Assembly: GCA_029262035.1 (NCBI GenBank)
Contig: JAJDAE010000185.1
Coordinates: forward strand, 1-43,439
DNA from: Candidatus Zhuqueibacterota bacterium
Lineage (GTDB): Bacteria > Zhuqueibacterota > Zhuqueibacteria > Oceanimicrobiales > Oceanimicrobiaceae
Length of the DNA stretch: 43,439 nt
Direction: 5' to 3'
Below are positions 1-43,439 of this stretch, one piece after another (within the stretch, counting starts at the first letter, position 1; each line of letters begins with the position of its first letter). Position numbers and translations under genes: made by a program. The notes beneath the pieces were generated by a model. The model had not been told where the DNA came from, did not search any database, and worked only from the letters and a program-made list of their open reading frames with translations.

Positions 1-2576
1 ACTTTGTTGAGATATTCTTCTGTCAGGCCTCGAATTTTCAGATTGGAAATTTCGTTCATGACCGTGTCTCGCAGCTCATCCACGCGTTCGGGATCGCAAC
101 CGAAGGAAATGGAGATGCTGTATTCAGAATTAGGATAACGTGAGCTGCTCGGCCTGATGCGCACGCCATAGGTACCGCCCAAATCCTCACGCAAAATCTC
201 ACGTAGTTTAATGTTAAACGCGGCCACCATCGAGCTCAAGTGGTGGCGGTTTTTACGGTTCCAGACGAAATCACCATGAAAAACCATCGTTACCTGACTT
301 TTCTGTTCCACGCCTTTTTCAACTTCTTTGCTGACGATGCCTTCGGGTTTTTCAATGCCCACATCGCGCCAGGTTTCTTTGCGATCTTTGTCCGGCAAGC
401 CACCGAGATATTGCTCAACCAGGGGTTTCATTTCTGCGGTTTCAAAATTTCCCACAAAGAGGAATGTGAAATCGCTGGCATCAGCAAAACGGTTTTGATA
501 GACATTAAAACATTTTTCCAAATCCATTTCAGCGAGTACATCTTTTGACCATGGACGTGTCCGGAAATGATTGTTGGAAAGCGTCACCTGAAGTGTGTCC
601 CCGTAAGCTGCTTCCGGGCTGGCATGCTGGCTTTCAATATAGCTGTTCACGCGATTTTGAAAGGAAAGAAATGCCGTGTTGTCTTTTCGCGGCGCGGTGA
701 AATAAAGGTAGATCAACTCAAACGCTGTTTGGATATCCTGCGGAGTGGCGCTGCCGGAAATCCCTTCATCGAGTTGACCGATAAATGGTGATACGCGTAC
801 CAGTTTTCCGGCCAGTTTCTTTTGCAGAGCAATGCGGTCGAAGCTGCCAACACCGCCCTGGCGAATAATCGCCGTGGACGCAATGGCCGAAACAAAATCC
901 GAATCCTTCACCAGCGAATGGCCGCCGGGGCTGTACGAGGTAAATAGAATTTCATCATTTTTAAAGTCCGTTGGTTTCAACACGACTTTGATGCCGTTGG
1001 AAAGCCGCCATTCAGTTAATCCCAGCTCGGAGATTTTCTTCTCGCGGATAACTTTGCCGGTCTGTGGTGGATTTTGTACCAGCGGCACATCCGGTACGTC
1101 ATCTTCGTAGGCGTCGAGTTTCATCGCATCGACTTTTTTGAAGATGGTATTGATGGCGGCTTCAGAAGGCAGTTCCAGGCCATCTTTTTCCGGAGCGCTG
1201 ATGCTGACCACGCGGTTGCCGTCCGTAATCCATTCATCCGCCAGCCGGTTGATTTCTGCCAGTTTGATGCCGGGGATAAATTTTTGGTATATCTCGTTCT
1301 CAACTTCGATGCCCGGCAGCGATTCATTTTGCAGGAAGTTGCGGATGTATTCTGCCGCGTAACCATCGGACTCGGTTTTGTCACGCTCTTTGAAGGCTCG
1401 CTCCATTCCGCGCAGCATCTCGGATTTTTCACGGTCGAGTTCAGACTGCGTGAAGCCGTGCTGCTTTACGCGCCAGGCTTCGGTAAGAACAGCTTCTAAT
1501 CCGGTTTCGAGATTTCCTTCCTGTACCGCCGCGCCGAGCACATAGAATTCTTTGGTGCGAATAAAGCGCCCCTGCCCGGAAAATCCGGATAGAAATGGTG
1601 GCTCAGGCTGTTGCAGCAACTCGCTCAGGCGGTTGTTTAAAATGTTATCGTACAGCGATTCAACCAGCGATTGCCGGTAGGCCCTCACCGTGCTTTCGTC
1701 TTCCACGTCCTGTTTAAAATAAACAGTGATGTTGGAACCTGTGGCTTCGGCGTCTGTGGCCGGGGCGAACAACGTTTCTGCATGATTGGGCACGGCATAA
1801 AATTTACGCTCGCGCGGATTTTCTACCGGTTTGATATTGGAGAAATATTTATCAATTAAGCTTTCAATTTCCGCCTGGTCGAAATCGCCCACGGCCACCA
1901 CTGCCATTAAATCCGGGCGGTACCAGTCGCTGTAAAAACGGCGTACGGTTTCGTAGGAGGCATTTTCGATGATGTCTTTTTTGCCGATGGGCAGCCGGTC
2001 GGCGTAGCGGGAATCGTGAAAAAGTACAGGGAATTGCTCATCGCGCATGCGGGCGTTGGCGCCGCGGCCAAGCCGCCATTCTTCAATTACCACACCGCGC
2101 TCTTTGTCGATTTCCTCTTCCTCAAACGCGATATTGTGCGCCCATTCTTCCAGAATTTGAAAGCCTTTGTCAACGATTTTATCGTCGTCTGTGGGCACCT
2201 GCAGCATGTAAACGGTTTCATCAAAGCTGGTGTAAGCGTTGATGTCCGGGCCAAAACGCATGCCGATGGTTTCGAGGTAGTCAATGATTTCGTGCTTGGC
2301 GAAATTCTTGGTGCCGTTAAAAGCCATGTGCTCGACAAAATGCGCCAGACCGAGTTGGTCATCATCTTCCAGCACCGAGCCTACATTTACGGCCAGGCGA
2401 ATTTCTGCGCGGTTTTCCGGTTTCCGGTTTTCACGGATATAATATTTTATGCCGTTTTTCAGCGTGCCAATTTTAATTTTAGGGTCGAGCGGCAGCTTGT
2501 CTTTCAGCTTTAAGTCCTGCGCAACCGCGCTAAACGTGAAGAGCAGCGAGAATAAAAACAGAGTGATTCGGGACAT
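1..2576 (-). CDS. M16 family zinc metallopeptidase (pitrilysin-like), partial; C-terminal end lies beyond the left window edge
   Basis: Minus-strand reading frame from ATG at 2576..2574 (MSRITLFLF..., signal-peptide-like) is in frame with the HFVEHMAFNGT (HxxEH zinc) motif near 2320-2350 and with the left edge (positions checked mod 3). The ORF track omits it because it is open at the window edge. Confidence 0.9.
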   Translation of the reverse strand, partial: MSRITLFLFSLLFTFSAVAQDLKLKDKLPLDPKIKIGTLKNGIKYYIRENRKPENRAEIRLAVNVGSVLEDDDQLGLAHFVEHMAFNGTKNFAKHEIIDYLETIGMRFGPDINAYTSFDETVYMLQVPTDDDKIVDKGFQILEEWAHNIAFEEEEIDKERGVVIEEWRLGRGANARMRDEQFPVLFHDSRYADRLPIGKKDIIENASYETVRRFYSDWYRPDLMAVVAVGDFDQAEIESLIDKYFSNIKPVENPRERKFYAVPNHAETLFAPATDAEATGSNITVYFKQDVEDESTVRAYRQSLVESLYDNILNNRLSELLQQPEPPFLSGFSGQGRFIRTKEFYVLGAAVQEGNLETGLEAVLTEAWRVKQHGFTQSELDREKSEMLRGMERAFKERDKTESDGYAAEYIRNFLQNESLPGIEVENEIYQKFIPGIKLAEINRLADEWITDGNRVVSISAPEKDGLELPSEAAINTIFKKVDAMKLDAYEDDVPDVPLVQNPPQTGKVIREKKISELGLTEWRLSNGIKVVLKPTDFKNDEILFTSYSPGGHSLVKDSDFVSAIASTAIIRQGGVGSFDRIALQKKLAGKLVRVSPFIGQLDEGISGSATPQDIQTAFELIYLYFTAPRKDNTAFLSFQNRVNSYIESQHASPEAAYGDTLQVTLSNNHFRTRPWSKDVLAEMDLEKCFNVYQNRFADASDFTFLFVGNFETAEMKPLVEQYLGGLPDKDRKETWRDVGIEKPEGIVSKEVEKGVEQKSQVTMVFHGDFVWNRKNRHHLSSMVAAFNIKLREILREDLGGTYGVRIRPSSSRYPNSEYSISISFGCDPERVDELRDTVMNEISNLKIRGLTEEYLNK

Positions 2577-2764
2577 TTTCAAATTCCTTTTTTTATGATC
2601 GAATAAATTACAAACAGTAGTACGTAATTATTTCGTTTGGGTTCAGAGTTGGGAGCAGTTTATTCAGTTTTGGTTTAAAAACCAAATAAAAATCTTTTAA
2701 TAAAGTTGATTTTATCAAGAGATTATTGCAGATTGAAAGCCAGAACCTTCTCGTTTCAACATTT

Positions 2765-2788
2765 GTTCTCGTGTTCTCGTGTTCTCGT
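2765..2788. repeat. Three perfect tandem copies of the 8-bp unit GTTCTCGT abutting the left RAYT hairpin
   Basis: Read directly: gttctcgt gttctcgt gttctcgt at 2765-2788. Confidence 0.85.
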
Positions 2789-2833
2789 TCCAACGTTTCA
2801 CGTTGGAACGCCTTACAGGACGCTCCAGCGTCC
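2787..2833. repeat. REP-like double hairpin, left of RAYT
   Basis: gttccaacgt-ttc-acgttggaac (2787-2809, 10-bp stem) and ggacgct-cc-agcgtcc (2818-2833, 7-bp stem). Confidence 0.9.
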
Positions 2834-2873
2834 AATATTAAAAACAAATTGCAACCCAAAAAGAAAGACCCAA

Positions 2874-3410
2874 ATGGCCAGAACCCGTTACAAAATCTAC
2901 CAAAAAGAAGCCCCACATTTTCTCACCTGCACAACGGTCAACTGGCTGCCATTATTCAGCCAGCCTGAGATAGTGGACATTTTATTCGCATCACTCAAAT
3001 TTCTGCAAGACAACAAGCGGCTTCTGATTTTTTCGTATATCATCATGGAAAATCATTTACATCTTATCGCTTCGTCAGATGATCTCAGTAAAGAAATCGG
3101 AATTTTTAAATCTTATACAGCACGCCAAATTATTGATTATTTAAAGGCAAAGAAGGCGGATTCTATTTTGAGGGATTTGAGTTTTTATAAACTTCGGCAC
3201 AAAACAGACAGGGATTACCAGGTTTGGCAGGAGGATAGCCACCCGCAAATGATACAAGGCGAGAAAATGATGCGGCAGAAAATTGAATATATTCATTTTA
3301 ATCCGGTTAAACGGAATTATGTTGAAAACCCGGAGCATTGGCTGTATTCAAGCGCCAGAAATTATGCGGGGTTAGAGGGCAGGTTGGAGATTTGCAAAGA
3401 TTGGTTTTAG
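2874..3410 (+). CDS. REP-associated tyrosine transposase (RAYT / TnpA_REP, Y1_Tnp superfamily)
   Basis: MARTRYKIYQKEAPHFLTCTTVNWLPLF..., HUH-type motif IMENHLHLIASS, downstream Tyr (FKSYTARQIIDYL), C-terminal YIHFNPVKRNYV. The start is trimmed from the ORF-track start at 2706 because family similarity begins at MARTRY. Confidence 0.9.
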   Translation: MARTRYKIYQKEAPHFLTCTTVNWLPLFSQPEIVDILFASLKFLQDNKRLLIFSYIIMENHLHLIASSDDLSKEIGIFKSYTARQIIDYLKAKKADSILRDLSFYKLRHKTDRDYQVWQEDSHPQMIQGEKMMRQKIEYIHFNPVKRNYVENPEHWLYSSARNYAGLEGRLEICKDWF

Positions 3411-3421
3411 TTTTTTGGTAT

Positions 3422-3467
3422 GGGACGCTGGAGCGTCCCGGATGCATTCCGACGTGAAACGTCGGAA
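3422..3467. repeat. REP-like double hairpin, right of RAYT, in inverted orientation to the left copy
   Basis: gggacgct-gg-agcgtccc (3422-3439) and ttccgacgt-gaa-acgtcggaa (3447-3467); the reverse complement closely matches 2787-2833. Confidence 0.9.
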
Positions 3468-3501
3468 CGAGAAAATGTCTGGGGATGCCTCAGTCTTCAT
3501 G

Positions 3502-3560
3502 CTGAGCGGAGTCGAGGCAAGTTATTTTAAGCAGTTGTGTCACACTTCGACTCCGCTCAG
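3502..3560. repeat. 14-bp perfect inverted repeat (ctgagcggagtcga / tcgactccgctcag)
   Basis: 3502-3515 pairs perfectly with 3547-3560; the right arm is additionally bounded by cacac/gtgtg. Confidence 0.8.
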
Positions 3561-3683
3561 TGTGAAGATATTTGACTTGCCGCACAGTCTATTTGCATAG
3601 GAAAGAGAAACTTCCTCTGCAACAAAAAGCAAAAAAATCAGTCTACTACTTCAAAACTTCCCTAAAAATTAAGGACACCCGTT

Positions 3684-6116
3684 ATGCTGCAAAATTATTT
3701 TAAAATTGCATTTAGAAATTTATTGCGTCACAAAGGCTACTCGCTGATTAATATCACCGGCTTTGCGCTGGGTATCGCATGCTGTATCCTGATTATGCTC
3801 AATGTTCTCGATGAACTCAGTTACGACCGCTTTAACGAAAAATCAGATAGAACCCACCGTGTAGCCCTCAGCGGCCGGGTGGGTGGTAATGATTTTGATA
3901 TCGCTGTTTCCTGCGCGCCCATTGGTTTCACCCTGGTGCGGGAATTCCCCGAAGTTGAACAGGCAACACGGATACGGAATACCGGTTTCCCTGTTATTCG
4001 ATATGAGGACAAGGTGTTTAGCGAAGAGCGGTTTTGGGGCGGCGATTCAACTTTTTTTGATGTGTTCACCACTAAATTTATTGCCGGCACACCTGAAGAC
4101 GCGTTGACCAAGCCCAACACGGTTGTGTTAACTCAGTCCACCGCGCAAAAATATTTTGGCGATGAAAACCCAATGGGTAAAATTTTGAATGCCGATAATC
4201 GCACGGACTGGGAAGTGACCGGCATTGTTGAAGATTTTCCAGCCAACTCCCATTTTCATTTTGACTTTATGGGGTCACTGACTACCAATGGTGACAGCCG
4301 GAGCACAATTTGGCTAAGCAATAACTACTATACTTATATTGTTTTAAAAGAAGGCGCAATACCTGAACAGGTTGAAGCAAAATTTCCAAACCTCATTAAA
4401 AAATATGTGGGTCCACAGATTCAGAAAATAATGGGTGCTTCTCTGGAAGATTTGTTCGCTGCAGGAGGCGCGTACGGGTACTTTTTACAGCCGCTAAATG
4501 ATATTCACTTGAATTCTGACCTGGATAACGAAATTGAGCCCAACGGCGATGGCGGTTATGTGCTGCTGTTTATGCTGATTGCCTTTGGGATTTTGCTTAT
4601 CGCCTGTATCAATTTTATGAACCTGGCTACAGCAAGGTCGGCAAACCGTTCCAAGGAAGTTGGTATTCGTAAAACGCTCGGCTCCAATAAGCTTCAGCTT
4701 ATCCGGCAGTTCCTGGCAGAAACCGTTTTTTTAACTTTTATCTCAATTGTTTTGGCATTTATTTTCGTTTATATCTTTTTGCCCGGCTTCAACCAAATGG
4801 CAGGTAAGCAGCTCAGTTTTGCAATTTTTGATGTTTGGTATTTTGTGCCGGCAATACTTGGTTTCACCTTCCTGGTTGGTTTGGTCGCAGGCAGCTATCC
4901 CGCATTTTTTCTTGCAGCTTTTGAGCCGGTAAAAGTCTTAAAAGGCAGCCTGTCCAGCGCAGATAAAAGCGGCTCTCCGACTTTGCGCGGTATATTGGTT
5001 GTATTTCAGTTTGCAATATCCATCATTCTGCTCATTGGGACTATGGTTGTGAATGACCAGTTAAATTATGTGCAAAACAAAAAACTGGGTTTTAATAAAG
5101 AGCAGGTTGTCGTCGTTAAAAAGACGGATGATATCGGCAGACAGATTGATGTTTTTATAGAGACATTGCATAGGAACAGCAATATTATTTCTGCGGCAAA
5201 CAGCAGCACTCTGCCGGGAAAGAATTTTAATACCAATATCCATAATCTGCCCGGCAGCGCCGGCGAAGAGGCTTACTTAATACATGAAATGCGTGCCGAT
5301 GTTGGGTTTATAGAAACTTACCAAAGCGAGGTTGCACAAGGCAGGTACTTTTCAAAAGATTTTGCTACAGATTCAACCGGTATTGTAATAAATGAAACCG
5401 CGGCAAATTTACTTGGTTTTGGTGACGATGCCATTGGGAAGATAATAAATGAAATGGGGAACAGACCGGAGAACCAAACTTCACTGACTGTGGTAGGTGT
5501 TTTAAAAGATCTTCATTTTGAATTTTTGCATCAAAAAATACGCCCCATGGCGATTAAACTTTTTCGGAAAAATGGTTTTGGCAGATATGTATCCGTGCGC
5601 GTTGCACCGGATAATGTAAAGGAGACGTTGGCGTATATTAAAGAAACCTGGCATCAATTTGCGGGCGCCCAGGCTTTTGAGTATGCTTTTTTTGATCAGG
5701 ACTTTGCCAAACTCTATGAGTCTGAAGCAACCACGCAGCGCATCATGACTTTGTTCGCTACTCTCGCGGTTATTATCGCCTGTCTGGGATTGCTCGGCCT
5801 TGCTTCTTTTATCGCCGAACAGCGCACAAAGGAAATTGGTATCCGAAAAGTGCTCGGTGCGTCAGTTGCTAAAATCGTCTTTTTATTATCCCGGCAATTT
5901 ACCAAATGGGTTGTGGTCGCTAATATTATCTCCTGGCCAATTGCCTATTTTTTAATGAATAGTTGGCTGGAGAATTTTGCTTATCGAACAAACCTTGAAT
6001 TAACCAGCTTTATTTTAGCCGGTTGCGCTGCATTGTTCATAGCCCTCTTAACAGTGGGATACCAGACTGTTAAAGCGGCGTATAGAAATCCGGTAGACTC
6101 ATTACATTACGAATAA
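3684..6116 (+). CDS. ABC transporter permease, FtsX/MacB family (two FtsX-type domains)
   Basis: MLQNYFKIAFRNLLRHKGYSLINITGFALGIACCILI..., NFMNLATARSANRSKEVGIRKTLGS and ASFIAEQRTKEIGIRKVLGAS motifs. Confidence 0.93.
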   Translation: MLQNYFKIAFRNLLRHKGYSLINITGFALGIACCILIMLNVLDELSYDRFNEKSDRTHRVALSGRVGGNDFDIAVSCAPIGFTLVREFPEVEQATRIRNTGFPVIRYEDKVFSEERFWGGDSTFFDVFTTKFIAGTPEDALTKPNTVVLTQSTAQKYFGDENPMGKILNADNRTDWEVTGIVEDFPANSHFHFDFMGSLTTNGDSRSTIWLSNNYYTYIVLKEGAIPEQVEAKFPNLIKKYVGPQIQKIMGASLEDLFAAGGAYGYFLQPLNDIHLNSDLDNEIEPNGDGGYVLLFMLIAFGILLIACINFMNLATARSANRSKEVGIRKTLGSNKLQLIRQFLAETVFLTFISIVLAFIFVYIFLPGFNQMAGKQLSFAIFDVWYFVPAILGFTFLVGLVAGSYPAFFLAAFEPVKVLKGSLSSADKSGSPTLRGILVVFQFAISIILLIGTMVVNDQLNYVQNKKLGFNKEQVVVVKKTDDIGRQIDVFIETLHRNSNIISAANSSTLPGKNFNTNIHNLPGSAGEEAYLIHEMRADVGFIETYQSEVAQGRYFSKDFATDSTGIVINETAANLLGFGDDAIGKIINEMGNRPENQTSLTVVGVLKDLHFEFLHQKIRPMAIKLFRKNGFGRYVSVRVAPDNVKETLAYIKETWHQFAGAQAFEYAFFDQDFAKLYESEATTQRIMTLFATLAVIIACLGLLGLASFIAEQRTKEIGIRKVLGASVAKIVFLLSRQFTKWVVVANIISWPIAYFLMNSWLENFAYRTNLELTSFILAGCAALFIALLTVGYQTVKAAYRNPVDSLHYE

Positions 6117-6128
6117 TATTTTCAACTT

Positions 6129-6162
6129 CTGTCCGCCATTACTCCTTGGCGGGCAGTTATTT
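6129..6162 (+). terminator. Terminator-like hairpin after the permease gene
   Basis: ctgtccgcca-ttactcct-tggcgggcag followed by ttatttta, just downstream of the 6116 stop. Confidence 0.55.
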
Positions 6163-6186
6163 TACTCTATTTAAGTCACTAGTAGC

Positions 6187-6230
6187 AGTAACCCGCTTTC
6201 CAAACGGGCACGCATGAAATGCGTGTTACT
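6187..6230. repeat. Palindromic repeat with three-way-junction potential
   Basis: Outer agtaa/ttact (6187-6191/6226-6230), inner cccg(c)ttt/aaacggg (6192-6208) and cacgcat-gaa-atgcgtg (6209-6225). The 3' hairpin shares GGGCACGC...GCGTGT with the element at 43333. Confidence 0.75.
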
Positions 6231-6298
6231 TTGAGCCATTTATAAATAGTATATTCTACAAATAAAAAATGATGCCATTCAATCTAAACACAAAAAGC

Positions 6299-6327
6299 TT
6301 GACAAAAGAAACAAATAGGTGTATATT
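6299..6327 (+). promoter_or_regulatory. Sigma-70-type promoter for the marR-like gene
   Basis: TTGACA (6299-6304), 17-nt spacer, TATATT (6322-6327). Confidence 0.75.
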
Positions 6328-6330
6328 CAC
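6316..6330. promoter_or_regulatory. Candidate MarR operator copy 1 (taggtgtatattcac), overlapping the -10
   Basis: 14/15 identical to 6801-6815; near-palindromic GTGTATATTCAC. Confidence 0.6.
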
Positions 6331-6334
6331 GTAA

Positions 6335-6781
6335 ATGGATTCTATGAAAGAAAAACTGGATCTGGCAAATTGCGGGGCTTGCGCTTGCATGAACTTGCGT
6401 AAAACATCCCGAGCCATTACACAATATTATGATCGGGCTTTGCAGCCGGTTGGACTACGGGCAACGCAGTTTACAATTTTAGTCGCTGTTGCCAAAGCTG
6501 AGTCCATTACCATTTCCAAATTAGCGGAATTTCTTGTTATGGATAGAACGACTCTAACGCGCAATATCAGACCCTTGGAGCGGGAGGGCTATCTCGAAAT
6601 AAGGACCGGCTCTGACCAGAGAAAACGTTATTTGTATTTATTGAAAAAAGGTGAAACTGTTTTAGAAAAAGCTTTACCCTTGTGGCAGGTAACGCAGCAA
6701 AATATCGTTAGAGGACTTGGCATAGATAATTTTCGAAAAATGCTAATCACTGTGAATGACACTATTAGCCTGACAAGATAA
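6335..6781 (+). CDS. MarR family transcriptional regulator (winged helix)
   Basis: CGACACMNLRKTSRAITQYYDRALQPVGLRATQFTILVAVA...MDRTTLTRNIRPLEREGYLEIR...SDQRKRYLYLLKKG. Confidence 0.9.
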   Translation: MDSMKEKLDLANCGACACMNLRKTSRAITQYYDRALQPVGLRATQFTILVAVAKAESITISKLAEFLVMDRTTLTRNIRPLEREGYLEIRTGSDQRKRYLYLLKKGETVLEKALPLWQVTQQNIVRGLGIDNFRKMLITVNDTISLTR

Positions 6782-6800
6782 AACTATTTTTTTACCCGGT

Positions 6801-6815
6801 TAGGTGTATATACAC
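6801..6815. promoter_or_regulatory. Candidate MarR operator copy 2 (taggtgtatatacac)
   Basis: Contains the perfect 12-bp palindrome GTGTATATACAC (6804-6815), directly upstream of the AAGGAGG RBS of the next gene. Confidence 0.6.
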
Positions 6816-6833
6816 TTTATTGAAAAGGAGGAA

Positions 6834-8159
6834 ATGATGACGGTAACCCAAAATAAAATTACTAATGGCACACAAGTAAGTGATACATCTGTCGCAGCGC
6901 TGGACTCTGCCTGGTTAAAACAACTTTGTTTGGAGGCAGGCGCTGATGATGTTGGGTTTGTTGAAATTGACAGGCCGGAAATTTCTGATCAACTTGATGA
7001 TATTTTAACTGCGATGCCTTCTACGAAAACCCTCATCAGTTTCGTTAAAAAGATAAACCGGGAAGCTATCCGAACGCCCTTTCGCTCTATTTCAAACACC
7101 GAGTTTCATTATATAGATCATGAAATAGCAGATATTGGTCATAAAATTGTGTCGAAGCTTGAAGCGATGAAGATCGCCGCCCTCAATCCGGCTATGGGTT
7201 TTCCGATGGAAATGGACAGGTTCCCGGGTAAAATATGGGTGGTGTCGCATAAGCCGGTGGCGGTTGCTGCCGGACTCGGGAAAATGGGGATTCACCGAAA
7301 TGTCATTCATCCAAAGTTTGGGAACTTCATTCTTCTGGGTACAGTCTTGATAGCAGAGGAAGTTAAATCGCACAGCAAACCTATTGATTACAATCCTTGT
7401 CTTGAATGTAAATTGTGCGTTGCAGCCTGTCCCACCGGCGCGATTGGCTCGGATGGTTATTTTGATTTTTCTGCATGTTACACCCACAATTACAGGGAGT
7501 TTATGGGCGGCTTTACAGATTGGGTTGAAAATATTGCAGACAGTAAAAACGCAATTGACTACCGTTCTAAAGTAAACAGCCCGGAGACAGTGTCCATGTG
7601 GCAATCGCTTTCATATGGCGCCAATTACAAAGCAGCGTACTGCATGGCCGTTTGTCCGGCAGGTGAGGATGTTATCAGTCTTTATGAAGAGAATAAGAAG
7701 CAGTTTCTGGAAAACTATGTAGACCCTCTCCGGAATAAAAAAGAAACAGTTTATGTGGTTCCAAATTCGGATGCAGAAAGATATGTTGCCAAAAGATTCA
7801 AAAATAAAAAAATCAAACAGGTTGGCAATGGTTTACAGCCGCAATCCATTCGAGGTTTTTTAGATGGTCTGCCACTGGTTTTCCAAAGAGAGATCGCAGC
7901 GGGATTAGATGCAATCTACTTTTTTACTTTCCATGGTGTAGAGAATGTCTTGGCCACAGTTAAAATTAAAGAAAAAACCGTTGAAGTGCTTGATGGTCAC
8001 CAAGGTAAAGCTGATTTTAAGTTAACCGCCGATAGTCAAACCTGGTTGAAGTTTTTATCCAAAGAAACCAATATTGTGTGGAGTATTTTGCGTGGAAAGA
8101 TCAAAGTTAAAGGCCGGTTGAAATTGCTGCTCGAGTTTGCTAAATGTTTTCCTGTTTAA
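6834..8159 (+). CDS. 4Fe-4S epoxyqueuosine reductase (QueG)-like reductase with C-terminal SCP2 sterol-binding-like domain
   Basis: CLECKLCVAACPTGAI and YCMAVCPAGED Fe-S motifs; C-terminal GLDAIYFFTFHGVENVLATVKIKEKTVEVLDGHQGKADFKLTADSQTWLKFL...ILRGKIKVKG is SCP2-like. RBS aaggagg at 6825-6831; start at 6834 or 6837. Confidence 0.85.
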   Translation: MMTVTQNKITNGTQVSDTSVAALDSAWLKQLCLEAGADDVGFVEIDRPEISDQLDDILTAMPSTKTLISFVKKINREAIRTPFRSISNTEFHYIDHEIADIGHKIVSKLEAMKIAALNPAMGFPMEMDRFPGKIWVVSHKPVAVAAGLGKMGIHRNVIHPKFGNFILLGTVLIAEEVKSHSKPIDYNPCLECKLCVAACPTGAIGSDGYFDFSACYTHNYREFMGGFTDWVENIADSKNAIDYRSKVNSPETVSMWQSLSYGANYKAAYCMAVCPAGEDVISLYEENKKQFLENYVDPLRNKKETVYVVPNSDAERYVAKRFKNKKIKQVGNGLQPQSIRGFLDGLPLVFQREIAAGLDAIYFFTFHGVENVLATVKIKEKTVEVLDGHQGKADFKLTADSQTWLKFLSKETNIVWSILRGKIKVKGRLKLLLEFAKCFPV

Positions 8160-8251
8160 AATTCAGTTGTAATCTATAAAATAGTTTTATAGTTTTAACG
8201 GTTATATTGAGGCGGCTTTTCAAATCTTAATCATACCAATTAATACCTTTA

Positions 8252-10981
8252 ATGATCGGTAAAACTGTTTTACACTATAAAATTCTCGAGCAGCTCGGCG
8301 AAGGCGGGATGGGCGTCGTTTACAAGGCTGAAGATACCAAGCTTAAGCGGTCGGTTGCCATTAAGTTTTTGTCGCCAAGTTCCACCCAAAATGCCGAAGC
8401 AAAGGAGCGATTCCTGCGTGAAGCCCAGGCGGCTTCCATGCTGGATCACAGTAATATTTGTACTATTCACGAAATAAATGAGACGGAGGACGGCCAGCTT
8501 TTCATTGTCATGGCCCACTACGGGTCGTCACTACAAGAGAAAATAGAAGGTGACGGTATTGAGCCGCCCACTCCCATGCCTGTAAATGAAGCCCTCGACC
8601 TGGCAATTCAAATTGCCCGGGGACTGGCGAAAGCCCACGCTAAAAATATTGTACATCGGGATATAAAGCCAGCAAACATTCTCATAACTGAAGACGAGCA
8701 GGCTAAAATTGCTGATTTTGGTCTGGCAAAACTGGGACGACGTTCTGTGCTCACACAGGAAGGCACTACTCTGGGCACCATTTCATACATGTCGCCTGAA
8801 CAAGCCCAGGGAGCAGAGGTTGATCACCGTACAGATATCTGGGCTTTGGGGGTGATTTTGTATGAGATGCTCACCTGCAAATCGCCCTTTCCCGGAGAAC
8901 ATGACCAGGTTATTCTTTATTCTATTCTAAGTGAAACACACAAACCTTTAACTGATCTACGCAGCGATATACCGCTAAAATTTGAACAGATTATCAATAA
9001 GTGTCTGAAGAAAGACGCAGGCGATCGTTACCAGGAAGTAAATGAATTGATAGTAGATTTGGGCAGATTGCGCGGCGACTCCAATCCTGCAGATTTAGCA
9101 GTTCAAATGCCGGGGAGGGTTAGGAAGAAACGTTCGTTAGTTTTACTTTTGTCCGGCATGATTCTCGGTTCGGCTATCTTGGGGGCATTTCTCCATTTCG
9201 GTTTGTTCAGGGAAACAGCCGGCGTGTATAGCGCATCGGTTGCTGTTTTACCATTTAAAAATCGGTCGGTGGATAAGTCGCAAGAATATTTTTCGGATGG
9301 ATTGACCGAGGAGCTGCTTAACAATCTGGCGAAGATAAAGTCCTTACGCGTGCCTGCCAGAACATCTTCTTTTGCTTTTAAGGATAAGGATGTAGACATA
9401 AAAACCATCGGCGAAAAATTGAATGTCGATTATGTGTTGGAGGGCAGCGTGCGGCGGTCCGATACAAAATTGCGGATTTCCGTGCAATTGGCTGCGGTGG
9501 ATAATGGCTTTCATATTTGGTCGGAAACTTATGATAAAAAAATAACCGATGTTTTTGACATCCAGGATGAAATTGCCGGAGCAATCGTATCGGTTTTGAG
9601 AGTGAAATTGCTGGGTGAGGAATCACAGCAAATCATTGCTCACGGCACGTCCAATTCACAAGCGTATGATGCGTACTTGCTGGGCAGGCATCATCTTCGA
9701 AATCGGGACAAGGAGAGTTTAGAGGCTTCAATAAACGCATTTGAAAAGGCCATACAACGGGATGCAACTTTCGCCCAAAGTTACAGCGGATTGGCGGATG
9801 CGACCTATCTTTTGAACGTTTATTATTATAGCCGATCGGATTCATTGCTGTTATCTAAAACTGAAAACATGATGCGGCAAGGTTTAGATATAAATCCCGA
9901 TTTGGCAGAAATACAGACGACTTATGCAAAATATCTTTCTAACCAAAAAAAGTTTTCGGAAGCAGAAATAGCATACCAAAAAGCAATTGAACTCAATCCG
10001 AATTATATCCAGGCCTATCATTGGTATGGAGGCTATTTATTCAGAGATCGCCTAAAGTTTAACGAAGCCCTGAAAATTCATGAAACAGCCATTCAGCTTG
10101 ATCCATTGTCCATTAGTTTGCTAAGCAATTTATCGCTTGACTTACAGGCGCTTGCGCGCTACGATGAAGCGCAAAAAACGAAAGAAAGAATTATAGAAGT
10201 TGATAAAGAGTCACGTTTCGGGTATGTGAATTTAATGGAGCATTATTTGAAAATAAACGGGGACGCCTTTAAAACAATAGAGATTGGTTTAGATTTGTCT
10301 GAAAGACTTTATGAAGAAGTTCCGGGTGCTTACGATCTTATGAAATCTGCCTATTTGGCGGTAGGTGATTTGGAGAAGGCCGAGAGCTATTGTCAGCAAT
10401 ATATCCGGGCAACCGGCGATAGTTCATCGATACTCGATCTGTACTGGTACGCAGATAAATATGATGATTTGCAAAGTTACCTTACTCGTTTAAAAAGCCG
10501 GGAAAGCACTTTTTCTAATAACAGAACGATTGCCTTTTATGAATGCCAGCTGGGTAACTACGCCATGGCCATCGAATACTACAAAAAAATCTACCCGGCT
10601 TTGTTTGAGGAGCCATTGGTTACGATTAGGAATTATTATTATGCTCCAGTGGTTGCTTATGCCTTTCTGAAACTGGGCGAAACTGAAAAGGCCACTGACT
10701 TAGCCAAAAAAGCACTGGCGTTTTATGGAGATCTGCCGAGATTTGGCTGGCCTTATGCTTATGATGAGAATGACATCATAGCCAATATTATTCTTGGTGA
10801 AAAGCAAAAAGCCATTCAGGCCTTAAAAGAAGATTTGGCGGGAGGCGGACGCCCCTGGTTGTGGTGGTTTGGTAAATTCCCTGTATTTGAGGAATTATTA
10901 AAAGACCCCGGTGTGATAAAATTCGTTAAACAGGCGGAAGCTGAACTGGTAAGGCAGCGCATAAAAACAGAAGCTCTATAA
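8252..10981 (+). CDS. Ser/Thr protein kinase with TolB/FlgO-like domain and TPR repeats
   Basis: LGEGGMGVVYKAED, VAIKFL, IVHRDIKPANILI, ADFGLAK, SPEQAQG, DIWALGVILYEML; then a TM helix, SVAVLPFKNRSVDKSQEYFSDGLTEELLNNLAK (TolB-like) and TPR units. Confidence 0.93.
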   Translation: MIGKTVLHYKILEQLGEGGMGVVYKAEDTKLKRSVAIKFLSPSSTQNAEAKERFLREAQAASMLDHSNICTIHEINETEDGQLFIVMAHYGSSLQEKIEGDGIEPPTPMPVNEALDLAIQIARGLAKAHAKNIVHRDIKPANILITEDEQAKIADFGLAKLGRRSVLTQEGTTLGTISYMSPEQAQGAEVDHRTDIWALGVILYEMLTCKSPFPGEHDQVILYSILSETHKPLTDLRSDIPLKFEQIINKCLKKDAGDRYQEVNELIVDLGRLRGDSNPADLAVQMPGRVRKKRSLVLLLSGMILGSAILGAFLHFGLFRETAGVYSASVAVLPFKNRSVDKSQEYFSDGLTEELLNNLAKIKSLRVPARTSSFAFKDKDVDIKTIGEKLNVDYVLEGSVRRSDTKLRISVQLAAVDNGFHIWSETYDKKITDVFDIQDEIAGAIVSVLRVKLLGEESQQIIAHGTSNSQAYDAYLLGRHHLRNRDKESLEASINAFEKAIQRDATFAQSYSGLADATYLLNVYYYSRSDSLLLSKTENMMRQGLDINPDLAEIQTTYAKYLSNQKKFSEAEIAYQKAIELNPNYIQAYHWYGGYLFRDRLKFNEALKIHETAIQLDPLSISLLSNLSLDLQALARYDEAQKTKERIIEVDKESRFGYVNLMEHYLKINGDAFKTIEIGLDLSERLYEEVPGAYDLMKSAYLAVGDLEKAESYCQQYIRATGDSSSILDLYWYADKYDDLQSYLTRLKSRESTFSNNRTIAFYECQLGNYAMAIEYYKKIYPALFEEPLVTIRNYYYAPVVAYAFLKLGETEKATDLAKKALAFYGDLPRFGWPYAYDENDIIANIILGEKQKAIQALKEDLAGGGRPWLWWFGKFPVFEELLKDPGVIKFVKQAEAELVRQRIKTEAL

Positions 10982-11018
10982 ATGATATTGCACAGACTTA
11001 GTTTAAAAAGTAGATAAA

Positions 11019-11057
11019 ATATCTCGCTCCCGAACAAGCCGTCCGGAAACGAGATAT
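11019..11057. terminator. Candidate bidirectional terminator between convergent genes
   Basis: 8-bp stem atatctcg / cgagatat between kinase stop (10981) and the end of the minus-strand TonB gene (11081); long loop and weak T tract. Confidence 0.3.
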
Positions 11058-11080
11058 CAAATACGGTGTTAAAGCTCCAA

Positions 11081-11743
11081 CTAAGTATTGCTGCCCTTGC
11101 GAAGTGAGAAACGAATTGGAATAGCTACCCACACTTTGACTGACTTGTCTCGCTGCTTGGCGGGGGTCCATTTTGTTGCCATTACAGCATTCCGGGCTGA
11201 TTCTTCAAATCCCATTTTGGTACCTGTCTCACTCAAAATTTGGGTCTTAACTACATTCCCGCGTTCATCAATGAGAGCGCCTAAAATAACCGAAGTTTCA
11301 ATTCCCGCTTTGCGTGCGAGTTCAGGATATTTTAAGTTTTTCTGGATTGAGGCATATCCTCCAATGGGTTGCGGTGGTTCATCATAAGGAACAAATTGAT
11401 ACCCCCCTTCCATATCCATTGGTTGTTCCGGTGGTGGAGGAATATCAGTTAAATCCAACTCAGTAGATTCAATAGTCAGATCTTCAGGTATTTCCTCGCT
11501 TTCCGAAGGAATCGGAATGGATGGCCTTGGCGGGGGCGGTGCTTTTTTGATCTGTTCAGTTGGGGGAATATCTTCCACGATAATTTCGATACTTTTTGCT
11601 TTAATTCCTTTGGGTGCCATACTCAATTCCGGAATTGCGTGGAAGATCATTAATACGAGAAACAATGAACCGATAAAGCCTGCCTCCAAAGCTTTACGGT
11701 ATATCAGTCTCAAGTTTGCTTTGTGACTCTTCTTCCTAATCAT
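11081..11743 (-). CDS. Energy transducer TonB
   Basis: N-terminal TM, Pro-rich linker PPPPRPSIPIP / DIPPPPEQP, C-terminal YPELARKAGIETSVILGALIDERGNVVKTQILSETG...ATKWTPAKQRDKSVKVWVAIPIRF. Confidence 0.93.
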   Translation of the reverse strand: MIRKKSHKANLRLIYRKALEAGFIGSLFLVLMIFHAIPELSMAPKGIKAKSIEIIVEDIPPTEQIKKAPPPPRPSIPIPSESEEIPEDLTIESTELDLTDIPPPPEQPMDMEGGYQFVPYDEPPQPIGGYASIQKNLKYPELARKAGIETSVILGALIDERGNVVKTQILSETGTKMGFEESARNAVMATKWTPAKQRDKSVKVWVAIPIRFSLRKGSNT

Positions 11744-12073
11744 GCGGTAACCTCCCTTTAGTGAAAGATTTAGGTTACTTTATCTTGGAAATTATAAAAG
11801 CAAAACTTGTACCGCAATATTCATCCATAACTAAGTGTTTATTTGGTTTGAATTTAACTCGAAAGCAAAAATGTAACCTTTGAGGGAATTATCCTGAATT
11901 TAAGAAAATTTCTACTATTTATTAGAAAAAGTAAATGAAAGTTATATTTGGAAGAAGGGAGAAAATAAAAAAAATGAGTGTGGCACAGAAGTTCCGGAGA
12001 TTCCGGAGCAAGTACTGGCAAGAAGGCCCTCAATGAAATTTATTAAAAGAGTTCGTCTTTAAATGACTCGTAA

Positions 12074-12733
12074 TTACTCCATTATTTCAAAATTTTTCAA
12101 TGAGCGTTCTGTTAAACCTTGGGAGATATCCCGCCAAGTCTTAGTTGCACGGTCATCCTTATAAAACTCAATTAATCTGTGACCGGATTCAGATACGTTT
12201 TCCAGATAAAAAAGGATTAGCTCATGTTTTTTGTTTTCTCCGGCTACCGTTACAAACCTTGACATCATCAATTCATCTTCTATCTTAAATCCTTTATCTG
12301 TCAAAAATTTAAAAGTAAGGGCAGCCTCACCTTCAGAATTATCAGCTATAGACTCTGAATTGCTGTAGGCAGATGTATTTTGTCTAAATTGATGATGTCC
12401 CATTTGCGTTGCGTTTTTAAAACTGTATCGGTAGAACTCATCGTTAGAAGGCAAGAATCCCTCAAATTGTGCGATAAACATTCTTTTGATTTCATTGTTC
12501 TCTGAATCTACAAAAATGTATCGTTCACCCTCTGCAATATCTCTTATTTTGAAATCAAAATTACCCTGATAAATAAATGATTTATCTATAGCAATTTTTA
12601 TTTTGGGTAGATTTTGGGAAATCAGAATTTGACCGTTGACGTAACGTTCCTGTTCTACTTTTCCCGAACTATTTTTCTGGCAAGACCAAATGAAAAGTAT
12701 TATTAGTGTAAAAAATATCCATCCGTTTTTCAT
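12074..12733 (-). CDS. Predicted lipoprotein of unknown function
   Basis: Signal peptide with lipobox-like FIWSC (MKNGWIFFTLIILFIWSCQKNSSG); starts 4 bp after the DUF4097 gene stop. Confidence 0.65.
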   Translation of the reverse strand: MKNGWIFFTLIILFIWSCQKNSSGKVEQERYVNGQILISQNLPKIKIAIDKSFIYQGNFDFKIRDIAEGERYIFVDSENNEIKRMFIAQFEGFLPSNDEFYRYSFKNATQMGHHQFRQNTSAYSNSESIADNSEGEAALTFKFLTDKGFKIEDELMMSRFVTVAGENKKHELILFYLENVSESGHRLIEFYKDDRATKTWRDISQGLTERSLKNFEIME

Positions 12734-12737
12734 GATT

Positions 12738-13547
12738 TTATTTGCCCTTCCTTATAAAGATCTCGCCATTAAAAGTGGAAAAGTAATATTCCGGACCGCC
12801 GCCGTTAATTTTACCATAAATAAAGCTTTCCATTTTCAGACGAAATTTCCCGCCCTTGCCACGGTTGTCTTCTTTAAGCAAATTTGTTTTTTCCGATAAT
12901 TTTACATCGTAATCACTGAAAATTTCACCCTGCTCGGATTTAATTTTTACGTCCGCCTTAATGTTGCCTGCAAACGTAATATCCACATCACCGTTAAACG
13001 AGGCGAATGACATTGGCTTATCAGGAGTTATCTTTTTAAAAGTGACCACAATATCTCCATTTGTGGTATTTGCAACCACCGAGCCTGAAATATTCAGTGC
13101 CTTAATTTCACCGTTTACATTGTTGATTTCAATTTCACCCGCGATATTTTCCACGAAAATATCGCCGTCGTTAATTGTGCTAAGTTGTAGCGATGTATTA
13201 ACCGGCACCTTTAGGTTGATATCTATACTCCGCGAATGCGATTCCGCGCTGATAGACATTTTGTTGTATTGCTCTTCAACTTCAAGCCCTGTGGAAGAAA
13301 TGTTCAATCGCTTCATCCCTCTGGCGCCACTTTCTTCCTCCTCTTCCTCATCGGTACGGTTGATTGCCTCAATCATGACTTCTTTGCCATTATAACCCAC
13401 CACTTTAATTGAGCCGTTGATTAAACCAACTTCAATGAATCCGGGACGAGAGGGTTCACTGAAAGGCACAGAGACCTTATCACTGCCTTGTGCAAATGAA
13501 ACACTAAATAAAAAAACTAAACTTAAAGCCAAATATTTGATTTTCAT
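12738..13547 (-). CDS. DUF4097-family beta-helical repeat protein (secreted), paralog 1
   Basis: Signal peptide MKIKYLALSLVFLFSVSFAQ; SLQLSTINDGDIFVENIAGEIEINNVNGEIKALNISGSVVANTTNGDIVVTF repeats. Start trimmed from 13625. Confidence 0.85.
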   Translation of the reverse strand: MKIKYLALSLVFLFSVSFAQGSDKVSVPFSEPSRPGFIEVGLINGSIKVVGYNGKEVMIEAINRTDEEEEEESGARGMKRLNISSTGLEVEEQYNKMSISAESHSRSIDINLKVPVNTSLQLSTINDGDIFVENIAGEIEINNVNGEIKALNISGSVVANTTNGDIVVTFKKITPDKPMSFASFNGDVDITFAGNIKADVKIKSEQGEIFSDYDVKLSEKTNLLKEDNRGKGGKFRLKMESFIYGKINGGGPEYYFSTFNGEIFIRKGK

Positions 13548-13557
13548 GATTTTACTC

Positions 13558-14406
13558 CTATTTTTTAGCAATATAAATGTCACCGTTAAATGCATCGAAT
13601 TCGAATTCGGGGCCACCGTTTCCAATTCGCACTCCGGTAGACTTATCTATTTTGTAGGTGAATTTTTGTCCCTCTTTTTTTCTTATAGGCTGTCGGGATT
13701 TTAACTTTGTTACTTCGAAGTCGGAATACACTTCACCATTAAATGTTTTTATGCGCAAGTCAGCCGAAAGCCCGGGTAGAAACTGAACATCGACCACACC
13801 ATTTAATGAGCCAAAGTAGCAGTGTTCATCGGGGTTTTGAGTAAATCGGATTTCAACATCACCGTTCAGGGCGTACATTTTGCCGCTGCCGGAAATACCT
13901 CTAGCCGTAATGCCGCCGTTAATATTTTTCACATCAAAGCTGCCGTGGGTATTTTCAATTCTGATGTCACCCCCATTTATTGTTCTAACGAAGAGGTCAA
14001 CATTTTTGGGTACTTTGAGTTTAAAATCAAAGCTGGTATCGAAGCCATAGTAATTCCAGCCACGATGATTTATTGCGCCATCATGTGTGCGGTAGGGCGC
14101 TTCGACATACAAAATAACTGCATCCGGTTCCGACTTAATATCAAGGTAGATTTTTTTCTCGGCCTCCTTAATTTTCTCCTCGGAACGCGCAGTCACAACT
14201 TTGTGAACGATCATTTTAATTTGATTTTTGTCATGCGTGGATATTTCTATCCGACCTGCAATGTTATCAAGAACTAGCCTCTTTTGTTTTTTGCTATCAA
14301 AAGTAAATGTTTTATTGATGGTTTCTTTTTTCTTAGTCTCGCGGGCACAGAGAATGTTTGCTGAGAGTGCTGCGAGTATTAAATACAGAGTTAATGAATT
14401 TTTCAT
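13558..14406 (-). CDS. DUF4097-family beta-helical repeat protein (secreted), paralog 2
   Basis: DLFVRTINGGDIRIENTHGSFDVKNINGGITARGISGSGKMYALNGDVEIRF repeats; signal peptide. Confidence 0.85.
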   Translation of the reverse strand: MKNSLTLYLILAALSANILCARETKKKETINKTFTFDSKKQKRLVLDNIAGRIEISTHDKNQIKMIVHKVVTARSEEKIKEAEKKIYLDIKSEPDAVILYVEAPYRTHDGAINHRGWNYYGFDTSFDFKLKVPKNVDLFVRTINGGDIRIENTHGSFDVKNINGGITARGISGSGKMYALNGDVEIRFTQNPDEHCYFGSLNGVVDVQFLPGLSADLRIKTFNGEVYSDFEVTKLKSRQPIRKKEGQKFTYKIDKSTGVRIGNGGPEFEFDAFNGDIYIAKK

Positions 14407-14417
14407 CTTATGCTCCC

Positions 14418-15230
14418 CTATTTCAGCCGCTCAATGGCCTGGCCGGCGTGGCTTCTCACGGCCTTGTCATAATCATCGTTATTTTGTAAATACTCCAAAG
14501 TTTCGATAGATTCCTTTTCATTTTGTGCCAGCAAGACATTGATTAATGCAATTTGCAGCAGGGGCGATTTCTGTTGTTTCAGTGAGTGCAGAACCCCGCT
14601 GCGAACGGTATCAATGCCATAAAATGGAGTGAGGGCCTCGGCTGCTGCAAGCCGCACGTTTACATTTGGATCGAAGTTCAGCGTGGTCAACAAGGCACTC
14701 AATACATCCGGGTTGGGGTCGTCAAAATTATGGCTGTAGCCAATGCCGCGCAACCGCTCAACCGGTGATTGATTTTGTAGTAATGAGATGGCAACCATTT
14801 GCTTCAACCCGACGACTTCACTGTTCAGGCGCTGCATATCCTGATTTGCCCCATTTTTAAATTGCCCACCAAAGAAAATACCCACAACCAATAAAGCCAG
14901 CGCCAAACCAAATTGTATAACCGGTTGCTGCGGCCAGAATTGATTCAACCATTTGTTGAGTACATTCCGTAAACTCACTTCAGGTTTTGCTGCATTTTGC
15001 CCGGCTTTATAAGCTTCCAGCATCGCATAAAATCTTGTGCTGACACCTTCAGAAGGTTCTTGTTCTTGCATAGCCTGGAGTTCTGCCCATACTTTTTTTA
15101 AATCTTTAAAGTCTTTGCCAAACTCAGAGCCTGCAATTCCCTGCTCAAATTTTTCTTGTTCCGACTGGCCTAATTCACCTTTGAGATAATCAGAAAGTTG
15201 ATCGATATATTGCTGTTTATCTTGTTTCAT
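14418..15230 (-). CDS. Membrane-anchored anti-sigma-like protein with C-terminal HEAT repeats
   Basis: N-terminal zf-HC2-position helical region, one TM (VIQFGLALALLVVGIFFGG), C-terminal HEAT-like repeats (DPNVNVRLAAAEAL...SPLLQIALINVLLAQ...KAVRSHAGQAIERL); overlaps the sigma gene by 14 bp. Confidence 0.75.
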   Translation of the reverse strand: MKQDKQQYIDQLSDYLKGELGQSEQEKFEQGIAGSEFGKDFKDLKKVWAELQAMQEQEPSEGVSTRFYAMLEAYKAGQNAAKPEVSLRNVLNKWLNQFWPQQPVIQFGLALALLVVGIFFGGQFKNGANQDMQRLNSEVVGLKQMVAISLLQNQSPVERLRGIGYSHNFDDPNPDVLSALLTTLNFDPNVNVRLAAAEALTPFYGIDTVRSGVLHSLKQQKSPLLQIALINVLLAQNEKESIETLEYLQNNDDYDKAVRSHAGQAIERLK

Positions 15231-15786
15231 TGGCTATATCTCCTGACAATTCAAAAAATGCATCTTTCAATTTTTGTAAAGCCCGGTGTACCCGCGCCTT
15301 AACCGTACCTTCTTGACACTCCAGCATCTCGGCAATCTGCTTGTATTTAATATTTTTAAACCGGCTCAACAGCAGGACTTCTCTATCTTGTTCGGGGATT
15401 TGTGCAAGCGCTGTTTTGACTAATTGAATGTCTTGTTCGGCTTCCAGTATTTCCCCCGGATTTTTTTCAGTGGAAATTAAAGAATCGTTTGCTTCATCAT
15501 GTTTGTCTGAATCCCTGCTTTTTTTTCGGAAATAATCAGCACGGGCATTTCTCGCAATACGGAACATCCAAATGGTAAACTCGCTGTCACCGCGATAGGT
15601 TTGGTGATATTTCAGCATTCTGAAAAATACTTCCTGAACCAAATCTTCGCTGGCCGTTACACTGCTTGTGAGCCGCAAGAAAAAGTTGTACAGCGTCTTA
15701 TGGTGGCGTTCAAATAAAATACCAAGCTGGTCAAGGTTACCGGCTCGAACTTGCAACATCAATTCTGTATCTGTGGGAATATTCAA
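15217..15786 (-). CDS. ECF-type RNA polymerase sigma factor (sigma-70 family)
   Basis: FERHHKTLYNFFLRLTSSVTASEDLVQEVFFRMLKY (region 2) and AQIPEQDREVLLLSRFKNIKYKQIAEMLECQEGTVKARVHRALQKLK (region 4). Confidence 0.95.
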   Translation of the reverse strand: MNIPTDTELMLQVRAGNLDQLGILFERHHKTLYNFFLRLTSSVTASEDLVQEVFFRMLKYHQTYRGDSEFTIWMFRIARNARADYFRKKSRDSDKHDEANDSLISTEKNPGEILEAEQDIQLVKTALAQIPEQDREVLLLSRFKNIKYKQIAEMLECQEGTVKARVHRALQKLKDAFFELSGDIANETR

Positions 15787-15857
15787 ATTCCAAACCCTGT
15801 GAAGTTAGTGCCTTTTCACTAATAAACACTTCGATTTCGGAAAAAGGTTACACAGAA

Positions 15858-16739
15858 TCAAGGAAAAAGTTTGTTTTGGGCTTTTGTGGGTTGGGGAGGA
15901 GAAGTTTTAGAGAAGCGGGATCCAGGTATTTCTGCCGTAATTTTAGCAAGGTCAGAAAGTAGTTCCTTGCAGTTCAGATAACGTTTTTGCGGTACTTTGT
16001 GAAGACATTTGGTCAGTATGTGTTCCAGCAAAGGATAATTTTCAGGATACACTTTTTTGATGTGTGGTATTGTGGCTAACAATGTAGGTTGTTTAACATT
16101 CGATTCGGCCTTGCCGTTGAAAGCAAAGTCTTCAATGAGCATCAGTAAAAAAATCGCACCAAGTGAATAAATATCTACCCGGCCATCGATTTGTACACCG
16201 GGAACATAAGTTTCGGGCGCGATAAAATAAGACAGATATACCGCTTCAGCGTCTTCAATTCCTCCCCTTGAAATGAGCCAGTTAAAACCGAAGTTGTCAA
16301 TTTTTAGATAATCTTCATCTATATAAATGGTATCGGGGTTAAGCAGGCCGTGAACAACTCCATTGAGATGCGCGTTACGCAATACCTTGGTCATTTTGAT
16401 GATAGAATTGGTACAGTCAAGCAGGGCGGCAGGATACTCTTCATGAATATGAAGCGTGACGGATTTTCCTCTTAAGGCTTCAGATACAATAAAACAGATG
16501 TCATTTTCCGAATTGAATTTAAAAGCCTTGGCCGCATTTTCGTGGGAAATCAAATTGCTCATTTGTGCACTTTGAAAGAAGAGTTTCTGTATATGCTCCT
16601 GTGGTGCAGAGGTTTCGTTTAATACCTTGATGAAAAATCTCTCTTTTTCCCTGAAAGATTCTACCTCATAAATATCAAAGCAAAATTTCCTGCAAATTTT
16701 ACGAAGCATTCGATAATTTTTTAACTTTGGATAGTTCAT
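15858..16739 (-). CDS. Protein kinase-fold protein, predicted pseudokinase
   Basis: Kinase-like layout with YIAPETYVPG (APE) and VDIYSLGAIFLL, but HRD replaced by HGL, catalytic-loop Asn replaced by Thr, DFG replaced by NFG, and no Gly-rich loop. Confidence 0.8.
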   Translation of the reverse strand: MNYPKLKNYRMLRKICRKFCFDIYEVESFREKERFFIKVLNETSAPQEHIQKLFFQSAQMSNLISHENAAKAFKFNSENDICFIVSEALRGKSVTLHIHEEYPAALLDCTNSIIKMTKVLRNAHLNGVVHGLLNPDTIYIDEDYLKIDNFGFNWLISRGGIEDAEAVYLSYFIAPETYVPGVQIDGRVDIYSLGAIFLLMLIEDFAFNGKAESNVKQPTLLATIPHIKKVYPENYPLLEHILTKCLHKVPQKRYLNCKELLSDLAKITAEIPGSRFSKTSPPQPTKAQNKLFP

Positions 16740-16817
16740 TTTTCTATATTAAAAACAATCTCTATTTAGTATCGAATTATTTAAGGGAAGCCTTTAATTT
16801 AATTCGAATTTAAAAGG

Positions 16818-16850
16818 TGAAAGCCGTCAGAGTCATTCGGGCGGCTTTCA
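16818..16850 (-). terminator. Hairpin downstream of the TonB-dependent receptor gene
   Basis: 9-bp perfect stem tgaaagccg (16818-16826)/cggctttca (16842-16850); on the minus strand followed by a moderately T-rich tract. Confidence 0.5.
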
Positions 16851-17033
16851 TGAAATTTTAGAGGACCAGTAATTAATATATCGGACAATATGGGTTTGAC
16901 TTGCTACTTTTTATGTTTACCGGCTGGAGTCATTGTCAAAGGATAAAGGATAAGGGAAGAGCAATGGGTTGGAATAGAGCAAGTTTGAAACCAAGGTAGG
17001 AGATATTTATTGCATTATTGGGTTGGCAATAAC

Positions 17034-19532
17034 TTAAAATTTTAGAATCATTCCCATTCTAAATCGCCTGCCATGTTCAGAAGATATAGGATCAAAAAGT
17101 CGGTAACTTTGAATGCCTGTGTTGTCAATTTGCTCAATTGTATTATCATCATCAAAAAGATTTCGAAATTCAACAAAAGGAGTTAGCTTGCCGTTTAAAA
17201 ATCTGGAAGGTTTAAGTTTTAAACGAATATCTAATAGATTCCGCCACGAGAGTCTTGAACTGTTTGGAATTTCACTTTCCGGAGAAGTAAACGGAAGGGG
17301 ACTTAACAGCCGGTAAAGAATATTAATATCTAAACTTTTCGTTTTATAATCCGCATTTAGAACGATAGAATGGCGTTGATCCCAACTTAATGGGAATTGT
17401 TTTATTTCATTTTCAGCGGACTGTTTGGCGGCATTGTTAAAGTCCTCTTCCGCCGATGAGCTTGTCCCCCTTGCTTTCATGTAAGTATAATTAATGCGGG
17501 TTGCCAGATTATGTGTAAGCCTTTTTTGAAGAGTGGCTTCAAAACCTGCGGTTTGCCCTTGCGCCGAGTTGATATACCTCGTGTATCCTTGTGTAATTAA
17601 GCCGTTATTTCGCAAACTGTCGGAAAGTAGCACGGTTTGGGTATCGATTAAATTTCGATATTTTTTAATAAAACCTGTAAATACGAACAGCAGATCATTC
17701 GAAACAATTTTTTTATAGCTGAATTCTGTTGAAATAGTTTTGATTGGTTCAATCGAGGCGTTGCTCACATAAGGGAGATAACCTTCTACATTTGCTGAAC
17801 TATTCACGTACAGGTAGTACAGGGAAGGCATCTGGTAATACCATCCATAATTTAAATGCAACCTTTCATCTTTTGATAGCGGAAGCGATATACCTAGTCT
17901 TGGGGCAAGTGGTTTGTTTTTGCTTGATTCATTTGCAAAAAGTCTCGAATTTATAGAATTGCCGGCATTCTTTACGCCTTGGTTTTCTTCTTCAAAGTCA
18001 GCTTTGGGATCGAAAACATCATAACGTAAACCTAAATTTGCAGTTAACCCTTTGTATTTAAGCTGGTCTTCAAAGTAGATGGAGTAGTATTGCGGTTTGT
18101 AGCGGAAATCATCTTGTATTCTGTTATAAACTAAACTATTGCCATCGAAGGTAGCAGTAGGATTGAAATTTAAGTTTTTTGAATCAAGAATATAGTTTTG
18201 GATGTCTATCCCGGTTTTAAAAAAGTGCCCTTCTGAGATTTGTGCAACTAAATCAAATTTTAAAAGCTGTGTTTCCTCAATAGTTTTTTCATCCCATGGT
18301 TGGGTACCATCAATTATGTTACTACTTGGATTTTTAGGATCCTCGAAAATCAGGTTTGGGGCACCATCGATAACCTCTCCGAGTACGCGCCGCTTGTTGC
18401 GGTACTGTGCAGCTTTAATCGACGCAAATACGTTCTGGCTGAGAGTGTGGGTTAGGCCGATACTGAAGCGGTGGCTATAGTGCTTTCTTTTGGCTAAACC
18501 CTGGGGATTTAAAGCCCACTGCGGATCGAATTGCCGCCATTCCCAGTTGGAGGCAATTGCCTGAAATGATAAAATTGTGTTGTTGGAAACCTCGAAAGAG
18601 ATTTTGGAATTGATATTGTAATTGGTGAAAATTGGAGAACCATAATGAGTTGATAATTGGTTTTTATGTTGTGTGTCGCTATAATTCATATCTCCGGAAA
18701 AAAAGTATTTGGCATTTATTAATGGTCCGCCTAATCCAAGAATCAGTGGCCCACCCAAATTAAATTCCAGCCTTCTGGTTTTATCATTTTGAAAAAATTC
18801 ATTATCTAAGAAATCACCATAAAATCTAAAGTCACCCGAAGGTCTGTTATAACCATTTTTAGTAGTTACATTGATAATGCCCGCTGATGCATTCCCGTAT
18901 TCTGCGCTAAATCCGCCCGTCTGTACCATCATTTCTGTTATGGAGTTGTTGGGAACATAACTGGCTAATGCTCGGGAAAAAACGCCCTGAAGCGGTAAGC
19001 CGTCAAGCAAATAAATAACATCGGTTTCGCGACCACCTCTAATATGCGTACCAACCACCCCCGGTAAAATGGCAACTGCATCAAGGTATGAATCTATCGG
19101 GAGACCATCGTTGATTTCTTTTCCTGAAATAAAATATGTTGATGAAGTTATATCTCTTTTAATCAGTTTATTTTCTTCGGTAATCGTAACTTCTTTAAGC
19201 GAAAGTACTTCAGCTGAAATTTGGATATCTAGGTTGGTGGTTAAATCAACATTAATGGACACCTCTTTAATTTTGAGCTGTGAGTAGCCAATCATTTCAA
19301 TGTTGAGATCATAATCGCCTGCCGGAAGATTGTAGATTATGAAATGACCATTTCGATTCACCATTGCTCCCATTGTTGTTCCCTCAACAAGAACAGAAGC
19401 CCCTGGCAAAATCTGACCGGTCTTCTTGTCTGTAACCGTGCCGGAAAGTGTGCCGGTTATTCCTGCAAATACAGTAGAATACGCAAATGCACAGGAAATA
19501 AGAAATATTATAAATATATGTTTTTTTAACAT
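17034..19532 (-). CDS. TonB-dependent receptor with N-terminal carboxypeptidase-regulatory-like domain
   Basis: GTLSGTVTDKKTGQILPGASVLVEGTTMGAMVNRNGHFIIYNLPAGDYDL; plug domain VVGTHIRGGRETDVIYLLDGLPL...GGFSAEYGNASAGIINVTTKNG; C-terminal RRFRMGMILKF. Confidence 0.93.
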   Translation of the reverse strand: MLKKHIFIIFLISCAFAYSTVFAGITGTLSGTVTDKKTGQILPGASVLVEGTTMGAMVNRNGHFIIYNLPAGDYDLNIEMIGYSQLKIKEVSINVDLTTNLDIQISAEVLSLKEVTITEENKLIKRDITSSTYFISGKEINDGLPIDSYLDAVAILPGVVGTHIRGGRETDVIYLLDGLPLQGVFSRALASYVPNNSITEMMVQTGGFSAEYGNASAGIINVTTKNGYNRPSGDFRFYGDFLDNEFFQNDKTRRLEFNLGGPLILGLGGPLINAKYFFSGDMNYSDTQHKNQLSTHYGSPIFTNYNINSKISFEVSNNTILSFQAIASNWEWRQFDPQWALNPQGLAKRKHYSHRFSIGLTHTLSQNVFASIKAAQYRNKRRVLGEVIDGAPNLIFEDPKNPSSNIIDGTQPWDEKTIEETQLLKFDLVAQISEGHFFKTGIDIQNYILDSKNLNFNPTATFDGNSLVYNRIQDDFRYKPQYYSIYFEDQLKYKGLTANLGLRYDVFDPKADFEEENQGVKNAGNSINSRLFANESSKNKPLAPRLGISLPLSKDERLHLNYGWYYQMPSLYYLYVNSSANVEGYLPYVSNASIEPIKTISTEFSYKKIVSNDLLFVFTGFIKKYRNLIDTQTVLLSDSLRNNGLITQGYTRYINSAQGQTAGFEATLQKRLTHNLATRINYTYMKARGTSSSAEEDFNNAAKQSAENEIKQFPLSWDQRHSIVLNADYKTKSLDINILYRLLSPLPFTSPESEIPNSSRLSWRNLLDIRLKLKPSRFLNGKLTPFVEFRNLFDDDNTIEQIDNTGIQSYRLFDPISSEHGRRFRMGMILKF

Positions 19533-19815
19533 TTTTCGAAAAGTTGGTTTCTATTAAGTACACCTAAATGCAAAATATATGCCATACTGAGGGATAAAAG
19601 TAGAATTAGTCAAAATGAATTACGTGTTCAAAAAAATAGATATTTTAGTTAGAATTTTTATTAAATTAGCCGACTGACGTATATAATTTAAAGCTCTTTT
19701 CGCTGGTACTTAGATGTGAAAAGTTACGGCGATTGCACGAAATAAATTTTTTAGTGCAATAGTTTACCTGAAATAGGAAAAATATTGCACAGATATTATT
19801 CGGTTTATAAGGCAG

Positions 19816-21078
19816 ATGTTCGATAATAATACACTTTCATTTCTTGAAAAGTTGCAAACTTTTGGCTGGAAGTTGAATTTGGAAAATATTTACAGTCTAT
19901 TAGTTTATATGGATAATCCACATGTTAACTTAAAATGTGTCCATATCGCCGGCACAAATGGCAAGGGTTCAACTTCTGCTTTTCTTGAATCAATTCTAAG
20001 GACTGCCGGTTATAAAACCGGTCTGTTTACTTCGCCCCATTTAGTAGAAGTAAATGAGAGAATCCGGGTGAACGGGGTTTGTATTTCGGATGCCGACCTT
20101 ACTAAATATATGACTTCGCTTGAAACAAAAGTTAGAGAGGAAGAATGCACATATTTTGAAACGCTAACCGCAATCGCGTTTAAATATTTTTGTGATTGTA
20201 AGGTAGATTTTGCTGTAATCGAGGTTGGGTTGGGGGGACGTTTTGATGCCACCAATGTTGTCGATCCGGTTTTAAGTATTATTACTGAAATAGATTTTGA
20301 TCATGAACAATATCTTGGTGCTGACATATCTTCTATTGCCAAAGAAAAAGCAGGTATTATTAAAAAAAACAGACCGTGTTTAGTTCAAACAAAAAAGAAA
20401 GAAGCATTAGTTGAATTTAAAAATGTGGCTCGTGAAAAGGATGCTGACTTTTTTCCATTGAATAAGATTTGTAATATTGAGTACAAAGCTGAGGGGGCTG
20501 GATATTCGAAATTTAATTTGACCATATTTCAAAAAGAGAGCAATGACCTATTGCTGAATATCCCCGGTAAGGTACAGGTTGAAAATGCGGCGTTGGCGGT
20601 AAGTGCTGTAAAGCTTCTTGAAAACTCCGGACTTCCTGTTTCCGAAAATGCCATTTTAAATGGTTTGAAAAATACTTTATGGCCCGGAAGATTGCAAATA
20701 ATTCAGGATTCGTCAACGATACTTTTAGATGTTGCTCACAATGTTGCCTCCATAAAAAATCTGCTAGATTATATTGAAACTTTCTTCAAGGACAAAGAAA
20801 TAGTTTTTGTTTTGGGATTGTTGGGGGATAAGAATAGGAAAGAGATTGTTAATTTAATCTCTTTTAAAGCCAAATCAGTTTTTGTTGTTACGCCAGCCTC
20901 AAGTCGGGCAACGCCAGCAAATGAGTTAACTGAAGATTTTCAGAAGTTATCAGTACCTGCGCAAGTTTTGACAAATTTTTCTCAAATTTTAGATTTGACT
21001 AATGCAGACGATTTGGTTTGTATAACAGGCTCTCATTATGTAGTAGGTGATTTTTTAAAACTCTATAAAAAGACTTGA
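19816..21078 (+). CDS. folC: Bifunctional folylpolyglutamate synthase/dihydrofolate synthase
   Basis: HIAGTNGKGSTSAFLESILRTAGYKTGLFTSPHLVEVNERIRVNG; EVGLGGRFDATNVVDP. Confidence 0.95.
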   Translation: MFDNNTLSFLEKLQTFGWKLNLENIYSLLVYMDNPHVNLKCVHIAGTNGKGSTSAFLESILRTAGYKTGLFTSPHLVEVNERIRVNGVCISDADLTKYMTSLETKVREEECTYFETLTAIAFKYFCDCKVDFAVIEVGLGGRFDATNVVDPVLSIITEIDFDHEQYLGADISSIAKEKAGIIKKNRPCLVQTKKKEALVEFKNVAREKDADFFPLNKICNIEYKAEGAGYSKFNLTIFQKESNDLLLNIPGKVQVENAALAVSAVKLLENSGLPVSENAILNGLKNTLWPGRLQIIQDSSTILLDVAHNVASIKNLLDYIETFFKDKEIVFVLGLLGDKNRKEIVNLISFKAKSVFVVTPASSRATPANELTEDFQKLSVPAQVLTNFSQILDLTNADDLVCITGSHYVVGDFLKLYKKT

Positions 21079-21101
21079 CAAATAAAATTATATTATTTAC
21101 C

Positions 21102-21128
21102 TTGACAGGCAATAATTAACCTTATACT
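21102..21128 (+). promoter_or_regulatory. Candidate promoter upstream of rho
   Basis: TTGACA (21102-21107) and TATACT (21123-21128), spacing 15 nt; would give a roughly 300-nt leader. Confidence 0.4.
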
Positions 21129-21442
21129 AACGAAAATTCCCAAAACCTAAGATTCCCTTCAAAATTATTTCTTGCTCAATCAAGTAAATTCGCTGAAGAA
21201 GTTTATGTTTAGTATCAATGTGGAATTGTCAATTTTTATTTTAGGCAGAAGATTATATAAATAGACGTTTTCTTTACGATAACCCCAAGTTAGGCTTCTT
21301 AGATTTTGGAGAGTATTTGACTTATTTTCTTAGACCTAAGCAATTTTAAAAGCAATGAATAACTCCATACAACTGGCCTCACTCTCATATCAGAAAAATT
21401 ATTAGCAACTTAAAAAAATATTATAAAAGCAGGATTACTTAG

Positions 21443-22690
21443 ATGGAAATTGTAGAATTAAAGTCATTAAAGATTTCTGAACTCACCAAAATGGCGCAGG
21501 AATATGAAGTAACTGGCGCCAGTGGTTTGAAAAAGCAAGAGCTTATTTTCAGAATACTTGAAGAACAAACGAAAAAAGAAGGCCTTATATTTGCTGAAGG
21601 GGTGATCGAAGTGTTACCCGATGGCTACGGATTTTTAAGGTCAGCAGATTATAACTATCTACCGGGGCCGGATGATATTTATGTTTCGCCTTCTCAAATA
21701 AAACGGTTTGGTCTTAAAACAGGAGATACTGTCTCCGGACAAATACGACCCCCTAAAGAGAGTGAACGTTTTTTCGCCTTATTAAAAGTAGAAGCTATCA
21801 ACTTTGAAAATCCTGATGAAGCAAAAAAGAAAATTTTGTTTGATAATTTAACCCCCCTTTATCCCGATGATAAAATTAATCTGGAGTATAATCCAAAAGA
21901 TTATTCATCAAGGGTTATGAATTTGTTGACCCCGATCGGTAAGGGCCAGAGAGGTTTAATTGTAGCTCAGCCCAAAACGGGTAAAACCATTTTGCTTCAA
22001 AAAATTGCAAATTCCGTCTCAGAAAATCATCCTGAAGTGAAAATGATAGTGCTTCTGATTGATGAGAGACCGGAGGAAGTTACCGACATGGAAAGATCGG
22101 TTAAGGCTGAAGTGATTAGTTCAACTTTCGATGAACCGCCAGATCGACATGTTCAGGTTGCAGATATGGTTTTGGCAAAGGCCAAAAGATTGGTTGAATT
22201 TGGCCAGGATGTTGTCATTCTTCTGGATAGTATTACGCGGTTAGCAAGAGCACACAATGCAGTTGTGCCACATAGCGGTAAAATTCTTTCAGGTGGTTTG
22301 GATGCCACAGCACTTGAAAGACCAAAAAGATTTTTTGGTGCAGCAAGAAATATCGAGGAAGGCGGCAGCTTAACCATTATCGCAACTGCTTTGATCGATA
22401 CAGGCAGCAGAATGGATGAAGTTATCTTCGAGGAGTTTAAAGGTACAGGTAATATGGAGTTGCAATTGGATAGAAGACTTTCCGAGCGTAGAATATATCC
22501 ATCTATCGATGTTAACCGTTCAGGTACCAGAAAAGAAGAGTTGCTCCTCAAGGATTTCGAACTCAACCGAATTTGGATTCTGCGTAAATTTCTGGCTGAT
22601 TTAACATCTGTAGAAGCTATGGAATTTTTACTACAGCGAATGCATGGAACCAAGTCAAACAAAGATTTTCTGGACTCTATGAATACTTAG
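21443..22690 (+). CDS. rho: Transcription termination factor Rho
   Basis: [120 protein letters not shown]. Confidence 0.98.
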
Positions 22691-22792
22691 GAAGATTAGA
22701 AAATTGTCCTTGCTTTTACTAAATTATTTAGATATATTTGAAATCGTTTTATGTAAATTTGAGTTCAAACTTTCGTAACAAGGGAGACAATA

Positions 22793-23155
22793 GTGAAACC
22801 CGATATACACCCTGATTATAATTTTGTTGTTTTTAAAGATACGTCTTCGGATTTTTCATTTTTAACGCGTTCTACCAAAAGTTCTAAGGAAACAATTAAG
22901 TGGGAAGACGGTAAAGAGTACCCGTTGATACTACTTGAAATCACCAGTGGTTCGCATCCTTTCTATACCGGTAAGCAACAACTGATCGATTCGGCTGGAA
23001 GAGTTGAGAAATTTATGAAGAAATATGGTAAAATAACCCCCAAAGCAAAGGCTGCAAAACCCGAAAAAGCAAAGGCTGCAAAGCCCGAAAAAGCAACGGG
23101 AGTTAAAGAAGAAGCAGCAGAAGTAAAAGAGGAAACTGCAGAAACAGATTCCTAG
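22793..23155 (+). CDS. rpmE2: 50S ribosomal protein L31 type B with Lys/Ala/Glu-rich C-terminal extension (GTG start)
   Basis: [28 protein letters not shown]...[37 protein letters not shown]. Confidence 0.92.
23047..23094 (+). repeat. 24-bp tandem duplication inside the L31 C-terminal extension
   Basis: aaaggctgcaaaacccgaaaaagc (23047-23070) and aaaggctgcaaagcccgaaaaagc (23071-23094), one mismatch. Confidence 0.85.
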
Positions 23156-23177
23156 CAAATTTCTGAAAATTTAAAAG

Positions 23178-23217
23178 CGGAATGGGAGCCCAGAATTGGT
23201 CCATTCCGTTTTTTTTT
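23178..23217 (+). terminator. Rho-independent terminator after the L31 gene
   Basis: cggaatgg (23178-23185)/ccattccg (23201-23208) stem followed by a run of 9 T. Confidence 0.85.
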
Positions 23218-23236
23218 AGCCTGAAAAGAGTATTTT

Positions 23237-24217
23237 ATGGAAGAAAAAAAGTTGCAAGTTGGCGGGCAAGCTGTAATTGAAGGTGTGCTTATGCGTTCGA
23301 AAGATGCCTACGCTATTGCAGTACGTCGCTCTGATGGTTCGATTCTTGTTAGAAAGAAAAATTTTATTTCGTTTATAAAAAAATATAAACTTTTTGCGCT
23401 GCCAATTTTTCGCGGTGGTTGGGTTTTAATAGAATCGCTAATTCTTGGAATCCGCGCTTTGACTTTTTCTGGAGATATTGCTGCGTTAGGGGAGAAAGAA
23501 GATAATTCAAAAGACGAAGGAGAACCGTCTGGCTTACCACCGAAAAAGAGTCTTTTGCAGAATATCTGGCTTGTCCTGACCGTGGGTTTTTCTTTCGTAC
23601 TCGGGTTATTTATTTTCTTTTACATCCCGCTTATTTTAACTGATCTTTTAGGCGCTGAAACGGGATTTATGTTTAACTTGATAGATGGCGTACTTCGCTT
23701 AACGATGTTTTTGCTTTATTTGTCACTCATTACCCTGATGAAAGATGTTCGCCGGGTTTTTGAATATCATGGCGCTGAACATAAAAGCATTTTTGCATTT
23801 GAATCAAAAGTAGACCTGACCCCTGACAACGCCATGAAAATGACGAGGTTTCATCCTCGTTGTGGCACCAGCTTTTTGTTGATTGTTATGCTTGTCAGTA
23901 TTGTGGTTTTTATGTTTTTGGGTAAACCTGAAACGGTCTCCGAAAGACTGATTAGATTGGCTTTTATTCCCGTTATTGGCGGCATTTCGTATGAATTAAT
24001 TCGACTCTCGGATTCCGGATCAAAAAATAAATTCTGGCGGCCTTTTATACTACCTGGCTTATGGCTTCAAAGGTTAACGACTAAAGAGCCCGATGAAAGT
24101 CAGCTGGAAGTTGCTATTGTTGCTCTTAAAAGTGCGCTGGGTTTAGATATAAGTACGCATAAAGACGTGGTAATGGAAACCGAAATGGAAGCAAAAGCAC
24201 AACCTTCAACAATCTGA
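23237..24217 (+). CDS. DUF1385 family membrane protein
   Basis: VGGQAVIEGVLMRSKDAYAIAVRRSDG; FEYHGAEHKSIFAFE; TRFHPRCGTSFL; position between rho-rpmE and prfA-prmC is a known conserved neighbourhood. Confidence 0.93.
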   Translation: MEEKKLQVGGQAVIEGVLMRSKDAYAIAVRRSDGSILVRKKNFISFIKKYKLFALPIFRGGWVLIESLILGIRALTFSGDIAALGEKEDNSKDEGEPSGLPPKKSLLQNIWLVLTVGFSFVLGLFIFFYIPLILTDLLGAETGFMFNLIDGVLRLTMFLLYLSLITLMKDVRRVFEYHGAEHKSIFAFESKVDLTPDNAMKMTRFHPRCGTSFLLIVMLVSIVVFMFLGKPETVSERLIRLAFIPVIGGISYELIRLSDSGSKNKFWRPFILPGLWLQRLTTKEPDESQLEVAIVALKSALGLDISTHKDVVMETEMEAKAQPSTI

Positions 24218-24224
24218 TTTTAAT

Positions 24225-25292
24225 ATGCTTGAAAGACTACAACAAATAGAAAAACGTTATACCGAGCTTTGTGATCAACTTATAGATCCCGCTCTTGCTC
24301 AGAATGTTGAGAAATATCGTGAGGTTTCAAAAGAACAGAGCAGTTTGGAAGAAACCGTCAAAGCTTATACAGTTTACAAAGATGTTTTGAAAACTATTTC
24401 TGAAGATGAAGAGGTCATTGCCGAGGGTGAGGATAAAGAACTCAGCGAGCTTGCCGAGGCTGAGCTTGCCGAAATGCTTGAAAAAAAGACCTCACTTGAA
24501 GATGATCTCAAAGTACTAATGCTGCCTAAAGATCCTAATGATTCTAAAAATGTAATTGTTGAAATTCGTGCAGGAACCGGAGGTGATGAAGCCGGAATAT
24601 TTGCCGGAGATCTTTATAGAATGTATATTCGATTTTCCGAAAGAAAACGATGGAAAATCGACATGCTGAGTTCCAGCCCGCAGGGAGTTGGTGGGTTTAA
24701 GGAAATCATTTTTATGATGTCTGGTGAAAATGTGTATGGCATTATGAAATATGAAAGCGGCGTACATCGAGTGCAGCGTGTGCCAAAAACCGAAACACAA
24801 GGCAGAGTTCATACATCAGCTGCCTCAGTTGTGGTTCTTCCGGAAGCAGAAGAAGTTGAACTTAAAATTGATCCAAACGATTTGAAAATTGATGTCTACC
24901 GGTCGTCCGGGCCGGGTGGGCAAAGTGTAAATACCACGGACTCTGCTGTGAGAATTACGTATATACCAACTGGTATGGTGGTAACCTGCCAGGATGAAAA
25001 ATCACAGCATAAAAACAGAACCAAGGCCTTGAAGGTTCTAACGGCCAGACTGCTTGAGCAAAAGCACCGCGAGGAGCAGGAAAAATTAAGTGAAAGCCGA
25101 CGGTCCATGGTAAGCACCGGTGATCGAAGTGCCAAAATTCGCACTTACAATTTCCCGCAGGGGCGATTAACCGACCACAGAATATCTTTAACACTCTATC
25201 GCTTAAATGAAATAATAGATGGCGACTTGGATGAAGTTGTCACGAAATTGAACCAGGCCGACCAGGCTGAGTTACTTAAGAATGCCGGTTAA
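24225..25292 (+). CDS. prfA: Peptide chain release factor 1
   Basis: VEIRAGTGGDEAGIFAGDLYRMY; YRSSGPGGQSVNTTDSAVRITYIPTG (GGQ motif); CQDEKSQHKNR. Confidence 0.97.
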   Translation: MLERLQQIEKRYTELCDQLIDPALAQNVEKYREVSKEQSSLEETVKAYTVYKDVLKTISEDEEVIAEGEDKELSELAEAELAEMLEKKTSLEDDLKVLMLPKDPNDSKNVIVEIRAGTGGDEAGIFAGDLYRMYIRFSERKRWKIDMLSSSPQGVGGFKEIIFMMSGENVYGIMKYESGVHRVQRVPKTETQGRVHTSAASVVVLPEAEEVELKIDPNDLKIDVYRSSGPGGQSVNTTDSAVRITYIPTGMVVTCQDEKSQHKNRTKALKVLTARLLEQKHREEQEKLSESRRSMVSTGDRSAKIRTYNFPQGRLTDHRISLTLYRLNEIIDGDLDEVVTKLNQADQAELLKNAG

Positions 25293-26193
25293 GGGGATGG
25301 CTACAGCTTCCTCAAATTTGAATATCCTCAATCTTTTAAACTCCTCAACTGACTATCTTGAAAAATACGGTATTGAAAACTCAAGGTTAAATGCAGAACG
25401 TATTTTGTGCAGCGCTATAAATCTTAATCGTGTTCAGCTTTATCTGAATTATGATCGCCCGTTGACTGACCTGGAATTGCTGGATTTTAAAAAGCGTCTC
25501 AAACGCAGGGCAACTTCAGAACCCCTACAATACATTTTGGGTGAGACCGAATTTTTTTCATTACCATTTAAAATAAACTCCGATGTGCTGATACCCCGAC
25601 CCGAAACAGAATTACTTGTGGAAAGTGTTTTGACTTGGGCTAAGGCTACTAAAAAATTGAATTCGAAATTATCTGTCTTGGATGTGGGTACCGGTTCCGG
25701 TTGTATCGCCATTAGCTTGGCAAAACATATTGAAAATTGCATCGTAACTGCTGTAGATATTTCTGCTGAAGCCATCGAGGTTGCGCAAGACAATGCTCGT
25801 TTAAATGAGGTTCATGAAAAGATAAATTTTTCTCAATTAAATTTCCTAAATTCAAATGATTTGGATGTATTAAATGAGAACTATGACATTGTTGTTTCTA
25901 ATCCGCCATATATTGCAAAAGATGAATTTGAAAATCTGCCCCTTGAAGTGAAAGGCTTTGAACCGCCGGTTGCTTTGCATGATAAAGCCGATGGCTATTT
26001 GTTTTATAGAGCATTAGCAGATTTCTCCCCAAGCAGATTGAAAAAAGATGGGTTGTTGACCATGGAAATCGGGTTGGGGCAGGCGGAAATTGTTAAGCAA
26101 TTAATGCAAAAACATTTTACTGAAATTAAAATTGATGCCGATTTTAACGGCATTGATAGAATTGTTTCTTGTCAATTTTTACATTTAAGTTAA
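25282..26193 (+). CDS. prmC: Peptide chain release factor N5-glutamine methyltransferase
   Basis: LIPRPETELLVE; VLDVGTGSGCIAISLAK; DIVVSNPPYI (NPPY motif). The start may instead be 25297. Confidence 0.95.
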   Translation: MPVKGMATASSNLNILNLLNSSTDYLEKYGIENSRLNAERILCSAINLNRVQLYLNYDRPLTDLELLDFKKRLKRRATSEPLQYILGETEFFSLPFKINSDVLIPRPETELLVESVLTWAKATKKLNSKLSVLDVGTGSGCIAISLAKHIENCIVTAVDISAEAIEVAQDNARLNEVHEKINFSQLNFLNSNDLDVLNENYDIVVSNPPYIAKDEFENLPLEVKGFEPPVALHDKADGYLFYRALADFSPSRLKKDGLLTMEIGLGQAEIVKQLMQKHFTEIKIDADFNGIDRIVSCQFLHLS

Positions 26194-26203
26194 GGAGGAC
26201 TTT

Positions 26204-27589
26204 ATGATTAAACCAACTATTTTTAGAGAATACGACATCCGCGGAATCGCCGATGAGGACTTGACCGATGAAAACGTTTTGCTTTTGGGAAAGGGTATCG
26301 GAACTTTCCTCGCGCGGCAAGGCTCCAAGTCGCTTGCTATTGCCAGGGATGTTCGGCTTTCATCCGAAAGAATTCGTAACGCTTTGGTTGCGGGGCTAAC
26401 TTCAACCGGGCTAAATGTTTACGATGTGGGCATAAGTTTAACACCGGTTCAATATTATGCAATTCTCGAATATGAAACCGGCGGCGGCGTAATGATTACG
26501 GGCAGCCATAACCCAATTGAGTATAACGGACTTAAAATTTCTAAAGCGGGAGTGCTCCCGGTTTATGGTGAACAAATTCAAGAAATAAAAACTCTCATTG
26601 ATAATAATGATTTTGAAACCGGTGTCGGCGAAGTAATCGTTAAGGATATTCTGCCTGACTACATTTCAATGATTAAATCTAAATTGAAACTCAACAAAAA
26701 ACTCAAAATTGTTATCGATGGTGGTAACGGGACATCGGGGTTAATGGCGCCGCAACTGTGGCGTGATATGGGCTGTGAAGTTGTGGAGCTTTACTGTGAA
26801 CCCGATGGCCATTTCCCAAATCATTTGCCCGACCCAACCGTACCCAAGTATGTTGTCGATTTACAGAAAAAAGTTTTAGAAGAAGGTGCAGATCTCGGCA
26901 TTGGATACGATGGCGATACCGATCGAGTCGGCACAATTGATGAAAAAGGCCGCATGGTTTTTGCGGATAAATTGCTCGCGATCTTAAGCCGTGAAATTAT
27001 TCAGAAATACCCCGGCGCTCAAATTGTTTTCGATGTGAAATGTTCACAAGCGCTTACGGAAGAAATTGAGAAATATGGCGGTAAGCCACTCATGTGGAAA
27101 ACCGGCCATTCGATTCTTAAAGCTAAAATGAAAGAAACCAAAGCCCCGCTTGCAGGTGAAATGTCGGGTCATATTTTTTATGCCGACGATTTTTATGGTT
27201 TTGATGATGCCATTTATGTGTCCGGCAGATTGCTTCAAATTTTAGGGAATTCTGATAAAACACTTTCAGAAATTGTCGATGAAATTCCGGTTTATGAATC
27301 AACTCCTGAAATTCGTGTTGAAGCTACTGATGAAGACAAGTTTGACATTGTAGATAAATTGGCTAACTACTTCAAAAGTAAGTACGATGTTATTGATATC
27401 GATGGCGCCCGGGTTTTATTTGGCGATGGTTGGGGGCTGGTTCGTGCCTCAAATACTCAGCCGGTTCTTGTTTTGCGTTTCGAAGCAAAAAGTAAGGAGC
27501 GCTTGGCTGAAATTATAGAAATCTTCAAAGGCAAACTCAAGGAATTTCCTGCAGTTAAGTTTTCTGACGAAGATTTTACTTTTGCTTAA
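26204..27589 (+). CDS. Phosphomannomutase/phosphoglucomutase
   Basis: FREYDIRGIADEDLT; GGGVMITGSHNPIEYNG; GIGYDGDTDRVGTID; AGEMSGHIFYADDFYGFDDAIY. Confidence 0.95.
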   Translation: MIKPTIFREYDIRGIADEDLTDENVLLLGKGIGTFLARQGSKSLAIARDVRLSSERIRNALVAGLTSTGLNVYDVGISLTPVQYYAILEYETGGGVMITGSHNPIEYNGLKISKAGVLPVYGEQIQEIKTLIDNNDFETGVGEVIVKDILPDYISMIKSKLKLNKKLKIVIDGGNGTSGLMAPQLWRDMGCEVVELYCEPDGHFPNHLPDPTVPKYVVDLQKKVLEEGADLGIGYDGDTDRVGTIDEKGRMVFADKLLAILSREIIQKYPGAQIVFDVKCSQALTEEIEKYGGKPLMWKTGHSILKAKMKETKAPLAGEMSGHIFYADDFYGFDDAIYVSGRLLQILGNSDKTLSEIVDEIPVYESTPEIRVEATDEDKFDIVDKLANYFKSKYDVIDIDGARVLFGDGWGLVRASNTQPVLVLRFEAKSKERLAEIIEIFKGKLKEFPAVKFSDEDFTFA

Positions 27590-27822
27590 ATCTGGATTTA
27601 CGCTCACGGATGAGTCTTTTTTGCAAGGTTCGCATACTTAAAACCTGCTCCTCGCTTTTGACTTCTTTTATGCGCGCGTTATTTCCTTTTAATTATCAGA
27701 AATATATTGTTGTTTACTTCGACCATCGCTAAATATGTTTCAGTAATTTCCGAACAATTAGGAACAAGCTGCTTGAAAATAATGTAGTAAATAAGTATTA
27801 TCGAAAAAAATAACGAGTGTTG

Positions 27823-29655
27823 ATGAAGAAAATAATTTTAAGTCTTTTGTTGTGTTTTGCTGTTCAATTAGCAATTTCGAGCGTGCCAACCATGTCGGTT
27901 AAAGAAATTCAACCAGGCATGAAAGGCGTTGGCCGTACGATTTTTGCCGGGGATAAAATTGAAGAATTTGAGTTTGAGGTTTTGGATATCATTCCAAACT
28001 TCAGGGCAAAACGCGAATTAATTTTGGTCAAGCTTGTTGGTGAAAAAGTTGTACATACCAATGTTGTTGCCGGAATGAGTGGTAGCCCGATGTACATAGA
28101 TGGCAAGTTGATTGGCGCGTTGTCCTACCGGATGGGAATTTTCCTGAAAGATCCTATTGCAGGAATTACGCCCATTGATCAAATGTATGAAATTCTGGAT
28201 CGCGAAAAAAATCGCCCTAAAGAATTGGCCCTAAACACCGGGAAAAACTTTGACTTTGTGGATATGGCGGTTGGTATAAAGCCGGTTACTTACAAGTCCC
28301 TTACCCCACCGCAACTTACCCACATTGCGCGAGCAAACCAGGTTACTTCGGAAATAAAACCCATTAATTTACCACTTATTCTTTCGGGGTTTAGCACCAG
28401 AGCGCTTACAATTTCAGAGCAAATTTTTGGCAGTTCAGGTTTTGAAATATTTCAAGGTGGCGGCGCGGTTTCTGCGGAAGAAGACTTAAGCGGAGAAACT
28501 TTAGAACCGGGTTCCGCTTACGCAGTTGTGTTGGTTGATGGCGATTACGGTTTGCAGGCTACCGGCACCGTAACCTATGTTGATGAAAATAATGTAATCG
28601 GAATGGGTCACCCATTTTTGAATTCCGGTGCTGTTGGTTTGCCCATGGCAAAGGCGAAAATTTTGACTACCATTTCAAGTCTGATGGCATCAACTAAAAT
28701 GTCTGCCCTTACGAGTATTGTTGGCTCGGTACATCAGGATAGAACAACGGGAGTAATGGGGGTTTTAGGTGAAGAATCCAAAATGATACCCTTTAATTTG
28801 ACGTTTGCTTCTGAACTTGAACCACTTCAGGAGTTCCAATTCCGGGTTGCAGAAGAGCGCAGCTTGCACTCCTTAACTCCATTGATTTTTGCCATTATCT
28901 TAAATAACGCCATCGAGTCTGCCCGACTTTCAACAACCAGTCAGACTTTAAAGTTAGATGGTAAAATAAACTTGAAAGAACATGGTTCCATTCCTCTTAA
29001 AAATTACTATGCAGGGGGTGCATCCTCGAGTTTTGTAACCGATGCAGTTCAGGCGACAGGAGAGGTCGCTGCTGTGTTGGGTAGTTTGCTCTCAAATAGT
29101 TTTGAGCAGCCCGAGATTAAATCCGTTGACCTTAAGTTCGAGGCGTTACATAAAAAATATATGGCCTTTGTAGATAGACTTGAGGTAAATAAAACCAGTG
29201 TAAAACCTGGCGAAATTGTTAAGCTAACTGTTCATTTAAGGGAATATCAGGGTGAAGAATATATGGTAGAGCATTCTGTGAAAATTCCTGACGGCCTACG
29301 AGCGAGGCGCGTAAATATATATGCAGGAAGTGGCGCTACTTTGACACAACTTGAAGCAAGAACATCTCCACAAAAATTTCGTCCTGAAAATTTCAAACAT
29401 CTGCTTGAATTAATTAACAATCGCAGAAAAAATAATTACGTTTTTTTTCAACTCAGACTTCCGGATAAAGGCATACAGCTTGAGGGGAAAGAACTTCCCG
29501 GTTTACCCCCCTCTGTTTTCTCCGTAATTAAGTCCCAAAAATCGGTTGGCAACATGAAGGCACTTCGGGACAGAGTGCTATTAGAAGAAAAAGTAGAGAC
29601 AGATTATTCTGTTGCTAGTGGCAAATCCATTTGGTTAAAAATTGAACCTAATTAG
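27823..29655 (+). CDS. SpoIVB-type S55 family peptidase domain protein
   Basis: VVAGMSGSPMYIDGKLIGALSYRMG (S55 catalytic-Ser region), GMGHPFLNSGAVGLPMAKA; signal peptide. Start trimmed from 27817 to ATG at 27823. Confidence 0.85.
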   Translation: MKKIILSLLLCFAVQLAISSVPTMSVKEIQPGMKGVGRTIFAGDKIEEFEFEVLDIIPNFRAKRELILVKLVGEKVVHTNVVAGMSGSPMYIDGKLIGALSYRMGIFLKDPIAGITPIDQMYEILDREKNRPKELALNTGKNFDFVDMAVGIKPVTYKSLTPPQLTHIARANQVTSEIKPINLPLILSGFSTRALTISEQIFGSSGFEIFQGGGAVSAEEDLSGETLEPGSAYAVVLVDGDYGLQATGTVTYVDENNVIGMGHPFLNSGAVGLPMAKAKILTTISSLMASTKMSALTSIVGSVHQDRTTGVMGVLGEESKMIPFNLTFASELEPLQEFQFRVAEERSLHSLTPLIFAIILNNAIESARLSTTSQTLKLDGKINLKEHGSIPLKNYYAGGASSSFVTDAVQATGEVAAVLGSLLSNSFEQPEIKSVDLKFEALHKKYMAFVDRLEVNKTSVKPGEIVKLTVHLREYQGEEYMVEHSVKIPDGLRARRVNIYAGSGATLTQLEARTSPQKFRPENFKHLLELINNRRKNNYVFFQLRLPDKGIQLEGKELPGLPPSVFSVIKSQKSVGNMKALRDRVLLEEKVETDYSVASGKSIWLKIEPN

Positions 29656-29665
29656 AAATTAAGTT

Positions 29666-31843
29666 ATGAAAAATTTATTTTTGAAAATACAGCTTTCGCT
29701 TCTCTTTGTATTGGTTTTTTCTCTGGCAGAGGCGTCCACTCCTAAAATTAAAACCTATAAAAGTCAGCGGGATTTTAGCGCCGGCGAGCCCAGTGGCGTT
29801 TCGATAAATGCAACTGGTGAAGTTGTCCTGGCTCCACAAGTTACCGAGATTTTTAAGTCGGACTCCCCTTTTATTTGGGCAACGGTATTGGATAATAAAG
29901 GCAATTTATATGCTGCCGGTGGCACTAAAGGACAAGTTTTTAAAATTGATAAGCAAAAAAAATCTTCCTTATTTTTTGAAGTGGAAGAGGTGCAAATTTT
30001 CGCTTTAGCGGCAAGTAATAGCCACCTTTATATAGCAAGCTCCCCCGAAGGGAAAGTTTATAAAGTTGCACTCAACGATAAGTCCGGTAAAGGTACGGTA
30101 TTTTTTGAACCCGAAGAAATTTATATATGGTCAATGGTATTAGATGGTAAGGGTAATCTATTTGTCGCAACGGGTGAAAAAGGGAACATTTATAAAATAG
30201 ATAGTAGTGGCAAGAGTTCACTTTTTTATGAAAGCGAAGAAGATCATGTCCGCAAGCTCGCTTTTGATAATAAGGGTAATCTCATCGCCGGGACGGCTAA
30301 TAAAGGTCTGGTGTTGCGCATTGATTCTTCCGGCAAAGCCTTTGTAATTTATGACTCGCCATTGGTTGAAATTACCGATGTTTATATCGATGATAAGGGA
30401 AATATTTATGTGGCAGCTACCGGGGATACGCCGCTACGTGCAACGCGGCCTGTTGTAACTGAGGAAGCGGGGCAAAGTGATGAAGACGAGATGGGTGAAG
30501 AGGAGGCCATTGAAATGGTGCTTCAACCAATTGTTGCCGGCGGCGGCGGTGGAAGAGCTGGAAAGCGAATCGGAGAATTATATAGAATTGATTCTGAGGG
30601 CACTGTACGCACATTCCAGACTTTAAAGTCGGAAAGAATTTATTGCATAAGCTCACTAAGTAACGGACAGATTGTTTTGGGTGCCGGCGATAAGGGACTG
30701 CTTTATGCGTTAAATTTTGTAGGTGAAATGACAATTCTTACAAAATTTGAAGAAACTCAGGTAACTCATATCACACGGGATCAACGAGGATATTGCTACA
30801 TTGCAACATCGAATGCCGGCAATGTTTATTCGCTGGATAAAAGCGTTAATAAAAGTGGCCATTTATTGTCAGAAGCTTTTGATGCCGGCATGCAATCGAG
30901 CTGGGGTGAGATTAGCTGGGAGACTAGAGATTTAGCCACGGGCAAAATTGTTTTGCAATCACGTTCGGGAAATTCTGAAAAGCCGGATAAGACCTGGAGT
31001 AAATGGTCGGCTGAGTATGAAACCGGCGATGGTACAGCTATAACCAGCCCAAAGGCACGGTATATTCAATTAAAAGCCATCGTTTCTTCTAATGATGAGA
31101 AGAAGTCGCCCGGGCTGAAAGAATTATCTTTTTCGTATCTTCATAAAAATGTAGCGCCTGATATAAGAAAAATTTATATACACAATCCCGGCACATATTA
31201 TCAGGAAGCTACAGAAAATGGTAAATCGAACTCAAATTATTCCGGCAGCAACGGTCAAGGCGATTATCAAGCACCATCTGCTGGCCGTAAATCGCACAAG
31301 CAAGGGTATCGCTCCATAAGCTGGATTTCAAGCGATGATAATGGTGACAAGCAAAGTTACTCTGTTTTTTTTAAAGGCATAGAGGAGAAAAAATGGAGAA
31401 TTTTGGTTGAAGATTTCCACGGGATTGCTTTTTCGTGGGATAGTGAACTAATGCCTGATGGGGAATATTTATTGAAGTTAGAAGCCCGTGATGATGGTTC
31501 CAACCCACCTGCAATGGTCTTAAAGACCGACAAAGTCAGTGAACCATTCACTATTGATAATACCGGGCCGGTGGTTTCTGATTTGGTGGTAAAATCAACA
31601 GCAAATGAAACATTGATATCTTTCACAGCGCGGGATAAATTTTCAAATGTAAGCTCAGTTGAGTATAGTCTGAATGCGGAAGATTGGCAATTAACTTATC
31701 CGGTGGATGGTATTTGCGATTCAAAATTAGAAAAGTTTGAAATACGAATCCCTGGTAGCACGAAAGGTCTTACTTCTGTGGTGATAAAGGCCGAAGATTC
31801 GGTGAAAAATCGTGGTTTTGGCAAGAACTCAAAAACCCTCTAA
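29666..31843 (+). CDS. Secreted beta-propeller-type repeat protein of unknown function
   Basis: Repeating LDNKGNLYAAGGTKGQVFKIDK / LDGKGNLFVATGEKGNIYKIDSSGKSSLFYES / FDNKGNLIAGTANKGLVLRIDSSGK blades; signal peptide. Confidence 0.75.
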   Translation: MKNLFLKIQLSLLFVLVFSLAEASTPKIKTYKSQRDFSAGEPSGVSINATGEVVLAPQVTEIFKSDSPFIWATVLDNKGNLYAAGGTKGQVFKIDKQKKSSLFFEVEEVQIFALAASNSHLYIASSPEGKVYKVALNDKSGKGTVFFEPEEIYIWSMVLDGKGNLFVATGEKGNIYKIDSSGKSSLFYESEEDHVRKLAFDNKGNLIAGTANKGLVLRIDSSGKAFVIYDSPLVEITDVYIDDKGNIYVAATGDTPLRATRPVVTEEAGQSDEDEMGEEEAIEMVLQPIVAGGGGGRAGKRIGELYRIDSEGTVRTFQTLKSERIYCISSLSNGQIVLGAGDKGLLYALNFVGEMTILTKFEETQVTHITRDQRGYCYIATSNAGNVYSLDKSVNKSGHLLSEAFDAGMQSSWGEISWETRDLATGKIVLQSRSGNSEKPDKTWSKWSAEYETGDGTAITSPKARYIQLKAIVSSNDEKKSPGLKELSFSYLHKNVAPDIRKIYIHNPGTYYQEATENGKSNSNYSGSNGQGDYQAPSAGRKSHKQGYRSISWISSDDNGDKQSYSVFFKGIEEKKWRILVEDFHGIAFSWDSELMPDGEYLLKLEARDDGSNPPAMVLKTDKVSEPFTIDNTGPVVSDLVVKSTANETLISFTARDKFSNVSSVEYSLNAEDWQLTYPVDGICDSKLEKFEIRIPGSTKGLTSVVIKAEDSVKNRGFGKNSKTL

Positions 31844-31882
31844 ATAACAAGATAGAATTACAGGAAGGAAATTAAGTAACGT

Positions 31883-32872
31883 ATGGTAGATCAGCAAGTT
31901 ATGGAAAGAATAAAAAACTGTTTGGCGCAAGGGCAGAGATTCGCAATTACAACCCATGTCAACCCTGATGGTGATGGTCTTGGTGCCGAAGCAGCGCTTG
32001 CGAACTTTTTGGAAGAGAGAGGGAAGGATGTTTATATATTTAACAGCAATCCTGTACCCGATAATTATGACTTTTTAAATCCTGACAAAAAATTTTTGAC
32101 GTATGATCCTCGTAAACATCAAGAGATCCTTTTAACTGTTGATTATATTTTAATTGTAGATATAAGCGACTGGCAACGTTTGCGTCAGGTCGGGCGCGAT
32201 ATTCGCGATATTAGTACAACCAAAATATGTATCGATCACCATCCGTCACAGGAAAAAGTTGGCGAAGTCCGTTTGATAGATCAAAATGCCTGCTCCACCG
32301 GAGAAATTGTTTACCAACTCATTGAGTACTGCGGCGGCCCTTTTAACAAAACGATTGCGGAAGCGCTTTATACCTGTTTGGTAACTGATACGGGTTCATT
32401 TAAATTTTCTAATACTACGGCTAAGTCATTCGAAATTGCCGGTAAATTGATTGAGCATGGCGCTAATACCCATGAGCTTTATCAAAAAATTTATGAACGC
32501 CAGAGTTACAATAAGGTCAAACTTTTTGCGTATGTTTTAAATAATCTGCACTTCGAGAAAAGTGGGAGAGTTGCCTGGTTTGCCGTGACTTATGATGTTA
32601 TTGAGAATTTGGGTGTTCAGCAAAATGATACCGAAGGTTTTTCCGACTACCCGAGAGTAATCGATGGTGTTGAGGTGACGGTGATGTTTGTTGAAACCGA
32701 AAAAGGCACAACCAAAGTGAGTCTTCGTTCTAAAGGAAATGTTATTATTAACAAAATCGCCCAGGAGTTTGGTGGAGGCGGACATCCTTTTGCGGCTGGT
32801 ATTATGTTAAATGGTGGATACAAGGAATATAAAGATAAGCTTCTTTCCGAAGTGTACCGATTATTTACGTGA
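31883..32872 (+). CDS. DHH/DHHA1 phosphoesterase, NrnA-like oligoribonuclease/pAp phosphatase
   Basis: FAITTHVNPDGDGLGAEAALANFL; CIDHHPSQ; VTDTGSFKFSNTT; FGGGGHPFAAG. Confidence 0.93.
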   Translation: MVDQQVMERIKNCLAQGQRFAITTHVNPDGDGLGAEAALANFLEERGKDVYIFNSNPVPDNYDFLNPDKKFLTYDPRKHQEILLTVDYILIVDISDWQRLRQVGRDIRDISTTKICIDHHPSQEKVGEVRLIDQNACSTGEIVYQLIEYCGGPFNKTIAEALYTCLVTDTGSFKFSNTTAKSFEIAGKLIEHGANTHELYQKIYERQSYNKVKLFAYVLNNLHFEKSGRVAWFAVTYDVIENLGVQQNDTEGFSDYPRVIDGVEVTVMFVETEKGTTKVSLRSKGNVIINKIAQEFGGGGHPFAAGIMLNGGYKEYKDKLLSEVYRLFT

Positions 32873-32891
32873 TTTGAAATATTGACTTGTA

Positions 32892-33986
32892 ATGCAATCA
32901 CAAACTGCTACAATCGAAGCGTTTAACTATCTGCTGCAAGAAATCCAACCCGAAGTACAAGTTTTCAGAAATAAAATTGTAAACTCCGAATCTGATTTTC
33001 TTGATTTTTTTAAGAATTTTGTAAAATTAGAAGGACTCGATTTTTTTGAAAATGATAGCAGCATTGTTATCAAACTGAATGTCAGTAAACCCGATAACCC
33101 CCATATCGCATTAAAGTTTTCCATCTCAGAGGTACAAACTAAAAACGATGATATTGCAAACCTGAGTACTATAATTGGGATTATATCTTTTGTGAAAAAT
33201 AATCCTACTTTGCTTGCAGGCAATCTCATAATCTTAATTGAAAAACTTGCGTCTGGCTCTGAGTTTTTATATGAAAATGATCCTGACCATAGAATCGCTT
33301 TAGTCGTTGCACTGGACAACAACCCTTTAGTAGAAAGTGATAGTATCGCTTTAAAAAAAGGTACTCTCATACCGGCACAATATGATTTTCGAATAGGAAT
33401 ATCTTCAGCATTGGCAAGCGATCCCAAATCTGTGTCGTCGGTTGATGTGATCGCCCTTGCGGCGCAGGTTATTACCAGTTTATCTCAGATTCCAACCAGA
33501 AAGATAGATCCACTTCATCTTACGCATGTCTCATTTAATGATATAAATACGACTCGTAAACAGTTCAGGCAAGGGGTTGAAATCACAGGCGTAATTAAAG
33601 CATTAAATGAAACAGCATGGATTCGGATGAAATCTATAATGGAGTCAACGCTTGCCGCAATTACAAAACCAAATGATTGTAGTTATGATTTTTCCCTAAA
33701 AAGCACTGAACAGATATTTCAAAATGATGCTGAGTATAGTCAATTTTTATTCAAAAGAAGTAAGGAAGTACTTGGTAAAACAAAGGTTCAAAGTCTTGAA
33801 CATTTAAATAAAAATTTTGATAGGTGTAGTTCTTTTTTTCGAAAGTTTCCCACGGTTATTTTACATGTCGGCGGCTTGGATAGCTCGAATGGCCGTAACC
33901 CCATATCTACTCTACAGTTAGGTGAAATTGACCAAATTTCGACGACAACAATAAAGGCTATCTGTTGGATGATTCTGAAATTTTAA
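32892..33986 (+). CDS. Uncharacterised protein; possibly a degenerate M20-family amidohydrolase/peptidase fold
   Basis: Long ORF 19 bp after the NrnA-like gene. Its layout resembles M20D (VDVIALAAQVITSLSQIPTRKIDPLHLTHVSFNDIN; C-terminal TLQLGEIDQISTTTIKAICWMIL) but metal-ligand motifs appear absent. Confidence 0.55.
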   Translation: MQSQTATIEAFNYLLQEIQPEVQVFRNKIVNSESDFLDFFKNFVKLEGLDFFENDSSIVIKLNVSKPDNPHIALKFSISEVQTKNDDIANLSTIIGIISFVKNNPTLLAGNLIILIEKLASGSEFLYENDPDHRIALVVALDNNPLVESDSIALKKGTLIPAQYDFRIGISSALASDPKSVSSVDVIALAAQVITSLSQIPTRKIDPLHLTHVSFNDINTTRKQFRQGVEITGVIKALNETAWIRMKSIMESTLAAITKPNDCSYDFSLKSTEQIFQNDAEYSQFLFKRSKEVLGKTKVQSLEHLNKNFDRCSSFFRKFPTVILHVGGLDSSNGRNPISTLQLGEIDQISTTTIKAICWMILKF

Positions 33987-34144
33987 CTAGCCTTAAGACG
34001 TTGTTATTTTGAAGTTTATCCATCCTTATTAAAAAGCAGTAATATCATTTTTTTCGTTTGCATTTAGCTGTTATTTCGAGTAGTTTGATTCAAGCAAAAT
34101 CGGTAATCATTCTTCAAATTTTATATTCAACGGATTGAATTCAA

Positions 34145-35266
34145 GTGGATTTCGACATAACCAAAACTTCCGAACTCGCGCGATCGAAAGCAGATGTTAG
34201 CGATTTTTCTTTGCCTTTAAGTGATTCCTATTTTAAGACTCTATTTAACAATTTACTAATCCCTGCCGTAATTCTTCAACCTTGTGGTACCATCTATTAC
34301 GCAAACAATTCTTTTTTTAAATTTTTTGATTTAGAAAAAGCGCGATTAATTAAAAGTAGTTTGCTTGACTATATAACATCATCTACACAAGATGGCCTAA
34401 TCAGGTTATTGGATGAACCAAATTTATTAAAAGGTGCAAAACCTGCTTCACTTTCGTGCCGCTTTATTGATGGTAACCAGACGACTGTTGATGTTGAATT
34501 GTCCCTAAATTGGATCCAGGAAATTGAAGGGATATTGGTTTTAATAGAAAAGAAGGAGTCATGCACCGAAAATGCATCCACTTCACAAAAAGATACTGAA
34601 GAACTGGAAAATTTATTTTACATGATTTCACATAATTTGAAATCACCAATCGTTTCAATACAAGGTTTTGTGAAATTACTTTTAGAGTGTTTTGATAAAA
34701 AGCAATCACCGGAAGAACGTCACTTTATTGAAAGAATTCAAAAAAATGCATCCCGTTTAAACGAAATGGTGCAGGACGTCTTGCAGTTTTCGCGCTTGTC
34801 TCAGAAGGCACCGCAGCTGGAAATTGTGTCGTTGATTCAGGTTTTAAATAATATTAAGGTGGAAAGCTTTTTTCGTCTTAACGAAAAAAAAATATCACTA
34901 AAAATAGCAGAAGATCTTCCCGAAGTTAAATTAGACTCCGAGGAGATTTCGATTATTTTTCAAAATTTGATCGATAATGCCATAAAGTATATTGGGGATA
35001 CAAGAGAACCTGAAATTGAAGTTGGTTGGGAGAAAAGGCCTCGCTTTTATGTTTTTTGGGTTGGTGACAATGGCCCGGGTGTAAGAGAAAAAACTCACGA
35101 TTTGCTATTTAATATGTTTGAAAGAGCAGATAGTACAAAAGAGATTGAAGGTACCGGTGTTGGTTTAGCAATCGTTAAGGGGATCGTTGAAAAATATGGT
35201 GGCCATGTCAGGTTGACCTCAACATATGGAAAGGGAACAAAGGTGTATTTTACAATTCCAATATAA
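34145..35266 (+). CDS. PAS domain sensor histidine kinase (GTG start)
   Basis: FYMISHNLKSPIVSIQGF (H box), QNLIDNAIKYIG (N box), DNGPGVREK, GTGVGLAIVKGIVEKYGG. Confidence 0.92.
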   Translation: MDFDITKTSELARSKADVSDFSLPLSDSYFKTLFNNLLIPAVILQPCGTIYYANNSFFKFFDLEKARLIKSSLLDYITSSTQDGLIRLLDEPNLLKGAKPASLSCRFIDGNQTTVDVELSLNWIQEIEGILVLIEKKESCTENASTSQKDTEELENLFYMISHNLKSPIVSIQGFVKLLLECFDKKQSPEERHFIERIQKNASRLNEMVQDVLQFSRLSQKAPQLEIVSLIQVLNNIKVESFFRLNEKKISLKIAEDLPEVKLDSEEISIIFQNLIDNAIKYIGDTREPEIEVGWEKRPRFYVFWVGDNGPGVREKTHDLLFNMFERADSTKEIEGTGVGLAIVKGIVEKYGGHVRLTSTYGKGTKVYFTIPI

Positions 35267-35280
35267 AGAGTAGTTTTCAA

Positions 35281-36006
35281 ATGGATTTGAACAAAATATT
35301 TATTAAAGATAAACAGTTAAAGAAAGATGATGTAAATCTTTATTTGCACCTTATCGCTCATGAAATTCGCAGCCCGCTGGTTTCAATACAAGGGTATACT
35401 TCTTTACTCCAGGAAAAGTATTTAGAGAACCTCCCGCCAGACGGCCGTGATTATTTAATGAGAATTGCCTCCAATTTAGAACGCGCAGAAACGTTACTTA
35501 CCGATATTACACAACTTGCCAAAGTCGCTATTGTTGAATCTAATTTTCAAAAAATTGCAGTTAAAAAGCTCGTTGAGACGGCATTGGAACCTCATTGGTT
35601 TCGGATAAAAAAATTGCAATTAAAAATCAATGTAGCAGAAGAAATGCCTGAACTCTATTGCGATGTTAGAGCCATGAATATTGTTTTTTCAAATATTATT
35701 GGTAATGCGGTGAAATATTCCCGTGATAAACGAGTCGGGAAAATTGACATTGGATATATTGGCGATGAGATATTTCATAAGTTTTTTATTAAAGATGATG
35801 GTGTGGGTTTCAAAGCCAGTGATCGGAATAAAGTGTTCCTTTTATTTAGCCGATTACGTAATAAGAAGAACGTTAGCGGCTCTGGTTTAGGCTTATCAAT
35901 CGTAAAACAAATAATTGAAGGACATGGCGGCGAAATATGGGTGGAATCCCGCAAGAATCGAGGGTCAAAATTCTTTTTTACCTTGCCCAAGAATTCTCCT
36001 GCTTAG
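35281..36006 (+). CDS. Soluble histidine kinase lacking a recognisable sensor domain
   Basis: LIAHEIRSPLVSIQGYTSLL, SNIIGNAVKYS, DDGVGFKASD, GSGLGLSIVKQIIEGHGGEIWVES. Confidence 0.92.
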   Translation: MDLNKIFIKDKQLKKDDVNLYLHLIAHEIRSPLVSIQGYTSLLQEKYLENLPPDGRDYLMRIASNLERAETLLTDITQLAKVAIVESNFQKIAVKKLVETALEPHWFRIKKLQLKINVAEEMPELYCDVRAMNIVFSNIIGNAVKYSRDKRVGKIDIGYIGDEIFHKFFIKDDGVGFKASDRNKVFLLFSRLRNKKNVSGSGLGLSIVKQIIEGHGGEIWVESRKNRGSKFFFTLPKNSPA

Positions 36007-36076
36007 GCACCTTGGAAAGCCATTTAATATCTATTTGCTAAATGGTACTCACTAGAAACGAGTTGGGTTTAATTTT

Positions 36077-37936
36077 ATGAGCAATATAGTAAAAGTTCTT
36101 GTAGTAGAAGATGATTTGGAGCAAGCGGAATTGATGGAAAGTTCCTTGCAGCGGTTCAATTCTGAATTTAGTGTCGAAATAACGGATTCTGGTGAAGCTT
36201 GTATAGAAAGATTGAACGATTCTAAGTTTGAGGCTATTGTCCTGGATTTTCTTTTACCTGAGGGAAACGGGCTGGAAATTCTGGATAAGATTTCACGCAA
36301 TGGCTATGATACACCTGTGGTACTTGTTTCCGGCCATGGCAGTGAAGGAGTTGCTGTGGAAGCGCTTAAAAATGGGGCTTACGACTACCTGGTAAAGAAT
36401 AGTAGTTTCCTATCGCAACTCCCTAAGGTTGTTCAAAAAACAATTGAGCACCATCGTCTGGAAAACCGATTAAGAGAATCCGAGACTAAATATCAAAATA
36501 TTTTTGAAAATGCATCTGATGCCATTTTAATTATCAATCCCAATACAAATCAAATACTGGAATCCAATCGTAGATTTGCGCAAATGACCAGCCTTTCTGA
36601 CGAAGAAATATCTTTGCGAAATGTGGCAGAGTTTTTTCCAATAGCGCAAAGGCATCATTTTGAAACCGTACTTCAAAATACGGTTAACTTTAAGATTTGT
36701 AATGATGATCAGTTATCTATTTTGGATAGTCAAGACCAGGAAATTCCGGTAGATATAAATACCAGCCTCGTTAAATTAGAAGATGCCGATTATATTTTGT
36801 GTACGATAAAAGATATTGCAGAAAAGAAGCATCTTCAAAATTTGATTTTGAACAGCAAAAGGCGGCTACAAAGCACTTTCGATAGTATTGGAGATATAAT
36901 TTTTGAAGTAAATGAAAATTCTGAAATTGTAATAGCTAATCGCAAATTTTCTGAGATGTGCTCCCTGGAGCCGGAAAAAGTTATTGGGAGAAAGTATTAC
37001 GAGCTGTTTTTTCAATTTGGCGAGTTAAGCGAGGAGTGTCCTATTAAGGAAACCTTTAAAACACAGCAGCCTGCCTTTAGAGAGAGCCAGCATAATGATG
37101 AAGTTTACGAAACTCACACCTACCCGAATTTTTCAGTCGATGGTCAGGTAGAATCAGTCGCAGTATTTTCGAGAAATATTACTGACAAGAAAAAGTTAGA
37201 GAATTCACTCATTCAATCTGAAAAACTGGCAACCATTGGTTTGCTTGCGTCAGGCATTGCGCATGAACTTCGCAACCCTCTTAACGTAATTGAAACAGCC
37301 CGTTATTATATTGATGAATTTTTAATTGGAAAGAATCCGGATATCTCTGTAAAGTTGGATATTATCCGCCGGAATGTACACCGCTCTTCTAAAATTATAA
37401 ATAATCTTCTCGAATTTTCACAGCACTCAAAACACAACCGTGAAGAGATTGATATAAAAATGCTGGTTGAAAGTACAATCGCTCTGATAAAGAAAGAACT
37501 TGATGCAAAGAATATTGAGTTTGTTTCCCGATTCGAAAATGACTATCCCTGTTATTTTAGTATGGACTCGTTAAAACAGGTTTTGCTTAACCTTATCATC
37601 AATGCAATTCAGGCTATGGAAAAAGGTGGCAAATTGACAATATTTGTTGAGCAGAATAAAGCAGGATATGTTGATATAAAAATATCAGACACAGGAACCG
37701 GCATTTCAGACCAGAATCTAAAAAAGATTTTTTCTCCATTTTTTACAACGAAAAAGGCTGGAGAAGGGACTGGATTGGGACTTTACATTACCCATATGAT
37801 TATAGAACGTGACGGCGGAAAAATATCTGTCGAAAGTGAAACGGGAGCCGGTACCACATTTACTGTTAGTTTACCTCAAAAAAATAGAGCCACAATTGAC
37901 CCGCCAAATGAAATTGAAAACATCGTGAGTTTATAG
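36077..37936 (+). CDS. Hybrid REC-PAS-PAS-histidine kinase
   Basis: VLVVEDDLEQ...VLDFLLPEGNGLEIL...YLVKN (REC); FENASDAILIINPNTNQILESNRRFAQM (PAS); GIAHELRNPLNVIE, NLIINAIQAM, DTGTGISDQ, GTGLGLYITHMIIERDGG. Confidence 0.95.
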   Translation: MSNIVKVLVVEDDLEQAELMESSLQRFNSEFSVEITDSGEACIERLNDSKFEAIVLDFLLPEGNGLEILDKISRNGYDTPVVLVSGHGSEGVAVEALKNGAYDYLVKNSSFLSQLPKVVQKTIEHHRLENRLRESETKYQNIFENASDAILIINPNTNQILESNRRFAQMTSLSDEEISLRNVAEFFPIAQRHHFETVLQNTVNFKICNDDQLSILDSQDQEIPVDINTSLVKLEDADYILCTIKDIAEKKHLQNLILNSKRRLQSTFDSIGDIIFEVNENSEIVIANRKFSEMCSLEPEKVIGRKYYELFFQFGELSEECPIKETFKTQQPAFRESQHNDEVYETHTYPNFSVDGQVESVAVFSRNITDKKKLENSLIQSEKLATIGLLASGIAHELRNPLNVIETARYYIDEFLIGKNPDISVKLDIIRRNVHRSSKIINNLLEFSQHSKHNREEIDIKMLVESTIALIKKELDAKNIEFVSRFENDYPCYFSMDSLKQVLLNLIINAIQAMEKGGKLTIFVEQNKAGYVDIKISDTGTGISDQNLKKIFSPFFTTKKAGEGTGLGLYITHMIIERDGGKISVESETGAGTTFTVSLPQKNRATIDPPNEIENIVSL

Positions 37937-38018
37937 CTTTTACAACCTTTGTTTTTGTTTGACAAAAATACAATTAATTACTACATTCATGGCTATTCAT
38001 AAGGTTTTGTGATTAATT

Positions 38019-39026
38019 GTGAGGCTTCCTTTGTCTTTAAAAGAAATTTGTGCACCAATCCAAAAAGACCTTGAAAGGTATGAGGTTGAGTTTAAAAATT
38101 TATTGAAATCAAATGTTTTCCTGATCGATAAAGTTATCCAATACATCATTGCAAATAAAGGTAAACGGCTTCGGCCAATCCTGGTAATTCTTACAAGTCG
38201 GTTACATCTCACCAATGGCGCTGATTTGGAAAGCCGTAACCTGAAAGCTGCGGCGATCATGGAACTGCTCCACACCGCAACTTTGGTTCACGATGATGTT
38301 GTGGATGGCTCTAATCAAAGGCGTGGTGTACCCTCCGTAAATTCAATTTGGAAAAACAAAGTCTCCGTTTTGATGGGCGATTACCTGTTTTCGAAGTCTC
38401 TGTTGGCAATGCTGAGCCTCAAAAGTATGCACGCCTATGAGATTATTTCGGAAACCGCCGAACGAATGGCAAAGGGTGAGCTTTTAGGGGTTGAGAGAAG
38501 TAAAGATTTTTGGATGGAAGAGGAGGTTTACTTTAGACTGATTGGCGATAAAACAGCTTCATTGTTGGCGGCGGCTTGCCAGTTGGGAGCAGTGTCTGTA
38601 TCAGAAAACCCTGAAGATTGGCAGTCCATGAAAGAATTTGGAGAAAACCTGGGGATTGCTTTTCAAATCCGTGATGATTTGTTGGATATTCTTGGCAAAG
38701 AGAAAAAAACAGGTAAACCGCTAGGCAATGATATTCGCGATAATAAAGTAACATTGCCGCTTATTCATGCATTGCGCCAAGCTCCGAAAGGAGAAGCGAG
38801 ACGTATTATTCGCCTGTTAAAACGTAACGCTAAAAAGCGCACAAACCGCACCGATATTAAAGATATAATCTCATTTGTCGAAACTCATGGTGGTATTGAA
38901 TATGCAATGGAAACGGCAAATAATTATATTGAACAGGCAAGAAATTCTCTTGCTCGATACCCGGATACGGCTTATAAAAAATCTTTAAATGAGTTGGTAA
39001 CTTTTATTACAACCAGAGAAAGCTGA
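38019..39026 (+). CDS. Polyprenyl synthetase family protein (trans-isoprenyl diphosphate synthase; non-ATG start)
   Basis: NKGKRLRPILVIL; LVHDDVVDGSNQRRGVPSVN (FARM) and FQIRDDLLDILG (SARM) Asp-rich motifs. Confidence 0.95.
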   Translation: MRLPLSLKEICAPIQKDLERYEVEFKNLLKSNVFLIDKVIQYIIANKGKRLRPILVILTSRLHLTNGADLESRNLKAAAIMELLHTATLVHDDVVDGSNQRRGVPSVNSIWKNKVSVLMGDYLFSKSLLAMLSLKSMHAYEIISETAERMAKGELLGVERSKDFWMEEEVYFRLIGDKTASLLAAACQLGAVSVSENPEDWQSMKEFGENLGIAFQIRDDLLDILGKEKKTGKPLGNDIRDNKVTLPLIHALRQAPKGEARRIIRLLKRNAKKRTNRTDIKDIISFVETHGGIEYAMETANNYIEQARNSLARYPDTAYKKSLNELVTFITTRES

Positions 39027-39150
39027 TACGAGTAAAATAGTCCAATACTTCTTCACCATTTTCAGAGTTTTGTTGCTATATTGCTGTAATTGCGAATTAA
39101 GAGTTTTAGTAAGTAATATTAGATTTATAATAATTTAGATAGGAAGAATT

Positions 39151-40083
39151 ATGCCAAGGACTTTAGTGACAGGCGGCGCTGGCTTTTTAGGCTCACATCT
39201 CTGCGAATATTTGTTAAAAAAAGGCCACGAAGTAATTGCAATGGACAACTTATCAACAGGGAATGTTGAGAATATTACACATCTGCAATCCGAGAAATTT
39301 AAATTTATAAAACATGATGTAACAGAGTACATTTATTGTGCCGGCCCCATCGATTACATTTTACATTTTGCATCGCCTGCCAGCCCCAAAGATTACCTGG
39401 AAATGCCAATTCAAACTTTAAAAGTTGGTTCGCTTGGAACCCATAAAGCGCTTGGCTTGGCAAAAGAAAAAAATGCCACATTGTTACTTGCTTCAACTTC
39501 TGAGACTTATGGCGACCCACAGGAACATCCGCAAAAAGAAAGTTATTGGGGGCATGTTAACCCCGTAGGCCCACGAGGCGTTTATGATGAAGCTAAGCGT
39601 TTTGCAGAAGCAAGCACCATGGCCTATCACCGCTTTCATGGGGTTGATACAAAAATAGTTCGTATTTTCAATACCTACGGTCCGCGTATGCGACCTAATG
39701 ATGGCCGCGCAATTCCGGCATTTGTGCCCCAGGCATTGCGTAACGAGTCAATCACAGTTTTTGGTGATGGTTCGCAGACTAGAAGCTTTTGCTACGTGGA
39801 TGATCTAATAGAAGGAATTATCAGATTACTTCTTTCAGATTATCATGAGCCCGTAAATATCGGTAATCCACAGGAAATGACGATTAAAGAACTGGCGGAA
39901 AGTATTGTAAAAGTTACCGGTAGCCGCAGTGAAGTTATTTACAAAGACCTACCTGTTGATGACCCCAAAGTTCGCCAGCCTGACATTACCAGGGCAAAGT
40001 CTGTTTTAGGTTGGGAACCAAGAGTTAGTTTTCAAGATGGCTTGGAAAAAACAGTCGATTGGTTTAGAACACAAAAACTCTAA
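39151..40083 (+). CDS. NAD-dependent epimerase/dehydratase, UDP-glucuronate decarboxylase-like
   Basis: [93 protein letters not shown]. Confidence 0.93.
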
Positions 40084-40269
40084 TACTTGTATTCAGATTA
40101 TTTAATACCACCACTTTTATAACTACAATTTTTTTGATTTAAAATTATTGGTCTGATAGTTTAAGTAAGATTTATCAAACCGGAAAATTTGCTTCTAAAA
40201 AATCTCCTCCTTGACTTTCACAAAAAAAATCTTTGATTTACAAGTTGTTCTAAATGAGGATTAAGTTTT

Positions 40270-40623
40270 TTGGATTCAAAAGAATTAGCGCTTAAAGTAG
40301 CAGAGTTGTCTCTCGAAAAAAAAGCAACAGATGTAATTATTATGGATTTGCGTGGACTAACTTCCATGACAGATTATTTTGTGATTTGTTCGGGTGATAC
40401 AAACACGCAGGTCAAAGCCATTTCCGATCATATTTTATCGAAACTCCGCGAAGAAAAGAGCCGTCCGCTTCATAACGAAGGCTTGTCCGGGCATGAGTGG
40501 ATTTTAATGGACTTTGTGGATGTGATGGCTCATGTTTTTCAACCGGAGAAAAGAGAATTCTATGCCTTGGAAAAATTATGGGGCGATGCAAAAATCATCG
40601 AAATTAAAGATGAAATACAATGA
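40270..40623 (+). CDS. rsfS: Ribosome silencing factor RsfS (TTG start)
   Basis: DVIIMDLRGLTSMTDYFVICSGDTNTQVKAISDHI; EGLSGHEWILMDFVDVMAHVFQPEKREFYALEKLWGDA. Confidence 0.96.
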   Translation: MDSKELALKVAELSLEKKATDVIIMDLRGLTSMTDYFVICSGDTNTQVKAISDHILSKLREEKSRPLHNEGLSGHEWILMDFVDVMAHVFQPEKREFYALEKLWGDAKIIEIKDEIQ

Positions 40624-42272
40624 ACGGAGTTGAGTATTTAAAGGAAAAGCTCACGGAGGCTTTGCAGAAGTTGGATGTTACCGGGCCGGATGTACCTCAA
40701 ATTATGCTTGAGCGCCCGAAGGTTGCTGAACATGGTGACCTTTCAACTAACATTGCCCTGCTGCTTGCGAAGGTATTAAAACGTAAACCCCGTGATATTG
40801 CTGAGGAAATTCAAAAATCATTGACCCTGGATGTTGATATTGTGGACGATGTAAATATTGCCGGACCGGGTTTTATAAATTTTAGATTAGGTGACGGTTA
40901 TTTTCACAATGTTCTCGGTGACATTTTAAGTTTGGGAAAAGACTTCGGGAAAGATACCTGGGGTAATAATGAACGTATTCAGTTTGAATTTGTAAGCGCC
41001 AATCCCACCGGACCGTTAAATATAGTTAGCGCCCGAGCGGCGACTGTGGGAGATGTATTGTCAAGCATTTTGACTTCAGTTGGTTTTGAGGTGGAGCGAG
41101 AGTATTATGTGAATGACGCCGGCCGCCAGGTACGCTTGTTGGGCATGTCGGTGAGTTCGAGCTATATGAAGCTTACCGGACAATCGGAACCGTTTCCCGA
41201 AGAAGGCTATCACGGTGATTATATTAACGATTTGGCTAAGTCATTTTTTGATGAACATGGTGAAAAGTTTGCACAACTGCAACAGAGCGAGCGGTGGAAC
41301 GAGCTTTCCGAACTGGCACTCGAAACAATTTTAAGCGCACAAAAAAAGGTGCTTGCCGATTTTGGGCTTGATTTCGATGTTTGGTTCAGAGAAAGAGTTT
41401 TGCGCCAATCCAATGATCATCTCAATGTTTTAAACAAGCTCACTGAAAATGGCCATGTGTACGAACAAGATGGCGCCAAGTGGTTCAGGGCGACTGATTT
41501 CGGAGATGAAAAAGATAGAGTACTCGTAACCAGTGAGGGGGAACCAACTTACTTTCTGGTTGATATTGCGTATCACGAGGATAAATACAAACGTAAGTTT
41601 TCCAAATTGTATGATTTATGGGGCCCCGATCATCACGGCTATATTCAAAGAGTGAAATCTGCGTTAACCGCTCTTGGGCACCCGGAAGACAGCTTTGAAG
41701 TCATCATCATTCAGCAGGTCAATTTGATTCAGGATGGCGAAGTAGTAAAAATGTCCAAGCGTGCCGGTAAGATAATTGAAATGCAGGAGCTGCTTGACGA
41801 AGTTGGGGTTGATGTTGCACGTTTCTTTTTTGTAGCGCGGCGTACCCAAAGCCCGCTGGATTTCGATCTCGATCTGGCAAAGAAGACATCCGATGAAAAT
41901 CCGGTTTATTATGTGCAATACGCGCACGCCCGGATTTGCAATGTCATTAAACACGCAGAAAGCCAGGGTGTAAAATTACCCGAGACCGCGAACTTTTCCT
42001 TACTTAAAGAGGAAGAAGAGCTTAATTTAATTAAGAAATTGTTAGAGTTCCCGGAAGTTGTTTCCAAGGCTGCTCAGTATTTAGAGGCACACCGGGTACC
42101 AAATTATCTTCAGGAGGTTGCGGCAACTCTGCACCGGTTTTATCATCATCATAAAGTTGTAACCGATGATGTTGAGTTGACTAAAGCACGACTTTTGTTA
42201 ATTCAAGGCGCGCGAGTGGTTTTTACCAACGCGCTCAATTTAATGGGTGTAAGTGCGCCTGAAAGAATGTAG
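40620..42272 (+). CDS. argS: Arginyl-tRNA synthetase
   Basis: FEFVSANPTGPLNIVSARAATVGDVLSSIL; REYYVNDAGRQVRLLG; DLWGPDHHGYIQRVKSAL; VYYVQYAHARICNV; 4-bp overlap with rsfS. Confidence 0.97.
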   Translation: MNGVEYLKEKLTEALQKLDVTGPDVPQIMLERPKVAEHGDLSTNIALLLAKVLKRKPRDIAEEIQKSLTLDVDIVDDVNIAGPGFINFRLGDGYFHNVLGDILSLGKDFGKDTWGNNERIQFEFVSANPTGPLNIVSARAATVGDVLSSILTSVGFEVEREYYVNDAGRQVRLLGMSVSSSYMKLTGQSEPFPEEGYHGDYINDLAKSFFDEHGEKFAQLQQSERWNELSELALETILSAQKKVLADFGLDFDVWFRERVLRQSNDHLNVLNKLTENGHVYEQDGAKWFRATDFGDEKDRVLVTSEGEPTYFLVDIAYHEDKYKRKFSKLYDLWGPDHHGYIQRVKSALTALGHPEDSFEVIIIQQVNLIQDGEVVKMSKRAGKIIEMQELLDEVGVDVARFFFVARRTQSPLDFDLDLAKKTSDENPVYYVQYAHARICNVIKHAESQGVKLPETANFSLLKEEEELNLIKKLLEFPEVVSKAAQYLEAHRVPNYLQEVAATLHRFYHHHKVVTDDVELTKARLLLIQGARVVFTNALNLMGVSAPERM

Positions 42273-42411
42273 AGCAAAATTGAAAATGAACTAAAGTTTT
42301 AAATTGCCTAAAGTCCATAAACAGATATCTGGGCAACGCACAAATAAGTATATTTCAAACATTTTAGTATACCACCAGGGAACGGTACTTTAAAAAAATA
42401 AGGATCAGAAA

Positions 42412-43326
42412 ATGAGCATATTGGTTGTAGGTTCGGTTGCTTTAGACACGGTAAAAACACCTTTTGGAGAGGTGACAGATGCACTTGGCGGTGCAGCAGT
42501 TTATTTTAGCGCGGCGGCTTCATATTTTTCCCCCATCAATCTTGTAGGGGTTGTGGGTACGGACTTTGATGAAAATTCACTCTCATTTTTAAAACCGAGA
42601 AATGTAGATTTGCGCGGCCTTGAAAAAGCCGAAGGTAAAACATTTCGCTGGGGCGGCACTTATGGCGATGATCTAAATTCACGCGACACAGATTTTACCC
42701 ATTTGAATGTGTTCCAGGAATTTAAACCGGTTATCCCGGATGAGTATAAACAAAGCGATTTTATTTTTCTGGCGAATATTGCACCCGAGCTTCAGCTCGA
42801 TGTTTTAAACCAGGTGACATCACCAAAACTGGTTGCTTTGGACACCATGAATTTTTGGATTGAGGGCAGTCTGGATGCGCTCAAGCAAGTGCTTCCCAAA
42901 GTAGATATTTTGATTATTAATGACTCTGAAGTGAAGCAACTGGCTGAAGAATCCAACCTGGTTAAGGGAGCGCGTATTATTCAAAATATGGGTCCGAAAG
43001 TCATCATCATCAAAAAAGGTGAGCATGGCGCACTGATGGTTTCAGAAGATTTTTCTTTCTTTGCTGCGCCGGCATATCCGCTGGAAGATTTGTGTGATCC
43101 TACCGGTGCCGGCGATACATTTGCAGGCGGTTTCATCGGCTATCTCGCAAAATGCGGCAACCCCACAAATGCAGATTACCGGCAGGCGCTGATTTACGGC
43201 AGCACACTGTCTTCTTTTTGCGTTGAAAAGTTTAGCCTCGATAAATTAGTTGATTTGTCGCAGGAGGAAATTGCCGAACGGTTTAATCAATTCTGGCAAA
43301 TGACCAAATTTGAACCGGCAAAATAA
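42412..43326 (+). CDS. PfkB family carbohydrate kinase
   Basis: LGGAAVYFSAAASYF; DTMNFWIEGS; IIIKKGEHGALM; DPTGAGDTFAGGFIGYLA. Confidence 0.93.
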   Translation: MSILVVGSVALDTVKTPFGEVTDALGGAAVYFSAAASYFSPINLVGVVGTDFDENSLSFLKPRNVDLRGLEKAEGKTFRWGGTYGDDLNSRDTDFTHLNVFQEFKPVIPDEYKQSDFIFLANIAPELQLDVLNQVTSPKLVALDTMNFWIEGSLDALKQVLPKVDILIINDSEVKQLAEESNLVKGARIIQNMGPKVIIIKKGEHGALMVSEDFSFFAAPAYPLEDLCDPTGAGDTFAGGFIGYLAKCGNPTNADYRQALIYGSTLSSFCVEKFSLDKLVDLSQEEIAERFNQFWQMTKFEPAK

Positions 43327-43332
43327 TGCAGA

Positions 43333-43397
43333 GGTTTGTAGTTCAGCCTTTAGGCTGCCCTTTAGGCGCGGGCACGCTAAAGCGTGTACTACATACC
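43333..43397. repeat. Palindromic repeat with multi-hairpin junction, same family as 6187-6230
   Basis: Outer ggtttgtagt (43333-43342)/actacatacc (43388-43397), one mismatch; cagcct-tt-aggctg (43344-43357); cacgct-aa-agcgtg (43373-43386). Confidence 0.8.
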
Positions 43398-43439
43398 TAA
43401 AACAAATTTAAGGTGAAAAATGCAAGTCACCACAAAATC

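Follow-up and report, generated by a model that had tools for sequence, protein, structure and literature searches.

MarR proteins that repress their own gene and control a neighbouring one are well known. The closest characterised counterpart of the locus treated here is MosR (Rv1049)/rv1050 of M. tuberculosis, in which MosR represses an oxidoreductase and the formation of a disulphide between Cys10 and Cys12, both within helix 1 of a single chain, leads to release of the DNA (PMC5823404). AotM of M. bovis, an oxidative-stress regulator, likewise has a palindromic binding site and an oxidoreductase as its repressed target (PMC11351531), although its palindrome, TGTCAATGTTGACA, differs from the one described below. 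OhrR, MgrA and SarZ share with the regulator studied here the MarR fold and, as would be expected for it, autoregulation and cysteine-based sensing, but OhrR employs a Cys22-Cys127' pair (PMC5823404), whereas we find an intrachain CxC of the MosR type.

In the window, i.e., the whole stretch of 43,439 nucleotides that was analysed from a contig of a Candidatus Zhuqueibacterota bacterium, a marR gene lies between two closely similar palindromes, O1 and O2, and is followed by a gene for an iron-sulphur protein (Table 1). We consider it highly probable that O1 and O2 are operators of the MosR-type MarR protein encoded between them, and that this protein is a local autorepressor, probably released through its thiols. 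Control of a neighbour by a repressor is in itself ordinary; what is new is the operator common to several phyla, its recognition code and the recurrent module of marR and the Fe-S gene. The literature searched, which did not extend to the primary MosR paper, held no description of the cross-phylum operator, of its variants or of the recurrent Fe-S/SCP2 pairing, and searches for the motif together with MarR gave nothing relevant.

Table 1. Features of the marR locus, with positions in the window and the evidence for each.
Feature	Position	Strand	Evidence
-35 hexamer TTGACA, marR promoter	6299..6304	+	Scan; 11/12 promoter matches; orthologs repeatedly show a TTGACA-like -35 at 16-18 nt
-10 hexamer TATATT, within O1	6322..6327	+	Scan; in orthologs, too, the operator is repeatedly found over the -10
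Operator O1 (predicted), GTGTATATTCAC	6319..6330	.	One of two genome places of GTGTATATWCAC; conserved upstream of marR orthologs
marR, MosR-type MarR regulator, 148 aa; helix 1 opens with Cys16-Ala-Cys18; recognition helix at ~71-83	6335..6781	+	Pfam, PDB sequence and fold, AlphaFold
Operator O2 (predicted), GTGTATATACAC, perfect palindrome in the gap between marR and the next gene	6804..6815	.	Conserved downstream in 38/77 orthologs (up to two mismatches)
Shine-Dalgarno AAGGAGG of the Fe-S/SCP2 gene	6825..6831	+	Sequence
Fe-S/SCP2 protein, 440 aa from ATG 6837 (ATG 6834 possible); QueG/reductive-dehalogenase-like 4Fe-4S region and C-terminal SCP2	6837..8159	+	Pfam, NCBIfam, PDB profile

The MarR regulator and its cysteines

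The marR product scored 39 bits against the Pfam MarR family (cutoff 24.6) and was modelled by AlphaFold with a pLDDT of 92.6. MosR was its best match in the PDB by sequence (7e-23) as well as by profile (1.9e-38), and the top fold matches of the model were the MosR-DNA complex 4fx4 (TM 0.78/0.86) and 4fx0. The likeness rests on protein sequence and fold, with an identity of about 35% in the structural alignment, a CxC that opens helix 1 in both proteins and recognition helices that read ERTTLTRN in MosR and DRTTLTRN here. It would extend to the control of an oxidoreductase gene, the target of MosR being a short-chain dehydrogenase whereas the predicted target here is a 4Fe-4S/SCP2 protein. 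The MosR-type arrangement, with an operator in the regulator's own promoter and another at the adjacent target, is found at the sequence level only, with O1 at the -10 and O2 ahead of the following gene. None of the curated NCBIfam equivalogs was matched by the protein, and an identity as OhrR (38.2 bits, cutoff 200) or BilQ (47.4 bits, cutoff 125) was rejected.

The preliminary description had proposed that the clustered cysteines of the N-terminus (NCGACACM) might sense redox or metal. In a profile alignment Cys16-Ala-Cys18 falls on the CAC of MosR, which is the sole CxC in the aligned part of that chain (index 6 and 8 in the chain as against 10 and 12 in the published numbering, an offset). 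The proposal is supported for Cys16 and Cys18, which form the same CxC as the redox pair of MosR, but not for Cys13, which is not conserved. All of the 77 orthologs defined below have a cysteine in the region of the first Cys and 54 of them keep the CxC, so that not every ortholog need use the disulphide mechanism. By analogy with MosR, the protein would sense the redox state.

The same operators and the same MarR protein could also be combined with another trigger, namely a small-molecule ligand such as an electrophilic or aromatic compound in place of thiol oxidation, a possibility that we take seriously but hold as less than probable. Many MarR proteins respond to ligands, and the CxC pair is missing in 23 of the 77 orthologs. 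Among the neighbours of marR orthologs elsewhere are SDR and aldo/keto reductases, MFS transporters, glutathione peroxidase, VOC and DUF899 proteins, and the transporters and reductases, together with an exporter-length ORF and alpha/beta-hydrolase-like genes, suggest exposure to xenobiotics. Against a ligand speak the cysteine that every ortholog has in the region of the first Cys and the thiol control of MosR.

The neighbouring Fe-S/SCP2 gene

The product of the gene behind marR matches both Pfam SCP2 and Fer4 and is, by its sequence, a distant relative of QueG and the reductive dehalogenases. It has the 4Fe-4S ferredoxin-like region and the preceding stretch in common with them (NCBIfam, PDB profile), the PDB profile matches to QueG and PceA covering only residues ~66-218, but it is far under the cutoffs of both families and adds a C-terminal SCP2 domain. 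Membership in either family was rejected (TIGR00276 for QueG, 51.7 bits with a cutoff of 200; TIGR02486 for reductive dehalogenases, 39.2 bits with a cutoff of 160.35), and an AlphaFold model made from four sequences was discarded at a pLDDT of 35.

Within the phylum the gene is present in 4 of 82 genomes, all four of which have a marR ortholog; they belong to the same family, and the gene adjoins marR in each. One further genome (G064) has the marR ortholog without the Fe-S/SCP2 gene. Outside the phylum, homologs adjoin marR in Obscuribacterales (L031), in Opitutaceae (L035), in the phylum of Emcibacter (L062) and in that of Anaerolineales (L092), and they are also found at the marR loci L033, L106, L110, L111 and L115, with an ORF in between in L110, L111 and L115. 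The Fe-S/SCP2 gene recurs beside marR orthologs in at least four other phyla. Two homologs with about 63% identity, on plasmids of Nostoc and Priestia megaterium (L147 and L148), have no adjacent MosR-type regulator, a TetR gene being located upstream in Priestia. No good operator precedes the Fe-S/SCP2 gene on these two plasmids, as would be expected if the operator belongs to marR.

Through this pairing, a QueG-like/SCP2 iron-sulphur protein that is as yet uncharacterised and accompanies the regulator in several phyla becomes linked to what is probably a thiol-based stress switch, and a first testable handle on the role of this protein is gained.

Probable operators and promoter at the locus

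The starting point was an operator-like motif of 15 bp noted twice in the preliminary description, once on the -10 of a near-consensus marR promoter and once, with a perfect palindrome of 12 bp, ahead of the ribosome-binding site of the next gene. All of this was confirmed: TAGGTGTATATTCAC (6316-6330) and TAGGTGTATATACAC (6801-6815) are located exactly as given and are identical at 14 of 15 positions, the second containing the palindrome of O2. TTGACA-17 bp-TATATT (6299-6327, 11 of 12 positions), with its -10 inside O1, resembles a promoter more closely than any other sequence in the region. O2 is separated by 22 bp from the marR stop codon (6779-6781) in front of it and by 9 bp from the AAGGAGG behind it, and a recognisable -35 of its own was not found in the promoter scan. 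A transcript driven by the -10 at 6322-6327 would start at or beside the ATG at 6335, and marR may therefore be leaderless or begin at the ATG at 6344.

The computed support for control by MarR consists of the co-conservation of operator and regulator, the placement on the -10, the pairing of the genes and the covariation of helix and operator (the first and the last are described below). Binding, repression, the redox trigger and the mode of action at O2 are what we infer from it, the direction of control and the trigger by analogy with MosR. In its resting, probably reduced state, a MarR dimer on O1 would mask the -10 of the marR promoter and thereby repress marR. A dimer on O2 would repress the Fe-S/SCP2 gene and, as O2 has no clear -35, may do so at a weak internal promoter or by blocking transcription that reads through from marR. 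If Cys16/Cys18, where helix 1 begins, became oxidised or modified, the dimer would leave the DNA and both genes would be induced. That MarR at O2 serves as an activator of the Fe-S/SCP2 gene and not as its repressor seems improbable to us: the lack of a good -35, as at O2, is frequent in activated promoters, but a site so close to the Shine-Dalgarno sequence, on or downstream of any usable -10, has a position typical of repression, and MosR is described as a repressor (PMC5823404).

Frequency of the motif in the genome

Exact GTGTATATWCAC occurs at only two places in the 5,314,173 bases of the genome, both of them at the marR locus, and the abundance in unrelated DNA that had been named in advance as evidence against the motif was thus not seen. 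With up to one mismatch, GTGTATATACAC is found at seven places in the genome, including the two at the marR locus, and the probability that any two among seven random sites lie within 485 bp is about 0.004. At up to two mismatches the raw count within the window (6, with 3.8 expected) is not exceptional, so that the case is decided by conservation in orthologs and not by rarity alone.

A wider regulon was rejected, as the other five one-mismatch places lie in ORFs or before genes without an evident link. The sole two GTGYATATRCAC sites of genome G600 are situated before and behind marR, and the four of G089 are grouped in twos, with about 500 bp between the members of a pair; one pair (C43) flanks a marR ortholog. 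By this placement the regulon looks local and, judged from sequence, appears to be confined to marR and its neighbour.

Conservation of the operators in orthologs

A profile (A1) was built from 15 orthologs and searched against the phylum of the window and the phyla of an Emcibacter genome, an Anaerolineales genome and strain NaphS2. The resulting set comprises 77 orthologs with scores of at least 110 bits, for which 250 bp upstream and 150 bp downstream of marR were considered. Sites with up to two mismatches to GTGTATATACAC occur there at 3.06 per kb upstream and 3.69 per kb downstream, as compared to 0.026 per kb in the rest of the same loci. Upstream sites are present at 54 of the 77 loci and downstream sites at 38, with 61 loci having a site on either side and 31 on both. 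In a motif-free count of the marR-flanking regions, the commonest 10-bp palindromes were TGTATATACA, GGTATATACC and TGCATATGCA. Genomes G002, G003 and G004 of the same family each have GTG-N6-CAC palindromes on both sides of marR, the upstream one of G003 being degenerate (GTGTAACCACAC), and perfect GTGTATATACAC is found at the marR start on two haloarchaeal plasmids. The site is absent from MarR paralogs with low scores, and none was found near marR at up to two mismatches in the close orthologs L028, L030 and those of Francisellaceae.

Both sites are thus conserved at orthologous loci, in three genomes of the same family and in many distant ones, which lends support from comparative genomics to the autorepression and adjacent-gene control by the encoded MarR that had originally been suggested. 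The palindromes are very probably the repressor's own predicted binding sites, governing the repressor and the adjacent Fe-S gene, and the case for assigning them to the encoded MarR is strong. In many lineages the upstream operator usually lies over a -10 that is preceded, at a spacing of 16-18 nt, by a TTGACA-like -35. For 61% of the upstream sites the best -35 has at most two mismatches, as compared to 25% of random positions, an approximate contrast as the background was counted slightly differently. Part of the conservation of O1 could be attributable to its -10 hexamer.

Palindromes of this kind suit many dimeric regulators, and they might belong to another one while MarR binds elsewhere, but we regard this as very unlikely, since the sites follow marR across phyla while the neighbours change, are nearly missing from the rest of the loci and change along with the recognition helix of MarR. 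Hardly credible is a resemblance due mainly to convergent promoter sequence (a -10 of the TATATA type) and chance, for although O1 includes the -10 and the other one-mismatch matches in the genome look like chance or -10 sequence, G3 and C10 lie outside any -10 and are yet invariant in 57 upstream sites (preselected at up to two mismatches), and the downstream copies are enriched as much as the upstream ones.

In haloarchaeal and Pseudomonas aeruginosa plasmid records (L140, 2471-2482; L142, 2468-2479) the operator is located inside the annotated marR coding sequence, whose annotated start is therefore probably too early.

Covariation of recognition helix and operator

Residues 71, 72, 75 and 76 are located in the first turns of the recognition helix (71-83) predicted from the model. 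Operators of the GTG type go together with DRTTLTRN-like helices, those of the GGG type with DRSTLGRN and those of the ATG or TTG type with loss of Arg71, while four loci with DRTTLTAN or DRTTITAN, i.e., Ala in place of Arg76 (L082, L084, L089 and L141), have the upstream palindrome GTTGATATCAAC or one near to it. Arg71 agrees with G1 in 70 of 73 cases and Ser72 with Gly/Ala75 agrees with G2 in all 73, the sites of L082 and L139 having been judged spurious and removed by hand. With one row per 55% cluster the two associations gave Fisher p values of 4e-6 and 8e-8. On supported branches the phylogenetically independent pairs number only three and one, too few for a formal test, and where they differ all do so in the expected direction; the covariation of helix residues and operator bases, which was spotted in the same data that were used for counting, is therefore suggestive only.

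We hold a broader reading to be about as likely as not, namely that MosR-type regulators are one ancient or widely transferred family with the operator GTGYATATRCAC common to several bacterial phyla and haloarchaea. In its code Arg71 would read G1, Thr72/Thr75 as against Ser72/Gly75 would set T2 or G2, and loss of Arg76 would go with GTTGATATCAAC; with the QueG-like/SCP2 protein it would constitute a transferable redox-response module. An entire MarR subfamily could be given its predicted binding site in one step, the variants following from the residues of the recognition helix, so that targets could be read directly from sequence.

Surrounding genes

Downstream of the Fe-S/SCP2 gene the window encodes a large serine/threonine protein kinase with TPR repeats (8252-10981), which gives no sign of belonging to the regulon. 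An ORF at 2706-3410 looks by eye like a REP-associated tyrosine transposase; no Pfam match was obtained with its C-terminal 185 aa. In three Chloroflexota loci (L029, L032 and L091) the gene after the MosR-type regulator resembles, by eye only, an alpha/beta hydrolase, perhaps a haloalkane dehalogenase.
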